Below, piece by piece: positions 1-64,000 of a stretch of 64,000 bases of DNA; position 1 is the first letter of the stretch; the number at the start of each line of letters is the position of its first letter. Position numbers and translations under genes: made by a program. This stretch comes from Chitinophagaceae bacterium (GTDB lineage: Bacteria; Bacteroidota; Bacteroidia; Chitinophagales; Chitinophagaceae). Location of the stretch: positions 186,001-250,000 of the forward strand of contig CANGIY010000003.1 of NCBI GenBank assembly GCA_947454235.1, in the 5' to 3' direction. The notes below the pieces were generated by a model. The model worked only from the letters and a program-made list of their open reading frames with translations. It did not search any database and was not told the DNA's origin.

Positions 1-1932
1 ATCAGGAACACTTGCTGAAATCGCGATTCTCGGAGTAAGATGAGATACTGTGGTAATGTTAATCACATTGCTTATTACGGTATCAATTGTCCGGCATTGA
101 TAGTTACTTATTAAACGGCAAGAAATCAAAGACCCTGAAGACGGAACATAGGAAAGAATGGAACTAGAGGTACCTATTGCAGTAGCCCTGTCGAACCACT
201 GGTAAGACGGACCGTCTCCACCGTTTGTAGTAATCGCGTTAAAAACCACTCTAGACCCTTCGCAAACTGAATCACTGATTGTAAATATTCTTATTTCCGG
301 AGGTCCATTACGTAAAACACGGTAAGTAAAAGTATCACTTACTATTGCCCTTGGCAATGCGCAAACTGCGTTGCTTATCACTTTTAAAAAATAAAAAGCT
401 CCATCAAGTGGGTTAAACCTGATATTTGCTGTTGTATCGTCAGTCGAATAACCATTCTTGTACCAAAGCATCGACACAGAATCACCTGCATCGGTAACAG
501 CTGCGTTCAACTCTATCATTGTTCCACTACAAACAGTATCGTGAACACTACTGCCAGTTACAACAACTGATGGGTGACGAGATGTTTTTACGTCAAAAAC
601 CAATTTATTTGATATACCTATTGTGTCGCCGGTAGAGGCTTCCAAAATGTAGCAATATACCGTATCTCCATTATGAAGACTATCAATTCTCAAAGTCGCA
701 GTATCACCAAATGACCAAGTACCTCCTATATTCCAACGATAGTTGAGGGCTGCAGCTACTGCCGGTATTACAGTCACTGATACAGGAGTTTCGGAACAAA
801 CATTTAAAGTAGGAGTAGTTATTCTAGCTGGTGGCGCAGAAACAGTACGAACCAAATTGTTTTGCTGGTCAATAAAAAACAACCTTCCTGACCTTGAAAT
901 GGCACAATCATAGGTCATTGAAAAAGATGCGTCCGTTGCATATCCTCCATCAACAGTGTAACCTAAACGGCCATTTCCGGCGTAAGTATAGATTCTGCCT
1001 GTTGATGATTCTACTTTTCTGATTACATTATTATTCTGATCGGCAATGTACATATTCCCGCCAGTATCAACCGATATGCCACCCGGACCGTTTAACAGCG
1101 CCATAGTCGCCGAACCATAATCACCGGTATATCCACCTGCAAGAGTTGTTGTATCAACATACCCCGCTACAGTCGAAATCTGCCCGAATGTATTAACTTT
1201 TCTAATTACATTATTTCTATAGTCTGCAATATAAATGTTTCCTGCTCTATCTATATCAATATCAACAGGTTGCGCCAATGCCGCATCAGTAGCCATTCCA
1301 CCATCACCTGCATACCCTGTCGTACCACCAGCAAGTACATTCAAATTTCCTGATGCATCAACCGAAAGAACTCTGCTTGTATTATCTGCTATCAATAAAG
1401 TGCCATCTGATTTCACTGCAACACCTATCGCACCATCAAGTGTTGTAGATGTCGCTGCACTACCCGTGCCCGTAAAACCCGTAGCACCTCCAACGCCCGC
1501 AACGGTAGTAATAATACCGGCAGTATCGACTTTTCGCACACAAGCATTTCCAAAGTCAGCAATGTATAGATTGCCAATATTGTCGACACAAATACCCATG
1601 GGCGAAAAAAGTGTAGCAGCAGTCGCTGCACCGCTATCGCCGGAGTACCCCGACGTAGAAATAGTTCCTGCAACTGTTGAAATAAACCCTGCTGTGTTCA
1701 CCTTGCGCACAACATGGTTATTCATATCTGATATATAAACATTCCCAGCAATATCAAGACAGATACTGGATGGTCCCCCAATTTCAGCCATTGTTGCGGC
1801 GCTTCCGTCACCCGTTGCTCCAATACCCAAATATATACCTGCATAGGTAGATATTTTCTGGGCTGAACTTTTTTGAAAACCGGCAAGCGAAATAAATAGA
1901 AATAGGAGTGAATATATGTACGTACGTTTCAT
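1..1932 (-). CDS. Secreted NHL-repeat beta-propeller protein with Ig/PKD-like C-terminal part (partial, C-terminus beyond window)
   Basis: The frame is open from an ATG at 1932 to the window edge, so at least 644 codons are present and the C-terminus is missing. An N-terminal signal peptide (MKRTYIYSLLFLFISLAG, ending near SSAQ) is followed by about six NHL blades over residues ~25-360, each with a core like GNxYIADxxNNVIRKV and ending TVAG. After that come Ig/PKD-like beta-sandwich segments with conserved tryptophan and cysteine residues (for example YRWNIGGTWSF). NHL propellers mediate protein or ligand contacts. In Bacteroidota this architecture usually ends in a T9SS sorting domain, which would lie outside the window; that part is inference. 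It follows maf on the same strand after ~80 bp and may be transcribed separately. Confidence 0.85.
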   Translation of the reverse strand, partial: MKRTYIYSLLFLFISLAGFQKSSAQKISTYAGIYLGIGATGDGSAATMAEIGGPSSICLDIAGNVYISDMNNHVVRKVNTAGFISTVAGTISTSGYSGDSGAATAATLFSPMGICVDNIGNLYIADFGNACVRKVDTAGIITTVAGVGGATGFTGTGSAATSTTLDGAIGVAVKSDGTLLIADNTSRVLSVDASGNLNVLAGGTTGYAGDGGMATDAALAQPVDIDIDRAGNIYIADYRNNVIRKVNTFGQISTVAGYVDTTTLAGGYTGDYGSATMALLNGPGGISVDTGGNMYIADQNNNVIRKVESSTGRIYTYAGNGRLGYTVDGGYATDASFSMTYDCAISRSGRLFFIDQQNNLVRTVSAPPARITTPTLNVCSETPVSVTVIPAVAAALNYRWNIGGTWSFGDTATLRIDSLHNGDTVYCYILEASTGDTIGISNKLVFDVKTSRHPSVVVTGSSVHDTVCSGTMIELNAAVTDAGDSVSMLWYKNGYSTDDTTANIRFNPLDGAFYFLKVISNAVCALPRAIVSDTFTYRVLRNGPPEIRIFTISDSVCEGSRVVFNAITTNGGDGPSYQWFDRATAIGTSSSILSYVPSSGSLISCRLISNYQCRTIDTVISNVINITTVSHLTPRIAISASVPD

Positions 1933-2013
1933 AACCCGCTATGTTTAAGATTGCAATTTAAGCATTCAATTTTAATTTAATTCTGATTAGGCTCCTTTTA
2001 TTATTGAGCAATT

Positions 2014-2589
2014 CTACCAATTCGATATACCGAATTCATCTTTCAACACTTTTATGACATCACCAATCGGTAATCCCATGACATTATAATAATCGCCATC
2101 AATGCGCTCGATTCCGGTAACTCCAATCCATTCTTGTATAGCATATGCACCTGCTTTGTCATAAGGTTTGTACCGATCAATGTAATGACGAATCTGACTT
2201 TCGGTAAGGTGCCTGAAAAACACACTGGTAACCACTGAAAATGTTTTTTCTACACCCTTGTGGCAGATGCACACTCCTGAAATCACTTCATGTTTTCTTC
2301 CCGAAAGTCTGTTCAAGATTGCAACTGCGTCATCAAAATCAACAGGCTTTCCCAAAATAAGTCCATCAATAAATACAATTGTGTCTGCGGCAATAACAAT
2401 TGCTTCAGGATTACCTGATGAAATAACTCTTGCTTTTTTGGCGGCAAGGTATTCAGGCACTTTTTCTTGTGCCACCCCACCATGTTCCGACTCATCGACA
2501 TCTGCGACCACCACCTCAAACTCAAACTCAGCCATTTCCATCAATTGCTTGCGCCTGGGTGACTGTGACGCCAGTATTATTTTATGCAT
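2014..2589 (-). CDS. maf: Maf family nucleoside triphosphate pyrophosphatase
   Basis: This 191-residue protein has the usual Maf length. It starts with the family signature SQSPRRKQL at residues 8-16, which forms the phosphate-binding loop. The AADTIV segment supplies the conserved acidic residue and GRKHEVISGV the substrate-site loop. Maf proteins hydrolyse non-canonical or modified nucleoside triphosphates (dTTP/UTP or 7-methyl-GTP, depending on subfamily) to the monophosphate and pyrophosphate in the cytoplasm, and affect septation when overproduced. The subfamily cannot be fixed from the motifs alone. The gene lies 15 bp downstream of the prenyltransferase gene on the same strand, suggesting co-transcription. 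Confidence 0.93.
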   Translation of the reverse strand: MHKIILASQSPRRKQLMEMAEFEFEVVVADVDESEHGGVAQEKVPEYLAAKKARVISSGNPEAIVIAADTIVFIDGLILGKPVDFDDAVAILNRLSGRKHEVISGVCICHKGVEKTFSVVTSVFFRHLTESQIRHYIDRYKPYDKAGAYAIQEWIGVTGIERIDGDYYNVMGLPIGDVIKVLKDEFGISNW

Positions 2590-2604
2590 ACTTAAAATTC
2601 AATT

Positions 2605-3519
2605 TCAAAAGTAAAACCTGAACAAATACAATGTAAAAAGACCTGCAACCATGTAGAATTTAATGTACTTGCTTGCCAACCCATAGTGCGCTGTCTCCGA
2701 CTTTCTGAGTAAAAACCAAGTCCAAACAAACATTGGTGCCACCAAAAACAGGAAAATGCCGACCTTGGACTGTATGGTTTGCACGTTCAATATAGCAATA
2801 ATGCCAGCAACCAACATCACTACTTCAAGCACAACAATAAAAATGATAGCACCGTTCAAACCTGCAACAATGGGCAGCGTCTTACACCCCATTTCCGAAT
2901 CTCCGGCTATGTCTTCCATGTCCTTTACAATTTCACGAATCCACGTAAGGAAGAACGAATAAAATGCATAAATCAATACATAGACAGTAGTACCCGAGGC
3001 ATTCGCAGCCCATTTGAAAGAAAAGACATCTGTTACACTTAGGCCCGGTATATAATTAAGATAAATAACGATGATGGTGAGAGTGGTAAGAATTGAAATA
3101 ACGAAGTTGCCTATTACAGGCAATCGCTTAAAGTGGGTAGAATAAAACCACAACAACACCACACACAATAATTGAATAATGACCAACCACAACGCCCCGG
3201 AAACGAAAAAGGCCACCAGTAATCCAACAGTACTCAATAAAAGGTGAGCTAAAATAGCTTGCCTCAGGTTAATCTTATGCTCCAATACTACTTTTTCGGG
3301 GCGGTTAATTACATCGATCTGAATGTCAAAATAATCGTTGATAATGTACCCACCAGCCGCTATAAAACCTGTTGAGAGCGCAAGCATGAAAAAACGAAGA
3401 GAATCACCCCAGGAAGGCAATACCCCTTGTGGCTCAACAAGGCAAAACCATATACTGAATTGTGTAAAAAACACAATTGCAAGGTTTTTCCATCTTATTA
3501 ACCGGAGCCAGTCGCGCAT
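2605..3519 (-). CDS. UbiA-family prenyltransferase (geranylgeranylglycerol-phosphate geranylgeranyltransferase-like)
   Basis: The product is a 304-residue polytopic membrane protein with about eight to nine hydrophobic helices. Both aspartate-rich motifs of the UbiA superfamily are present: NDYFDIQIDVINRPEK at residues 61-76 and DMEDIAGDSEMG around residues 200-210. These bind the Mg-prenyl-diphosphate and position the acceptor. Family members transfer prenyl chains to aromatic or glycerol-phosphate acceptors, in menaquinone, haem O or ether-lipid-like pathways. Bacteroidota homologues are commonly labelled geranylgeranylglycerol-phosphate geranylgeranyltransferase, but the acceptor here is not determined by the sequence. 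It sits between pyrE (61 bp upstream) and maf (15 bp downstream), all in one direction. Confidence 0.85.
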   Translation of the reverse strand: MRDWLRLIRWKNLAIVFFTQFSIWFCLVEPQGVLPSWGDSLRFFMLALSTGFIAAGGYIINDYFDIQIDVINRPEKVVLEHKINLRQAILAHLLLSTVGLLVAFFVSGALWLVIIQLLCVVLLWFYSTHFKRLPVIGNFVISILTTLTIIVIYLNYIPGLSVTDVFSFKWAANASGTTVYVLIYAFYSFFLTWIREIVKDMEDIAGDSEMGCKTLPIVAGLNGAIIFIVVLEVVMLVAGIIAILNVQTIQSKVGIFLFLVAPMFVWTWFLLRKSETAHYGLASKYIKFYMVAGLFTLYLFRFYF

Positions 3520-3579
3520 TGAAGCAAATAATTATTGCAGCAAATAAACGACAAATACTGAAACAAAAAATTAAATTGA

Positions 3580-4209
3580 CTACTTACCCCAAGTTGAAGG
3601 GCTGGTACGCCATTCGCCCAAAGAAACTAAGTCGCTTTCGGCAACAACGTTTTTATCTTTTGCAAGTTCAATTAAAGCAGCGTAATTGCTAATGGTAGTA
3701 AGCTTAACTCCAGCTTTTTCAAATGCCGCTTCCGCCTCAGGGAAACCATAGGTAAATAAGCCACACATGCCCATTACTTCGGCACCTGCATCACGAAGTG
3801 CATCAACTACCTGAAGGCTGCTTTTACCTGTAGAAATAAGATCTTCGATTACAACTACCTTTTTTCCAGGCTCCATGAAACCTTCTATTTGGTTGCCCAT
3901 ACCATGTTCTTTCGGCTTTGAACGAACGTAAATGAACGGAAGTTTGAGTAAGTCAGCCACCAAAGCTCCAATTGCGATACCTGCCGTAGCAACACCAGCA
4001 ATCACTTCAGCATCAGGATATTGTTCCCAAACCATATTCGACAATTCGCTTTTTACAAAGTCGCGCACATAAGGGTAAGAAAGCAGTTTCCGGTTGTCAC
4101 AATAAACCGGCGATTTCCATCCTGAAGCCCATGTAAAAGGATTTTGAGGGCTTATTTTTAATGCGTTAATTTGCAATAACTTTTCGGCGAATTGTTTAGC
4201 TGTACTCAT
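3580..4209 (-). CDS. pyrE: Orotate phosphoribosyltransferase
   Basis: PyrE converts orotate plus PRPP to orotidine 5'-monophosphate in de novo pyrimidine synthesis. The PRPP-binding loop VVVIEDLISTGKSS lies around residues 120-133, and the N-terminal segment (NPFTWASGWKSPVYCDNR) is typical of bacterial OPRTases. I place the start at the ATG at 4209 (209 residues). An in-frame upstream start at 4245 would lie inside the promoter elements found at 4216-4247, and the shorter form matches the usual family length. It is divergent from the Nudix gene with only 45 bp between start codons. Confidence 0.94.
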   Translation of the reverse strand: MSTAKQFAEKLLQINALKISPQNPFTWASGWKSPVYCDNRKLLSYPYVRDFVKSELSNMVWEQYPDAEVIAGVATAGIAIGALVADLLKLPFIYVRSKPKEHGMGNQIEGFMEPGKKVVVIEDLISTGKSSLQVVDALRDAGAEVMGMCGLFTYGFPEAEAAFEKAGVKLTTISNYAALIELAKDKNVVAESDLVSLGEWRTSPSTWGK

Positions 4210-4215
4210 AAAGGT

Positions 4216-4247
4216 CAAACCTACGCCAATATCAATTCTTAACAAAA
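4216..4247 (-). promoter_or_regulatory. Bacteroidota-type promoter for pyrE, near-leaderless
   Basis: On the minus strand TTTTG (4247-4243) is followed after exactly 19 bp by TAGGTTTG (4223-4216). This fits the Bacteroidota TTTG-N19/21-TAnnTTTG consensus with full matches. The -7 element ends 6 bp before the pyrE ATG, so the transcript should begin at or within a few bases of the start codon. Confidence 0.6.
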
Positions 4248-4254
4248 CCAGACC

Positions 4255-4896
4255 ATGAATTTTATCAAAAAAGCAGGTTTTGGCACGGCGACGGTGATAC
4301 TCACCAACGATGTCAAAAACGCCCTTCTCAGGTATCCCGAGGCATCAGGAAACTACCTGCAGCACAACCAAATTCATGACATCAAAGAACGCATTGAGCG
4401 CATTGAACACACCAATCAACTTTTGCTCATAGAAACACCGTCACTCGATGCTTTCTATGTTGCTTGCGGCGATGTGATACCTATTTATCAGGCAGGGGGC
4501 GGTGTAATTACCAATGAAAAAGGCGATATCTTAATGATTTTCAGACGTGGAAAATGGGATATGGCAAAGGGCAAGCTTGACCCCGGTGAAACAATAGAGC
4601 AATGTTCTGTAAGGGAAGTAATGGAAGAGACAGGAGTAAAAAATGTGCTCCTCGGAAAGCTTATTACAGTCACATTACACTTTTATTTCCTTGGCTTCGA
4701 ACACGGTAAAAAACTGGCAGTCAAGCAATCCTATTGGTACCAGATGAGCGTACAAGAACCTCAAAACCTGGTGGCTCAAATTGAAGAAGACATTACTGAC
4801 ATTCGTTGGGTAGCACCTGCTGAACTTCACAATTATGCAAAGGAAACTTACCCTTCTATAATTGAAGTATTGAACGAAGCCGGATATACAATTTAG
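4255..4896 (+). CDS. Nudix hydrolase with an ~80-residue N-terminal extension
   Basis: This 213-residue protein carries an intact Nudix box at residues ~106-128: GKLDPGETIE, then REVMEETGV, giving the Gx5Ex7REUxEExGU pattern with both catalytic EE glutamates. Nudix enzymes hydrolyse nucleoside diphosphates linked to another moiety, using Mg2+. The first ~80 residues form an additional module without a motif I recognise, and the C-terminal helix-rich part (EEDITDIRWVAPAEL) is the usual end of the fold. The substrate cannot be inferred. It is the only plus-strand gene in the first 7 kb and is divergent from pyrE. Confidence 0.88.
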   Translation: MNFIKKAGFGTATVILTNDVKNALLRYPEASGNYLQHNQIHDIKERIERIEHTNQLLLIETPSLDAFYVACGDVIPIYQAGGGVITNEKGDILMIFRRGKWDMAKGKLDPGETIEQCSVREVMEETGVKNVLLGKLITVTLHFYFLGFEHGKKLAVKQSYWYQMSVQEPQNLVAQIEEDITDIRWVAPAELHNYAKETYPSIIEVLNEAGYTI

Positions 4897-4911
4897 ATAT
4901 TATTAATTGGG

Positions 4912-5391
4912 CTAATCCCTTGGAGGACGACGATCACCATGCCCACCATGTGGTCCCCTTTCTCTTTTTAAACGCTCAACGAGTATGTGTGCAAATTCAC
5001 GCTCTGCCTCATGCAACTCTCCTAATTGTTGCGCAGAAACTACTTTGAGGAATTTTTCTGTATATTTCTTCTTGATATCAATTATTTCAGCCTGATAGTC
5101 AAGATTGTCGTCAATATATTGACGGGATGTTGCTTCATCAGCTTCAGCCGGGTCTACACCTTTGTATTTGTGAAAATACTTACGCCTGCATTCCCTGCGC
5201 TCTTTTTCAAAATCGTTGTATAGGGGCACAAAATTGGCAGATTGTTCAGCCGTCAGGTGCATTCTATCTACCAAGTAAGCGATTTTTGCGGCATGAATAC
5301 GCTCCTTGCCGTGTCCGGGATGCTCTGGCTGAGCAAATCCGGTAATTGCGCTTACAAACACCAACATTAAAAGAATAAAAAACCTACGCAT
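4912..5391 (-). CDS. Small secreted helical protein following an ECF sigma/anti-sigma pair
   Basis: The start chosen is the ATG at 5391, which gives 159 residues and places a signal peptide (MRRFFILLMLVFVSAITG, cleavage near FAQ) directly at the N-terminus. A GTG at 5412, preceded by a GGAGG-like sequence, would add seven residues and is a real alternative. The mature part is highly charged and helical, with LTAEQSANFVPLYNDFEKE, which resembles the LTxxQ repeat of CpxP/Spy-like periplasmic proteins. The C-terminus is rich in Gly, His, Arg and Pro. It ends the unit sigma factor, anti-sigma-like protein, this gene, so an envelope stress or metal-sensing output is plausible. No specific function is assigned. 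Confidence 0.75.
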   Translation of the reverse strand: MRRFFILLMLVFVSAITGFAQPEHPGHGKERIHAAKIAYLVDRMHLTAEQSANFVPLYNDFEKERRECRRKYFHKYKGVDPAEADEATSRQYIDDNLDYQAEIIDIKKKYTEKFLKVVSAQQLGELHEAEREFAHILVERLKRERGPHGGHGDRRPPRD

Positions 5392-5461
5392 ATAAATTTG
5401 ACTTTGTTTCACAACACCTCCAATACCCTTCCGGACATCAGCAAAATAGACAAAAACCAGA

Positions 5462-6001
5462 TTATTCCCAACCAGTTTCGTTCAAGTACTGAACAATTTC
5501 TTTGGATTCAAAATTAAAACCAACAATTGCTTCGCTGTTCAGCATGTTTTTTGTGTCGAGCCCATAGGTACTTTCTACGTACTCTACTATTTCAGGCTCC
5601 CCGACTTTTGATAGGATTCGTTCGGGATTTTTGTTTGATTGGCTCCAGTAAATTCCGCCGGAGATGGTTGCAACTAAAACAACTGAAGCTGCAACTGCCC
5701 AGCTCCTGAAGCCTTTAAAAGAAATCAATCTCGCAGTTTTAGCAGAGGCATCAGCCTGCTTTGCTGCCAGTAACATCGACTGAGGTAAGGAATCGAAATA
5801 GCCACTAGGTACTTCTAGCGGCATCGCGCAAAACTTAAATTGCTCCTCAAATGCCTCAATTTCTATCGTCTTTGTAATTTCGTCACTCAACTGATTGAAA
5901 TACCCCTCAGGAACTGAAAACGGCACTGTTTTTGAGTATCCGACCGGTAATTCCGGATCAGCCCCCCCACCATTGTCCCATATGTTTTCTTCGTTCAACA
6001 T
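5462..6001 (-). CDS. Single-pass membrane protein, probable anti-sigma factor
   Basis: The 179-residue protein has a cytoplasmic N-terminal half (residues 1-~105), one hydrophobic helix at ~108-126 (WAVAASVVLVATISGGIYW) and a C-terminal periplasmic part. The N-terminal half contains two copies of a short motif: PFSVPEGYFNQLSDEI near residue 27 and PLEVPSGYFDSLPQSM near residue 62. It begins 34 bp after the ECF sigma gene and is followed by a small secreted protein. Genes in this position normally encode the cognate anti-sigma factor. The zinc-finger HxxxCxxC signature of classic anti-sigma factors is absent, so the assignment rests on context and topology. Confidence 0.75.
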   Translation of the reverse strand: MLNEENIWDNGGGADPELPVGYSKTVPFSVPEGYFNQLSDEITKTIEIEAFEEQFKFCAMPLEVPSGYFDSLPQSMLLAAKQADASAKTARLISFKGFRSWAVAASVVLVATISGGIYWSQSNKNPERILSKVGEPEIVEYVESTYGLDTKNMLNSEAIVGFNFESKEIVQYLNETGWE

Positions 6002-6035
6002 CGATATATAATTGACTTTTCTACTTTAGTTAAGT

Positions 6036-6599
6036 TTAATGTTTCAACAATGCAGCTTCCACTTTTTTTACAGCATGATGGTAAGAAGCTTTGAGTGCTC
6101 CGGCTGATGTTTCTAATACTCTTGCCATTTCGTCGTAGGGCATTTCGTCGTAATAACGCAAATTAAATACAAGTTTCTGGCGCTCAGGAAGTGATTGCAC
6201 AGCCTTCTGTAACTTCCATTCAATTGTATTGGGGTTAAAATCTTTTTGCGCGACAAGCTTTTGGCTGAAAAAATGTTCGTCGTCGGTTGAAAGATGGATA
6301 GCTGATGTTTTCTTCTGCTTTTCTATCCAAGTCAATGTTTCATTTGTTGCAATTCTATAGAGCCACGTATAAAGGTTGCTCTCTTCCCTGAATTCAGCCA
6401 AATTGCGCCAAACCTTAATAAATACATTCTGCAAAACATCGTTGGTGTCTTCATGTTCAACCACCATCCTGCGAATGTGCCAGTAAAGTCGCTCTTGGTA
6501 CTTCTTGACTATTTGGGTAAAAGCACGTTCGCGAGTAGCCTCATTTCTGAAGTTGGCTACCAGAATGTTGTCGTCATTCATTATTGTGCTTTCGCTCAT
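6036..6599 (-). CDS. ECF-type RNA polymerase sigma factor
   Basis: This 187-residue protein has the two-domain ECF layout. Sigma region 2 spans roughly residues 35-100, including HEDTNDVLQNVFIKVWRN and LYTWLYRIATNETL. Region 4 is a helix-turn-helix at ~135-180 (LPERQKLVFNLRYYDEMPY and SAGALKASYHHAVKKVE). It directs core polymerase to a dedicated promoter set. The ATG at 6599 and one at residue 7 are both possible starts. It heads a three-gene minus-strand unit with an anti-sigma-like membrane protein and a secreted protein, which suggests signal-controlled autoregulation. No sequence evidence identifies its targets. Confidence 0.92.
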   Translation of the reverse strand: MSESTIMNDDNILVANFRNEATRERAFTQIVKKYQERLYWHIRRMVVEHEDTNDVLQNVFIKVWRNLAEFREESNLYTWLYRIATNETLTWIEKQKKTSAIHLSTDDEHFFSQKLVAQKDFNPNTIEWKLQKAVQSLPERQKLVFNLRYYDEMPYDEMARVLETSAGALKASYHHAVKKVEAALLKH

Positions 6600-6669
6600 T
6601 AAACACCCGTTTTAAATAAGACTTGATGCCAATAACTGAGTTTAAATCAATTCCTTGTTTAACAAAACG

Positions 6670-7290
6670 CTATGAATTGTCTTCGTGCCAGGTACCCAAC
6701 CCCGCTCTTGTAACATGTGGGTCGCCATCGGTACAGTCAACGATTGTCGAAGCTATAACGCCACCAATGCCGCCATTAATTACTATGTCTACCTGCTTTT
6801 CAAAAATATCGTGCATTAATTCGGGGTCGGTATAATATTCTACCTCATCGCCCATGGGTAATGATGCAGATATAAGCGGATTACCCAGCTCTCTGATAAT
6901 ATCTTGACAAATCTTGTTATCAGGAACTCTTATACCCACAGTATCTTTCTTGGTTTTAAGCATCTTGGGTACCATTTTACTGGCGGGCAAAATAAATGTA
7001 TAAGGACCCGGGAGCAGAGATTTCAACAAACGATATAAAGGTGTATCAACACTTTTTGTATAGTCGCTTAGGTGACTTAGGTCAGAACATATGAATGAGA
7101 ACTGCGCTTTTTTAGGGTCGATATTTTTGATTCGCGCAATTTTCGTGATCGCTTCGTAATTAGTGATATCGCAACCAATGCCATAAATTGTATCGGTGGG
7201 GTAAATAATAATACCTCCATTTTTGAGGCAATCGACAACTGTACGAATGTTGCGCGCTTGCGGATTATCGGGATGAATATGAATTAACAT
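6670..7290 (-). CDS. Sua5/YciO/YrdC-family protein (threonylcarbamoyl-AMP synthase-like)
   Basis: The protein contains the YrdC fold: GGIIIYPTDTIYGIGCD near the N-terminus, the KIARIKNIDPKKAQFSFIC segment, and LPGPYTFILPAS, all typical of the RNA- and nucleotide-binding groove. TsaC/Sua5 enzymes make threonylcarbamoyl-AMP for the t6A modification of tRNA; the YciO branch is less well defined. The length from the ATG at 7290 is 206 residues, the usual YciO/YrdC size, and there is no extra C-terminal Sua5 domain. An in-frame upstream start at 7347 would run through a candidate promoter, so I reject it. It is divergent from infA. Confidence 0.86.
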   Translation of the reverse strand: MLIHIHPDNPQARNIRTVVDCLKNGGIIIYPTDTIYGIGCDITNYEAITKIARIKNIDPKKAQFSFICSDLSHLSDYTKSVDTPLYRLLKSLLPGPYTFILPASKMVPKMLKTKKDTVGIRVPDNKICQDIIRELGNPLISASLPMGDEVEYYTDPELMHDIFEKQVDIVINGGIGGVIASTIVDCTDGDPHVTRAGLGTWHEDNS

Positions 7291-7344
7291 TGCGTGGATA
7301 TTTAAGTTGCCGGGAAGCTTCAAAAAACTACCTGATTCACTTTG

Positions 7345-7352
7345 CAAAGTTA
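7345..7352 (-). promoter_or_regulatory. Candidate -7 element for the Sua5/YciO gene
   Basis: TAACTTTG on the minus strand matches TAnnTTTG exactly, about 55 bp before the ATG at 7290. No convincing -33 TTTG is present, so this is moderate evidence. Otherwise the 276-bp gap 7291-7566 holds only AT-rich sequence and the infA promoter. Confidence 0.4.
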
Positions 7353-7542
7353 CCTATTTTGCCTTACTTCGCAGTTAAAAGAAAAGTGCGAACATTTAGC
7401 CGTTTTCAAAACAGGACAAGCAAACTTCAAAATCTGTTAATTTTTTCTTAAAATAGGCACTTTTCTAACACCTCGCCCTAAAAACCAACACCAAACGCCC
7501 TGTTTGGTTTGAAATATTTTATTTTTTCCCGAAAATATTCTC

Positions 7543-7550
7543 TACTTTTG
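7543..7550 (+). promoter_or_regulatory. -7 element of the infA-rplQ operon promoter
   Basis: TACTTTTG matches TAnnTTTG exactly and lies 16 bp upstream of the infA ATG, implying a leader of about 10 nt. The -33 region is T-rich without a clear TTTG. A strong promoter is expected here because infA is the first gene of the ribosomal cluster. Confidence 0.55.
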
Positions 7551-7566
7551 CATTCCTTTTTTCAAT

Positions 7567-7785
7567 ATGGCGAAACAATCCCTTATTAAACAGGACGGCA
7601 CAATCGTAGAAGCATTATCAAATGCGATGTTCCGCGTAAGACTAGAAAATGGTCACGAGATCCTGGCAACAATTTCCGGCAAGATGCGGATGCACTACAT
7701 CAGAATTCTACCGGGCGACAAAGTAGGCGTTGAAATGAGCCCATACGACTTGACAAGAGGACGCATTATTTATAGGTACCGTTAA
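7567..7785 (+). CDS. infA: Translation initiation factor IF-1
   Basis: The 72-residue protein is a single S1/OB-fold domain and is collinear with bacterial IF-1: [20 protein letters not shown], then [20 protein letters not shown], and [12 protein letters not shown] at the end. IF-1 occupies the ribosomal A site during initiation and stimulates IF-2 and IF-3. It is normally preceded by secY and map in the spc operon. Here it is the first gene after a divergent Sua5-family gene and has its own promoter. rpmJ follows after 22 bp. Confidence 0.97.
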
Positions 7786-7807
7786 TAAAAACATACTTAA
7801 CCATAAT

Positions 7808-7924
7808 ATGAGAGTTAGAGCATCTATTAAAAAACGTAGCGAAGATTGTAAAATCGTTCGCAGAAAAGGCAGACTGTACATTATTAACAAGAAAAACCCT
7901 CGCTACAAACAAAGGCAAGGATAA
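7808..7924 (+). CDS. rpmJ: Large subunit ribosomal protein bL36, zinc-free (C-minus) form
   Basis: This is a 38-codon reading frame between infA and rpsM, beginning [20 protein letters not shown] and ending NPRYKQRQG, which is diagnostic of bL36. In zinc-binding bL36 the ligands are three cysteines and a histidine. Here the first ligand is Ser, the third lies in INKKN and the fourth is Tyr; only one cysteine remains. The protein is therefore a C-minus paralogue that should not bind zinc, which is common in Bacteroidota. Its gene order is the standard one. Confidence 0.95.
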
Positions 7925-7957
7925 TTTTATTCATAAAAATATTAATTTTTATATCGA

Positions 7958-8338
7958 ATGGCTCGTATAGCTGGTATTGACCTTCCAAAAAACAAACGCG
8001 GCGAAATTGCCCTTACTTATATCTATGGTATAGGCCGCAGCACCTCACAGTATATCCTCGATAAAGCCTCAATCAACTATGATAAAAAGGCTGGAGAGTG
8101 GAATGACGACGAACAAACTGCGATTCGTAACATTATCAATGGCGAATTCAAAGTTGAAGGTCAGTTGCGTTCTGAAGTTCAAATGAACATCAAACGTCTA
8201 ATGGACATCGTTTGCTACCGTGGTCTCCGTCATCGTAAAGGTTTGCCTTTGCGCGGTCAACGTACTCGTACTAACAGCCGTACCAGAAAAGGTAAGCGTA
8301 AAACAGTCGCAGGTAAGAAAAAAGCAGCTAAGAAATAA
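7958..8338 (+). CDS. rpsM: Small subunit ribosomal protein uS13
   Basis: The 126-residue protein opens with [19 protein letters not shown] and carries the helix-hairpin-helix ([17 protein letters not shown]). Its basic tail [20 protein letters not shown] enters the 30S head near the tRNAs and the inter-subunit bridges. It sits third in the infA-rplQ operon, 33 bp after rpmJ. An 8-bp A/T-only inverted repeat (7933-7952) lies in that short gap and may be fortuitous. The gene is followed by a 102-bp structured spacer. Confidence 0.98.
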
Positions 8339-8346
8339 TAATTTCC

Positions 8347-8416
8347 CCACTGCCGGAGGCTCAATTGCTGCAGAGCTTAGGAGTGGTGAAAGCCGAAGCA
8401 ATTCGGTTCTTTTTTT
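8347..8416 (+). promoter_or_regulatory. Paired RNA hairpins between rpsM and rpsK
   Basis: Stem-loop one (8347-8386) pairs CCACT with AGTGG and, inside it, AGGCTC (8357-8362) with GAGCTT (8373-8378). Stem-loop two (8391-8408) pairs AGCCGAA with TTCGGTT across a GCAA tetraloop. It is followed by a run of Ts to 8416, the shape of an intrinsic terminator or attenuator. Confidence 0.6.
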
Positions 8417-8440
8417 AATCGATTACCTATTTATTAAAAC

Positions 8441-8842
8441 ATGGCAAAAGGCCAACAGTCAGGAAAAACAGTCGCTAAAAAGCGCATCGTTAAAGTTGAT
8501 GTACACGGAGATGTACACGTTAGCGCAACATTCAACAACATTATCATCAGCATCACTAACAAGCAAGGTCAGGTAATATCTTGGTCTTCAGCTGGTAAAA
8601 TGGGCTTCCGCGGTAGTAAGAAAAATACTCCGTACGCAGCTCAAACAGCAGCTCAAGATTGCGGTAAAGTAGCGATCGACGCAGGTATGAAAAAAGCTGA
8701 TGTTTTCGTAAAAGGACCAGGTTCAGGACGTGAAGGTGCTATCCGCGCTATCTCTCAAATCGGTATCGAAGTAGTGTCTATCAAAGACGTTACTCCATTA
8801 CCACACAACGGCTGCCGCCCTCCGAAAAAACGTAGAGTATAA
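8441..8842 (+). CDS. rpsK: Small subunit ribosomal protein uS11
   Basis: The 133-residue protein contains the uS11 core ([18 protein letters not shown], then [20 protein letters not shown]) and the C-terminal signature [18 protein letters not shown]. It lines the 30S platform, contacts 16S rRNA near the E site and interacts with bS21. The spacing and direction fit co-transcription with rpsM and rpsD. Both flanking spacers contain strong inverted repeats, so the relative expression of the cistrons may be set at the RNA level. The ATG at 8441 is the only sensible start. Confidence 0.98.
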
Positions 8843-8849
8843 CTTATTC

Positions 8850-8953
8850 ACCGTCCTCCATCAAAGGGGACGGTTCATTTATTTATCTTCATTTTAAACA
8901 CAAATTTGTTGCTTCGTATCAGATTTTACGATTTTTAAACGAGACGAGGCAAC
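8850..8953 (+). promoter_or_regulatory. Paired RNA hairpins between rpsK and rpsD
   Basis: ACCGTCC (8850-8856) pairs with GGACGGT (8868-8874), followed by a T-rich stretch. A second stem pairs GTTGCTTCGT (8908-8917) with ACGAGGCAAC (8944-8953) around a 26-nt loop, 15 nt before the rpsD ATG. The second element is well placed to act as a translational operator, for example for S4, which autoregulates this operon in other bacteria. Confidence 0.6.
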
Positions 8954-8968
8954 CAGAAAAAAATCGTT

Positions 8969-9574
8969 ATGGCACGTTACACAGGACCCAAAAACAGAAT
9001 CTGTAGGATTTTTGGCGAACCAATTTTAGGCTCAGGTAAGAGTCTACAAAAAAACAGCAACCCTCCTGGCCAACACGGTCCTTCTAAAAAAAGGAAAGCA
9101 GGCAGTGAGTACTCTGTTCAGTTGAAAGAAAAACAAAAAGCGAAATACACTTACGGTGTACTCGAAAAACAATTCGCTAACACATACGTAGAAGCTGCAC
9201 GCCTTAAAGGTGCAACAGGCGAAAACTTGATCAAACTTCTTGAAGCACGTTTAGATAATACAGTTTACCGTCTCGGTATCTGCCCTACTCGCCCTGCTGC
9301 TCGTCAGTTGGTATCTCACAAACACATTATGGTAAACGGTGAAGTGGTGAATATCCCTTCTTACCGCTTGAAACCAGGTGACGTGATTGAAATTAAACCA
9401 AAAAGCAAAGTGAATGAAACGGTTCTTAGTCATATCCGTGGCAAGAAACCAAACATCAACTGGCTTGATTGGAATGAAAAAGACATGAAAGGTACCTACA
9501 TCACTGCCCCTGAAAGGGAAAATGTTCCTGAAAATATTAAGGAACAACTGATTGTAGAGTTGTACTCTAAATAA
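8969..9574 (+). CDS. rpsD: Small subunit ribosomal protein uS4
   Basis: This is a 201-residue uS4. The N-terminal rRNA-binding domain begins MARYTGPKNRICRIFGEP, and an S4-type RNA-binding fold covers residues ~92-155 (LEARLDNTVYRLGICPTRPA, then YRLKPGDVIEIKPK). It nucleates 30S assembly, and in E. coli it represses its own operon by binding an mRNA pseudoknot. The N-terminal zinc-cysteine motif of some uS4 proteins is not present. A large hairpin follows immediately after the stop codon. Confidence 0.98.
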   Translation: MARYTGPKNRICRIFGEPILGSGKSLQKNSNPPGQHGPSKKRKAGSEYSVQLKEKQKAKYTYGVLEKQFANTYVEAARLKGATGENLIKLLEARLDNTVYRLGICPTRPAARQLVSHKHIMVNGEVVNIPSYRLKPGDVIEIKPKSKVNETVLSHIRGKKPNINWLDWNEKDMKGTYITAPERENVPENIKEQLIVELYSK

Positions 9575-9580
9575 TTAATA

Positions 9581-9661
9581 GTGCATAACTTCCTAACTCA
9601 GGAGGTTATGTACTTTATATTTGACATTATCTTAATGTTACTTGCAGGCTTTTACCTGCGA
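9581..9661 (+). promoter_or_regulatory. Paired RNA hairpins between rpsD and rpoA
   Basis: A 14-bp stem (9581-9594 with 9600-9613, loop AACTC, two G-U pairs) starts 6 nt after the rpsD stop and is followed by TTTATATTTG. A second 7-bp stem pairs TTGCAGG (9642-9648) with CCTGCGA (9655-9661). Together they could attenuate, terminate or process the message ahead of rpoA. Confidence 0.65.
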
Positions 9662-9702
9662 TTCAAAAGCGATTAAATAAAAATCAATAATAACATCTCA
9701 AT

Positions 9703-10704
9703 ATGGCAATATTGAATTTTCAGAAACCGGACAAAATTGCGTTACAGAAAAACACTGAATTCGAGGCGCAGTTTGAATTCCGTCCATTGGAACCGGGCTA
9801 TGGTGTAACCATCGGAAACGCGCTCCGTCGTGTATTGCTTTCTTCACTCGAAGGTTTCGCAATCACCGCGATCAGGATTCCTGGCGCTGACCACGAATTC
9901 GCAACACTCAAGGGTGTTCTCGAAGACGTAACCGAAATCATCCTCCAACTGAAACAAGTTCGTTTCAAGTACATGGGCGATGCAAGCGACTTCACTTCTG
10001 AAAAAATTGACCTCAACATCAAAGGAACTGAAGTGTTCACGGCTAGAATGATTGGTGAATATTTACCAAACTTCCAGGTGATGAACCCTGACCTCGTTAT
10101 TTGCAATATGCACCCCGGCACAACTTTACAGATGGAACTTCATATAGGTAAAGGCCGCGGCTATGTACCTTCTGAAGAAAACCGCCCTGTAGACGCTCCG
10201 CTTGGTTTCATCGCAATCGACTCTATCTACACTCCTATCCGCAATGTGAAGTACAACATCGAAAATACACGTGTTGAACAACGCACTGACTTCGAAAAAT
10301 TGGTAATGGAAGTAATCACTGACGGTACCATTCACCCTGAAGAAGCGGTTAAAGAAGCATCAAGAATCCTCATCCAACACCTGATGATTATTACTGATGA
10401 GAACATCTCTTTGGATGTGAGAAAAGAAGAAAAAGAAAGCGTTGTAGACGAAGAAACATTGCATATCCGCAAAGTATTGAACACACCGCTTGAAGATCTT
10501 GAACTTTCAGTTCGTGCATTCAACTGCTTGAAAGCTGCTAAGATCAACTCTCTCAGCGAACTCGTTCAGTATACTCAGGAAGAACTTATGAAGTTCCGTA
10601 ACTTCGGTCAGAAGTCACTTTCTGAAATTGAGCAAGTGCTCCACGAGCGCGGCCTACACTTCGGAATGGATATTAACAAATATCGCAGGGGCGAAGACCT
10701 TTAA
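9703..10704 (+). CDS. rpoA: DNA-directed RNA polymerase subunit alpha
   Basis: The 333-residue protein has the standard two domains. The N-terminal dimerisation domain (residues ~1-235) includes RPLEPGYGVTIGNALRRVLL, which is near-invariant. The C-terminal domain (~260-325) contains the helix-hairpin-helix elements LSVRAFNCLKAAKINSLSEL and FRNFGQKSLSEIEQVL. The NTD assembles beta and beta-prime; the CTD contacts upstream DNA and activators. It sits between rpsD and rplQ, as in most bacteria. Inverted repeats lie in both flanking spacers. Confidence 0.98.
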   Translation: MAILNFQKPDKIALQKNTEFEAQFEFRPLEPGYGVTIGNALRRVLLSSLEGFAITAIRIPGADHEFATLKGVLEDVTEIILQLKQVRFKYMGDASDFTSEKIDLNIKGTEVFTARMIGEYLPNFQVMNPDLVICNMHPGTTLQMELHIGKGRGYVPSEENRPVDAPLGFIAIDSIYTPIRNVKYNIENTRVEQRTDFEKLVMEVITDGTIHPEEAVKEASRILIQHLMIITDENISLDVRKEEKESVVDEETLHIRKVLNTPLEDLELSVRAFNCLKAAKINSLSELVQYTQEELMKFRNFGQKSLSEIEQVLHERGLHFGMDINKYRRGEDL

Positions 10705-10715
10705 TTAAAAAAACT

Positions 10716-10813
10716 AAATGAGCCACAGGTGAATACTTCTTCAACCAGTGGCTCATTTTTATATCACAAACGTTTAAACACAGGTTCCCATAATTCCTGA
10801 CACGGTATGGGAA
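10716..10813 (+). promoter_or_regulatory. Paired RNA hairpins between rpoA and rplQ
   Basis: AAATGAGCCAC (10716-10726) pairs perfectly with GTGGCTCATTT (10748-10758) and runs into a T tract, the form of an intrinsic terminator. A second stem pairs TTCCCATA (10785-10792) with TATGGGAA (10806-10813), 19 nt before the rplQ ATG. No recognisable -7 promoter lies between them, so read-through or partial termination is expected. Confidence 0.65.
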
Positions 10814-10832
10814 AATTTAAATCAAAAAAGTC

Positions 10833-11387
10833 ATGCGTCACGGAGACAAAAACAACAACCTCGGTCGTACAGCTTCTCACAGACAAGCTTTAATGGCCAA
10901 CCTGACTACTCAGTTAATCAGGCACAAAAGAATCACTACTACTCTTGCTAAAGCAAAAGCTTTGAGAGTGTATGCTGAACCGCTTATCACTCGTTCAAAA
11001 GTTGATAGCATGAACAATCGCCGTCTTGTATTCTCTTATCTTCAAGATAAAGAATCAATCAAGGAATTGTTCGGTGTTATTGGCGATAAAGTAGCTAACC
11101 GTCCTGGTGGTTATACTCGTATTATCAAATTGCCTCGCCGTATGGGTGACGCTGCTGATATGGCTATGATCGAACTCGTTGACTTCAACGAAGTTTATGG
11201 TAAAGAAGCTGAAGAAGGTGCAGCTAAGAAAACTCGTAGAAGCCGTAGAAGTGGTGGTAGCAAAAAAGAAGCTGCTGAAACAACTACAGCTCCTGAATTT
11301 AACTTGCCTTTCGACAACAAAGCCGAAGAGGCTGCTCCAGAAGCTCCTGCTGCTGAAGAAAACACAAGCACTGAAGAAAACGCTTAA
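10833..11387 (+). CDS. rplQ: Large subunit ribosomal protein bL17 with acidic/alanine-rich C-terminal extension
   Basis: Residues 1 to ~118 are canonical bL17, beginning [20 protein letters not shown] and containing [19 protein letters not shown] and [21 protein letters not shown] further ~65 residues form a low-complexity tail, first basic ([16 protein letters not shown]) and then rich in Ala, Glu and Pro. Such tails are common in Bacteroidota bL17. The protein binds the 50S subunit near the exit tunnel. It is the last gene of the operon and is followed by a strong terminator. Confidence 0.97.
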
Positions 11388-11407
11388 TTGCCTTTTCTTT
11401 CTCAATA

Positions 11408-11437
11408 AAAATGCGCTCCAAACGGGGCGCATTTTTT
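11408..11437 (+). terminator. Intrinsic terminator after rplQ
   Basis: ATGCGCTCC (11411-11419) pairs with GGGGCGCAT (11424-11432) over an AAAC loop, followed by seven Ts. This is the expected end of the infA-rplQ operon. Confidence 0.85.
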
Positions 11438-11548
11438 TATAGATCTAATGCTAAATTTTTATTACCTGGTGCTCGTGTGCAGGCAATGAACAAAACACTG
11501 AGGTGCCTAGTCAACGTAAGGTGCTAAACTGCCGAGACACCACGCAAA

Positions 11549-12415
11549 CTACTTCTTATCCTGCAAAAACTTTTTTATCTCTTCTTTATAACTATTATTG
11601 GAAAGCTTCGAAACTAGGCTTGAAAACTGCGACCTGTCATCAACTGCATAGTACGCCCACTCGATGAATTCAACCTTTGTACTCTCGAACGAGAATAAAT
11701 CTGTTAACTCAGCCACCTGAGCTGTTGTAAGCCCGGCATCACCCAAAACATCTTTAGCTTCTTTCAGCTTTTCAGTATCAGTATTTTTTGTCGCGATTTT
11801 TTTCTTCGCTTTTGCGAAATCACTTGTACTGAGCAAGCCTCCATCGCTGCTGCCCCCAACAGGCGTAACACTTACACCGCCACCATTGGTGTTCTCTTCT
11901 CTTTTCATACCATCATTACCCCTGTTCCCGGCATTTAAATCGGGATTTGCATTCATTACGGGGTTGGTTTGTTGCGGTTGAGTGTTAGGCGTAGCTCTAT
12001 TCACATCGCCACCACTATAGCCCGGCATTGCGCCCTGTTGCTGACGATTCTGGGTAGCTGCATTCATGTCGTAATAGTTGACCCTTATGCGGTTTACATT
12101 TTGAACATAAACTGCATCAGAAAGCTCGCCATTGTAGGTATTCACCTTGCCTTTGAACACCAACTGGGTACGCACCCTGCCACCGCTGTGGTCAAAATTC
12201 TTGAATATCTCCAACGTGTGTGTACCCTCGGGTAAGTCGCCAACGGTAACCGAAGTACCGCGTTTAGGAAAATAACGACCATCTACCGAAACAGTAATTG
12301 GGCTTTGCTGGTCATCTAAACTCACTTTGAGCGCACATTGCGCCAAAGCACTACCCGATACACCGGCACCCAACACAACGCCCACCAACAAAGAACCTTT
12401 GAAAAACGTATTCAT
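11549..12415 (-). CDS. Secreted DUF4476-like protein
   Basis: From the ATG at 12415 the protein has 288 residues. A signal peptide (MNTFFKGSLLVGVVLGAGVS, cleavage near ALAQ) precedes a ~100-residue beta-rich domain that begins CALKVSLDDQQSPITVSVDG. A low-complexity Asn/Gly/Pro linker follows. A C-terminal helical domain (~residues 195-288) with TTAQVAELTDLFSFESTKVE and YYAVDDRSQFSSLVSKLSNN matches the Bacteroidota DUF4476 pattern by eye. Upstream in-frame codons (to 12505) lack a signal-compatible start. Function is unknown; an envelope location is inferred. A TAAATTTG -7-like element at 12421-12428 lies directly before the ATG. Confidence 0.78.
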   Translation of the reverse strand: MNTFFKGSLLVGVVLGAGVSGSALAQCALKVSLDDQQSPITVSVDGRYFPKRGTSVTVGDLPEGTHTLEIFKNFDHSGGRVRTQLVFKGKVNTYNGELSDAVYVQNVNRIRVNYYDMNAATQNRQQQGAMPGYSGGDVNRATPNTQPQQTNPVMNANPDLNAGNRGNDGMKREENTNGGGVSVTPVGGSSDGGLLSTSDFAKAKKKIATKNTDTEKLKEAKDVLGDAGLTTAQVAELTDLFSFESTKVEFIEWAYYAVDDRSQFSSLVSKLSNNSYKEEIKKFLQDKK

Positions 12416-12546
12416 AACACCAAATTTAATACAATTATACTGACCGTCCCCAACAACATTAGTAAAATACCAACGTGTTAAAAACCAACTAAAATTGTGA
12501 TACAAATTTGGTGCCGAAAAATGGGGAGGGGAATGAATTTAATTAT

Positions 12547-13146
12547 CTAGCTCGCTGCACAGATTAATATTGTAGGATTATTGGTATGGATCTCAGCGAG
12601 CGTACTATCGAATTTAGACCTATCAAACGGCCTTGATATTAAATGTACGCCATTCTTTGTAGGAATCTCACAAAGAATTTTATTCCCTTCTGGATTTATA
12701 GCATAGATGTGCTCTGTTATGTTTTTGATATACTGCAAATCCTTGGTATCAACATCAATAATCCATCTCTTACTCTTTTCGTTTGAATACATTCCCGCGC
12801 AAGATGCGTATGCATTCTTAACAGCTTTGAAATCTTTCGTCATAAGCTGATTAGCGATTTTCTGCATTGTATGAAATGCTATTTTCTCAAAGGAACGTCT
12901 GTTCAAATCAATATAAACTCTCGCCATCTTCTCATTTACAAACAACAACAGTTCCTGCATTAATCCTTCCAGGTGTTCAATACTGGAAATATAGTGCACA
13001 GCCAATACCTTTGAGTTGGAACCCAATTCCGGGTTTTCCTTTTTTCTTTGGAGTACTTGCAGGAAATAAAAATCATCCTCGGTCTCAAACTTCAACTGTT
13101 CTTTAATGATGTCAAAATTGTTGATTAATGGCTGGTCTGTTTTCAT
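12547..13146 (-). CDS. Protein of unknown function (199 residues) next to a CRISPR-like remnant
   Basis: This cytoplasmic, soluble 199-residue protein has no signal peptide or membrane helix. The N-terminal half is helical (QVLQRKKENPEL, LEGLMQELLLFVNEKMARVY). The C-terminal half contains an acidic strand (RWIIDVDTKD) and a PTKNGVHLISRPFD segment. These two motifs recall primase/polymerase-like proteins of Bacteroidota and their phages, but a full catalytic triad is not recognisable, so no function is assigned. It lies 75 bp from the CRISPR-like repeats, which in minus-strand orientation point toward it. The ATG at 13146 is followed immediately by good coding sequence. Confidence 0.7.
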   Translation of the reverse strand: MKTDQPLINNFDIIKEQLKFETEDDFYFLQVLQRKKENPELGSNSKVLAVHYISSIEHLEGLMQELLLFVNEKMARVYIDLNRRSFEKIAFHTMQKIANQLMTKDFKAVKNAYASCAGMYSNEKSKRWIIDVDTKDLQYIKNITEHIYAINPEGNKILCEIPTKNGVHLISRPFDRSKFDSTLAEIHTNNPTILICAAS

Positions 13147-13220
13147 AGTTAAATAGGTAATCGGTGGCGCTTAACATCTGTATTCGATTGCTTTTATTTG
13201 GGTAACTATTTCTATTTTTA

Positions 13221-13338
13221 TAAGACCTCTAAGGTACTAAAGTTTGAAAGCAAATCACAACATATGCCGCCAACACAAATTTGTTACCAGCGTTGTGTAA
13301 GACCTCTAAGGTACTAAAGTTTGAAAGCAAAAACGTTT
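13221..13338 (-). CRISPR. Orphan two-repeat CRISPR-like unit (type II-C-sized repeat), no cas genes in window
   Basis: A 34-bp core beginning TAAGACCTCTAAGG and ending GTTTGAAAGCAAA occurs identically at 13221-13254 and 13298-13331, a period of 77 bp. Copy one continues ATCACAAC to 13261; copy two is preceded by GTTGTG from 13292. Together they define a 47-nt repeat with GTTGTG/CACAAC inverted ends, flanking one 30-nt spacer (13262-13291). On the minus strand the repeat begins GTTGTGATTTGCTTTCAAA, which as I recall is how Bacteroidota type II-C repeats begin. Each outer repeat end is degraded. No further copy exists one period up- or downstream, and no cas1, cas2 or cas9 is present. Confidence 0.6.
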
Positions 13339-13417
13339 TGTGCATTTTTTCTACCTTTACAACGGAAGTAAAAACAGCTTAAATTTAAAATCGCTCCACT
13401 TCTTATTGCTGCTTCCC

Positions 13418-13425
13418 TATTTTTG
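13418..13425 (+). promoter_or_regulatory. -7 element for cca
   Basis: TATTTTTG matches TAnnTTTG exactly, 23 bp before the ATG at 13449. The -33 side is not recognisable. The position just beyond the CRISPR-like unit makes it the likely cca promoter. Confidence 0.5.
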
Positions 13426-13448
13426 CAGCCGCTATCGAATTGCCCAGT

Positions 13449-14870
13449 ATGGATATCGTTTGTTCGCAACAGGAATTACATTTATTTCAAATCATTGGTA
13501 AAGTGGCTGCTGTCACTGAAACCGAGTGCTACCTCATTGGTGGTTTCGTGCGTGATAAGCTATTAGGTCGCGCAACAAAAGATGCCGACATCGTTACCAC
13601 CGGCGATGGTATTGCCCTGGCGCATGCTGTTGCCGATGTGCTTAAACCCCGCCCTACCGTCAGCTTTTTCAAGACTTTTGGTACTGCTCACATCCGTTAC
13701 CGCGACTTCGATATTGAGTTTGTAGGCGCACGCAAAGAATCATACCGTACTGATTCGCGCAAGCCCGATGTTACACCCGGCACCCTGCGCGATGACCAGC
13801 TTCGCCGAGATTTTACGATCAACGCCCTGGCAATAAGCCTCAACAGCAACGATTTTGGTAAGCTCACCGATCCGTTCAATGGCATTGCAGACATGCAGGA
13901 GTGCCTTATCAAAACACCTCTCGACCCCGATATCACTTTTTCTGATGACCCATTGCGGATGATGCGCGCCATCAGGTTCGCCACGCAACTCAATTTTAAA
14001 ATTATCCCTGAGACCTTTGAAGCCATACGCCGCAACGCAGGCCGCATCAAAATTATTTCACAAGAGCGCATCACCGATGAACTCAATAAAATAATGGCGG
14101 CTAAAAAGCCATCTGTTGGGCTGCACCTGTTGTATATCAGTGGCTTGCTGGAGTATTTTTTCCCTCAGTTTGTAGCACTCGCCGGTGCCGAAACGCGCGA
14201 AGGCAGGGGGCATAAAGACAATTTCTACCACACCCTGCAAGTAATAGACAACCTCGCTGAAAAGTCAGATAACCTATGGTTACGCTGGGCTGCATTATTG
14301 CACGACATTGGCAAGCCACCTTCTAAAAGATATGAAGAGGGGCACGGCTGGACGTTTCATGGTCATGAAGTAGTGGGTGAACGCATGGTGCCTAAAATAT
14401 TCAAGCAACTCAAGCTGCCACAGCACGATAAAATGAAGTATGTGGGCAAGTTGGTGGGATTGCACATGCGCCCAACTTGCTTGGCAAAGGATGAAATCAC
14501 CGATTCAGCCATGCGCCGCTTGTTGTTTGATGCAGGTGAAGACCTGGAAGATTTGATGACCCTGTGCGAGAGCGATATCACATCTAAGAACGAAGCCAAG
14601 GTAAAGCGCTACATGGCCAATTTTGAGCTTGTGCGCCAACGCCTGATTGCGGTTGAGGAAAAAGACAAAATAAGAAACTGGCAGCCACCTATTTCAGGCG
14701 ATGATATTATGGTTATGTTCAACATCACACCATCACGCGAGGTGGGCATATTGAAAAACTGCATCAGAGATGCCATTCTCGATGGCATCATACCCAACAA
14801 CTACGAAGCGGCATTGGCATTGTTGCTTGAAAAAGCTGCGGAATTAGGACTCCACAAAGCAGACGCCTAG
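13449..14870 (+). CDS. cca: CCA tRNA nucleotidyltransferase / poly(A) polymerase-family enzyme with HD domain
   Basis: The 473-residue protein has the class II nucleotidyltransferase head at its N-terminus: GGFVRDKLLGRATKDADIV (residues 31-49) supplies the GG, RD and DxD motifs for metal and NTP binding. The RRDFTINALA and DDPLRMMRAIRFATQL segments follow. An HD phosphohydrolase domain carries RWAALLHDIGKP around residues 278-289. The enzyme adds or repairs the 3' CCA of tRNA; the HD domain adds phosphatase or phosphodiesterase activity in some homologues. The ATG at 13449 is preferred over a TTG at 13440. It ends 4 bp from a convergent glycosyltransferase gene. Confidence 0.92.
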   Translation: MDIVCSQQELHLFQIIGKVAAVTETECYLIGGFVRDKLLGRATKDADIVTTGDGIALAHAVADVLKPRPTVSFFKTFGTAHIRYRDFDIEFVGARKESYRTDSRKPDVTPGTLRDDQLRRDFTINALAISLNSNDFGKLTDPFNGIADMQECLIKTPLDPDITFSDDPLRMMRAIRFATQLNFKIIPETFEAIRRNAGRIKIISQERITDELNKIMAAKKPSVGLHLLYISGLLEYFFPQFVALAGAETREGRGHKDNFYHTLQVIDNLAEKSDNLWLRWAALLHDIGKPPSKRYEEGHGWTFHGHEVVGERMVPKIFKQLKLPQHDKMKYVGKLVGLHMRPTCLAKDEITDSAMRRLLFDAGEDLEDLMTLCESDITSKNEAKVKRYMANFELVRQRLIAVEEKDKIRNWQPPISGDDIMVMFNITPSREVGILKNCIRDAILDGIIPNNYEAALALLLEKAAELGLHKADA

Positions 14871-14874
14871 TATT

Positions 14875-15933
14875 TTACTTCAACACCGACAACAGACTAT
14901 AAGCTGATACTTCAGGGCTTATGCACTTGGAATATTCATGGCTTGCCTCTGCCATTCTGTACAACTCTGCCTCAGGGTTGCGCATGAGTGTGAGTATCAC
15001 GCGCTTTAAGTCGGCGACATTACCGCTTTCAAAAATGTAGCCGTTATAGTTATTGATAACCAGTGAATCGCCGGCTCCCACTATATCAGAACACACAACA
15101 GGCAATCCTGCCATTGCAAATTCATGCACCACTACACCCCATGCTTCTCGGGTACTCGGCAAACAAAATACACCCCAGTTGCGGCACTCTTCACCCAGTT
15201 GGGCTGCCGACATAAAATCTTTTACCTCAATGTGCTCGTTAGCTTGTACTTGCACATCGCCCCTGCCAACTATCACCAACCTCCAGTCGTTACTCAACTC
15301 TTTTTTAGCCTGATTGAATGCCTCAACAAGCAGATTAATTCCTTTTTCAGGCGCAAACCTACCTACAAATGCAATGGTATGCGGGAACATTTGTTGTTTT
15401 TGTGCCTTCGTCTCGTGCCATACTTTCGGGAATACAGAACTATCGCCGGTATACATGTGCCCTATAATCTTGTTCTTGGCATACCCCACCCTACGCGCAT
15501 ACTCGTAGCTTCGGCGGCTAGGTACCCAAAGGTAGTCGAAGTACTTATGGTAGGTATTGCCGGCAGTAATTACCGCCAGCTTATTTTTCAATGTCCCTTC
15601 CCACTGGTTATCGCACCCTGAAACAATCGGGATACGCCCTTTGACCTGTAGCAGTACTTCGAGGTAGCCTTTATCCATACGCCCCGAAACGTAGATAAGG
15701 GAGGGCTTTTTCTCATCCAGCAAAGCCTTTATACTTTGTACCGTCATCGCCGATCGCTTGTGAAAGGTAATACCGTTTTCGTCTTTAGGGACGAAAGGTG
15801 TCTTTTTGCGATCGTCGTCCCAATAAATGCAATCTACTTCACTGCCAAAATCGCGCACCAACACCCTCATTATCGAAATGGTATAATTCATCACCTCGGA
15901 ATAGAGATAAACGATATTGCTGACCTTTTGCAC
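14875..15933 (-). CDS. GT4-family glycosyltransferase
   Basis: This 352-residue protein has a GT-B fold. The C-terminal nucleotide-sugar domain contains TIAFVGRFAPEKGINLLVEA and WRLVIVGRGDVQ. The EX7E-type motif is STREAWGVVVHEFAMAGLPV, followed by CSDIVGAGDSLV. The N-terminal acceptor domain is less conserved. Such enzymes build surface polysaccharide, glycolipid or LPS. Donor and acceptor are not inferable. No membrane segment is evident. The next gene upstream is a second GT4 enzyme, 26 bp away on the same strand, so the two probably act in the same glycan pathway. Confidence 0.87.
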   Translation of the reverse strand: MQKVSNIVYLYSEVMNYTISIMRVLVRDFGSEVDCIYWDDDRKKTPFVPKDENGITFHKRSAMTVQSIKALLDEKKPSLIYVSGRMDKGYLEVLLQVKGRIPIVSGCDNQWEGTLKNKLAVITAGNTYHKYFDYLWVPSRRSYEYARRVGYAKNKIIGHMYTGDSSVFPKVWHETKAQKQQMFPHTIAFVGRFAPEKGINLLVEAFNQAKKELSNDWRLVIVGRGDVQVQANEHIEVKDFMSAAQLGEECRNWGVFCLPSTREAWGVVVHEFAMAGLPVVCSDIVGAGDSLVINNYNGYIFESGNVADLKRVILTLMRNPEAELYRMAEASHEYSKCISPEVSAYSLLSVLK

Positions 15934-15959
15934 GTGCTATATTTTGTTTTATCGTGAAT

Positions 15960-16952
15960 TTATTGGGCGGTTAATTCTTTGTATATCTGCAAATATTGCG
16001 CTGCAATCACCTCGTGTGTATATGGCAGGTTATTCTCGCGCCCCAGCTCCACCAACTGGTTGTAATAAGTGGCGTCTGTGTACAGCCAGTCTATAGCTGC
16101 CCGTATTTCTTCAGGTTTCTGAGGATTCACCAAAGCAGCGGTTTCTCCGGCAACTTCCTTCATGGCTCCTATACCCGATGTAATTACCGGCCTGCCTACT
16201 GCCTGCGCTTCAATGATTGGCATACCAAACCCCTCGTGAAAAGATGCGAAAAATAAGATATCGCACTCAACATAGCGCATATATAGTTCATGGTCGGTTA
16301 GTCCGTTATAAACAGTATACGATACGCCTGCAGCATTAAGTAACTGAAGATCGCTTTCATTCGGGTATGCCACAATATCAATGTGGTATTGCTGGCAGCC
16401 CTTTACTGCGTCCAACAACCCCTTAAGATTTTTATGCGGCCCAGTACCAACCTGTAGAATATGAAACTTATCTCTCCTAGGCATTGGCTGTGTGAACTTA
16501 AAAACGGGTTTAATTGGGTCATGCACCACCCTTATTTTCGATTCAGGCACACCTAGTTCACTCATTACTTTCTCCTTGGTGAAATTAGAAACAACAGTAA
16601 CAATATCTAGATTGAGCAATGGCAGCTTGTACCAAAACCACTTGAAAAACTGGAATCTGATAAAACTCTTTTTCCTGAGATTGGAGTAATGCCCTAGGTC
16701 GTGAATGGTCAGTATATTCTTTCCTTTTTTGAAGCCAATAGCCAGATAATGCACATCCCCGGTTATGTGATTGACATCAGATGTATGCTTGCCTGCTTCG
16801 ATGGTGTTGGCAACGTTTGATTGTGCACTATCGCAGTAAAACGATTTCACGATCACCTTGTCTTTAAGACAATCGCTCACTAAACTAAAAATCCCCTCAA
16901 TAGATAAACCGGTCTTACGCGGCGACCTGTAGAAAAACGTCACGGAAATCAT
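15960..16952 (-). CDS. GT4-family glycosyltransferase (group 1)
   Basis: I place the start at the ATG at 16952 (MISVTFFYRSPRKTGLSIEG, 330 residues), because the in-frame codons to 17009 overlap the purC terminator. The C-terminal domain contains FHILQVGTGPHKNLKGLLDA and SFHEGFGMPIIEAQAVGRPV, an intact GT4 EX7E motif, followed by ITSGIGAMKEVAGETAALVN. It is a retaining glycosyltransferase acting on the cytoplasmic face of the membrane. It is paired with another GT4 gene downstream and transcribed with it. Specificity is unknown. Confidence 0.9.
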   Translation of the reverse strand: MISVTFFYRSPRKTGLSIEGIFSLVSDCLKDKVIVKSFYCDSAQSNVANTIEAGKHTSDVNHITGDVHYLAIGFKKGKNILTIHDLGHYSNLRKKSFIRFQFFKWFWYKLPLLNLDIVTVVSNFTKEKVMSELGVPESKIRVVHDPIKPVFKFTQPMPRRDKFHILQVGTGPHKNLKGLLDAVKGCQQYHIDIVAYPNESDLQLLNAAGVSYTVYNGLTDHELYMRYVECDILFFASFHEGFGMPIIEAQAVGRPVITSGIGAMKEVAGETAALVNPQKPEEIRAAIDWLYTDATYYNQLVELGRENNLPYTHEVIAAQYLQIYKELTAQ

Positions 16953-16979
16953 TACTGACAAAATTAAAACTTCCTGTGG

Positions 16980-17019
16980 CAAAAAGAAACGTTCCCGGCG
17001 CACATACACCGGGAACGTT
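16980..17019 (-). terminator. Intrinsic terminator after purC
   Basis: An 11-bp perfect stem pairs AACGTTCCCGG (16988-16998) with CCGGGAACGTT (17009-17019). On the minus strand it is followed by TTCTTTTT, so it ends purC transcription ahead of the glycosyltransferases. Confidence 0.8.
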
Positions 17020-17042
17020 ATATTTATTGAAGCAAACGTAGA

Positions 17043-17972
17043 TTAAGCGTACTGCGATTTCACTGATTCCAGTGCATCGTTAATGCGGCTCTCCATTTCT
17101 TTAAAGTTCATTTCTTTCTTTACAAATGTTTTTCCTGTCACCACTTCGAAAAGTTCAATGTAACGTTCAGCAATTTGCAATGCGATGTCTTCAGTAATCT
17201 CAGGCATTTTCTGACCTTCTTTACCCTGAAAGCCATTTTCCATCAACCATTCACGAACGAACTCTTTAGAAAGCTGCCTTTGTGGGTCTCCGTTTTTCTG
17301 ACGCTCTTCATAACCGTTCAGGTAGAAATAGCGTGAACTATCAGGCGTATGAATTTCGTCAATAAGGTAAATAGTATCACCAATTTTTCCGAATTCATAT
17401 TTCGTATCAACAAGAATCAGTCCGCGCTCTTTTGCCATGTCACGTCCTCTTTGGAACAAAGCCAACGTGTATTTTTCAAGTTGCACATAGTCGGCTTCTG
17501 AAACCAGACCTGAGCTGATGATTTCTTCTCTCGAAATATCTTCATCGTGACCAACATGTGCTTTTGTAGTTGGGGTGATGATAGGTGCTGCGAAGAAGTC
17601 ATTTTCTTTCATACCATCAGGCATTCTAACACCACACAATTCGCGTTGACCCGATTTGTAGGTACGCCATGCATGACCAGTAAGATTACCCCTTACTACC
17701 ATTTCAACTGCGAAAGGTTCGCACTTGAGACCGATAGTAGTATTAGGAAGTGGTACAGAAATTTTCCAGTTTGGTACGATATCATTGGTTGCATCAAGAA
17801 ACTGAGCAGCAATTTGATTGAGTACTTGTCCTTTGTATGGAATAGGGCGTGGCAACACTACATCGAACGCAGAAATTCTGTCGCTCACAACCATTACCAT
17901 GTATTTGTCGTCGATAGTATAAACGTCGCGAACCTTGCCTTTATAAAAATTGGTTTGTCCGTGGAATTGCAT
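17043..17972 (-). CDS. purC: Phosphoribosylaminoimidazole-succinocarboxamide synthase
   Basis: PurC ligates aspartate to CAIR with ATP to give SAICAR in purine synthesis. From the ATG at 17972 it is 309 residues, opening with [20 protein letters not shown] and [20 protein letters not shown]. Further on it has [20 protein letters not shown], and it also contains the [13 protein letters not shown] signature near residue 215. The in-frame TTG two codons upstream is not needed. A candidate promoter lies about 30 bp ahead and a strong terminator follows, so the gene is probably monocistronic. Confidence 0.96.
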
Positions 17973-18002
17973 AAACAATTTGAGGTTTTAAAAATTGGGG
18001 TG

Positions 18003-18010
18003 CAAAGATA
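18003..18010 (-). promoter_or_regulatory. -7 element for purC
   Basis: TATCTTTG on the minus strand is an exact TAnnTTTG match about 30 bp before the purC ATG. A T-rich TATTTTATCG upstream is a weak -33 region. No purine riboswitch structure is evident. Confidence 0.45.
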
Positions 18011-18097
18011 CTGAAGTCGTTCGATAAAATATAACCGTTATTTATTTGAAAATCTTATAACAAAATAGTGACTTTTCACGCTTTGTTACAGCCCCAA

Positions 18098-18128
18098 ACA
18101 AAAAAAGCTACCCCGCTGAGTGGGTAGC
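18098..18128 (-). terminator. Intrinsic terminator after rpoZ
   Basis: GCTACCC (18107-18113) pairs with GGGTAGC (18122-18128). On the minus strand the stem is followed by seven Ts, directly downstream of the rpoZ stop at 18153. Confidence 0.85.
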
Positions 18129-18152
18129 CCGTAGTTATGTTTTTGAACGACA

Positions 18153-18473
18153 TTATTTCTTTCTGTAATAGATTTTATCGTCGTTAAATTCGCTCAATGC
18201 CTGAAGAGCAGGGTTAGCCATTCTTTCATAGATACGGCTGATTTCGATTTGCTCTTTGTTTTCGTGCACTTCTTCTAGGTTATCAGCATGTACTGAAAAC
18301 TCGTCAAGTTTGCGGTGCAGCTCCTCTTTCATGTTAACAGCAATTTGAGTTGCTCTTCTTGAAACAACAGCAATTGATTCGTAAATGTTGCCGGTCTTTC
18401 CTTTAAGAGCGATAACATCACGCGTCTCAATCAACGGATTTACTGAAGCGAGGGATTTCTTACTTGTGCTCAT
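18153..18473 (-). CDS. rpoZ: DNA-directed RNA polymerase subunit omega (Bacteroidota type)
   Basis: The 106-residue protein contains GNIYESIAVVSRRATQIAV (about residues 28-46), which corresponds to the conserved omega helix that clamps the beta-prime C-terminus. The rest is a charged helical region typical of Bacteroidota omega proteins and longer than the E. coli form. Omega assists polymerase assembly and, in some bacteria, (p)ppGpp binding. Its start overlaps the end of the bamD reading frame by 14 bp, so the two are translated from one message. A terminator follows. Confidence 0.88.
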   Translation of the reverse strand: MSTSKKSLASVNPLIETRDVIALKGKTGNIYESIAVVSRRATQIAVNMKEELHRKLDEFSVHADNLEEVHENKEQIEISRIYERMANPALQALSEFNDDKIYYRKK

Positions 18474-19275
18474 CGCGTATTTTTTTAATTTTATTGTTAG
18501 CTTCTGTGTTTAATTTATCAGCGTCCTCTATGTACTTCGACTTAGGATAGCTGTCTTTCAAATCTCTGAACGAACTAATTGCACTAGCATAACGCTCTTC
18601 CTGTTTTTCAGGCACGCTCGCATCGGCATATTTCGTCCACGACTTTTGAATCATATATAAATAGTAATCGCAGTTAGGCGACTCCGGGTAATCTCTCAAA
18701 ACGCTCTTGTATGCTACAGTTGCAGCTTTATATTGCCCAATGTTGAAATACAATTTAGCAGCATCAGCAGCCTTATTTTCAAGCTTGCGGTGCATTTCGT
18801 CAATATAACCATTAGCCTCCGCAGCTCTGGCCGACTTCGGATACCTGTCGGTGTATGACTGCAATGCTTCGAGTGCCTTAGTAGAATTTGTTTGATCGAG
18901 CGTATAACGTGGCGAGTTTTTATACATGCATACCGCAGCCATAAACTCACACTCTTCTGCTTGTTTGCTAGAAGGGAATAATTCAGTAAAATTCTTGAAA
19001 TAATATGAAGCGAACAGATAGTCTTTCATGTAAAAGTAAGTGTACGCATACTTAAAGTAAAGAGCCTCATAGTTCCTGGTGCTCTTCATAATTGGCATCA
19101 AATCTTTATAGAGGTCGTTGGCATGCGCAAACTCTTTTTTATCAAAATACTCGTTTGCCTTCGTCAACTTAAAGTTCACGTCGCTACTTTTCTTAACAGT
19201 CTCAAACTTGCTACAAGAGCCAAGTGAGACCATCATGATTAGAATATATATAGAATACCTTGATACAATTCGCAT
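18460..19275 (-). CDS. bamD: Outer membrane assembly lipoprotein BamD (YfiO family)
   Basis: From the ATG at 19275 the protein has 271 residues, with a lipoprotein signal peptide ending LGSC (lipidated Cys21). TPR-like repeats follow: FKLTKANEYFDKKEFAHAND, YFKYAYTYFYMKDYLFASYY, YFNIGQYKAATVAYKSVLRD and ASAISSFRDLKDSYPKSKYI. BamD is the essential partner of BamA in inserting beta-barrel proteins into the outer membrane. Longer in-frame starts (to 19440) would place the signal peptide internally and are rejected. An exact TAnnTTTG element lies 11 bp upstream. rpoZ overlaps its 3' end. Confidence 0.9.
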   Translation of the reverse strand: MRIVSRYSIYILIMMVSLGSCSKFETVKKSSDVNFKLTKANEYFDKKEFAHANDLYKDLMPIMKSTRNYEALYFKYAYTYFYMKDYLFASYYFKNFTELFPSSKQAEECEFMAAVCMYKNSPRYTLDQTNSTKALEALQSYTDRYPKSARAAEANGYIDEMHRKLENKAADAAKLYFNIGQYKAATVAYKSVLRDYPESPNCDYYLYMIQKSWTKYADASVPEKQEERYASAISSFRDLKDSYPKSKYIEDADKLNTEANNKIKKIRDEHK

Positions 19276-19285
19276 ATAAGGGCAA

Positions 19286-19293
19286 CAAAGGTA
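19286..19293 (-). promoter_or_regulatory. -7 element of the bamD-rpoZ promoter
   Basis: TACCTTTG on the minus strand matches TAnnTTTG exactly and ends 11 bp before the ATG at 19275, implying a very short leader. A clear -33 element is not visible. Confidence 0.5.
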
Positions 19294-19430
19294 AATTAAA
19301 AAAGTGATAGTACGTGATGCCATATTGAAAAACTTCGTTAAAGAAGCCCGAAAAACAAGGGGCAAAAGCGCACCGAATGAGGGGTGAAAATGCAAAGAAG
19401 TTTTCAACATTCTGGGGCAAACCCACAAAG

Positions 19431-19559
19431 TTACCCACAACGTACATATAATTTACCGCAATACACAAATCAATACCTAACAACCGACTACGAAATTACA
19501 TTATCAACAATGTGTATTACTCGCTGTTGATTTACAGCACTTAAAGCGCGCTATCCACA
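19431..19559 (+). promoter_or_regulatory. Cluster of three near-consensus DnaA boxes upstream of the dcw operon
   Basis: TTACCCACA (19431-19439), TTATCAACA (19501-19509) and CTATCCACA (19551-19559) each differ by one base from TTATCCACA, and all have the same orientation. They lie in the 477-bp bamD/mraZ intergenic region. No dnaA, dnaN or obvious unwinding element accompanies them, so they are read as possible regulatory sites rather than an origin. Confidence 0.35.
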
Positions 19560-19667
19560 ATGCATGTATTAGTTATTAACATTTTCGAGCATAAGCACCC
19601 ATTTCACACACCCCTTCAGAGGCGCTCGGGCAACCAATTTTTCACTGAAATGCATTTATTTTGTAAA

Positions 19668-19706
19668 AAAGTGGCGAAAAAGGGCGGAAAGTGGTTGAAA
19701 AGAGCA
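19668..19706 (+). promoter_or_regulatory. Candidate MraZ operator repeats
   Basis: AAAGTGGCG (19668), AAAGGGCGG (19679), AAAGTGGTT (19688) and a degenerate AAAGAGC (19699) form direct repeats spaced 9-11 bp, ending about 50 bp before the mraZ ATG. MraZ is known to bind short G-rich direct repeats at its own promoter with about 10-bp spacing. A TATTTTG near 19657 could be the promoter -7 element. Confidence 0.5.
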
Positions 19707-19752
19707 AAAAACCTCAAAATCATCTGTTTCCCTCCTCGCAAACAACAGTAAA

Positions 19753-20226
19753 ATGAAAAAGTTCAGAGGTTTATATGATGCTACATTGGACGGTAAGGGC
19801 CGAATGGTCCTTCCTGCGCCTGTACGCAAAATGTTACCTGAAGACTTCGATAAAACGTTCATGATACTGGAAGGACTCGATGGCAACCTGCGCTTGTACA
19901 TGCGTAGCACATGGGAGCCTGAGGCTGACAGGATTGACAACCTGCCAGACGGCGACAACAAATTGCGCCAATACAAGTTCATGTTCCTAAGTGCCAACGA
20001 AATTGAGTTGGACACCCAGGATCGCATATCGATTCCAAAGTTGTTGCAAGATTGTGCCAGCATAAAAAAAGAAATTGTCATTCAGGGGTGGGGCGACCAC
20101 TTCCTGTTATGGGACAAAGAAGCATATAATAACTACAGAACTAAGAGCTCTGAAAATTATAGTGATAACGCCACGTTTGTCTTACACAATTATCCTTACA
20201 AAGATAAAGAAGTAAACCATGCTTGA
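19753..20226 (+). CDS. mraZ: Transcriptional regulator MraZ
   Basis: The 157-residue protein contains the two AbrB-like half-domains of MraZ: YDATLDGKGRMVLPAPVRKM at residues ~7-26 and ELDTQDRISIPKLLQDC near residue 85. MraZ forms rings that bind repeats ahead of its own gene and represses the dcw operon. Here it heads that operon, and repeat sites of the right type lie just upstream. Its end overlaps rsmH by 8 bp, a sign of translational coupling. The start is well defined by the MKKFRGLYDATLDG opening. Confidence 0.96.
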   Translation: MKKFRGLYDATLDGKGRMVLPAPVRKMLPEDFDKTFMILEGLDGNLRLYMRSTWEPEADRIDNLPDGDNKLRQYKFMFLSANEIELDTQDRISIPKLLQDCASIKKEIVIQGWGDHFLLWDKEAYNNYRTKSSENYSDNATFVLHNYPYKDKEVNHA

Positions 20227-21109
20227 GCAAAATAGTTATCACACCACAGTTCTTTTAAATGAAGCAGTTGACGGACTGAACATTAAGGAAGACGGCACTT
20301 ATGTTGATGCAACATTTGGTGGCGGTGGTCACAGTGCCCTTATACTCTCTCGCCTGGGAGCTAAGGGTCGCCTGATTGCCTTTGACCAGGACGCAGACGC
20401 ATGGCGCAACAAACCTGATGACGACCGACTGATTGCGGTGACAGAGAATTTCAGATACCTGAAAAGGTTTTTGAGACTCCACAACGCAACGCAGGTTGAT
20501 GGTATCGTTGCCGACCTTGGTGTGAGTTCATGGCAATTCGACACTCCTGAAAGAGGTTTCTCTATCAGGTTCGACGGGCCGTTGGATATGAGGATGGATC
20601 AGCGCGCAGAACTTACAGCAGCCGACATCATCAAAACCTATTCTGAACAAAAGCTGCATCAGCTTTTTGAACAGTACGGCGAGGTACGCAACTCAAAGCA
20701 ACTGGCGACACACATAGTTAGCCAGCGCAAAGCGATGAAAATTGCGACTATCAACAGCTTCAAAACAATGATTGGGCCGGTAATTAAGGGTTTACCACAC
20801 AAATATCTGGCTCAGGTGTTTCAGGCACTCAGAATAGAAGTAAACGGAGAGCTTGAGGTGCTGAAAGATTTGTTACAACAAGCGTCACAAAGTCTTAAGC
20901 CGGGCGGTAGGTTATCGGTAATCACCTTCCACTCAATTGAAGACAGAATTGTGAAGCAGTATGTAAAAAGAGGAACATGGGATGAGCATGAAGAAGCACG
21001 CCCCACCCTCAAGGCCATAAACCCTAAACCAATTGAAGCTTCGAAAGAAGAAGTAAAAAGGAATTCACGCTCTGCGAGCGCAAAATTGAGAGTAGCTGAA
21101 AAAATATGA
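20219..21109 (+). CDS. rsmH: 16S rRNA (cytosine(1402)-N(4))-methyltransferase
   Basis: RsmH (MraW) methylates N4 of C1402 in the 16S rRNA decoding centre using SAM. This 296-residue protein starts with HTTVLLNEAVDGL and has the SAM-binding motif YVDATFGGGGHSALILS near residue 27. It also carries the family segments GIVADLGVSSWQFDTPERGF and LKPGGRLSVITFHSIEDRIV, and ends KRNSRSASAKLRVAEKI. It overlaps both neighbours (8 bp with mraZ, 4 bp with ftsL), as in a tightly coupled dcw operon. Confidence 0.97.
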   Translation: MLEQNSYHTTVLLNEAVDGLNIKEDGTYVDATFGGGGHSALILSRLGAKGRLIAFDQDADAWRNKPDDDRLIAVTENFRYLKRFLRLHNATQVDGIVADLGVSSWQFDTPERGFSIRFDGPLDMRMDQRAELTAADIIKTYSEQKLHQLFEQYGEVRNSKQLATHIVSQRKAMKIATINSFKTMIGPVIKGLPHKYLAQVFQALRIEVNGELEVLKDLLQQASQSLKPGGRLSVITFHSIEDRIVKQYVKRGTWDEHEEARPTLKAINPKPIEASKEEVKRNSRSASAKLRVAEKI

Positions 21110-21459
21110 GTACTGAAAAAAACATACAATCAAAAGAACCCGTAAGCCCTGCGCAACAGGTGAAAGCCGATTGGCGTGCGTTGGTGGAGGCGTTCTCGTA
21201 CAAGGCTATAGTAAATAACCTGCCATACCTGGGTTATTTGGCTTTGTTGTGTGTGTTGTATATAGGTAATAGCCACAAAGCCATTACCCTTCAATCTGAA
21301 ATCAATCAGGAAAACAAAAACCTGAAAGAACTAGGCTGGAAGTATAAAGACAGAAAATCGGAACTCCTGCGCGTTAAAACGCAGTCCAACATAGGGCATT
21401 ATGCCGCACGTGTCGGATTGCACTCTTACATAAATCCCGCTTACAAAATTACCAAATAA
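21106..21459 (+). CDS. ftsL: FtsL-like divisome protein
   Basis: This is a 117-residue bitopic protein: a ~40-residue cytoplasmic N-terminus, one membrane helix (residues ~42-60, LPYLGYLALLCVLYIGN) and a periplasmic coiled coil (LQSEINQENKNLKELGWKYK). FtsL proteins diverge strongly, so the call rests on size, topology and position between rsmH and ftsI. It would pair with FtsB/DivIC and FtsQ to activate septal peptidoglycan synthesis by FtsW-FtsI. Its ATG overlaps the rsmH stop (ATGA). Confidence 0.85.
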   Translation: MSTEKNIQSKEPVSPAQQVKADWRALVEAFSYKAIVNNLPYLGYLALLCVLYIGNSHKAITLQSEINQENKNLKELGWKYKDRKSELLRVKTQSNIGHYAARVGLHSYINPAYKITK

Positions 21460-21535
21460 AGAAATTTCACTAACCCATTAAACACAACTAACCAACCTCC
21501 GGGAACTTTTTCGTTCGCTTCAAAAAATTTTAGTC

Positions 21536-23638
21536 ATGAGTAAGGCCGTCAATAAAGATATAAGGTATAGGGTCTATTTGACATTCTCAGGCATCTGCCT
21601 GTTTGGGCTTATTATTATTTCTAAAGCTGCATGGATTCAAATCAAAGAAGGCAAGTCGTTACATGACAAGGCTGTTGAATTGAACACCCGTTACAAGTAT
21701 GATACGATTGCTCCCGAAAGAGGCAACATCTACACTGAAGACGGTACCCTGCTCTGCTCGTCAGTCCCTGAGTTTGAGTGTGGTATCGACTTCACTGTAA
21801 TTAACCCCGACACTTTCAAGTATAAACTTGATTCCCTTTGCTTTAGCCTGTCTACCCTGTTCGGAAAACCAGCCAATGAGTATCAGGAAGAATTTGAACA
21901 CGCTTTCAATAAGAAGCTCAGATACTACCCTTTGGCTTCCAAACTCACCTTTTCACAGTACGACACACTTCGTAGGTTCCCCATATTCAGAATGAGCAAA
22001 AATGTGGGTGGCTTAATCGTTCACCGTACTGAAAAACGTGACCCTCCATACAAAGGTCTTGCATTCAGGACATTGGGTATTTATAAACCAGATACAAACA
22101 GTAGCGGTCTTGAAGGCTTCTACGACGAAGACCTTACAGGTGAATATGGCACATGCGAGTCTCAGAAGTCTGCCGCAGGATGGATACCAGTTGAAGGCAC
22201 TGAAGTTGAGCCTGAAAACGGTAAAGACCTCGTTACAACTATCGATATAGGTATACAGGAAGTAGCTGAAAAAGCCCTGATGGGTGCACTTCAAGATAAA
22301 AAAGGCGACTGGGGTACATGTATTGTCATGGAAACTGCGACCGGAAAAATAAGGGCGTTGGCAAATTTAGGCTTGCAGTCTCAGGACGGCAAGTATGTTG
22401 AAAACCTCAACTATGCCCTCACTCCAACCGAACCGGGCTCTACATTTAAGATGATGACCCTGTTGTCGTTGTTGAATGATAAGCTGATTAACGTTGATGA
22501 TAAGGTGGACCCTCAACATGGTCTTGTTTATTTTGGCCCAGACAAAATGGAGGACACGCACCCTGTTGATACCCCTTTACCTATTTGGCAGGCATACGCA
22601 CTTTCAAGCAACTGCGCGATGGCATTGCTTGCTAATAAACACTACAAAAACAATCCGGGCAGGTTCGTTAAGCACCTCACCGACATGATGCTTGATACGG
22701 TTACTTTCATTGACCTACCGGGCGAGAAAAAAGGAAAAATCAATAAAAAAACAAACAAGTGGGGGGCAAGCACTCTGCCTTGGATGGCTACAGGTTACGG
22801 CATTGCCATTACCCCAATGCAAACATGCATGATGTACAATGCAGTAGCTAATAACGGAAAAATGATGAAACCTTACCTTGTAAGTTCTATCAAAGAATAC
22901 GGTAAGGAAGTAAAAAATATTGAACCAACTGTGTTGATTGAACGCATCGGCGACTCATCGACAATAACGCAACTCAAAAAATGTATGCGCGCAGTACTTA
23001 CCGATGGAACCGCCAAATCAATTGAATCGCCGTTTTATTCAATTGCAGGAAAAACTGGTACAGCCAAAGTTGCCGATGGTCCTATCAAGTATTCCGACAA
23101 AGTTTATCAAGGTTCTTTCGTTGGTTTCATTCCGGCTGAAAGTCCTAAGTACACCATTTGTGTAGTGGTACGCACGCAAAAAGGCGCAACTGCTCACTAC
23201 GGTATTGATCTCGCGGCCCCGGTGTTCAAAAAAGTAGCCGACAAAATTTTCAATGCCAATATCGGTTCATGGGCGGCACCACTCGATAGTATGGCAAGGA
23301 ATGGTAGCGGACGATTCAACTCGTTGTATGCGACGGCTGAAAACTACAGAATATTGCTTTCAGGCGTAGGCAGAAATGTACCTATTCCACAGGACCCCAA
23401 TGACTCACTGATGAATTTGCATCAGGATTCAACAAGAAGAATTTCTATTAAACCTTCAGGCATTTCAAAATACATAGTGCCCGACGTAAAGGGCATGGCG
23501 TTAAAAGATGCCATATTCATACTGGAAACATCAGGACTCAGGGTACGAATAATTGGCAGAGGAAAAGTTCAAAACCAATCGATGGAGCCTGGAACCAAAG
23601 TAATTAAAGGTCAAAACATAACAATATCATTGAGCTAA
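21536..23638 (+). CDS. ftsI: Septal transpeptidase FtsI (PBP3-like) with C-terminal PASTA domain
   Basis: The 700-residue protein has an N-terminal membrane anchor (~residues 12-30), a PBP dimerisation domain beginning around DTIAPERGNIYTEDGTLL, and a class B transpeptidase domain. The catalytic motifs are complete: S302-T-F-K (PGSTFKMM), S357-S-N (ALSSNCAM) and K506-T-G (AGKTGTAK). The last ~60 residues form one PASTA domain (YIVPDVKGMALKDAIFILE), as found in many Bacteroidota and Gram-positive division PBPs but not in E. coli FtsI. It cross-links septal peptidoglycan with FtsW. Its stop overlaps the murE ATG (TAATG). Confidence 0.96.
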   Translation: MSKAVNKDIRYRVYLTFSGICLFGLIIISKAAWIQIKEGKSLHDKAVELNTRYKYDTIAPERGNIYTEDGTLLCSSVPEFECGIDFTVINPDTFKYKLDSLCFSLSTLFGKPANEYQEEFEHAFNKKLRYYPLASKLTFSQYDTLRRFPIFRMSKNVGGLIVHRTEKRDPPYKGLAFRTLGIYKPDTNSSGLEGFYDEDLTGEYGTCESQKSAAGWIPVEGTEVEPENGKDLVTTIDIGIQEVAEKALMGALQDKKGDWGTCIVMETATGKIRALANLGLQSQDGKYVENLNYALTPTEPGSTFKMMTLLSLLNDKLINVDDKVDPQHGLVYFGPDKMEDTHPVDTPLPIWQAYALSSNCAMALLANKHYKNNPGRFVKHLTDMMLDTVTFIDLPGEKKGKINKKTNKWGASTLPWMATGYGIAITPMQTCMMYNAVANNGKMMKPYLVSSIKEYGKEVKNIEPTVLIERIGDSSTITQLKKCMRAVLTDGTAKSIESPFYSIAGKTGTAKVADGPIKYSDKVYQGSFVGFIPAESPKYTICVVVRTQKGATAHYGIDLAAPVFKKVADKIFNANIGSWAAPLDSMARNGSGRFNSLYATAENYRILLSGVGRNVPIPQDPNDSLMNLHQDSTRRISIKPSGISKYIVPDVKGMALKDAIFILETSGLRVRIIGRGKVQNQSMEPGTKVIKGQNITISLS

Positions 23639-25101
23639 TGAGCGCATTGAAATACATATTAGATCACATCAATCCGGTTAAAGTAATCGGTTCAAATCAA
23701 CTTGAGGTGAACGGACTTGCCATCAACTCTAAGTTGGTGCAGCCGGGCTATGTATTCGTTGCACTCAAAGGCACCAATGTAGATGGACACAAGTTTATTG
23801 CCAACGCTATCGAATTGGGCGCAACTGTTGTTGTTTGTGAAAACATACCTGCCGATACCGGTAATGCTACATTCGTTCAGGTGAAAGACTGTTCATTGGC
23901 TGCGGGTCTTGCTGCCGATGCGTTTTACAACCACCCATCGAGCAAAATGAGAGTGGTAGGCGTTACCGGCACTAATGGTAAAACCACCACAGCAACACTA
24001 CTATATCAGCTCTACCAACAAGCAGGATTCAAAACTGGGCTCATCAGCACTGTTCAGAATCATATTGATACACAGGTTTTGGAGTCAACCCACACAACAC
24101 CTGATGCTATCTCTGTTCAATCGCTGTTGGCGAAAATGGCGGAAGCCGGTTGTGAATATGTATTCATGGAAGTATCGTCGCACGCAGTTCACCAGAACCG
24201 TATTGCAGGAATCGTGTTTGCAGGAGGTATTTTCACCAATATCACCCGCGACCACCTCGACTATCACAAGACATTTGATGAATACATCAGGGTTAAGAAA
24301 CAATTCTTCGACAACCTGCCTTCATCAGCATTTGCACTTACCAATATCGATGACAAACGCGGCATGGTGATGTTGCAGAATACCAATGCACTCAAGCAAC
24401 GCTACAGCCTTCGCGAGCCGGCAGAGTTCAAAGGACGCATTATCGAAAATGCACTCAATGGACTTTACATGCAGGTAAACGGTGTTGAAACCCACTTTAG
24501 GATGACTGGCACCTTCAATGCCTACAACTTATTGGCGGTTTATGGCACTGCTGTATTACTTGGCATGGACAAAACCGAGGCACTTACAATACTGAGTAAC
24601 TTAACAGGTGCGTCTGGTCGTTTTGAAACGTTTATGTCGCCTGTTGACAAGGTTTTGGGTATTGTGGACTACGCTCATACCCCCGATGCACTTTTGAATG
24701 TATTGGCGACAGTCAACCAAATGAAAGTGCATGGTCAAACCGTGATTTGCATTGCAGGTTGTGGCGGCGACCGTGACCCTGGCAAACGCCCTTTGATGGC
24801 AGAAGCGGCTGCGACTCACAGCGACAAGCTCATTATGACTTCAGACAATCCGCGCTCGGAAGACCCTGAAGAAATTTTGAACCAAATGGAAGCGGGTTTG
24901 TCAAGCGCATTGAAAAGAAAAACACTGAGGATTACCGACAGAAGAGAAGCAATAAAAGTTGCATGCTCGCTGGCAAAACCAGGCGACATTATTGTTATAG
25001 CGGGAAAAGGTCACGAAACATACCAGGAGATCAAGGGCGTAAAGCATCACTTTGACGACCGCGAAGTACTTACTCAAACATTTCAAACATTAAACATCTA
25101 G
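23638..25101 (+). CDS. murE: UDP-N-acetylmuramoyl-L-alanyl-D-glutamate-2,6-diaminopimelate ligase
   Basis: MurE adds the third stem-peptide residue to UDP-MurNAc-Ala-Glu. The 487-residue protein has the Mur-ligase ATP loop [15 protein letters not shown] near residue 110 and the middle-domain [12 protein letters not shown] and [14 protein letters not shown]. The C-terminal [11 protein letters not shown] motif around residue 403 is the signature for meso-diaminopimelate rather than lysine. The peptidoglycan is therefore predicted to be DAP-type. It is translationally coupled to ftsI and lies 7 bp before mraY. Confidence 0.97.
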
Positions 25102-25108
25102 TTGCCCG

Positions 25109-26380
25109 ATGCTGTACTTTTTATTCAAATATCTGCATGATAATCTCCATGTTTCGGGAACTGGGGTCTTTTCATACATCACCTTCAGGGCGGCAATGTC
25201 TATTATATTGTCTCTTGTCATCAGTATGCTTTTTGGTAAGCGCCTGATCGACTACCTGCGCTTCAAGCAAGTGGGTGAGGTCATCAGGACACTTGGTCTT
25301 GAGGGCGAGAGCACTAAAAAAGGTACACCAACAATGGGTGGGCTCATTATTATTGCAGCCATCCTTATACCTACTTTATTATTTGCACGTGTATCGAACG
25401 TGTACATAGTGCTCATGATACTATCAACCTTGTGGTTAGGTACTGTAGGTTTCATTGACGACTACATAAAAGTTTTCAAAAAGAACAAAGAAGGACTTGC
25501 AGGTAAGTTTAAAGTAATGGGACAAGTTGGGCTGGGCATTATTGTAGGCACAACAATGTATTATAATAATAATGTAGTGATTGCCCGCGAAGTGAAACCT
25601 AATCAGGAAGTAGTTCATAACTCAGAAGAAAAACTGGAGCGCGAAGCCAAACCCAGAAAAGACGAAACCGGAAAAGACAGGAAGTATGTGTATGTGAGAA
25701 CAGCTACTACTACAATTCCGTTCATCAAGGGCCACGAGTTTAGGTACGAGAAAGTGGCAGAAATCTTTGGCAAAAATACAATTCAATACACTACACCACT
25801 CATTTATATTCTGTTTGTAACGCTCATTATTGTGTTCTTTAGTAATGGAGCCAACCTGACGGATGGTATAGATGGGCTGGCGACAGGTACATCAGCCATT
25901 GTAGGCATGTGTTTGGGTGTGTTCGCTTACGTCTCGGGCAACTACAAATTCGCCGACTACCTGAATATCATGCATATCCCGAACCTTGGTGAACTGTCGA
26001 TATTCATCGGTGCCTTTGTTGGAGCGTGTGTGGGCTTCCTCTGGTACAATGCATTCCCTGCGCAGGTGTTTATGGGAGACACTGGTTCGCTTGCTTTGGG
26101 CGGCATCATTGCATCGCTGGCAATTATAGTTCGTAAAGAATTTTTAGTACCTATTATTTGCGGCATCTTCCTGATTGAAAACCTTTCAGTGATTATTCAA
26201 GTAGCTTATTTCAAACACACGAAGAAAAAATACGGTGAGGGACGACGCATTTTCAAAATGGCACCGTTGCACCACCATTACCAAAAACTAGGATATGCTG
26301 AACCTAAAATCGTAACGAGGTTCTGGATTGTAGGCATCATTCTGGCTATTTTAAGCATAGTAACTCTTAAACTCCAATAA
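25109..26380 (+). CDS. mraY: Phospho-N-acetylmuramoyl-pentapeptide-transferase
   Basis: MraY transfers phospho-MurNAc-pentapeptide to undecaprenyl phosphate to make lipid I in the inner membrane. The 423-residue protein has about ten helices and the active-site elements [45 protein letters not shown] and [11 protein letters not shown]. It is ~60 residues longer than E. coli MraY because of a charged insertion at residues ~160-205 ([19 protein letters not shown]), an extramembrane loop seen in other Bacteroidota. It is collinear with the rest of the dcw operon; murD begins 2 bp later. Confidence 0.97.
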
Positions 26381-26382
26381 TA

Positions 26383-27738
26383 ATGAATGGAAATAAAAAA
26401 CGCCTAGTAATACTTGGCGCCGGCATCAGCGGCGTAGGTGCTGCTTTGTTGGGCAACCAACAAGGTTGGGATGTTTTTGTTTCTGACTTTGGCTCAATAA
26501 ACCCTGAATTTAAACAACAACTTACCGACCACAACATAGAATTTGAAGAAAAAGGACACACCCTTGAAAAAATATTGAATGCAGATTGTTTGGTAAAAAG
26601 CCCGGGCATACCTGAAAAGACCGAAATCATGAAAAAAATAAGAGCAAAAGGCATTGAAGTTTGCTCTGAGATTGAATTCGCTTACAGGTACAAGGGTAAC
26701 TCTAAAATTGTAGCCATAACAGGTAGCAACGGAAAGAGCACCACAACAAAACTCATTTGGCACATGTACACTACCGCCGGCCTTGACGCTGCTTTGGTAG
26801 GCAACATTGGTCACAGCTTCGCGCTGCAGATATTTGAAAAGCCATGCGAATGGTATGTTATCGAAGTGAGCAGTTTTCAACTCGACGACGTACACCAGTT
26901 CAGACCCGACATTGCCATCATTCTGAATATTACACCCGACCATCTGGACAGGTATAACTATCAGTTTGAGAACTATGTGGCTTCAAAATTCCGAATCACT
27001 ATGAACCAGCAGGCGGGCGACCTCCTCATTTTGAATCAAGACGACAACTCCATTAACAACTATATCATTAACCATTCTATTCACGCTAAAATTGTTTTCA
27101 TAACGATGAATTCTAACCAGACTCCCGAAGAAGGCGGCTTTATTGACAAAGACCAAATGAACATCAACCTCAACAGCAACCACTTCGAAACATCAATTCA
27201 CGACCTCACCATCAAAGGCAAACACAACCTATACAACTCTATGGCAGCGGGCATCTCAGGTAAGGCGGCAGGCATCAGGAACGAGAAGATCAGGGAAAGT
27301 ATGTACACTTTCAAAGGTCTTGACCATCGTCTTGAGTTTATAGCCAGCATCAGAGGTGTTGAATTTATCAACGATTCAAAAGCAACCAATGTAAACTCTA
27401 CATGGTATGCGCTCGAATGCCAAAAGAAACCGGTTGTACTCATCTTAGGTGGTGTAGATAAAGGAAACGACTACACTGAAATATTAGATGTAGTAAGAGA
27501 AAAAGTAAAGGCAATTGTTTGTTTGGGTGTTGACAATGCCCCGATCCACAAAGCTTTTGGCGAAGTAGTTCCAACAATCGTTGAAACGCAGAACGCAAAA
27601 GACGCCGTTCAGGCTTCTTACGCACTTGCCGATGCCGGCGATGTGGTATTGCTTGCACCTGCCTGCGCTTCGTTCGACTTGTTCCAGAACTACGAAGACA
27701 GAGGTCGCCAATTCAGAGACGCCGTTTTGAACTTATAA
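26383..27738 (+). CDS. murD: UDP-N-acetylmuramoyl-L-alanine-D-glutamate ligase
   Basis: MurD adds D-glutamate to UDP-MurNAc-L-Ala. The 451-residue protein has a short N-terminal Rossmann-like domain (VILGAGISGVGAALLG), the ATP loop AITGSNGKSTTTKLIWHMY near residue 108, and the central EVSSFQLDDVHQFRPDIAII and NITPDHLDRYNY. The C-terminal domain contains LILGGVDKGNDYTEI and PACASFDLFQNYEDRGRQF. The length and motif order match canonical MurD. It follows mraY at once and precedes ftsW by 22 bp. Confidence 0.97.
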   Translation: MNGNKKRLVILGAGISGVGAALLGNQQGWDVFVSDFGSINPEFKQQLTDHNIEFEEKGHTLEKILNADCLVKSPGIPEKTEIMKKIRAKGIEVCSEIEFAYRYKGNSKIVAITGSNGKSTTTKLIWHMYTTAGLDAALVGNIGHSFALQIFEKPCEWYVIEVSSFQLDDVHQFRPDIAIILNITPDHLDRYNYQFENYVASKFRITMNQQAGDLLILNQDDNSINNYIINHSIHAKIVFITMNSNQTPEEGGFIDKDQMNINLNSNHFETSIHDLTIKGKHNLYNSMAAGISGKAAGIRNEKIRESMYTFKGLDHRLEFIASIRGVEFINDSKATNVNSTWYALECQKKPVVLILGGVDKGNDYTEILDVVREKVKAIVCLGVDNAPIHKAFGEVVPTIVETQNAKDAVQASYALADAGDVVLLAPACASFDLFQNYEDRGRQFRDAVLNL

Positions 27739-27760
27739 TTATCATAAAACCGATATAACA

Positions 27761-29047
27761 ATGAAACAATTACTGAACAAAACCAAGGGAGACCAAATAA
27801 TTTGGGGTGTAGTACTCGTACTATCGCTCGTGAGTTTACTTGCGGTGTATAGTTCGGTAAGTTCTCTTGCTATTCGAAAACACACCACTACAAGTCATTT
27901 TCTTATAAAGCAGATCATGATTTTAGGACTGGGATTTGTGATCATTTACTTCATTCACAATGTAAACTATGCCAAGTTCGCCAAGGTATCTATATGGGCA
28001 TACCTTATCAGCTTGCCATTGTTGCTGTGGACGCTTGCATTTGGTGCCAATATCAACTCAGGTGCCCGGTGGATCAGGGTGCCCGTGATTAATCTTACAT
28101 TCCAGACATCTGACCTTGCCAAGCTGGCATTGTTCATGTTCCTGGCGCGGATGCTGAGTATCAAACAAAATGTAATCACCGATTTCAAAAAAGGTTTTAT
28201 CCCGGTATTACTACCTGTGCTTGTTACCTGCGGACTCATTGCTCCTGCAAACCTTTCGACTGCACTTATGATTGGAACTACAGCCTCAATTGTGTTCTTT
28301 ATTGGAAGGGTTGAATTGAAGCACATTGGAATTCTGATCGCTTCAGGCATAGGTATTCTATTGATTGTGTTCAGTATATCATTTGCTACCGGTAAAGGTC
28401 GTGCAGCTACATGGTTGCACAGAATTGAATCGTTCAGGAAAGGTGAAGACAAGAACGACGCACAAACCGATGGTTATCAGGTGTTGCAAGCTAAAATCGC
28501 TATAGCCAACGGCGGCATTACAGGCCGGGGACCGGGCAATAGCCTCCAAAGAAACTTTTTACCACACGCTGACTCTGACTTCATTTATGCCATCATACTT
28601 GAAGAATATGGCCTGGTGGGTGGGTTTATACTTATACTTATATACCTGCTGTTTTTGTGGCGAAGTATATTAATATTCAAACGATGCCCTTATGCATTTG
28701 GAGCATTTCTGGCGGTGGCGCTGGCGGTGGCACTAGTGTTTCAGGCAATGTTGAATATGGCAGTTAATGTACACCTGATGCCGGTAACGGGTATTACGCT
28801 CCCGCTAGTGAGTATGGGTGGTTCGTCAATCTGGTTTACCAGCGTGGCGATAGGAATCATTCTCAGCGTAAGTAAATATGTCGATGAAATGGAGGGGAAG
28901 AGTGGAGGAAGACCGAGAAAACCATCGACCAAAAAAACATCTGAAATTTCAGACGATGATTTTGACGATGTATTCAACAATGAAACTTCTAAAATTTTCG
29001 TACAATCCGGCAAAAAAGGCGGCAACGCTCCGGAACCGGCAATATAA
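27761..29047 (+). CDS. ftsW: Lipid II polymerase FtsW (SEDS family)
   Basis: The 428-residue protein has ten hydrophobic helices up to residue ~375 and then a ~55-residue cytoplasmic, charged tail (MEGKSGGRPRKPSTKKTSEI). SEDS signatures include GANINSGARWIRVPVINLTF, GNSLQRNFLPHADSDFIYAI, and NMAVNVHLMPVTGITLPLVS with SMGGSS. FtsW polymerises lipid II at the septum together with the transpeptidase FtsI encoded upstream. The position between murD and murG is the standard dcw order. No RodA-type neighbours are present. Confidence 0.96.
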   Translation: MKQLLNKTKGDQIIWGVVLVLSLVSLLAVYSSVSSLAIRKHTTTSHFLIKQIMILGLGFVIIYFIHNVNYAKFAKVSIWAYLISLPLLLWTLAFGANINSGARWIRVPVINLTFQTSDLAKLALFMFLARMLSIKQNVITDFKKGFIPVLLPVLVTCGLIAPANLSTALMIGTTASIVFFIGRVELKHIGILIASGIGILLIVFSISFATGKGRAATWLHRIESFRKGEDKNDAQTDGYQVLQAKIAIANGGITGRGPGNSLQRNFLPHADSDFIYAIILEEYGLVGGFILILIYLLFLWRSILIFKRCPYAFGAFLAVALAVALVFQAMLNMAVNVHLMPVTGITLPLVSMGGSSIWFTSVAIGIILSVSKYVDEMEGKSGGRPRKPSTKKTSEISDDDFDDVFNNETSKIFVQSGKKGGNAPEPAI

Positions 29048-29056
29048 TTTTAAATC

Positions 29057-30166
29057 ATGAGTACCTTAAAAGTAATAATAGCAGGAGGCGGTACGGGTGG
29101 ACATATCTTCCCGGCTGTAGCCATCGGACACGCCATTCAACGGCTGTGGCCCGGTGCCCAGTTGCTGTTTGTCGGGGCTTTAGGGAAAATGGAAATGGAG
29201 AAAGTACCAAAGGAAGGATTTACCATAATAGGCCTTGATATTGTAGGCTTTAACCGCAGCAATTGGCTGAAAAACATCACTCTTCCTATAAAACTTATCA
29301 AAAGCCGACTCAAAGCCCAATCCATCATCAAAGATTTCAATCCTGATGTTGTGATTGGGGTCGGAGGCTTTGCCAGCTTTCCTATGCTTAATGCAGCACA
29401 GGCGAAAGGCATACCAACGCTCATACAAGAACAAAACTCCTATGCAGGCAAGAGCAATAAAATACTTGCTCAGCAGGCAGAAGCGGTTTGTGTGGCGTAT
29501 GAAAACATGGGTAAGTTCTTCCCGGCCAACAAGCTTATGCTCACGGGAAACCCTGTCCGCAAGAATATTTCCGGCTCAAAGGTGACAAAGGAAGCAGCAA
29601 TGCAACACTTCGGGTTGAAGAACGACATGCCTACCCTGCTTATTGTTGGTGGTAGTCTTGGAGCGCAATCAATCAATGAAGCCATAGACGCAGGGCTTGA
29701 TAAACTAGTAGCGGCAGGATTGCAAATCATTTGGCAAACAGGAAAACCTTATGCCGAAAAAGCAACCCAGCGTGCAAAGAGTTTTGGAAGCAATGTATTG
29801 GCAACAGCGTTTATTCAAGAAATGGAATATGCTTATGCAGCCGCTGATATGGTAGTTTCCAGAGCAGGTGCACTGGCTATTGCAGAATTATGCATAGCAG
29901 GTAAACCGGTAATTTTTGTACCGTATCCACATGCCGCAGAGGACCATCAGACTTCTAACGCAATTGCACTGGTGAATAACCAGGCAGCACAAATAGTAAA
30001 AGATAGTGAAGTTCATCAACAATTGATAGGTAAGATACTTGAACTAAAAGACAACACGACAACATGCACCACGATGGCCAACAACATTTTAAAAATGGCA
30101 ATCACTGATGCAGATGAAAGAATAGCAAACAAAGTTTTTGATATAGTTAAAAGCAAGAAAAAGTAA
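29057..30166 (+). CDS. murG: UDP-N-acetylglucosamine-N-acetylmuramyl-(pentapeptide) pyrophosphoryl-undecaprenol N-acetylglucosamine transferase
   Basis: MurG adds GlcNAc to lipid I to form lipid II on the cytoplasmic face. The 369-residue GT28 enzyme begins with the diagnostic glycine-rich loop IIAGGGTGGHIFPAVAIG (residues ~7-24). It continues with GVGGFASFPMLNAAQAKGIP and QEQNSYAGKSNKILA. Its C-terminal donor domain has IVGGSLGAQSINEAI, SRAGALAIAELCIAGKPVIF and PYPHAAEDHQTSNA. All canonical motifs are intact. It lies between ftsW and murC in the operon, with 9- and 19-bp gaps. Confidence 0.97.
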   Translation: MSTLKVIIAGGGTGGHIFPAVAIGHAIQRLWPGAQLLFVGALGKMEMEKVPKEGFTIIGLDIVGFNRSNWLKNITLPIKLIKSRLKAQSIIKDFNPDVVIGVGGFASFPMLNAAQAKGIPTLIQEQNSYAGKSNKILAQQAEAVCVAYENMGKFFPANKLMLTGNPVRKNISGSKVTKEAAMQHFGLKNDMPTLLIVGGSLGAQSINEAIDAGLDKLVAAGLQIIWQTGKPYAEKATQRAKSFGSNVLATAFIQEMEYAYAAADMVVSRAGALAIAELCIAGKPVIFVPYPHAAEDHQTSNAIALVNNQAAQIVKDSEVHQQLIGKILELKDNTTTCTTMANNILKMAITDADERIANKVFDIVKSKKK

Positions 30167-30185
30167 ACACTGAAAACCCGGAAAA

Positions 30186-31541
30186 ATGAACGTAAGAGCA
30201 ATTAAAAAGGTGTACTTCATAGGAATAGGCGGCATAGGCATGAGCGCTATAGCCCGCTTTTTCTTACAACAGGGAACCACTGTATCGGGATACGACCGTA
30301 CAGAAACCGCCCTTACGACCCAACTCATTGCAGAAGGTTTCCAGATTCATTTTACCGACGACGTTGCTTTGATTGATAGAGACGCTGAACTGGTGGTTTA
30401 CACCCCTGCAATACCAAAAGACCATAAAGAACTGAACTGGTACAAGGACAACGGTTACCCGGTATATAAACGCAGCGATGTTTTGCAATGGATCACAGAA
30501 ACACTGTATTCTATTACCGTGGCGGGCACTCACGGCAAAACAACCATTTCGACCATGATCGCTTACCTATTGCGTGAAACAGGTTATGGTTGTAATGCCT
30601 TCCTTGGGGGAATTTCGGTGAACTATGGCACAAACTATTGGGGAAGTAGCAACGATGTGGCTGTAATTGAAGCTGATGAATTTGACCGTAGCTTTCTGAA
30701 ATTACGCCCCGATCTTGCAGTGCTTACAGCGATTGATGCGGACCACTTAGACATATATGGTACCATTGATGAAATAGAAAAAGCGTTTCTTCAATACACC
30801 GACAACATAAAACCAAACGGACAGTTGGTGGTAAAACACGGTTTACACCGCATTGGCGAAATGAAGGCAAACCACAAAATGACCTATGCTTTCAACGATT
30901 CATCGGCTGCGGTATATGCAACCAATGTTGTTAACAGAAACGGAGGTTATACGTTTGATGTAAAAGGAGTAAACTGGAGCATTGAAGGTTTCGATTTAAA
31001 TATCGGGGGCTTACATAATGTCGAAAATGCGGTAGCAGCGATTGTTGTTACACGCAGGCTAGGCATTGACCCTGAAAAAGTAAAAGCTGCACTTGCGAAC
31101 TTTAAAGGCATCAAGCGCAGGTTTGAATATATCATACTAAATGAACAACAGGCTTTCATTGATGACTATGCGCATCACCCCGAAGAGTTGGCAGCACTCA
31201 TAAAAAGTGCTAAAAACCTATTTCCTGACAGAAAATGCGTTGTGAGTTTTCAACCACATTTGTTTACCAGAACGAGGGATTTCGCTGAAGGATTTGCAAA
31301 AAGTCTGGATATGGCTGATGAAGTTTTACTGCTCGACATCTACCCTGCCCGTGAATTACCTATTGAGGGTGTAACCACAAAAATGATAACAGACCTCATG
31401 AAAAATCCGAACCACAAGATTCTTTCGAAAGATGAATTAGTGGCATACGTAGCAAAAACTAAACCGAACCTGTTTGTAACATCAGGCGCGGGCGACATTG
31501 ATAAACTTGTAACACCAATTAAAGAAGCATTGAGCAAATAG
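30186..31541 (+). CDS. murC: UDP-N-acetylmuramate-L-alanine ligase
   Basis: MurC catalyses the first stem-peptide step, adding L-alanine to UDP-MurNAc. The 451-residue protein has an N-terminal nucleotide-sugar binding domain (VYFIGIGGIGMSAIARFFL), the ATP loop TVAGTHGKTTISTMIAYLLR near residue 113, EADEFDRSFLKLRPDLAVLT, and AIDADHLDIYGT. The C-terminal domain carries FIDDYAHHPEELAA and VVSFQPHLFTRTRDF. The motif set distinguishes MurC from Mpl, MurD and MurE. It precedes ftsQ by 4 bp. Confidence 0.97.
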   Translation: MNVRAIKKVYFIGIGGIGMSAIARFFLQQGTTVSGYDRTETALTTQLIAEGFQIHFTDDVALIDRDAELVVYTPAIPKDHKELNWYKDNGYPVYKRSDVLQWITETLYSITVAGTHGKTTISTMIAYLLRETGYGCNAFLGGISVNYGTNYWGSSNDVAVIEADEFDRSFLKLRPDLAVLTAIDADHLDIYGTIDEIEKAFLQYTDNIKPNGQLVVKHGLHRIGEMKANHKMTYAFNDSSAAVYATNVVNRNGGYTFDVKGVNWSIEGFDLNIGGLHNVENAVAAIVVTRRLGIDPEKVKAALANFKGIKRRFEYIILNEQQAFIDDYAHHPEELAALIKSAKNLFPDRKCVVSFQPHLFTRTRDFAEGFAKSLDMADEVLLLDIYPARELPIEGVTTKMITDLMKNPNHKILSKDELVAYVAKTKPNLFVTSGAGDIDKLVTPIKEALSK

Positions 31542-31545
31542 AAAA

Positions 31546-32709
31546 ATGGCAGGCAAAGTAAAAATATCGATTCCGAAGGTATTAAAAGCACTTACGACAC
31601 TCGTAATGGCCACTACTTGCATTATTGCCATCATCAGCAGTGCCCGCATCGAAAACAACCAACCTGTTTCAGGCAAAATAGTAACTATAAAAAGCGATAA
31701 GCGCTATAACTTCCTCGAAGAGAAACAAGTACTCAAAGAGGCCATTTATGATAGAAACATAGATATCGACAATGTATTCATTGCCAATCTGGACGTGAAT
31801 GAGATGGAAAAAACACTCAAAAACGACCCATGGATTGGAGAGGCGCAAGTATATATTGATAACAAAAAAAAGCTACACCTCGATGTAACACAACGCAAAC
31901 CGATTGTGCGCATTTTTGATGTAGCCGGGAATAGTTACTATATGGACAAAACCCTGGCGACAATGCCTCTCAGTGAGAAATTCCACTACTATACCAATGT
32001 AGTTGTGAATGTACCTGTGATAGGCAACGACACTCCGGGATTGATTGTAAAAACAAGCATAGCTCGTTTGGTGAATACGTTGCTTGCTGATAGTTTTTGG
32101 GCTGCGCAGGTTTCCCACATTAACTACGAGCAAGGAAATAACTTCTCCATCAATACGGTATTTGGCAAGCAAGTAATAGTGCTGGGCGATACCGGGAGGT
32201 TGGAAGAAAAACTGGCAAATGTTCGCATGTTCTACAACAAAGTGATGAACCGTATAGGCTGGGATAAATACGACACTATCGATGTACGATTTAAGGAGCA
32301 AGTTGTGGCATCGCCAAAAATCATTATTCCAAGCATTGAAGCCAAGGCCAAGAAAGAAGAAGAAAACAGCTTCGTACTGGCACTGGAAAAAACTAGGTTA
32401 CTGGAAGACTCACTGGAAGCTGCACGCGCTGCGAAGGCAGACAACCACGTGAAAAAAATCGCAGACAAACTTGCTGAAAGCCGAGACAAGCGCGAAGCGG
32501 AAAAACGTAAAAAGGAACAAGAAGAAGAGCACAAACAAGCACGAGGACATGACCAGCCTAGGGGACACGAAACGCCAAAAATACACATAGGCCCAACAGC
32601 GGGCAGTGCACCGAAAGGACACGAAACGCCCAAAAGCCACGAAAAGCCGAAAGACGGAGGTACGAAACAAAACCAGACTTCAGCACCGAAAAAAGAAAAT
32701 AAGAAATAA
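31546..32709 (+). CDS. ftsQ: FtsQ/DivIB-like divisome protein with long charged C-terminal tail
   Basis: This 387-residue bitopic protein has one membrane helix near residues 14-30 (LTTLVMATTCIIAIISS) followed by a periplasmic POTRA-like region (VFIANLDVNEMEKTLKNDPW, then VTQRKPIVRIFD) and a beta domain, as in FtsQ. After residue ~265 it departs from the family: about 60 residues of alternating Glu/Lys helix (SRDKREAEKRKKEQEEEHKQ), then a His/Gly/Pro tail containing GHETPK twice and GHDQPRG. Family members end shortly after the beta domain. Position between murC and ftsA supports the call. Confidence 0.9.
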   Translation: MAGKVKISIPKVLKALTTLVMATTCIIAIISSARIENNQPVSGKIVTIKSDKRYNFLEEKQVLKEAIYDRNIDIDNVFIANLDVNEMEKTLKNDPWIGEAQVYIDNKKKLHLDVTQRKPIVRIFDVAGNSYYMDKTLATMPLSEKFHYYTNVVVNVPVIGNDTPGLIVKTSIARLVNTLLADSFWAAQVSHINYEQGNNFSINTVFGKQVIVLGDTGRLEEKLANVRMFYNKVMNRIGWDKYDTIDVRFKEQVVASPKIIIPSIEAKAKKEEENSFVLALEKTRLLEDSLEAARAAKADNHVKKIADKLAESRDKREAEKRKKEQEEEHKQARGHDQPRGHETPKIHIGPTAGSAPKGHETPKSHEKPKDGGTKQNQTSAPKKENKK

Positions 32710-32748
32710 CAAAACATAACATAAGAACAACAGCTAATACTATTAATT

Positions 32749-34188
32749 ATGCCGGGAAACTCAAACGCTAAACAAAATCCAATTATCGTGGGTCTGGATA
32801 TAGGCACCACTAAAGTTGTCGCCATTGCCGGACGCAAGAATGAATTCGGCAAACTGGAAATACTCGGTTTCGGTAAAGCCGACTCCGCGGGTGTTGTCCA
32901 TGGCATGGTGCAAAACATTGAAGAATGTATCCGGTCCATCCATCAGGCGATTGACCGCTGCCTGGATTCGAACAAAAAACTCGATATTAAGGAAGTGTAT
33001 GTAGGTATCGCCGGCCAACATATTAAAAGCATTCAAACAAGGGGCGACAGGGTGCGCACCAACGTTGAAGATGAAATAAGCAAAGCAGATGTTGAAGCAT
33101 TGATCAGAGATCAGTTCAAAACATTCATACCTGCCAGCGACCAAATCATCGACATTATCCCCCAGGACTTCACGGTTGACAACTCACAACCTGTGGTGAA
33201 CCCTGTTGGTATGAGCGGTGTAAAAATTGGCGCTAATTTCCACATCATCACCGGTGACAAACACGCCATCAGAAATATAAAAAGGTGTATCGACAAATCA
33301 CACCTTATGACACGCGACCTCGTACTTCAACCGCTCGCTTCTGCTGCTGCAGTTATGAACGATGAAGACATGGAAGCAGGTGTTGTGATTGTTGATATAG
33401 GTGGTGGCACTACCGATATGGCAGTGTTCCACGAAGGCATATTGCGCCATACAGCAGTAATCCCTTACGGCGGTGTCAATGTTACCAATGACATCAGGCA
33501 AGGCTTAGGCGTATTGAAAGCACAGGCTGAACAAATGAAAGTGCAGTTTGGCTCTTCTTTAGCTGCCGAAACCAACCAAAATGCGTTTATCACAATTCCG
33601 GGATTACGCGGCTTGCAACCAAAAGAAATTTCAGTGAGGAATCTCTCTGAAATTATTGAGGCACGTATTGAAGAAATTCTTGATTATGTAGTCATAAACC
33701 TTAAACAAGTAGATGTATTACACAGGCTTCACGGCGGTATTATCCTAACCGGTGGAGGTGCACGTCTTAAACACCTAGCACAACTCACAGCGTTTAAAAC
33801 AGGTATGAATGTGCGCATTGGTACACCAAACGAACATTTAGCAGGCGGTCACTCTAAACTGCTTGAAGATCCAATGTACGCAACATGTATCGGCTTGATT
33901 ATGCGTGGCTACAACGACTGGGAAAACGGCAAATTACAGTTTGTTGGAGACGGCAATACTGAAATTCAGGACGTAGAAACCGATGCTGCTCAACAAGAAC
34001 CTCAGCCTTCTCCGCTCGCACAAGTGGAAGAAGAAAAGAAGAAAAATGAACAAAACAATCCGGAACCGGAGGAATATAAGGAAAATACCGAAACAAAACA
34101 ACCAAAAGAACACGCCAAAGTAAAAAATGTGTTTAACTTGTTTAAAGGTAAATTTTTAGAAATGTTTGGAGATACTGAAGAGGAATAA
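32749..34188 (+). CDS. ftsA: Cell division protein FtsA
   Basis: FtsA is the actin-like membrane anchor of the Z-ring. The 479-residue protein has the actin-fold ATP motifs VGLDIGTTKVVAIAGRKNE (residues ~13-31), VVIVDIGGGTTDMAVFHEG, and GGIILTGGGARLKHLAQLTA. The family-specific 1C domain is present (VYVGIAGQHIKSIQTRGDRV). A ~65-residue Glu/Pro/Gln-rich linker leads to the C-terminal membrane-targeting helix NVFNLFKGKFLEMFGD. It is directly followed by ftsZ after 124 bp. Confidence 0.96.
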   Translation: MPGNSNAKQNPIIVGLDIGTTKVVAIAGRKNEFGKLEILGFGKADSAGVVHGMVQNIEECIRSIHQAIDRCLDSNKKLDIKEVYVGIAGQHIKSIQTRGDRVRTNVEDEISKADVEALIRDQFKTFIPASDQIIDIIPQDFTVDNSQPVVNPVGMSGVKIGANFHIITGDKHAIRNIKRCIDKSHLMTRDLVLQPLASAAAVMNDEDMEAGVVIVDIGGGTTDMAVFHEGILRHTAVIPYGGVNVTNDIRQGLGVLKAQAEQMKVQFGSSLAAETNQNAFITIPGLRGLQPKEISVRNLSEIIEARIEEILDYVVINLKQVDVLHRLHGGIILTGGGARLKHLAQLTAFKTGMNVRIGTPNEHLAGGHSKLLEDPMYATCIGLIMRGYNDWENGKLQFVGDGNTEIQDVETDAAQQEPQPSPLAQVEEEKKKNEQNNPEPEEYKENTETKQPKEHAKVKNVFNLFKGKFLEMFGDTEEE

Positions 34189-34312
34189 TATTTCTATCTT
34201 GCATGACCTTCACAACATTACATACTTAGTTTTTTATACCTATACGTAACTAATTGACAAAGAGCAAATATTCACAACTTTCAAAATATTATTAACCTGA
34301 AAATTAACAAAC

Positions 34313-35950
34313 ATGATTCATTTCGAAATTCCTAAAAACCAGTCTTCGATCATTAAGGTGATTGGAATTGGTGGAGGAGGCAGCAACGCTGTTAATTATA
34401 TGTACGATCTTGGCCTTGAAGGCGTCGATTTCGTAGTATGTAATACCGATTCGCAGGCACTCGCTTTGAGCCCTGTTCCTAACAAAATTCAACTTGGCCC
34501 GCACCTGACTGCTGGCTTGGGAGCAGGTGCAAATCCTGAAATAGGAAAACAATCTTGTGAAGAAAGTTTCGAAGACATATCTAAAATACTCAAAGTAAAT
34601 ACGCGCATGGCCTTCATTACTGCAGGCATGGGCGGTGGTACTGGTACTGGTGGTGCTCCGGTAATCGCAAAAATTTGTCGCGACCTGGGCATACTTACAG
34701 TTGGTATTGTTACAACTCCGTTTACCTACGAAGGTAAAAGAAGGATGAAACAAGCGCACGACGGTATTGAATCTATCAGGCAACATGTTGATACTGTCAT
34801 CATCATCAGTAACGATAAATTACGCCAGCAATTCGGCAATCTGCCGTTTACACAGGCGTTCTCTAAAGCCGATGATATCTTAGCAACTGCTGCTAAATGT
34901 ATTACTGACGTAATCTCTTCAACAGGTCAAATCAACGTTGACTTTGCTGACGTTTGTACTGTAATGAAAAACGGTGGTGTTGCAATTCTTGGTAGCGCAA
35001 CTGAAGCCGGAGATAACAGGGCTCTTAAAGCTGTTGAAGCTGCATTGAATTCACCATTGCTCAATGATTCTGACATTCGTGGTGCAAAATGGATTCTGTT
35101 GAACATTACTTCGTCAGCAGGTGTACACGAGCACACAATGGACGAAGCAGAAGAAATTCAAGCTTATGTTCAGCAACAAGCCGGTGACAATTGCGATGTT
35201 ATCTTAGGTATGGGTCACGACCCTAACTTGGGCGACAGAATTGGCGTTACTGTAATTGCAACAGGTTTCAACTACAAAGACATCACTACTGAAATTCCTG
35301 CACGCAATAGGGAAAATGAGAAAATTGTTTTCAAAATTGAAGACAAGAAACCAGCATCAATTGCTGATATCAGGTTCGAAACTAAAGCTGAAGCTCAGGA
35401 ACCAGTTGATTTGACTCCGAAATTAGTTGAAATGGCTCCTCAGCCTATTGAGCCAAACTTCTCTAGGGAATATTTGGAATCAATTCCGGTACAACAACCA
35501 AAAGAAGAGCCAATTCCTGAACCGGTAGCTGAAGAAACCCACACTCCGGTTTTCACTTACGAGAAACCGGCTGAAGAAATACCAATGAAGTATTTCGAAA
35601 AACCAGTTGAACCAGCATATACAGATGTTGAGCCAGTTCGCATTGGTTCACGCTTAATGACTGCTGACGAACTGGAAGAAAAAAGAAGATTCGAAGCTGA
35701 AAAGCGTGCACTCGAAGAAAGAGCTGAACGCCTTAGAAGCATGAGCTTCAAAATAAAATCAGGTGACCCAAACGATGAAATCGAAAATGTGCCTGCTTAT
35801 ATGAGAAAAAACGTGAGAATTGAAAATACTCAAACTTCCGGCACCGACCACCTCAGCAGGGTTCGCATAGGAATTGATGAGAACGATAACAGTACTCAAG
35901 CCAATATTTCAACAATCAATACGTTTCTTGATGGCAAGAAGCCCGATTGA
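34313..35950 (+). CDS. ftsZ: Cell division GTPase FtsZ
   Basis: The 545-residue tubulin homologue has the GTP-binding elements IGIGGGGSNAVNYMYDLGLE near residue 19 and the tubulin signature GMGGGTGTGGAPVIAKICRD near residue 105. Its T7-loop contains NVDFADVCTVMKNGG. The polymerising core ends near residue 325. A long acidic, proline-rich linker follows, then an FtsA-binding-like peptide ENVPAYMRKNV at residues ~491-501, and an additional 44 residues. FtsZ usually ends within a few residues of that peptide. It is the last gene of the dcw operon and is followed by a terminator. Confidence 0.97.
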   Translation: MIHFEIPKNQSSIIKVIGIGGGGSNAVNYMYDLGLEGVDFVVCNTDSQALALSPVPNKIQLGPHLTAGLGAGANPEIGKQSCEESFEDISKILKVNTRMAFITAGMGGGTGTGGAPVIAKICRDLGILTVGIVTTPFTYEGKRRMKQAHDGIESIRQHVDTVIIISNDKLRQQFGNLPFTQAFSKADDILATAAKCITDVISSTGQINVDFADVCTVMKNGGVAILGSATEAGDNRALKAVEAALNSPLLNDSDIRGAKWILLNITSSAGVHEHTMDEAEEIQAYVQQQAGDNCDVILGMGHDPNLGDRIGVTVIATGFNYKDITTEIPARNRENEKIVFKIEDKKPASIADIRFETKAEAQEPVDLTPKLVEMAPQPIEPNFSREYLESIPVQQPKEEPIPEPVAEETHTPVFTYEKPAEEIPMKYFEKPVEPAYTDVEPVRIGSRLMTADELEEKRRFEAEKRALEERAERLRSMSFKIKSGDPNDEIENVPAYMRKNVRIENTQTSGTDHLSRVRIGIDENDNSTQANISTINTFLDGKKPD

Positions 35951-35981
35951 TAAAGATTGTTTAGTTAAGTATTATAGTATG

Positions 35982-36017
35982 GCTCCCGTTTTCTAACGGG
36001 GGCTTTCTATTTTTTTG
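35982..36017 (+). terminator. Intrinsic terminator of the dcw operon, after ftsZ
   Basis: GCTCCCGTT (35982-35990) pairs with AACGGGGGC (35995-36003) over a TTCT loop, followed by TTTCTATTTTTTT. Between here and the opposing terminator at 36291 (about 270 bp) I see no supported gene. Confidence 0.85.
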
Positions 36018-36290
36018 GGGGTATCCCACCATTTCCAAAAAACTCAAATTACCACCAAACAACACCCAACTTGATTGTATGGAAATGTCTATAGCGCGAT
36101 TTCAAAAAGGCGACATACAAGAATGCCACTTAGATAAGTTCTGTCCCGGTAACACAAGTATTGTATCTATCCAAAAAATCAGGAGTATTACGTAGTCGCT
36201 TCGTTTTAACGGCAAATCCCTCATTCCAAGGTTCATACTAGGATAGCTCTACCAACAATAACAACCGTTCATTTTCGCCATTATAGCAAC

Positions 36291-36319
36291 AAAAAAAGAG
36301 GAGGCACTTTCGCACCTCC
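36291..36319 (-). terminator. Intrinsic terminator of the giant surface-protein gene
   Basis: On the minus strand GGAGGTGC pairs with GTGCCTCC across a GAAA tetraloop and is followed by TCTTTTTTT. It begins 27 bp after the stop codon of the gene at 36346. Confidence 0.85.
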
Positions 36320-36345
36320 CCTTAAATTATTGATTTGAATTACAA

Positions 36346-39300
36346 CTAGTCTGCTTTGATAAACTTGTCAGTTTTCAGCAAATTGTTGTTTTCATCGTAA
36401 ATCTTAATTAAGTACATACCGCTTGCGAGGTTAGTAACATCAACTGAAGTAGCACCGTATTGAGCGATCAACTCTTTGCCTTCCATATTCATGATTGAAA
36501 TGTTCACCTTAACTGGTGCGTCAATTACAATCACATTTGTAGCAGGGTTAGGGTAAGTTGTGATAGCCATACCATTATTTACACTAACAACACCCAAAGG
36601 AAGAACATTAGAAGTATCAGCACAACCGAAACCATCAGCAACAACTACTGAATAGTGACCACTCATTACATAGTTATAAGTTGCGTTAGTTGCACCAGCT
36701 ATAATGCCACCCTCTCTCAACCATTGGTATGAGAAGTAAACACCACCAGTTACATACAATGTATCTCCACCACCTTGGTGAACCACCGGAGTGATGTTTC
36801 TCAAAACCGCTACTGTACCAAGGGTTCTTACACAAACTGCATCAGAGATAGTTACAGTGAATGAACCTGTAGAATCGCTCGTGTAGCTTGAAGTCGTAGC
36901 ACCTGCAACCGCAGTTGTATTTCTGTACCACTGGAAGCTTGTTGCTGTAGTTGTTACAGACATTGTTACAGGGTTACCATGACAAATTTCAAGGAAGCCA
37001 GTAGCCGGTACCAAAGTACCTGCAAGATCACGAACTGTATCGCGGTGTGTAGCAAAAGCAGGACAACCAGACGAAGCACCTACAGTATAAGTGATAGTTA
37101 CGATACCTGCTGTACCACCTGTTACAACACCTGAAGCATTTACACGTGCAATTGAAGTATCGCTAGATGACCAAGTACCACCAGCAGTTGCATCATTCAA
37201 AGTAATAGAAGAACCTGCGCAAAGAACTCCCGCGCCTGTAATCGCAGCTACAGAACCACCAGTATTAACTGTGATACCTGCAGTAGCAGCAGCAGAACAA
37301 CCATAAGTGTTAGTTACAGTGTAAGTAATTGTAGCGCTACCGCCAGCAACACCCGAAACAACACCGGCTGTATTTACCGAAGCGATAGAAGCATCACTTG
37401 TAGACCATGTACCACCAGCAGTTGTATCAACAAATGTAGTTGTTGCACCAGCACAAACTGATGAAGCACCAGTGATTGCACTTACAGTAGGAAGATCACG
37501 AACAGTAACCGCCATTGTGGCATAACCTGTACAACCAGAAGTAGTAACGCTGTACGTGATAGTAGTTGCACCAAGAGCAACACCATATACACTACCTGTA
37601 GCACTTACAGTAGCAACGGTAGTTACACTGCTCGACCAGCTACCACCTGCTGTTGCATCGCTCAAAGTAATTGAACTACCCAAACAAGCATTTGAAGAAC
37701 CAGTGATCGTAGCAACTGTAGGAATCGCATTCACAGTTACAATTGCGCTTGCAGCCGATGTACAGCCATAAGTACCTGTAACTACATAATAAATAGTATC
37801 AACACCCGCAGCAACACCCGTTACGCTACCAGCAGCGTCAACTGTAGCAACGGCTACGTTACCGCTGTACCAGCTACCTGTAGAAAGTGTTTCAGTAAGA
37901 GTGATAGATGAACCAGCGCAAACTGCTGAAGGACCTGAAATTGAACCAGCAGCCGGAGCAGCTATTACTGTGTCTTCGAATGTTACCATTGAATAACAAC
38001 CAGAAGCACCAACTGTGTAAGTGATTGTTACAGCACCAGGGTTAACACCTGTTACAACACCTGTAGTGCTGATAGTAGCAAGTGTAACATCGCTTGATGA
38101 CCATGAACCACCAGTTGTAGCATCGCTTAATGTAGATGTACCATATTGACAAACATGAGAAGTACCACTGATTGCTGCTACTGTAGGAGGAGCAACAATT
38201 GTATCCATTTGAATACCTGAAGCAGAACAACCAAATGCATTGGTAACTGTATAAGAAATAGATGAAGTACCACCTGCAACACCGTAAACGTTACCAGAAG
38301 CATCAACACTTGCAACTGCAGTATTGCTGCTTGACCATGCACCACCAGTACCTGTTGTGGTCATTGCAACTGCACTGCCAACACACATGCTAGTAGCACC
38401 AGAAACCGAAGGAGCTACAGGAGTTGGGTTCACATTTACAAGAACAGAGATAGTAGCAGTGCCGCAAGAGTTGGTAACTGAATAAGAAATATTAGTAGCA
38501 CCTGCAGTAACACCAGTTACTGCACCTGTAGATGAAACAGTAGCAACTGAAGCGTCACCACTCGTCCATGTACCACCAGAAACAGAAGAGCTCAATGTGA
38601 TTGCAGAACCCGCACAAACTGTAGTTGTAGCACCACTGAATGAACCTGCCGAAGGAGCCGGGCTAACAGTGATTGCATGTGTTACTGAAGCAGAGCATGC
38701 TCCAGATGTAACAGTATAAGTGATAGTAGCACTACCTGTACCCGCACCATAAACATCACCTGAAGTAGATACGATAGCAACTGAAGCATCAGAAGATGTC
38801 CATGTACCACCTGTAAGGGCATCAGTTAATGTAGTAGTAGTGCCTTCACAAACTGTAGAAGCACCTGATATCGCAGAAGGAGCAGGAGTAGCAGTAACTG
38901 TTACAGCATAAGTAGCTGAAGCAGTACCACAAATACCCGTTGTAGTATAAGAAATAGTAACTGTACCACCCGCAACACCAGTAACATCACCTGTAGTAGA
39001 AACAGTTGCAATTGAAGCATCACTGCTGCTCCATGTACCACCTGTTGTAGCATCAGTCAAAGTGATTGATGAACCAGAGCAAACCGCTGAAGGACCTGAA
39101 ATAGTACCTGCAGTAGTTGATGAATTCACGGTGATTGTTGTTGAAGTAGAAATTGTACCACAAGCATTAGTAATCGTATAAGAAATTGTAGCAGTACCTG
39201 CCGCAACTCCATTTACAACACCTGCTGAGTTAACACCCGCAACAGAAGAGTTAGAGCTGGTCCAAGAACCACCAGAAACTGCATCGCTCAATGCAATTGT

Positions 39301-42300
39301 AGCACCAGGGCAAACTGATGAAGGACCAGTGATAGTACCTGCAGAAGTTGGAGCCGATGTAACAGTGAATGCTAGAGTAGCACTTGTTGAACCGCAAGAG
39401 TTAGTAAGTGTATAAGAAATAGTAGATGTTCCGGCAGCAACTGCAGTAACAACACCAGAAGCTGAAACTGTAGCAACTGAAGTATTGCTGCTTGTCCATG
39501 CACCGGCACCACCACCAAATGTATCAACCAAAGCTGAAGTTGTACCAACGCAAGTTGTTGAAGTACCTGCAATTGAACCAGCATCAGGTAAAGGACGAAC
39601 TGTCATGTAAGCAGTAGCAACAGCAGTACCGCAAGCACCAGTAACCGTGTAAGAGATAATAACGTTACCACCAGCAACGCCTGTTACAACACCTGTTGAA
39701 GAAACTGTTGCAATTGCAGTAGCACCTGAACTCCATGTACCACCAGTTACTGACTCGGTTAAACCAGTCGTTGAACCAGCACACAAAATTGTAGTACCTG
39801 TGATGTAACCTTCGTCAGGAGTTGTGCTCACTGTCATTGGGAACGTAGCAACCGCAGTACCGCAGGCACCTGTCACAGTGTAAGAAATTGTAACAGCACC
39901 AGTAGTAACACCTGAAACAACACCAGTTGATGAAACTGTTGCGCGAGCAGTGTTAGAGCTTGACCATGTACCACCAGATACACCGCTAGAAAGACCAGTT
40001 GTAAGACCAACACACACAGTAGATGTACCAGCGATAGTACCTGCTGTAGTTGCTGGAGTAATATTGATCACCTTAGTAGCAGAAGCGCTTCCGCAGATAC
40101 CGCTCACTGTGTAAACAATTGTATCAACACCACCCGCAACACCTGTAACAGTGCCTGTTGTGCTGATAGTTGCGATTGAAGTATTAGAACTGCTCCAAAC
40201 ACCACCTGAAACTGTTTCTGTCATAGAAGCAGTAGCGCCAGCGCAAAGTGTAGCAGCACCTGAAATTGTACCTGCATTTGTTGCACTTCTTACTGTTGCT
40301 GTAGTAGTTGAGTAAACCATACCGCAAGAAGTAGAAACACCATAAGAGATTGTAGCTGAACCTGTAGCAACACCAGTAAGGATACCGGTAGAAGACATAC
40401 GAGCAATTGAACTATCAGAACTGCTCCATGAACCACCTGATGTAGCATCAGAAAGTGTAGAAGTAGCACCCGGACAAACCGTTGTAGTACCTGTGATAGC
40501 TGCAACTGAAGTAGGAGCAAGAACGTGAACAGATACTGTTACGTTTGTTGCACCACAAGCATTTGTAACTGAATAGTAGATATTAACTGTACCTGTAGTA
40601 AGACCAGTTACAACACCTGTAGAACTTACAGTTGCAATTGATGGCGTTCCGCTGCTCCATACACCACCTGCTGTAGTATCAACGTAAGTAACCGGAGTAC
40701 CAAGACAAACGTTGGTTGGACCTACGATAGTACCTGCTGATGGGAACGGATTTGATGCCGCTGAAATGGTAGCAACTGAAGTATCGCAAGTACTTGCGAC
40801 ACTGTAAGAGATAGTTGCAGTACCATTGCTAACACCATAAATTACACCTGAGCTGCTTACGCTCACCGCTGATGGGTTACTTGAGCTCCACACACCACCT
40901 GAAACTGCGTCAGCAAGTGTAGAAGTAGCACCGATACAAACGTTAGGTGTACCTGTGATAGTTCCTGCTGAACGGCCGGCACTTACTGCCACCGCAAATG
41001 TAGCAGTAGACGAACCGCATGAGTTAACTGTAGTATAAGAAATTGTTGCACTACCTGCAGCAACACCAGTTACAACACCTGAAGGCGAAACTGTAGCTAC
41101 AGAAGCAGCACTTGTGCTCCATGTACCACCTGAAACTGTTTCAGTGAATGTATAAGAAGCACCGATACAAGCTGTACTCCTACCACCGATTGTACCAGCT
41201 GAAGGAAGTGGATTAACTGTAAGTGACGACGTAGCTGAAGCTGATGAGCAACCTGTTGTAACTGTATAAGAAACTGTAACCGAGCCACCGGCAACACCTG
41301 TAACAATACCTGAAGTATTTACAGTTGCAATTGAAGCACTGCTAGTGCTCCATGTACCACCAGGTGTTCCGGCAGTAAATGTAGTAGAAGCACCTTGGCA
41401 AACTGTAGATGCACCGCTGATTGAACCTGCAAATGCAGCTATGTCAACTGTGATTGTACGAGTTGCAGCAACTGTGCCGCAAGAGTTAGTAGCTGTGTAG
41501 CTGATTGTAGCTGTACCTATTCCAACACCTGTAACAACACCTGAACCGCTTACTGTTGCAACTGCTGTGTTTGTGCTTGACCAAGTGCCTGTTGATGATG
41601 TTTCAGTTAACGCGATTGTAGAACCAACGCAAACAGCCGAAGCACCAGAAATTGTACCAGCATCAGGAGCAGGGAGAATAGTAACCGGAGCTACTGCAAA
41701 CGCACTACCACAAGATCCTGAAATACTGTAACTAATAGTCGCTGAACCACCAGATACACCTGTAACAACTCCTGAAGGACTTACCGTAGCAACGGCAGTG
41801 TTGCTGCTGCTCCATGTACCTCCCGATACCGTTTCTGTAAACGTATTAGATGTACCAGCGCAGAATGTTGTTGTACCTGTGATAGTACCACTTGTAGCAA
41901 GCGGACTAACAGTTACTGAAGTAGTAGCCTGTGCAGAACCGCAAGTGTTAGTAATTGAATATGTAATAACTGCTGAACCGGCACCAGTACCATTTGCTAT
42001 ACCTGTTGAGCTGTTAATTGTAGCTACCGAAGTGTTTGAACTGCTCCATGTACCGCCAGTAGTTGCATCAGAATATGTACCAGAAGTACCAACACAAAGT
42101 GAAGATGGACCGCTGATTGCAGCAACCGTTGAAGGAGTCAATAAAACCGTAATTGGTAAAGTAGCAACACTGCTTCCGCATGAAGCACTTACTGAGTAAG
42201 ATAATGTAACAGAACCGGCAGAGAATGCAGAAACTGTACCAGTAGAGCTAACAGAAGCAACTGATGGATTGCTGCTGCTCCATGTACCACCTGAAACTGT

Positions 42301-45300
42301 TTCAGTGTAAGAAGAAGCAGTACCAGTACAAATAGAAGAAGCACCAGAGATAGTACCTGCTGATGGACCAGTACCAACCGTAATAGCGAACGTTGCATTT
42401 GCAGTTCCGCATGAGTTAGTTACTGAATAAGAAATAGTAGCAGAACCACCACCAACACCAGTTACTGTGCCAGAAGCATTTACTGAAGCAACAGTAGCAT
42501 CAGAAGTGCTCCAAGAACCGCCTGAAACTGATGGAGTCAATGTAGTATTTGCACCTACGCAGATTGAACCTGACCCAGAAATAGATCCTGCGTTTGGTAA
42601 AGGATTAACAAGGAATGATGTTGTTGCAACTGCTGTAGAACAAGCCGTAGCAACAGTATAAGAAATTGTAGTAGTACCACCAGAAACCGCTGTAACAACG
42701 CCAGAAGCATTAACGGTAGCTACTGCCGTGCTTCCGCTAGTCCAAGCACCACCTGAAACTGTTTCAGACAATGTGCTGGTTAGACCCGCACAAACTGTAG
42801 TAGTACCAGAGATTGCACCTGCGTTAGGGGCTGCTGAAACTGTGATTGCTTTTGTAGCAGCAACAGTACCACAAGAGTTAGTAACTGTATAAGATATAGT
42901 AGTAGAACCTGCGCCAACACCTGTTACAACACCACCAGCATCAACTGTTGCAGCAGCAGTATTGGTGCTTGACCATGTACCACCGGTTGCTGTTTCTGTC
43001 AACGTAGTAGTTAATCCAATACAAACTGCTGATGCACCTGAAATTGTGCCTGCAACCGGAAGAGGATTCACTGTAAGTGGGAAAGTAGCTACTGCTGTAG
43101 AACATGCAGTAGTCACTGAATAACTGATAGTAACAGAACCGCCGGCAACACCACCTACTGTACCAGTTGCACCAACTGTTGCAACTGTAACATCAGATGA
43201 AGACCATGTACCGCCAGATGCAGCATCAGTAAATGTAGCAGTAGAACCTTGACACAAAGGTGAGCTACCAGAGATAGTACCAGCGTTAGGAGCAGGACTT
43301 ACATTAACTGTATAAGTTGCAGAAGCTGTTCCGCATATTGAAGAAACTGTATAAGTAATAATAGTAGAACCGGTTGCAACACCAGTTACATCGCCAGTTG
43401 AAGAAATTGTGGCAACTGAAGGTGTTCCGCTTGACCATGTGCCGCCGGCAACAGGATCTGTCAATGTAGCAGTAGAACCGATACACACATTTGAAGGACC
43501 AGAAATAGTACCACCTGTAGCAGTAGCATTTACTGTAACAGTAGTAGTGTCGGTAGCTGAACCGCAACCAGTTGTAACTGTATAGCTGATTAATGAAGTA
43601 CCAGCAGCAACACCACCTACTAAACCAGAAGCGCTACCCACTGTAGCAACTGAAGTAGTTGTGCTTGACCATGTACCACCTGCACTCGTAGAAGATAATG
43701 TAGAAGTTCCACCGATACAAATCACAGTAGCACCGCTTAAAGTACCAGCATTCGGAGCTGTGAACACGTTAACTGTTGCAGTCGCTGCAGCAGTACCGCA
43801 TGAATTAGTAACTGTATAGCTAATAGTAGTAGCACCTGTACCAACACCAGTCACATTACCTGTTGCATCAACTGTAGCAACAGCAGTATTAGTACTGCTC
43901 CATGTACCACCTGTTGTAGCATCCGTAAGTGTGATAGAAGAACCGATACAAACAATTGAAGGACCGCTGATAGTGCCACCGTTAGGAGTTGCAGTCACGG
44001 TCATTGGGAATACGTTAGTAGCAGAACCACAAGCGTTTGTTACAGTATAAGTAATGTTAACTGAACCGCCGCCAGTACCTGTAACTGAACCAGAAACTGA
44101 ATTAACTGTAGCAACTGCTGTATTGCTGCTTGACCATGTCCCACCTGAAACCGTCTCGGTTAATGAAGCAGTAGCACTTTGACAAATAGTAGTAACACCG
44201 CTGATTGCACCAGCATCAGGAGTTGTAGAAATTGTTTCAACCTGACGAGCAGTATCTGAAGCACAAGCATTTGAAACGATGTAAAGAACGGTATCAGTAG
44301 TACCAGTGACAACCGCAGTTACTGTACCGGTAGCAGAAATAGTTGCATTACCATTTGTTACAACCCATGTACCACCAGAAACTGATTCTGTAAGAGTTAC
44401 AGGACTACCAAGGCAAACAGTAGTTGAACCACTGATTGCGCCCGCATTAGGAGCAGGACAAACAGTCACTGAATATGTCGCTATCGCCGTTCCGCAAGAA
44501 CTAGCAAGAGAATAAGTAATTAAAGTTGTACCGTTTGATACACCACCAACAACACCTGTAGTAGATCCCACCGTCGCAATAAGCGTGTTACGGCTTGACC
44601 ATGTACCACCAGTTGTGGTGTTTGAAAGCGTAATTGTGTTACCAATCAATACTGTATTAGGACCAGTGATTGTACCTGCTGAAGTAGGAGCACCAACTGT
44701 AACAACAAACGTTGTAGAAGATGTTCCGCATGATGTAGTTACTGTGTAAGTTACTGTATCAAGTCCGTTTGAAAGACCACCGAACAAACCAGCACTGTTA
44801 ATTGTACCATTGCTGTTGCTTACTGACCATGTACCACCTGAAACTGTATCACTTAATGTGATGCTAGAACCCGTACAAACCGTTGGTGAACCGGTGATTA
44901 CACCAGCAGAAGGAGGATTAGAAACCGTAAATGCCAAAGTAGCTGCACTTGTTCCGCAAGCATTAGTCAATGAATAAGAAATCGTTGTTGAACCTGAACC
45001 TACTGCAGTAACCGTACCTGTAGTATTAATAGTAGCTACTGATGTATTTGAACTACTCCATGTACCACCAGAAACCGCATCACTCAATATTGTAGAACCC
45101 GTAGGGCAAATTGTAGATGCACCCGAAATAGAACCTGTACTTGGAAGTGGTTTAACGAAAATCGATTTATTAGAAGAAGCCGTTCCGCATGAGTTGGTAA
45201 TATTATAAGTGATATTTACAGAACCTGTACCAACACCGTAAACAACTCCACTTGCATCAACAGTTGCAATTGCAGTATTGCTGCTTGCCCATGTACCACC

Positions 45301-48300
45301 TGTTGTACCTGTTGAAGTAAACGTAGTGTTAGCCGACTGACAAACAGAATCTGCACCGCTAACAACACCACCAACAGGAACAGGGTTAACAGTAGCGATA
45401 ATATATGTTTTTGCTGTACCGCAAGCGTTAGTAACTGAATAGAAAATACTATCAGTACCCGCAGCAACACCTGTTACCAATCCTGCTGAGTTAACTGTAG
45501 CAATTGAAGTATTGAAGCTGCTCCAAGTTCCACCAGAAACCGAAGGTGTTACTGTTGCTGAAGTACCTGGGCACAAAATTGGAGTACCTGAAATGTTACC
45601 CGCATCAGGATTAGGCAATGTTGTAAAAGTTACTGAGTCAGTAGCTGTATTACAAACATTTGTAACTGAATAATAAATTTTAGTAGTACCAGCAAATACT
45701 GAAGTTACAACACCGGTTGCACTAACTATAGCTACATCAGTATTTCCTGATGACCATGTACCACCTGGGGTTGGATTAGTTAAAGTAGTAACCTGAGACT
45801 GACACAGTGAAGTAGTACCAGAGATAGTACCAACTGTTGCGAGCGTATTAACTACAACACCTGCAGTATCGGTATGCGAACCACAAGAATTGGTAACTGT
45901 ATAAGAAATGATTACTCGACCGCTTGCAACGCCGTGAACTGAACCAGTTGTTGAAACTGTCGCAATTGCTGCATTGGCACTTGACCAAACACCACCTGAA
46001 ACTGATTCTGACAAAGCAGTGTTCGCACCAGGGCAAACTGACAATGTACCACTGATTACACCTGCACTTGGTAAAGGATTTACCTTAACTGTTTTACGTG
46101 CAATAGCAGTTCCGCAACCGTTGTTAATTGTATATTTAATAGTATCAACACCACCGGCTACACCAGTAACAACACCCGAAGCATTTACAGTTGCAATAGC
46201 TGTAAATACACTGCTCCAAGAACCAGTAACCGAAGTATCGCTTAAGGTAATGGTGCTACCAACACAAACCGAATCAGTGCCAGTGATAGCGCCAACGATT
46301 GGAGTGCTCAATGGAACTGTAATTACAAACCTAGATACTGCTGTACCGCAAGTTTGAATTGCTGTATACTTAATAGTATCGACACCTGGTGCAACGCCAG
46401 TAACAACACCCGACGAGTTAACTGTTGCTACCGAAGTATTTGTACTGCTCCAGATACCGCCTGTTACCGGGTCGGTTAAAGTCGTGGTTGAACCAGGACA
46501 AACCGTAGGTGAACCTGTAATTGTACCTGCACTGGCAGCAGCATTTACAGCAAGCGCCTCGCCTACTGAAACTGCACCACATGAACCTGTAACTGTGTAA
46601 GAGATATTCGTAGTTCCAAGAGCAACGCCTGTAACTAAACCTGTAGATGAGTTAACGGTTGCTACTGACGTATTCGTACTAGACCATGTACCACCCGGAG
46701 TTGGGTCGGTGAAAGTTGAAGTATCACCAGGGCAAAGACTAGCTGCACCCGAAATAGCTGCAGGAGCAGGTAACGAAGTAATAGTAATTGCAAAAGCTGC
46801 TGATGAAGTTCCGCAAGCATTTGAAACAGTGTAACGTATAGTATCAACTCCACCACGAACACCAGTAACCAAGCCCGCTGCGGTAACAGTAGCAATTGTT
46901 GTGCTATCACTGCTCCAAGTACCACCTGTAGTACCAGAAGAAGAAAGCGTAGTTGTTGCAGTCTGGCAAATTGTAGACGTACCAGTTATTGTGCCCGCAT
47001 TTGGAGTAAGAATAACAGTATCAATATGGGTTGCTACAACAGTACCGCACGATGCCGAGATTGTATATTTTACTGTATCGACACCTGCCGCAAGGCCAAT
47101 CAAAGTCAAACCACCAGTGATGGTAGCCGCAGTTGTATTGGTATGAGACCATGTACCACCAGTAGTAGTATTAGATAAACTTATCGAAGAACCAGTACAA
47201 ACCCTTGTTGGACCGGTGATGGTACCAGCAGTAGGAGAAGTTGTAATGGTTAATACTTTAGTAACAACTGCTGTTCCGCAAGATGATGTTACTGTATATT
47301 TTAAGGTATCGACTCCTGAAGCAACTCCAGTTACTACACCAGTAGAAGGGTTAACAGTTGCGAAAGAAGTATTTGTAACACTCCAAACACCACCTGCAAC
47401 AGTATCAGTATAAGCTGAAGTTGAACCTGTACAAACATTACTTGCACCAACAATGGTGCCGGCTCCAGTTGACGAACGAACTACTATAGCCTTTGTTGCG
47501 ACCGTAGTTGCACAGACGTTTGTCTCGGTATATTTAATAGTATCAATACCTACACCTAAACCAGTAGCAACACCCGCTGTTGAAATGGTAGCAATCGATG
47601 TGTACACACTTGACCATGTACCCATTGTTGCAGTATCAGTATAGGTGGCATTAGACCCAACACATAATGTGTCCTGACCTACAATTGGAGCAACAACTGG
47701 CGGCGCAACAACCTGAATACTGTAAGCTACTGTTTGAGTTTGACTGATAGGACAGCCATTATCAGTATAAGTAAAATAGAAAGGATAGGTTCCAGTAGCT
47801 ACTGCAGTGTTGTTACCTGTAATATAAATAGTAGGGTGTGTAGTATTGTTATTCACAATTGACATGGTGCAGAATGAAGGAACACCTGTTGTTGTAACAA
47901 TTACATTCCACGTAGTATCATAGGCTCTTGGCTTGATCAAGAATGAAAACGCACCTGAATTATAACAACCACCAACGTCTGTTGAGTCAATTTGAGTTAA
48001 TCCAACAACTGAATCTATTGCACCATAAGCCGCCCCTGTAGGGTCAGTCACCACAAGGAATGTCATTTCCCTTTGTGATGTACCAACTTTAACACCGCTT
48101 CTATATTCCGCAATATTGTATACGATATCTGCGCGTTGAAGTGCATTGGGAATAAAGTCAATTTGACCAGAATGCGTATTAAATGTAATAGGCGTTGAAA
48201 CCAGCAAAGGTGCAGCGCCAGATGTACCACTTTGGTAAGTGATGGTACCACCACCTGCAGTACAAGATGTACCTGTACCACCCGATGCGACGTTTACTAA

Positions 48301-48951
48301 TTTGAAACTTAAACTATCTCCATCGGGGTCAGAACCACCTGGGTTATAACTACAACTATGATTTAAGTAATAATATGGAGTAGGAATTACCGGAAGCGAA
48401 GGACTAGAGTTGGTATAAGTAGTATTATCGAGTGTATCGACCAACGATATTACCGAACCGGTAGTGATATTAGTGATACTTGCAGTACGACCCGCCCCCG
48501 CTGCAGACCCCATGTTTCCGTTAAAAAGGAAACGCCAGTTTCTAGAGCGTGAAGGGATAGTATAAGTGCCCGTGTACACAAACTTTTTCACACCCGGAAG
48601 CGTTGAAGTTGTGCTGTGGCACTGCGTATTAGCCGTATCAGCATCACATACCGGAGTAACTTCCACCCCGGCTGTTGGCGCTTGAATTGCCAAACTAATG
48701 CTCGTTAAGTAAGTTCCACCATTGAAAATACAAATAAGCGGCGCAGCCGAAGGCAATGTCGCAAATGAGGATGCACCTGAAGGAGCGCAATCACCGAAAG
48801 CGGTCAAAGTGATTTGGTAAGTACTGTCCCGCAACCATCTGTACGAAAGATCCATACCGTACAAGTGGCTGGCATTCGCTTTTGGTGAAGCAACAAGTAA
48901 CATGATAGAGGTTAGGAGGCCACATAAGAGGCCGTTAATCATTTTTTTCAT
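36346..48951 (-). CDS. Giant T9SS-exported surface protein with about 46 tandem Ig-like (Big_2-type) repeats
   Basis: From the ATG at 48951 the product is about 4201 residues. A signal peptide (MKKMINGLLCGLLTSIMLLV, cleavage near NAS) precedes a ~420-residue N-terminal module beginning SHLYGMDLSYRWLRDSTYQI, a type found at the start of large Bacteroidota adhesin-like proteins. I count about 46 tandem repeats of ~77 residues. Each has a core like GGTWSSSNTAVATV, a G-V-TGV turn and IxYTVTNSCG, and nearly all keep one cysteine near the start (VCxG) and one near the end (CG). Two further Ig-like modules and a T9SS sorting domain (TTYPNPATNVIVIDAP, ending KTDKFIKAD) close it. It is likely a surface or released filamentous adhesin. 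The longer in-frame start at 48975 lacks support. Confidence 0.93.
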   Translation of the reverse strand: MKKMINGLLCGLLTSIMLLVASPKANASHLYGMDLSYRWLRDSTYQITLTAFGDCAPSGASSFATLPSAAPLICIFNGGTYLTSISLAIQAPTAGVEVTPVCDADTANTQCHSTTSTLPGVKKFVYTGTYTIPSRSRNWRFLFNGNMGSAAGAGRTASITNITTGSVISLVDTLDNTTYTNSSPSLPVIPTPYYYLNHSCSYNPGGSDPDGDSLSFKLVNVASGGTGTSCTAGGGTITYQSGTSGAAPLLVSTPITFNTHSGQIDFIPNALQRADIVYNIAEYRSGVKVGTSQREMTFLVVTDPTGAAYGAIDSVVGLTQIDSTDVGGCYNSGAFSFLIKPRAYDTTWNVIVTTTGVPSFCTMSIVNNNTTHPTIYITGNNTAVATGTYPFYFTYTDNGCPISQTQTVAYSIQVVAPPVVAPIVGQDTLCVGSNATYTDTATMGTWSSVYTSIATISTAGVATGLGVGIDTIKYTETNVCATTVATKAIVVRSSTGAGTIVGASNVCTGSTSAYTDTVAGGVWSVTNTSFATVNPSTGVVTGVASGVDTLKYTVTSSCGTAVVTKVLTITTSPTAGTITGPTRVCTGSSISLSNTTTGGTWSHTNTTAATITGGLTLIGLAAGVDTVKYTISASCGTVVATHIDTVILTPNAGTITGTSTICQTATTTLSSSGTTGGTWSSDSTTIATVTAAGLVTGVRGGVDTIRYTVSNACGTSSAAFAITITSLPAPAAISGAASLCPGDTSTFTDPTPGGTWSSTNTSVATVNSSTGLVTGVALGTTNISYTVTGSCGAVSVGEALAVNAAASAGTITGSPTVCPGSTTTLTDPVTGGIWSSTNTSVATVNSSGVVTGVAPGVDTIKYTAIQTCGTAVSRFVITVPLSTPIVGAITGTDSVCVGSTITLSDTSVTGSWSSVFTAIATVNASGVVTGVAGGVDTIKYTINNGCGTAIARKTVKVNPLPSAGVISGTLSVCPGANTALSESVSGGVWSSANAAIATVSTTGSVHGVASGRVIISYTVTNSCGSHTDTAGVVVNTLATVGTISGTTSLCQSQVTTLTNPTPGGTWSSGNTDVAIVSATGVVTSVFAGTTKIYYSVTNVCNTATDSVTFTTLPNPDAGNISGTPILCPGTSATVTPSVSGGTWSSFNTSIATVNSAGLVTGVAAGTDSIFYSVTNACGTAKTYIIATVNPVPVGGVVSGADSVCQSANTTFTSTGTTGGTWASSNTAIATVDASGVVYGVGTGSVNITYNITNSCGTASSNKSIFVKPLPSTGSISGASTICPTGSTILSDAVSGGTWSSSNTSVATINTTGTVTAVGSGSTTISYSLTNACGTSAATLAFTVSNPPSAGVITGSPTVCTGSSITLSDTVSGGTWSVSNSNGTINSAGLFGGLSNGLDTVTYTVTTSCGTSSTTFVVTVGAPTSAGTITGPNTVLIGNTITLSNTTTGGTWSSRNTLIATVGSTTGVVGGVSNGTTLITYSLASSCGTAIATYSVTVCPAPNAGAISGSTTVCLGSPVTLTESVSGGTWVVTNGNATISATGTVTAVVTGTTDTVLYIVSNACASDTARQVETISTTPDAGAISGVTTICQSATASLTETVSGGTWSSSNTAVATVNSVSGSVTGTGGGSVNITYTVTNACGSATNVFPMTVTATPNGGTISGPSIVCIGSSITLTDATTGGTWSSTNTAVATVDATGNVTGVGTGATTISYTVTNSCGTAAATATVNVFTAPNAGTLSGATVICIGGTSTLSSTSAGGTWSSTTTSVATVGSASGLVGGVAAGTSLISYTVTTGCGSATDTTTVTVNATATGGTISGPSNVCIGSTATLTDPVAGGTWSSGTPSVATISSTGDVTGVATGSTIITYTVSSICGTASATYTVNVSPAPNAGTISGSSPLCQGSTATFTDAASGGTWSSSDVTVATVGATGTVGGVAGGSVTISYSVTTACSTAVATFPLTVNPLPVAGTISGASAVCIGLTTTLTETATGGTWSSTNTAAATVDAGGVVTGVGAGSTTISYTVTNSCGTVAATKAITVSAAPNAGAISGTTTVCAGLTSTLSETVSGGAWTSGSTAVATVNASGVVTAVSGGTTTISYTVATACSTAVATTSFLVNPLPNAGSISGSGSICVGANTTLTPSVSGGSWSTSDATVASVNASGTVTGVGGGSATISYSVTNSCGTANATFAITVGTGPSAGTISGASSICTGTASSYTETVSGGTWSSSNPSVASVSSTGTVSAFSAGSVTLSYSVSASCGSSVATLPITVLLTPSTVAAISGPSSLCVGTSGTYSDATTGGTWSSSNTSVATINSSTGIANGTGAGSAVITYSITNTCGSAQATTSVTVSPLATSGTITGTTTFCAGTSNTFTETVSGGTWSSSNTAVATVSPSGVVTGVSGGSATISYSISGSCGSAFAVAPVTILPAPDAGTISGASAVCVGSTIALTETSSTGTWSSTNTAVATVSGSGVVTGVGIGTATISYTATNSCGTVAATRTITVDIAAFAGSISGASTVCQGASTTFTAGTPGGTWSTSSASIATVNTSGIVTGVAGGSVTVSYTVTTGCSSASATSSLTVNPLPSAGTIGGRSTACIGASYTFTETVSGGTWSTSAASVATVSPSGVVTGVAAGSATISYTTVNSCGSSTATFAVAVSAGRSAGTITGTPNVCIGATSTLADAVSGGVWSSSNPSAVSVSSSGVIYGVSNGTATISYSVASTCDTSVATISAASNPFPSAGTIVGPTNVCLGTPVTYVDTTAGGVWSSGTPSIATVSSTGVVTGLTTGTVNIYYSVTNACGATNVTVSVHVLAPTSVAAITGTTTVCPGATSTLSDATSGGSWSSSDSSIARMSSTGILTGVATGSATISYGVSTSCGMVYSTTTATVRSATNAGTISGAATLCAGATASMTETVSGGVWSSSNTSIATISTTGTVTGVAGGVDTIVYTVSGICGSASATKVINITPATTAGTIAGTSTVCVGLTTGLSSGVSGGTWSSSNTARATVSSTGVVSGVTTGAVTISYTVTGACGTAVATFPMTVSTTPDEGYITGTTILCAGSTTGLTESVTGGTWSSGATAIATVSSTGVVTGVAGGNVIISYTVTGACGTAVATAYMTVRPLPDAGSIAGTSTTCVGTTSALVDTFGGGAGAWTSSNTSVATVSASGVVTAVAAGTSTISYTLTNSCGSTSATLAFTVTSAPTSAGTITGPSSVCPGATIALSDAVSGGSWTSSNSSVAGVNSAGVVNGVAAGTATISYTITNACGTISTSTTITVNSSTTAGTISGPSAVCSGSSITLTDATTGGTWSSSDASIATVSTTGDVTGVAGGTVTISYTTTGICGTASATYAVTVTATPAPSAISGASTVCEGTTTTLTDALTGGTWTSSDASVAIVSTSGDVYGAGTGSATITYTVTSGACSASVTHAITVSPAPSAGSFSGATTTVCAGSAITLSSSVSGGTWTSGDASVATVSSTGAVTGVTAGATNISYSVTNSCGTATISVLVNVNPTPVAPSVSGATSMCVGSAVAMTTTGTGGAWSSSNTAVASVDASGNVYGVAGGTSSISYTVTNAFGCSASGIQMDTIVAPPTVAAISGTSHVCQYGTSTLSDATTGGSWSSSDVTLATISTTGVVTGVNPGAVTITYTVGASGCYSMVTFEDTVIAAPAAGSISGPSAVCAGSSITLTETLSTGSWYSGNVAVATVDAAGSVTGVAAGVDTIYYVVTGTYGCTSAASAIVTVNAIPTVATITGSSNACLGSSITLSDATAGGSWSSSVTTVATVSATGSVYGVALGATTITYSVTTSGCTGYATMAVTVRDLPTVSAITGASSVCAGATTTFVDTTAGGTWSTSDASIASVNTAGVVSGVAGGSATITYTVTNTYGCSAAATAGITVNTGGSVAAITGAGVLCAGSSITLNDATAGGTWSSSDTSIARVNASGVVTGGTAGIVTITYTVGASSGCPAFATHRDTVRDLAGTLVPATGFLEICHGNPVTMSVTTTATSFQWYRNTTAVAGATTSSYTSDSTGSFTVTISDAVCVRTLGTVAVLRNITPVVHQGGGDTLYVTGGVYFSYQWLREGGIIAGATNATYNYVMSGHYSVVVADGFGCADTSNVLPLGVVSVNNGMAITTYPNPATNVIVIDAPVKVNISIMNMEGKELIAQYGATSVDVTNLASGMYLIKIYDENNNLLKTDKFIKAD

Positions 48952-49074
48952 AGACTTTTCGGTAGAATTGAACAATGATATTTACAGTTTGTTTTTCAAA
49001 GTAATTATGAATATAGCATTTTTTGATGCAAATACCCACCTCATGTTTTTCAACAAAACATAGTTAGGCAAGAA

Positions 49075-49082
49075 CAAAGGTA
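49075..49082 (-). promoter_or_regulatory. -7 element for the giant surface-protein gene
   Basis: TACCTTTG on the minus strand is an exact TAnnTTTG match, with a GGTTTTA-like -33 about 19 bp further upstream. The implied leader is about 120 nt. The remainder of the 391-bp gap 48952-49342 is AT-rich, with the divergent promoter at 49301. Confidence 0.45.
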
Positions 49083-49300
49083 ATTTTTTTTGTTAAATAT
49101 AAAACCCGGCTGGCACAATCCTGAGAAAAAAAGTAAAAGATTTTATTGTAGCGGTGCATTTCTGTGTGATATCGGTTTACAATTATAAATCAGGAATTAA
49201 TCAATGACAAATCAGGTGAATAAAAGTTTAATTTAAACCGCTTGTTTTGTTTTATGAAGGCTGTTTTTCCACCTTAATTTTCTGTCGTGACAAAATGCAA

Positions 49301-49308
49301 TATTTTTG
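49301..49308 (+). promoter_or_regulatory. -7 element for the Gfo/Idh/MocA gene
   Basis: TATTTTTG matches TAnnTTTG exactly, 34 bp before the TTG start at 49343. The -33 region (ATTTTCTG) is weak. Confidence 0.45.
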
Positions 49309-49342
49309 CACAATATCAGTTGATTAAGCAAAAGCAAAAGCA

Positions 49343-50359
49343 TTGAACGCTCCCTTAAAATTCGCAATAGTTGGTTTTGGCAATATTGGTCAAAGGCACG
49401 CAAAACACATCCAGTCTAATCAGGACACACAACTAGTTGCGGTATGCGATATTTCTTCTATACGCCGACAAGAAATACCTGATGGCATTGCGAAATTTGA
49501 AACTCTCGAATCAATGCTGACAATCGATTTTGACGTGCTTTGCGTTTGCACACCAAATTTTTTACACGAACCACACACTATTGCCAGCCTCAACGCTGGA
49601 AGACATGTAGTAGTGGAAAAACCAATGGCACTTTCGGTACAGGAATGTGAAAATATGATTGCTGCCGCTGACGCTAGTAAAAAGAAAATCTTCGCAGTAA
49701 AACAGAACAGATACAACCCGCCTGTTGCGGAAGTCAAACAACTCATAGAAAACAACGGCTTGGGCAAAATATTTTTGGTTCAGGTCAATTGCTTCTGGAA
49801 TCGCGGAGACAGTTACTATGCTGAAAGCGACTGGCGAGGAAAGAAACAAAAAGACGGAGGATGCCTGTTTACGCAGTTCAGCCATTTTATTGATATTCTC
49901 TACTACCTCAATGGCCCTATACGCTCGTCTCAAGGATTGATTCAAAATTTCGGACATCAACACAATACCGAACTGGAAGATACAGGTTCCTTCGTAATGA
50001 ACGCAGAAAACGATTCCATCGTCAATTTCAATTTCACAACATGCAGCTATAATAAAAACATGGAGGGTTCTATTACGCTTATTGGAGAGAAAGGCACTGT
50101 AAAAATTGGAGGACAATACCTGAATACCATAGAATATCAACAATTAGCCGGCGAAAAACTTCCCGATATTAACATTACCGCAAAAGCTAATAACTATGGA
50201 CTCTATCAAGGCTCTATGAGCAATCACGATAAAGTGATTGAAAATGTGGTAGATGTATTGCTTAAGAACGGTAAAATTATGACTACCGCTATTGAAGGTA
50301 TGGAGGTTGTAAAAACGATAGAAACCATGTATAACCACGCGACCATGTGCTCCATTTAA
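49343..50359 (+). CDS. Gfo/Idh/MocA-family oxidoreductase (WlbA/WbpB-like)
   Basis: The 338-residue protein has the NAD(P) Rossmann motif GFGNIGQRH at residues 11-19 and the family EKP motif at 92-94 (VVVEKPMAL). In the C-terminal domain, CFWNRGDSYYAESDWRGKK, GGCLFTQFSHFIDILYYLNG resemble UDP-N-acetylglucosamine-uronate 3-dehydrogenases of surface-sugar synthesis. The exact substrate is inferred, not shown. The start appears to be TTG at 49343, because no in-frame ATG lies before the Rossmann motif. It stands alone on the plus strand between surface-protein genes. Confidence 0.85.
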   Translation: MNAPLKFAIVGFGNIGQRHAKHIQSNQDTQLVAVCDISSIRRQEIPDGIAKFETLESMLTIDFDVLCVCTPNFLHEPHTIASLNAGRHVVVEKPMALSVQECENMIAAADASKKKIFAVKQNRYNPPVAEVKQLIENNGLGKIFLVQVNCFWNRGDSYYAESDWRGKKQKDGGCLFTQFSHFIDILYYLNGPIRSSQGLIQNFGHQHNTELEDTGSFVMNAENDSIVNFNFTTCSYNKNMEGSITLIGEKGTVKIGGQYLNTIEYQQLAGEKLPDINITAKANNYGLYQGSMSNHDKVIENVVDVLLKNGKIMTTAIEGMEVVKTIETMYNHATMCSI

Positions 50360-50648
50360 ATACAAATCATTTAAAGACAAAACGTTTCACATTAAACAAA
50401 TACATAATTTTAATTTTACCTTTTCAAATACCAATTTTTTCGCTATTTTTTTTCTTTAATTCGTAACAACACTACTAACAATAGGGAATAGTGTATTTAC
50501 ATATAATTTCCTGTCTTATTTATCAATTTCAATCAACCTTAAAAATACACCGAAAACAACTTATTAACAAATTGAGATTCTAATCACCTTCGTGTGTTCT
50601 AGACGGTAAATTAATCCGATATTTGGTATACAAAAATACATCCACTTT
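50360..50648. other. AT-rich intergenic region, nothing recognised
   Basis: This ~290-bp gap between two plus-strand oxidoreductase genes holds no long reading frame, hairpin with T tract, or exact TAnnTTTG element. It probably contains the promoter of the downstream FAD oxidoreductase. Confidence 0.5.
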
Positions 50649-51776
50649 ATGTTTAGTTATTGGGAAGAACAGAGCTTCGTACATTATGACCACGTAATAA
50701 TAGGAGCCGGAATTGTAGGTCTATCAGTTGGAATAGAACTTAAAAAGAAATACCCTGATCAAGCTGTTTTGGTGCTCGAGAGGGGATTGATACCTACGGG
50801 TGCCAGCACACGTAATGCGGGCTTTGCTTGTATGGGCAGCCTCACCGAGATTTTAGACGACCTCCAAAACACAAAGGAATCAACCGTTGTACAGATATTT
50901 GAATGGCGAAAACGCGGGCTAGAAATGCTCAGGGAACGCCTGGGGGATGCAAAAATTGGATATGCCCAAAATGGCAGCCACGAACTCATTGCTGAAAAAG
51001 ATTTGGATGCTTTGGGTAATATGGAATATGTTAACTGGATATTGAAAAATATAGCCGGCAAACCATCATTTCGTAGGTGCGACGAACGAATTGCAGACTT
51101 TGGCTTTTCTACTTCTTCAACAGCAGCCTTAATTGAGAACACCAATGAAGGTGAATTACATACAGGTAAAATGATGCGTGCCCTCATTGAATACGCAAAC
51201 AAACAAGGTGTTGAAATTCGTACTGGTGCCGACGTAGACAAATACGAAGAATCGGCAAACCGTGTTACAATTTCTCTCAAAGACCGCTTCAGAAAAACTG
51301 CCTATACACTGGAGTGTTCAACACTCAGTCTTTGCACAAATGCCTTTACAAAAGATCTAATGAAAAAGGCAGAAGCAACACCGGGCAGGGGGCAAATTCT
51401 AATAACTAAGCCAATAGAAAACCTAAAATTCAAAGGTATATTCCACATTGATAAAGGGTACTACTACTTTAGAGAACTGGATGGAAGAATTTTAATTGGC
51501 GGCGGAAGAAACAGCGACATTTCAGGAGAAACTACTACAGATTTCGACACAAGCAATAAAATACAAAAACTACTTGAACAAAAATTGAGTGAGCAAATAA
51601 TACCGGGAGTAAAATTTGAAGTAGAGCAACGCTGGTCAGGCATTATGGCTTTTGGCGAAACAAAAAAGCCAGTTGTTCAACAATTTACAGACAGGGTGTA
51701 CGGCGCATTCAAAATGGGCGGAATGGGCGTTGCACTAGGCAGCTATTGCGCTAAAGAACTCGCAGCTATTATCTAG
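50649..51776 (+). CDS. FAD-dependent oxidoreductase of the DAO (glycine/D-amino-acid oxidase) family
   Basis: The 375-residue protein has the dinucleotide-binding motif HVIIGAGIVGLSVGIELKKK (GxGxxG at residues 19-24) with the ribose-binding glutamate at 44 (LVLERG). The DAO-type loop is TGASTRNAGFACMGSL. The C-terminal half contains TPGRGQILITKPI, GYYYFRELDGRILIGGGRN and RWSGIMAFGETKKPVVQQF, then GMGVALGSYCAKELA. Such enzymes oxidise amines or amino acids and transfer electrons to oxygen or a quinone. The substrate is not inferable. A bidirectional terminator separates it from a convergent gene. Confidence 0.87.
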   Translation: MFSYWEEQSFVHYDHVIIGAGIVGLSVGIELKKKYPDQAVLVLERGLIPTGASTRNAGFACMGSLTEILDDLQNTKESTVVQIFEWRKRGLEMLRERLGDAKIGYAQNGSHELIAEKDLDALGNMEYVNWILKNIAGKPSFRRCDERIADFGFSTSSTAALIENTNEGELHTGKMMRALIEYANKQGVEIRTGADVDKYEESANRVTISLKDRFRKTAYTLECSTLSLCTNAFTKDLMKKAEATPGRGQILITKPIENLKFKGIFHIDKGYYYFRELDGRILIGGGRNSDISGETTTDFDTSNKIQKLLEQKLSEQIIPGVKFEVEQRWSGIMAFGETKKPVVQQFTDRVYGAFKMGGMGVALGSYCAKELAAII

Positions 51777-51803
51777 TTCTAAAACAGAAAATTTTAAAAA
51801 ACT

Positions 51804-51840
51804 AAAAGGAGCGCCTTCAAATCGAAAGCGCTCCTTTTTT
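51804..51840. terminator. Bidirectional terminator between convergent genes
   Basis: AAAAGGAGCGC (51804-51814) pairs with GCGCTCCTTTT (51828-51838), with A and T tracts on both sides. It serves the FAD oxidoreductase gene and the T9SS protein gene at 51861. Confidence 0.8.
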
Positions 51841-51860
51841 ATGAATGAAAACGTAAACTA

Positions 51861-53933
51861 CTATTGCTTAACGAACTTGTTGTTGTACAACAAAGCTCCG
51901 TTTTCTGAAGTCACACGAATCAAATAAATACCATCGTTCAACCCATCAACAGAAAGGTTAAATAAATCCCTACCAGACTGTAACGTTCTGCCATCCATTG
52001 ACACCAATTCGACCATTGAACGAGCTGGAGCTGATACATGTAACATACCTTCTGAAATTGGATTAGGAAATACAGTTACTTCGTCATTTGACTGAACTGA
52101 ACTAACTGCCAGATTGTTCACAATTTTCTCATCAGAGAGATTTGAACAACCCCAAATATCTGATACCCAAACTCTGTAACTACCGTTTGCATAAGCATTC
52201 ACCCTGTAGTTTGTAGCACCAGGAATTGCGATTGTATTTAAATACCACTGATAAGAAAGATAAGTACTTGCTGTGCTCACATAAGTTCCATTGAATGTCA
52301 TAACCGGTGCAGGTAATGCGTGAACATCAACTTCCATTGAATTTGAAGTATCAGCACAACTACCCGGAATACTTATAAAACAAACATAATTACCGGAAGA
52401 AGTAGCTGTATAAGAAGGCGTTGTAGCTCCCAAAATTGTATCTACTGAGTTTCTAATCCACTTGATAGTGATACCTGAAGCAGAAGAAGGAACATCAACG
52501 TTTAAAACTACGCTATTGCCAACGCAGAAAATAGTAGTACCTGCGGCAGAAACGACTGGTGTCGATACCTCAGTAATAGCATACATAATAGAGTTAGAAA
52601 CACAACCATTTGTATCAGTAACTACAAGCCTATCCTGTGCGGAATGACGTTCAGTATATATGTTTGAAGTAGCACCCGAAATTGCACTGGTTGAATCATA
52701 CCATTGGTACGATGCAGTTGAGGTTAATGGTGCAGACAATGTAACACTTCCGCCTGTACAAAAACCCAGCGGACCAGATGCTGTAATTGCCGCACTTGGT
52801 GCCGATTTCACCCAAACTGTTGTTGGAGGCGTAGTTCTTGCCCAGCAGCCATTTGCACTAGTCACTGTCACCCTGTACCTACCTTGTCCACGACCTACAT
52901 AGGTAGTGTTTGTTGCGCCCGGCATGTGGATAGGCGTTGCATAAGCTCCGGTATCCCACTGGTAGGTCAAACCCGCTACTAAAGGAGTAGTAAACACAAT
53001 GCTATCGTTTGAACAAATAGTTACTGTTCCTGATGGTGATATAGTTGGAGTAAGCGGAGTAGAATCAACTACAATGTTAGCTGTATCTTTCACCGTACAA
53101 CCCCAACGGTCGGTTACAGTGAAGGAATAAATACCAGAACCCGAAGTGAATGTTGGGTTACGGGTTGTAGGATTTCTTGTACTAGAAAAGCCAGCAGGAC
53201 CATTCCATTGATATGTTGGAGTTCCGATACCACCTGAAATCGTATAAACACCCATATTTAAGTTCGCCGGGCTACAGAAAGTTCTGCCGCCAGCTACATT
53301 AATCGCACCAGCAGTAAGTGCATTAACAAACTGCGCATTAACGGCCGTGTTATTTTCGATTGCCATTCTGCCAGTGGTTGCGGTTCCACCCCAACCAGTC
53401 ACGTAAAAAGTATCAGTTTGACCTGCGCAGAGATAAATCTGAGCAGTAGGAGTTACGTTTACTGTATAAGTTGAACCCGCTGTTCCTGTTTGAACGGTAC
53501 CGAAATAATTTCTAGTTGTTGTTCCTGATGTAACATACGACATTTGTAGGCTCGTGGGTCCTTGCGCATTAGTCGTTACACGTAACGCAAAACTTACAAT
53601 CGTCAACTCTTTAGTTGACGAATTGGTAACTGTGAACATTACATACGAACCAGCACTAAAAGCCGCTGTTTCGGTAGTTGCAGTTGACCAACCTGTTGAA
53701 ACATAGGCAGTTGAAGTACCGCTATTAGTCAATGCCGATCCCCTTTCGAACTGAGAAAAAATAACCTGAGTACTGCCCGGAGTAGTTGACGCGGGAACAG
53801 AAGCAAATGAACTTGGACCTGTTGCCGAAGCACCTGACGATGTCCAGGAATTAGGAGCAATACTTGTTTGAGCAAAAACAGAACTGCATAATGATAGGAT
53901 TGCAGTGCATGAAAACAGTAAAAGCTTTTTCAT
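51861..53933 (-). CDS. Secreted T9SS sorting-domain protein with Ig-like modules
   Basis: The 690-residue protein has a signal peptide (MKKLLLFSCTAILSLCSSVF, cleavage after AQ). Next is a ~190-residue beta-rich N-terminal domain (SWTSSGASATGPSSFAS onward). About four Ig/PKD-like modules of ~85 residues follow, each with a YQWxxxxxxIxGATxxxY pattern, for example YQWYDSTSAISGATSNIYTE. A C-terminal T9SS type A sorting domain completes it (TVFPNPISEGMLHVSAPA, DGIYLIRVTSENGALLYNN, ending KFVKQ). It would be exported across the outer membrane and cell-surface attached or released. Function is unknown; adhesion or scaffold is plausible. Confidence 0.88.
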   Translation of the reverse strand: MKKLLLFSCTAILSLCSSVFAQTSIAPNSWTSSGASATGPSSFASVPASTTPGSTQVIFSQFERGSALTNSGTSTAYVSTGWSTATTETAAFSAGSYVMFTVTNSSTKELTIVSFALRVTTNAQGPTSLQMSYVTSGTTTRNYFGTVQTGTAGSTYTVNVTPTAQIYLCAGQTDTFYVTGWGGTATTGRMAIENNTAVNAQFVNALTAGAINVAGGRTFCSPANLNMGVYTISGGIGTPTYQWNGPAGFSSTRNPTTRNPTFTSGSGIYSFTVTDRWGCTVKDTANIVVDSTPLTPTISPSGTVTICSNDSIVFTTPLVAGLTYQWDTGAYATPIHMPGATNTTYVGRGQGRYRVTVTSANGCWARTTPPTTVWVKSAPSAAITASGPLGFCTGGSVTLSAPLTSTASYQWYDSTSAISGATSNIYTERHSAQDRLVVTDTNGCVSNSIMYAITEVSTPVVSAAGTTIFCVGNSVVLNVDVPSSASGITIKWIRNSVDTILGATTPSYTATSSGNYVCFISIPGSCADTSNSMEVDVHALPAPVMTFNGTYVSTASTYLSYQWYLNTIAIPGATNYRVNAYANGSYRVWVSDIWGCSNLSDEKIVNNLAVSSVQSNDEVTVFPNPISEGMLHVSAPARSMVELVSMDGRTLQSGRDLFNLSVDGLNDGIYLIRVTSENGALLYNNKFVKQ

Positions 53934-54084
53934 AGACTCTTAAGTTGAAAAATTGTTTTATTCTTCGAGAAAATTTAATCAGTAAAGGTATAAAGTTAAT
54001 TCTAAAAAAGTTAATGTCAGCCGATTTTATTTCGGCCTAAATAACAACTTACACCATCTATAGTGTATATGTTTTAACTAATAG

Positions 54085-54873
54085 CTAATTATCTCCCCGC
54101 TTGTTATGTATTGCATCAAGCATTGCCTGGTGTATGAAGCCGTTGGTTGCTAAAGTCTCGCGATTAAAAACATCGTAAGGGGACCCCTGGAAGTTCGTTA
54201 CTTTTCCACCTGCTTCTAAAACTATCAAATAACCTGCAGCAACATCCCAAGAACTAAGGTTGTATTCCCAAAAACCATCAAAACGGCCACAGGCAACCCA
54301 GCATAAATCTATCGCTGCCGAACCAAGACGGCGTATCGGCAGCCCTTCCATCACAAAACGTTCAAACACTTTAATAGGATGCTCATGTGTTTCAGGCCAT
54401 TTATATGGAAACCCTGTAACCAAACAAGCTTTTTTGAAATCAGTCTTTTTTGAAACACCAATAGGGATGCCGTTTAAAGTAGCTCCTTTACCTTTTTCTG
54501 CAAAAAACAACTCATTCATCATGGGGTTAAATACCGCACCTAGCTGCAAATCGCCTTTGTATGTGAGCGCAATGCTCACACAACAAATAGGAATACCATG
54601 GGCAAAATTCACCGTTCCATCAATAGGATCTATAATCCATTCATAGTCGCTGTCTTTCTTCAACTCCCCCACTTCCTCACTTATAATGGAATGATCGGGG
54701 AAATGCTCGCGAATCACTGCGATAATCTTATCCTCCGACATTTGATCCACTTCCGTTACCAGATTATTAACCGTCCCTTTGTTGTTTACAGCAAAAGTTC
54801 CATTGAAATAAAACTGAATAATCTTTCCTGCTTCCGCGGCTGCCAAAAGCAACACTTCCTTTAACTCTGCCAT
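54085..54873 (-). CDS. Inositol monophosphatase family protein
   Basis: The 262-residue protein has the complete lithium-sensitive phosphatase motifs: SEEVGE (metal ligand glutamate near residue 65), WIIDPIDGTVNFAHGIPICC (DPIDGT around 85), and the second motif WDVAAGYLIVLEAGGKVTNF around residue 210. Family members dephosphorylate inositol phosphates, PAP/PAPS or fructose-1,6-bisphosphate-like substrates, and SuhB also assists rRNA transcription. The exact role is not resolved by sequence. It lies 2 bp downstream of the TolC-family gene and is probably co-transcribed with it. Confidence 0.92.
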   Translation of the reverse strand: MAELKEVLLLAAAEAGKIIQFYFNGTFAVNNKGTVNNLVTEVDQMSEDKIIAVIREHFPDHSIISEEVGELKKDSDYEWIIDPIDGTVNFAHGIPICCVSIALTYKGDLQLGAVFNPMMNELFFAEKGKGATLNGIPIGVSKKTDFKKACLVTGFPYKWPETHEHPIKVFERFVMEGLPIRRLGSAAIDLCWVACGRFDGFWEYNLSSWDVAAGYLIVLEAGGKVTNFQGSPYDVFNRETLATNGFIHQAMLDAIHNKRGDN

Positions 54874-54875
54874 TG

Positions 54876-56315
54876 CTACAATTTTAACTCCTTTCCTGAG
54901 TAATAGTCTATTACTTTCAGCTTGAAAATTAAGTCATATTTTGCAATAATCAAATTTGACGAAGCAGAAAACATCGAGTTTTGTGTCACTAATAAATCTA
55001 CAGTGGTGGTTAGCCCTAAATCATATCTTTTTTTGGCAAACTCAAGTGCTCTTTTTGCAGCTTCCTCTGCACGTTTTGCAGCATTGTATTTTTGCACGGC
55101 ACTCAAAGCATTATTGTATGCTTTGTAAACATTTTGGCGCAGGGTAAGTTCGGTATTCTGTTTAGCAAGTTCCTGCGATTGGAGCGAAACCCTTGCTTGT
55201 TTAATCTGATAATTTGTTTGCCATGAGTTGAAAATAGGAATGTTCAGATTCAAATACAGTGAATGACGCAGGTTATTATTAAACTGATCGTTGAACTTCA
55301 TTTGAGATGCTACCGGTATGCTAATTGGGCTGTAGTAAAACTCATTAATATGATTGAGGCTATCTCTTACTCCGTTTATCTGATAATACTGCGCATCTGT
55401 TCTATAAGTATATGTCTGGTAATTTCCTGAATAGTTAGTACCAAACTGATAACCTAAAGATAACTGAGGACTTAGACCGCCTTTTGCAGCCGTCAATCCT
55501 TTTTGGGCCGAAAGCACCCTATAGTTAGCTCCTTTCACCGACCCAAAGTTCTGAAGTGCGTGGTTGAATATATCCTCTGCGTTGATACCTGAAATAGTAT
55601 TAACAGCATCACCGGGTTCAATACCTGGCGATTCAATATCAAATGGCTGACTGAAATCGATATTCAAAAGTGATTTCAAATCAAGAAGGGCAGCATTATA
55701 ATTAGCTATTGCAGAAATATAGTTCGAACTATCGCTTGCTACCTGCGATTGCAATTGTGCAACATTGAGCTCTGGCAATCTGCCGGCATCGGCAAATGCC
55801 TGTGTCTGAATCAACTGAACATTAGAAAGCGAAATCTGATTCTTGGCAATCTTTACTTGTTCGCGCGCCAACAATGCTGCCAAATATGCGTTTGCAACGT
55901 TTACCGATACATCGCTTTTCAATTGGTCTAAGTCTGCCATTGAAGCCTTTAATGCGTAACGGTTCTTTTGTATGTTATTTCTTACTTGTAAACCGCTGAA
56001 CAAAAGTGCATTTGCACTACCCGACATGCTTACGTAATCATAATTACCTTCAACAAATTGGTTAGTGGCTGGGTTAATCGAGCGACCAAAACTTTTACCA
56101 TAATTACCCGAAACATTTACACTCGGAATTTGTGAGTATTCGCTTTGCCTCAACGTGAGTTTTGCTGCGGTAGCATTCAACGAATCTTGCTTGATAGAAA
56201 TGTTATGGCTGAGGGCATACTGTATGCAATCCTGCAAACCCCAATCGCTCTTTTGTTGAGCCTGGGTTGTAGTCCCAACAATTAGTGCCGTAAATAAACC
56301 GATGAATAACCGCAT
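54876..56315 (-). CDS. TolC-family outer membrane efflux protein
   Basis: The 479-residue protein has a signal peptide (MRLFIGLFTALIVGTTTQA) and begins WGLQDCIQYALSHNISIKQD. The two-fold OEP repeats of long helices and short strands follow (VANAYLAALLAREQVKIAKN; then RQNVYKAYNNALSAVQKYNA and RYDLGLTTTVDLLVTQNSMF). It would form a trimeric outer-membrane channel for a tripartite efflux or export pump. No inner-membrane pump or adaptor gene is adjacent; instead the next gene is an inositol-monophosphatase-family gene. Confidence 0.92.
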   Translation of the reverse strand: MRLFIGLFTALIVGTTTQAQQKSDWGLQDCIQYALSHNISIKQDSLNATAAKLTLRQSEYSQIPSVNVSGNYGKSFGRSINPATNQFVEGNYDYVSMSGSANALLFSGLQVRNNIQKNRYALKASMADLDQLKSDVSVNVANAYLAALLAREQVKIAKNQISLSNVQLIQTQAFADAGRLPELNVAQLQSQVASDSSNYISAIANYNAALLDLKSLLNIDFSQPFDIESPGIEPGDAVNTISGINAEDIFNHALQNFGSVKGANYRVLSAQKGLTAAKGGLSPQLSLGYQFGTNYSGNYQTYTYRTDAQYYQINGVRDSLNHINEFYYSPISIPVASQMKFNDQFNNNLRHSLYLNLNIPIFNSWQTNYQIKQARVSLQSQELAKQNTELTLRQNVYKAYNNALSAVQKYNAAKRAEEAAKRALEFAKKRYDLGLTTTVDLLVTQNSMFSASSNLIIAKYDLIFKLKVIDYYSGKELKL

Positions 56316-56375
56316 ATCACAAAATTAGGCTAAATCATTTTTCAATTTTCTTTTGATAAAATTAAATATTCTACA

Positions 56376-56411
56376 AATAAAAAACCGGCCTTGAATTTCA
56401 AAGCCGGTTTT
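56376..56411 (-). terminator. Intrinsic terminator after the FG-GAP/Ig protein
   Basis: AAAACCGGC (56381-56389) pairs with GCCGGTTTT (56403-56411). On the minus strand the stem continues into TTTTTTATTT, 19 bp after the stop of the gene at 56430. Confidence 0.8.
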
Positions 56412-56429
56412 GATGAATTATTAAGAAGT

Positions 56430-59400
56430 TTACTTCTGTACTTCAAATCGAATTTTATAGGCTGCATCACCCGAATTGATGGTGAGTACATACACACCCG
56501 ACGCCAATTGACTGCCCAAATTTAATTTAGTATCAAGTGCACCTGAGTTGAGTTCAACATTTTCGTTGTAAACAACTTGACCAAGTACATTGGTTACACT
56601 CAACTGAATATCCTCATTTCTCAATTTCGCAAATTCAGCATGCAAACTGAATGACCCATTGTTAGGATTTGGCATTAACTGAGCACGAATTGATGCATCT
56701 GCAATTTGTTGCGTAGACAAGTTATGACCAACCCACATTACCTGATAAGCGAAACATGTAATGCCATCGCAATAGTCAGGATTAGTGACACGACATTGAA
56801 TTGAGTCGCCATCGTTAATGGTTGCTGATTGGTACAAAGAATCCCAAACACCCCTTGGCAATGGCATACCATTTTTAAACCAAGTGTATATTGGACGGTT
56901 GTTACCAACATTTGCTACGTGGCAAGTGAATGAGCACCATGTAGCTGTATCTACAATCCATCCCGGATCAACAGTAATCCATGCACGTGGAACAGGCACA
57001 GGTAATACAGTAATTGTTTTCGGAGTACATGTAACAGAAGGAACTGTTAAGCATGGGAAACTGCTTTCAATAGCACATGCAATGTTATCACCATTAAAAG
57101 GAACATAAGAGAAGGTATCACTTGTTCCAACGACTGAACCATTTACAATCCACCTGTAAGTAGGATGCATGCCACCATTAGTAGGAACAGCACGGTAATG
57201 AACAGGATAACCTGTGCAAGCAGTGTCTGGACCTATTATAGTAACATCAGGAGTAAGATAATCACTCACTCTCAACATGAAAGAATCTGAAACTACTGTT
57301 CTTTGAGGGCACCTAACATTTGAAGTCATTGTAACTTTTACAATGTCGCTATCTGTTGGATAGTAACTCCATGTTGTTCCGTACCATACTGTAACGCCAT
57401 TTACTTGCCATACAAATGATGGTGAAGTACCACTATAAGTCATTTCAGGAACAATCATAGTTCTTACTCCAGTACAAACTGTATCAGAACCGGTAGAAGT
57501 CACCAAATGAACCGTAGGGATAACCAGCGGATGAACGATCATTGTTGTTTGAGTGCTTGCTGTTGTTACAGACGTACACCTGTAATTACTTGTCATCACC
57601 ACTTTCACTATATCGCCGTTTGCAGGGAAATAGTGGAAAGTTTGACCTGTACCTGTCCTAAGTCCATTTACAGTCCATACATAAGTTGGAGCACTACCAC
57701 CGTTTACCGGGTTAGCTGTGTATAACACCTCGAGACTGTCGCAAACATCATTTGAACCAGTGCTCAATGTCATTGTAACACTTGGAGTAAGAATTGGAGC
57801 CACATACACAGGGAAAATAACGGAGCACCTGTTAGTAGTGGTATCTAAATATTTGATTGTATCAATACCCGGAGCAACTGCTCTTGCTGCACCCGTAGCA
57901 CTGTCTATTTTCAATGAAAACGTATCGCTTGAAACAAAATATCCGCCTGTAGACGATTCGTAATAAGTTGTTCTTACACCGTTACAAATTGTATCAGAAC
58001 CAACTATTGCTGCAGGAGTTGGTTTCACTGTAATAGTTGAAGTCTTAGCACAACCTGTTGCATATAGCGTATATGTTACAGTTTCAGTACCTGTGGCAAT
58101 TGCAGTAAATACACCAGTAGAAATATTTATTCTGCCACGAGTAGAATCACCTACAGTCCAGAAACCACCTGAAGTAGCGTTGGTCAATGTTTCAGAACTA
58201 CGCGGACAAATTGGAGCGTTGCCTGAAATATTTGCAGGAAGTGGATTTACTGTAATAGTTCTTGAAACAGAACAGCCGGTTAACGAAAACGTATAAATTA
58301 TATTAGTAGTACCAGCAGAAACACCTGTTACAGCACCCACACCACTCACAGTACCAACTGAAGTAGTTGAACTAGACCAAGTACCCGTTGAAGCTGACGA
58401 ATTTGCTAAAGTAATACGCGAACCTACGCACACTGCAGCAGGACCTGTAATAGCTGATGGTAATGAGTCAACTGAGAATGAACGTGTTGTAGTACAACCG
58501 GTACCCGTTACAGTATAAGTAATTGTAGTAGTACCGTAAGAAATACCATGTAACAAACCTGCAGCAGAACCAGTTGAAGTGACTGTAGCTACCGAAGGAG
58601 TACTCGATGTCCACGTACCCGGTGCAGTCGCATCAGAAATAGTAATGTTATTTCCGGCACAAACACTTGGCGCACCTGTAATGTCAGCAGGATTGTCGTT
58701 TACAGTGAACCTAATAAAAGTAGTACATGACCCAACTGTATAATAGATGGTGTCTGCACCTATTGCATCGCCTGTTACATCTCCACTTGTAGGGTCAATT
58801 GTAGATATTGACGGGTTACTCGCCGACCATGTTCCACCTAATGTTGCATCAGATAAAGTAGTAGTACCATGCAAACAAACAGAAACGCTACCAGAAATAC
58901 CAACTGGTGATGTAATTATTGTAACACTGTGTGTTGCATAACAGCCACCCGGTGCTGTATAAGTAATAGTAGCAGAACCGGCCGAAGCACCTGTAACCAC
59001 TCCGCTTGAAGGGTGAACAGTTGCAATTGCAGTATTACTACTTGTCCATGTACCGCCGTAAGACGATACTGAAAGTGCTGTACCTACTCCTGTACACATT
59101 GTTGTAGGTCCAGAAATAGTACCAGCAGCAGCAGTAACATTTACGTTCCTATACGAAATACGTGAACCGCATGCGTTCGAGATTGTATAATAGATTTGAG
59201 CAGTACCAATGCTTGTACCTGTAACATCACCGGTTGAAGAGATCGATGCATAGGCAGATGTTGCAGAAGTCACTCCCCAAGAACCACCAGTTACAGTTTC
59301 AGACAATGTAATTGTGTTTGAAACGCAAACCGCCGACGGACCTGAAATCACTCCGGAAGATGATGGACCAGCCAAAATTGATACAGGGTGAGTGAGAACA

Positions 59401-61178
59401 ATTGTATCCAACCCACAAATTCTTGTGTAAACAACTGTATCGTCTCCTGTCGCCAAAGCAACCAATACGCCAGTTGATGGGTCAATTGCTGCAATAGTTC
59501 CGTCTGTCACTGTCCATTCACCACCCGTAAAAGAATTGACATATGTAGTTGTAGTTGAACCGGTAGTACAGAGCGTATAAGCACCTGAAATGGTATCAGA
59601 CTTAACGCTTGGCTTATTTTTGTACACTGAAATTTCACTTGATCCGCTTCCATGATTAGCAAGCACTAAATCATTTACATCGTCACCGTCCAAGTCAGCG
59701 AGCTGTAATCCGATTGGACCGTTACCTGATGTAAGAGTTGCGTGTAGGCCAAAGTTCAATGTCGAAGAAGTAGACAGGTTTTTGAAAACCGCAACATTTG
59801 AACTGTAGTTATTACTAATAACAACATCAGGAAATCTGTCGCCATTCAAATCAGCAATTGAAATGCCGGAAGCAAGGTCGTTTGAAGTAGAAAAAGTTGA
59901 GCTACCAGCGAATGACACAGTACCAGAAGATGAGGTGTTTTTGAAAACAACCAAACTACCAGCATTTGAACTAAGGTTACTGGCAGCCAGAAGCAAATCT
60001 GGTTTACCGTCTTTATTTAAATCTCCTGTTTGAATTTCAAAAGGAGAAAGGCTAGAAGGCATTGACAAACTTGTAGCAGCAGCAAACGAAGGTGAGCCTG
60101 CACTACTCGTAGTATTTCTTAAAATACTGATTGAGCTACCACCAAAATCAGAAGTAACCATATCGGGCTTACCATCGCCATCTAAGTCAGCACAGGCTAA
60201 ACTCCAAGGTTGACTTCCAACATGATAACTTGTATAACTGCCAAAAGCAGTGCCCGTGAATGCAGCAGTAGCCCTTGGAGTTGGAGGTGCAGTCATTTGA
60301 TTTAATGATACAGCAACAGAGTCATCGCCTTGTTTAACAGTTGCAATATCTAGTTTGCCATCACCATCAAAGTCAGCTACAACAGTTTCATATAATTGAG
60401 GACCTGAGGTGTTAGTCGACATTCTAACTGTTCTTGGACTCGCAAATCTGATATTTCCCGGACCGGTAGAAGTATTCCTAAATAACTGAACGTAAACGCT
60501 GTTAGAAATTGTAACAATAAGGTCTAATTTACCGTCTCCATCCAAATCTGCCAGTTTTATGTTCCTCACGTCGCCAATTGTTCCCAAGCTATCGCCGGTT
60601 TGATATGCCAGACTTGCAGAAGAAATTGACCCTAAAGAAGAAGTGTTTCTAAAAAAAGAAACTGCCCTAAAGTTTTGGTTGCCAACAATTACATCCGGTT
60701 TTCCATCGTTATCTAAGTCCCCAACAGCAACCGAGTATGGCTGAGTGCTCGTAGTTCCCAAACAAGAAAAGTCAACTTTTGCTTGGAAATGAATTGAATC
60801 GGTTTTGAGACAACCTGTATCAAATTCCGGGCTATTCATCGCAGAACTCATGGCTGCTTTGTGAGAAACCGTATCTACCAAAGTAATTGGTCCGTAACAA
60901 GCACCGTTCGGTACGTTTACCACCAAAGACGTTGCACCACCGCTAACCACGCTAGCCCTAACACCACCGAAGTAAACTACGTTTTGGTTTGCCGTACTAT
61001 TAAAGTTTACACCCACAATTGTTACAGTACTTCCAGGCACACCAAAGTAATCGCTGAAAGACGATATTGCGGGAGTTTGAGCGATAGAGTTTTCGCTGTA
61101 CAAAACAAGACCGAGTGTGAGCATTTTAATGCTCATTCCCAATGCTTTTTTCCAACGAGGTATTGAAGTTAATTTCAT
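56430..61178 (-). CDS. Secreted T9SS protein with IPT/TIG, seven FG-GAP repeats and Ig-like repeats
   Basis: The 1582-residue protein starts with a signal peptide (LGMSIKMLTLGLVLYSENSI) and an IPT/TIG domain (SFSDYFGVPGSTVTIVGVNF). Seven FG-GAP repeats with calcium-type loops follow over residues ~150-530: DLDNDGKPDV, DLDGDGKLDL, DFDGDGKLDI, DLDGDGKPDM, DLNKDGKPDL, DLNGDRFPDV and DLDGDDVNDL. This is the number expected for an integrin-like seven-bladed propeller. About eight Big_2-type repeats related to those of the giant protein come next, then about three to four PKD-like modules and a T9SS sorting domain (LMPNPNNGSFSLHAEFA, ending IRFEVQK). It is probably a surface-exposed adhesive or binding protein. 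Confidence 0.92.
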   Translation of the reverse strand: MKLTSIPRWKKALGMSIKMLTLGLVLYSENSIAQTPAISSFSDYFGVPGSTVTIVGVNFNSTANQNVVYFGGVRASVVSGGATSLVVNVPNGACYGPITLVDTVSHKAAMSSAMNSPEFDTGCLKTDSIHFQAKVDFSCLGTTSTQPYSVAVGDLDNDGKPDVIVGNQNFRAVSFFRNTSSLGSISSASLAYQTGDSLGTIGDVRNIKLADLDGDGKLDLIVTISNSVYVQLFRNTSTGPGNIRFASPRTVRMSTNTSGPQLYETVVADFDGDGKLDIATVKQGDDSVAVSLNQMTAPPTPRATAAFTGTAFGSYTSYHVGSQPWSLACADLDGDGKPDMVTSDFGGSSISILRNTTSSAGSPSFAAATSLSMPSSLSPFEIQTGDLNKDGKPDLLLAASNLSSNAGSLVVFKNTSSSGTVSFAGSSTFSTSNDLASGISIADLNGDRFPDVVISNNYSSNVAVFKNLSTSSTLNFGLHATLTSGNGPIGLQLADLDGDDVNDLVLANHGSGSSEISVYKNKPSVKSDTISGAYTLCTTGSTTTTYVNSFTGGEWTVTDGTIAAIDPSTGVLVALATGDDTVVYTRICGLDTIVLTHPVSILAGPSSSGVISGPSAVCVSNTITLSETVTGGSWGVTSATSAYASISSTGDVTGTSIGTAQIYYTISNACGSRISYRNVNVTAAAGTISGPTTMCTGVGTALSVSSYGGTWTSSNTAIATVHPSSGVVTGASAGSATITYTAPGGCYATHSVTIITSPVGISGSVSVCLHGTTTLSDATLGGTWSASNPSISTIDPTSGDVTGDAIGADTIYYTVGSCTTFIRFTVNDNPADITGAPSVCAGNNITISDATAPGTWTSSTPSVATVTSTGSAAGLLHGISYGTTTITYTVTGTGCTTTRSFSVDSLPSAITGPAAVCVGSRITLANSSASTGTWSSSTTSVGTVSGVGAVTGVSAGTTNIIYTFSLTGCSVSRTITVNPLPANISGNAPICPRSSETLTNATSGGFWTVGDSTRGRINISTGVFTAIATGTETVTYTLYATGCAKTSTITVKPTPAAIVGSDTICNGVRTTYYESSTGGYFVSSDTFSLKIDSATGAARAVAPGIDTIKYLDTTTNRCSVIFPVYVAPILTPSVTMTLSTGSNDVCDSLEVLYTANPVNGGSAPTYVWTVNGLRTGTGQTFHYFPANGDIVKVVMTSNYRCTSVTTASTQTTMIVHPLVIPTVHLVTSTGSDTVCTGVRTMIVPEMTYSGTSPSFVWQVNGVTVWYGTTWSYYPTDSDIVKVTMTSNVRCPQRTVVSDSFMLRVSDYLTPDVTIIGPDTACTGYPVHYRAVPTNGGMHPTYRWIVNGSVVGTSDTFSYVPFNGDNIACAIESSFPCLTVPSVTCTPKTITVLPVPVPRAWITVDPGWIVDTATWCSFTCHVANVGNNRPIYTWFKNGMPLPRGVWDSLYQSATINDGDSIQCRVTNPDYCDGITCFAYQVMWVGHNLSTQQIADASIRAQLMPNPNNGSFSLHAEFAKLRNEDIQLSVTNVLGQVVYNENVELNSGALDTKLNLGSQLASGVYVLTINSGDAAYKIRFEVQK

Positions 61179-61287
61179 AAATCTTGTTTTTAACTACTTA
61201 AGGGGTTTATGAACTAAGGTTAAAGTTTTAGGTTCAACTTTTCACACGACAAAAGCACGCGGCTCCTGCCGAGAAAACAGTTCTCAC

Positions 61288-61295
61288 CAAATTTA
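61288..61295 (-). promoter_or_regulatory. -7 element for the FG-GAP/Ig protein gene
   Basis: TAAATTTG on the minus strand matches TAnnTTTG exactly, about 110 bp before the ATG at 61178. The -33 region is weak. The 391-bp gap 61179-61569 otherwise holds the divergent promoter at 61488. Confidence 0.4.
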
Positions 61296-61487
61296 GCGTT
61301 AAAAATACGATTTAATTTAACTTTCTGAATAGGCAGACAAAATTATTTTCCAATCAGGCTCGGCTTTTCGCACACTTTTTTAATGCGCTGTTGAAATTTG
61401 GCTGCGCCACGAAAAAAACTTCATGCTTTACAATTGCTTCAGCGCAATATTAGTGGTACAAATATTTAGTTTATTGCCGGCAAGTTT

Positions 61488-61495
61488 TATATTTG
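61488..61495 (+). promoter_or_regulatory. -7 element for the small cysteine-rich secreted protein
   Basis: TATATTTG matches TAnnTTTG exactly, with TTTA at 61465-61468 nineteen bp upstream as a near -33 element. The implied leader is about 70 nt. Confidence 0.5.
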
Positions 61496-61569
61496 CATTT
61501 CACACAGTACAAATGCTCTTTCGCATACTATGCGTTTAGAGTATTTTAGCTCAAATTTTATAAAACGTC

Positions 61570-62031
61570 ATGAATAAAATCAGGCATTTTGCTTTTGTTG
61601 CTCTATTGCTCGCAAGTAGTTTCGCAAGCTTTGCAGGTGATAACAACTACTTCGTTCACACCAAGTTTTTCTATATCTGCTCCATCAAAAAAGCATGTGT
61701 TTATTGCGAATCATGCCCACGTGAAGTTTATGATGTAAAAATCCAAAACAGACTCGACAAAAAAATACACCACGTTTATTATCAGTACTATTCAACTCTG
61801 AATGAAAAAGTAGTTACACGCGAAGGCGAGATTCAAGGTGATGAAATCAACAAAAAAGCTACCGGCAAAGTTTCTATTTGCGTTGAAAATGGCGTTCATT
61901 GGACAATTAGCCGCGTTGTTTACGACGACGGTTCAAGCGAACAGTTTCAGGTAGAAGGTCCACTCAGAAAGTTCCACCAGGAAGCAGACGAGTGTGATTG
62001 TAATTTCAATCCGAAAGAAAAACGTTATTAA
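61570..62031 (+). CDS. Small secreted cysteine-rich protein of unknown function
   Basis: This 153-residue protein has a clear signal peptide (MNKIRHFAFVALLLASSFAS, cleavage near FAG) and seven cysteines in the mature part. They are clustered near the N-terminus (ICSIKKACVYCESCP), in the middle (ICVEN) and near the end (DECDCN). The middle has alternating strand-like segments (HHVYYQYYSTLNEKVVTREG). I do not recognise the family. The cysteine spacing could mean disulfide bonds or metal binding in the periplasm. It is monocistronic, with its own promoter and a very strong terminator. Confidence 0.8.
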   Translation: MNKIRHFAFVALLLASSFASFAGDNNYFVHTKFFYICSIKKACVYCESCPREVYDVKIQNRLDKKIHHVYYQYYSTLNEKVVTREGEIQGDEINKKATGKVSICVENGVHWTISRVVYDDGSSEQFQVEGPLRKFHQEADECDCNFNPKEKRY

Positions 62032-62052
62032 TCAGTTTTGATTTAAACATAA

Positions 62053-62092
62053 AAAGAAAGAGTCCCGGCAACATTGTCGGGACTCTTTCTTT
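62053..62092. terminator. Strong bidirectional terminator
   Basis: A 15-bp perfect stem pairs AAAGAAAGAGTCCCG (62053-62067) with CGGGACTCTTTCTTT (62078-62092). It separates the cysteine-rich protein gene from the convergent PAS gene and can serve both. Confidence 0.9.
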
Positions 62093-62113
62093 ATTATCAG
62101 TCTTGTTATTGTC

Positions 62114-62824
62114 TTATTTTCCGAATAACCTTCCGAAAAATCCTTTTTTCACTTCAGGTTCCGGAGTTGGTGGAGCTACCTGAGTTGTCGCAGTTACTTT
62201 TGCAGCTTTAGTATCTGGCGCGTATTGCATAATCAAGTCTTCAATAAACTCATCATACGTTTTTCCCATGTCTTCTAAAAATCCGATCAGGTACTTTTCG
62301 CTTTGCCCCATACCGGCAACCGCTTCAATTTGCAATAGCTTGTCATAAAGCACTTCAACCTTTCTTATCACTTCAGGTGCTACTGAACGACGCCTACTGT
62401 AATAATGGGCAATCTCACCCTTATCATTCCTTTTTATTTCAAAATCAGCCATTACCCAATAGTATCTGCCTGATTTCGCGAGATTTTTCACGATTGGGTG
62501 TATTACCTTCCCCGCCGTCAAATGATCCCACAATACCTTGAATAAAACCTTTGGCATATCTGGGTGGCGTACAATACTATGGGGCATACCCATCAATTCA
62601 TGTTCTTCGTATCCGCTTACATCAATAAAAACATCGTTAACATACTCAATTACACCGTAAGCATCTGTTTTGCTTACAATCATCAAACTCTTATCCCAGG
62701 ACACTTCTTTGTCTACTGGCATAGGATGAATGAAAGTTGAGAATTTTTGAATCGCATTGAGGTCATGTGTGAACTCATTCTTGTTTGCCGAATTGGTGGC
62801 AGGGCCCTTTGTGCTGGTGCTCAT
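62114..62824 (-). CDS. Stand-alone Aer-like PAS domain protein
   Basis: In this 236-residue protein the PAS fold covers residues ~45-150: SKTDAYGVIEYVNDVFIDVS, then YEEHELMGMPHSIVRHPDMP and SGRYYWVMADFEIKRNDKGE. The GxPHxIVRHPDMP stretch is characteristic of the redox-sensing Aer family of chemotaxis PAS domains, which bind FAD. No membrane helix, HAMP or methyl-accepting signalling domain follows; instead there is a helical region and a tail ending KKGFFGRLFGK. A soluble redox- or ligand-sensing adaptor is plausible, but the output partner is not visible. Confidence 0.82.
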   Translation of the reverse strand: MSTSTKGPATNSANKNEFTHDLNAIQKFSTFIHPMPVDKEVSWDKSLMIVSKTDAYGVIEYVNDVFIDVSGYEEHELMGMPHSIVRHPDMPKVLFKVLWDHLTAGKVIHPIVKNLAKSGRYYWVMADFEIKRNDKGEIAHYYSRRRSVAPEVIRKVEVLYDKLLQIEAVAGMGQSEKYLIGFLEDMGKTYDEFIEDLIMQYAPDTKAAKVTATTQVAPPTPEPEVKKGFFGRLFGK

Positions 62825-62951
62825 AATAGATATGTTGTTGGTTAAAAAATGCTTTGTTGAGATTCGATAAACAAAATAGAACTATCGTTCTACTTTCGTT
62901 CACATTTCAATAACAAAGTTAATCCAATTTTAGCATTCATCATATCTGTTT

Positions 62952-62971
62952 GACATGATGTTAGTCATGTT
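62952..62971. repeat. Short inverted repeat upstream of the PAS gene
   Basis: ACATGA (62953-62958) and TCATGT (62965-62970) flank a 6-bp centre in the 228-bp gap between the MATE and PAS genes. It could be an operator for the PAS gene or a weak hairpin; nothing else is seen in the gap. Confidence 0.3.
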
Positions 62972-63052
62972 CCGCAGCAAATCCACATGACAATAATCAA
63001 CTGGTGGATAAAGTATAAAAAAACAGGGAGCTATTTTTAAAATATACAAACA

Positions 63053-64000
63053 CTATATCACTTTACCCTTCCAGCGCCCACTTCTAAGATAAAATCCGGA
63101 TAGGATAATAAGACTTAACCAATACACAAACTCTGACATCCAACACAACGATAAGTCAGCTTTCCACCTGTAAATGACCAAATAACAATAAACTAAATAA
63201 AGTGCGACACAAGTGATTTCGATGGAAAGATTAATAAGTGTATTGCCTGTACCCACTACCCCATTGAAAGCTACTGTGGAAACACTCATTATGAGTGTCG
63301 ACAATAAAATAGCCCGCAAACTAGGAACCGTGTACTCTATTAATGCCACTTTATCGGTGTACAACCCGAGAAACTGATGTGGGAACAAAGCAATTACAGC
63401 ACACACTATTACAGTGTACATTAAGCTAAGCTTTGATATTTTCTTCACGATGCTCATTACATGATTAGCCTTGCCCTGCCCCATCAAATTGCTCACCATT
63501 GTATTACAGGTAGTAGCCAACGCCCAGGTACCCACACCAATAATACCAAACATCCCACGTAGAATTTGAGAACCAGCCAATGCCGACTTGCCTAAATGCT
63601 CAATTAAGAAAAAGAATACCAACCACCCTCCTATACTGAACATAAATTGTACAATAAGCGGAGCTGCTACCTTGAGTGATTGAATTGAATAATCGTAATC
63701 GAATGTTATGTAACGAGTAACCGGATAATCTTTGTGCATTTTGTTGCCAACAAAACACCCCACCATAGTTATAAAGTAGGCAATCTCAGCGATTGTACTT
63801 GATACTGCTGCTCCTTGAAAACCAAGATTCGGCATACCCCACTGTCCAAAAATAAGCGTATAGTCAAGCAAAACATTGGTTAATGTAAACGCAATAGAAC
63901 CATAAATGAGGAAGCGCGACTTACCAATGGAAATAAAAAATGCGTTGATGATTTGGGTAAACATTAAAAATGGCAAACCCCAAACCCTAACAAACACAAA
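63053..64000 (-). CDS. MATE-family efflux transporter (partial, N-terminus beyond window)
   Basis: The frame runs from the stop at 63053 to the window edge (at least 315 codons), and the codon at the edge is still open. The internal methionine at 63997 is not the start: MATE proteins have about 450 residues, so roughly 130 N-terminal residues lie outside. The seen part contains MATE-like helices such as LMFTQIINAFFISIGKSRFL, DYTLIFGQWGMPNLGFQGAA and LATTCNTMVSNLMGQGKANH, the last resembling the conserved VSNxxGQGxA loop. Such proteins export cationic drugs or metabolites using Na+ or H+ gradients. Confidence 0.9.
   Translation of the reverse strand, partial: FVFVRVWGLPFLMFTQIINAFFISIGKSRFLIYGSIAFTLTNVLLDYTLIFGQWGMPNLGFQGAAVSSTIAEIAYFITMVGCFVGNKMHKDYPVTRYITFDYDYSIQSLKVAAPLIVQFMFSIGGWLVFFFLIEHLGKSALAGSQILRGMFGIIGVGTWALATTCNTMVSNLMGQGKANHVMSIVKKISKLSLMYTVIVCAVIALFPHQFLGLYTDKVALIEYTVPSLRAILLSTLIMSVSTVAFNGVVGTGNTLINLSIEITCVALYLVYCYLVIYRWKADLSLCWMSEFVYWLSLIILSGFYLRSGRWKGKVI

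Follow-up and report, generated by a model that had tools for sequence, protein, structure and literature searches.

A short repeat-spacer-repeat unit in the window, as we call the whole 64,000-nucleotide stretch of Chitinophagaceae DNA that was analyzed, is in our assessment what is left of a chromosomal type II-C CRISPR array, now cas-less, collapsed and probably in decay, a reading to which we give a probability of about three in four. The unit occupies the minus strand between a gene related to phage genes and a chromosomal gene that diverges from it, and its parts and surroundings are as follows:

13338-13292, minus strand: repeat 1, 47 nt, matching the reconstructed repeat at 40/47 positions, with positions 1-7 lost
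13291-13262, minus strand: spacer, 30 nt
13261-13215, minus strand: repeat 2, 47 nt, 44/47 intact, differing at repeat positions 42, 44 and 47
13260-13229, minus strand: promoter-like layout in repeat 2, composed of TTG (13260-13258), N21 and TACCTTAG (13236-13229)
12547-13146, minus strand: phage-family gene (199 aa, phrog_14949), downstream of the unit in crRNA sense, function unassigned in phages
13440-14870, plus strand: chromosomal gene for a tRNA nucleotidyltransferase of the CCA-adding type, diverging from the unit

An earlier note on this DNA had described a 34-bp core recurring at 77 bp and, from the two copies combined, a 47-nt repeat around a 30-nt spacer. We found the 34-nt core to be identical in both copies at a lag of exactly 77 bp and recovered the same repeat and spacer by combining the copies, so that the two-repeat unit is confirmed as real, with its bounds corrected from 13221-13338 to 13215-13338. 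The order of 47, 30 and 47 nt with a 77-bp period agrees with repeats of around 46 to 48 nt alternating with spacers of around 30 nt, and the genome holds two repeats where a full array would show at least three with several distinct spacers. The exact run of 34 bp is the longest in the window at any lag from 20 to 300; the longest over the same lags was 17 once the unit was removed and 11 in one shuffled copy of the window. Even when as many as 3 mismatches are allowed, only two places in the whole genome (G000; 4,168,351 bases in 47 contigs, completeness 100) carry the core, both of them in the unit, which rules out a dispersed repeat, the outcome that the earlier note had named as speaking against its reading. 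The copies differ at 10 positions (1-7, 42, 44 and 47), all at the outer ends, which agrees with the earlier description of both outer ends as eroded, except that the 3' end of repeat 2 has suffered less than this description implied. With 0 differences among 34 core positions, the upper limit of the pairwise difference is 8.4 percent (95 percent confidence), and the identity of the cores implies that the decay is recent or the core constrained.

The relatives of the repeat place the unit among CRISPR loci. The reconstructed repeat is identical at 43/47 positions to that of the Chitinophagaceae MAG Jr-7aug17-4, against a best of 28/47 in 100,000 in-register shuffles, and at 40/47 and 39/47 to those of two members of the window's genus, Flavipsychrobacter stenotrophus (G202) and Jr-7aug17-102 (G198); four further family members share 29-37/47. 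All three of these closest arrays also resemble the unit in their 76-78 bp spacing. The contig of Jr-7aug17-4 (CANGSR010000091.1) carries cas9, cas1 and cas2 together with an array that reaches the contig end, and in G198 cas1, cas2 and an array are accompanied by a partial cas9 at a contig edge, of which the C-terminal part is present (cas genes assigned by Pfam/NCBIfam). This makes the unit's repeat homologous to those of cas9-cas1-cas2 loci, whereas in the window itself we see two repeats and found no cas gene. Among 195 family genomes, the first 19 nt of the repeat (1 mismatch allowed) were present in 55, and a Cas9 match was found in 47 of these 55 genomes versus 19 of the 140 others (Fisher p 1.8e-21, in a sample in which related genomes are not independent); the window's own genome is among the 8 that bear the repeat without Cas9. 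When loci of other genomes were fetched by the repeat start, 22 of 29 had at least two copies, with a commonest spacing of 76-78 bp in each of the 22 (L027 is irregular) and repeats mostly of 47 nt. A degenerate repeat pattern picked out five stretches of the genome_contigs collection, which belong to two Chitinophagaceae MAGs (one being Jr-7aug17-102) and F. stenotrophus RB1R16; the genus-type arrays found in this way all lie in cellular genomes or MAGs. Rfam returned four matches, all under the gathering score, among them CRISPR-DR49 with 20.4 bits versus 41. For comparison, the type II-C repeats of Bacteroides fragilis measure 47 bp and their spacers 29 bp, and repeats of up to 48 bp are described in the same source as exclusive to type II-C and found especially in Bacteroidetes (PMC5704556). 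Judged by its sequence, the unit is CRISPR DNA of the type II-C kind. The core claim of the earlier note, an orphan Bacteroidota type II-C unit, is supported by the family's cas9-cas1-cas2 repeats and the co-occurrence with Cas9, and the repeat's relation to II-C loci disposes of the objection, anticipated there, that it might belong to no CRISPR repeat family.

F. stenotrophus offers a further view of such loci within the genus. Its array is longer than the window's unit and lies between two genes that by eye resemble integrases (L080/L081, G202:C21:46163-47410), and its genome, 98 percent complete, likewise has no Cas9 match despite this array. The sequence past the last repeat continues into an adjacent, truncated-looking frame (L081 1255-2247, minus strand). 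The same genome contains a solitary genus-type repeat with an eroded 3' end (L079 3199-3245, G202:C21:240198), next to which no second copy of the repeat start adjoins. None of the papers searched treats Flavipsychrobacter together with CRISPR.

Of the machinery that a type II-C array would need, Cas9, Cas1 and the tracrRNA were sought throughout the genome and Cas2 within the window. A profile built from three family Cas9s (A1) had no match there; we used this family profile because PF18541, which did not match in the genome either, rang in no control. A1 matches 1 of 11 genus genomes and 66 of 195 family genomes, and a profile from its alignment, applied to proteins, detects the closest relative's divergent Cas9 at 2.6e-31. 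PF01867 (Cas1), which rang in 9 of 14 controls and scores the Cas1 of G198 at 111 bits and that of Jr-7aug17-4 at 105 bits, had no match in the genome. These negatives carry weight because the profiles do detect the Cas9 and Cas1 of relatives. Within the window, eight query proteins revealed no relic of cas9, cas1 or cas2 better than E 0.2, in line with the earlier statement that it contains no cas gene; of the cas genes that the earlier note proposed to seek across the genome, Cas9 and Cas1 were not found at that scale, and Cas2 was without a match within the window. A 19-nt anti-repeat with at most 3 mismatches matched the genome in the array, in a terminator-like hairpin and once more elsewhere, as many times as its reversed control, and a tracrRNA tail motif gave 15 matches, all with 3 mismatches, versus 16 in its control, which leaves the anti-repeat search suggested earlier at control level. 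A tracrRNA candidate at G000:C17:6226 was rejected as the stem of a terminator-like hairpin, read by eye. Since the anti-repeat of Jr-7aug17-4 itself has 4 mismatches to the query, for which 3 were allowed, a divergent lone tracrRNA could be missed. By these searches, the genome would seem to hold none of the cas9, cas1 and tracrRNA with anti-repeat that characterize a functional II-C system.

The wear of the two repeats can be read against the polarity of better-studied arrays. In Flavobacterium columnare, type II-C arrays are described as having repeat-encoded promoters, in which a TTG precedes every spacer by 33 bp, and as being transcribed towards the variable end (PMC8092290). The arrays of F. 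psychrophilum, with repeats of 46 bp, are described in the same way (PMC10309648), and both resemble the unit in the repeat-encoded TTG element and the direction of transcription but, unlike the window, belong to systems with Cas9. By analogy, repeat 1, the first in crRNA sense, would be the old end of the array, and repeat 2, the last, its variable or leader side. In a survey of relatives' array ends, which counted loci of one array once and would let terminal repeats eroded below 23/47 escape, the first repeat was eroded at its outer end in 4 of the 14 arrays readable there (L017, L087, L089 and, mildly, L047; L044, whose first repeat differs next to assembly Ns, was left out of this count), and the repeat at the 3' end was intact in 15 of the 16 arrays readable at that side, with L048 ambiguous. 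The worn start of repeat 1 therefore has parallels in relatives, whereas the survey gave no parallel for the worn end of repeat 2; with the last repeat intact in 15/16 arrays, the loss at this end is not ordinary array wear.

Our reading of the unit as a remnant would accommodate both ends. By comparison with relatives, promoters in the repeats would once have driven crRNA transcription on the minus strand, in the direction of the variable end, and the crRNAs would have served a Cas9 that worked with a tracrRNA. The array would then have collapsed, probably via recombination between repeats, to the old-end repeat, one spacer and the variable-end repeat, and Cas9, Cas1 and tracrRNA, whose former presence we infer, would have been lost, with the outer repeat ends now decaying. 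Such a collapse, followed by loss of the leader and the cas genes, would account for the worn start of repeat 1 as well as the worn end of repeat 2. Today the unit probably makes no functional guide, because the searches turned up no effector and the TTG is gone from repeat 1, which would drive transcription of the spacer. Several points weigh against the remnant. Besides the identical cores, the unusual wear of repeat 2 and the tracrRNA that could be missed, the window gave no relic of cas9, cas1 or cas2 to mark a former cas site, and the promoter-like layout of repeat 2, intact and placed upstream of a gene, could mean retained use. Among the three readings offered by the earlier note, that of a dying array fits best.

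The spacer gave no clue to a target. It had no exact match at 30, 23 or 20 nt in viral contigs, no copy but itself in 11 genus genomes and no second match in its own genome (3 mismatches allowed in both). The matches listed for phages and plasmids, 8 of the 22 rows in the case of phages, had E of 2 or more. The comparison with phages and plasmids proposed earlier has thus produced weak matches only among those listed, and no protospacer was found in viral contigs, genus genomes or these listed matches.

An inherited location of the unit beside the CCA gene did not emerge when seven window genes were compared by tblastn with the CCA loci of nine genus members. The comparison covered 10 sequences, with flanks of about 1.5 kb that were shorter where a contig ended, and matched the CCA gene only. 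In G196, a genus-type array starts about 1.4 kb downstream of the CCA-adding gene and is cut by the contig end (L082; G196:C405, contig end 7125-7156); what by eye looks like a worn first repeat precedes this start at a distance of one spacer.

The gene on the other side of the unit is of phage kinship. Its 199-aa protein matches phrog_14949 at 1.5e-34, and a search of phages gave matches at E up to 1 in 34 records. In 25 of these records the match spans 80 percent or more of the length, and the best has 35.7 percent identity (6e-37); relatives include proteins of Cellulophaga phi17:2, Tenacibaculum pT24, Prevotella Lak and the crAss-like cr116_1. Among 394 family genomes, the gene is clearly present in G000 only, with one marginal match in G197, and its G+C content is 0.365 versus 0.421 for the window. 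A related-locus search with the protein found no match in genomes or viral contigs, a weak negative since tblastn in phages did match; profile comparison gave no PDB relative, and a single-sequence structure model was set aside for its mean pLDDT of 42.5. The family conserves W-I-I-D-V-D and G-x-H residues, which we take to recall motifs of archaeo-eukaryotic primases, and PADLOC relates 39 residues of the protein weakly to a model of type III restriction enzymes (E 0.0003). The phi17:2 homologue adjoins a tRNA nucleotidyltransferase gene, as the 199-aa gene does here in divergent orientation; no such gene is annotated within 2-3 kb of the homologue in four other phage records, in which most genes are called "hypothetical."

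The neighborhood of this gene gives rise to the alternative most worth a test, namely that the promoter of repeat 2 now transcribes the phage-family gene 12547-13146 and that the remnant has been kept for that reason, which we regard as unlikely though conceivable. Bacteroidota promoters of this type have an allowed spacing between their TTG and TAnnTTTG elements. Compared with this pattern (PMC8092290, PMC10309648), repeat 2 retains TTG-N21-TACCTTAG, and transcription is predicted to start near 13223, 77 nt before the ATG at 13146 and on the strand of the gene; repeat 1 keeps TACCTTAG without its TTG. The spacer's own promoter would accordingly appear damaged and the outward-pointing promoter-like layout intact, and a takeover of the promoter after loss of cas9 would explain why the layout was kept in the outward repeat and lost in the one that would drive the spacer. 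Promoters embedded in repeats are indeed reported for the II-C arrays of F. columnare and F. psychrophilum, as described above, but for Riemerella anatipestifer the authors found none in the repeats (PMC5006608). Moreover, an outward orientation is a property of any last repeat in such an array, TACCTTAG is one base off TAnnTTTG, and the restriction of the gene to G000, bar the marginal match, leaves no other pair to compare.

The phage-related gene, with its many phage relatives and deviating G+C content, would also suit arrival with a mobile element, in which case the unit would be a phage-type mini-array with a host-like repeat, aiming the host's Cas9 at rival phages and left beside a phage gene. 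One-spacer mini-arrays are known from viruses (PMC6858448, PMC11656645), and arrays of the wider repeat kind occur in two contigs of the viral collection (L103 and L104). We nevertheless consider this origin improbable: the phage-like protein is one of seven window proteins scanned around the unit, the other six not being phage-like; the repeat is absent from all seven phage loci examined (best 26/47); the genus-type pattern has no match in viral contigs and, where found, sits in cellular genomes or MAGs; and no protospacer was found. The virus-borne mini-arrays share with the unit one or two spacers between repeats, but they lie in viral genomes and have host-like repeats (PMC6858448, PMC11656645), whereas no viral genome surrounds the unit and no other host array of its repeat was found. 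Even less probable is an arrangement that the earlier note had considered, in which the solo array still functions with a Cas9 encoded at another place in the genome. In its favor, both the spacer and the inner ends of the repeats are preserved, but the lack of a match to Cas9 (by A1, or by PF18541, for which no control rang), to Cas1 or to a tracrRNA above control level, in a genome assembled into 47 contigs with completeness 100, argues against it and leaves it unsupported. Least credible of all is the earlier note's remaining reading, a repeat-derived regulatory RNA, here taken as acting without Cas proteins: the predicted fold contains a hairpin of the spacer and inner repeat ends, but folding gave no positive evidence, since the unit's RNA has an unremarkable fold (z -1.37) that was equalled by 17 of 200 shuffles, and the spacer is without a second match in the genome at 3 mismatches.

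Apart from these alternatives, one of the viral-collection contigs deserves mention in its own right: L104 (IMGVR_UViG_3300029998_001016), filed as viral, has a three-repeat array of II-C type with a degenerate first repeat; the frames next to it resemble, by eye, cas1 and cas2 on one flank and phage genes on the opposite one.

Set beside known orphan loci, the remnant is a further example of orphan arrays and not a new kind. The CRISPR2 loci of Enterococcus faecalis (PMC4580645) and R. anatipestifer (PMC5006608) likewise have no adjacent cas genes, but they are reported in many strains of species that can also carry cas genes, whereas the unit was seen in one genome, in which Cas9 and Cas1 were not found. 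An orphan array of B. fragilis beside hipAB, for which its authors raise gene regulation as a possibility, is similarly short, cas-less and gene-adjoining but, unlike the unit, has 24-bp repeats and is ubiquitously close to hipAB in the species (PMC5704556). CreTA modules are also similar in having two ectopic, partly degenerate repeats of which the first is more degraded, but they need a Cascade effector and a toxin RNA (PMC9458426), whereas the window's repeat is of type II-C kind and Cas1 was not found in the genome.

As a remnant, the unit is ordinary but well documented. It illustrates how a type II-C array may end, with two repeats, one spacer and no machinery found, in a genus where cas genes or longer arrays occur in some of the other members. 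If the promoter of repeat 2 did prove to have been taken over by the neighboring gene, the unit would give a tangible example of CRISPR repeats that have left immunity and turned into regulatory DNA.
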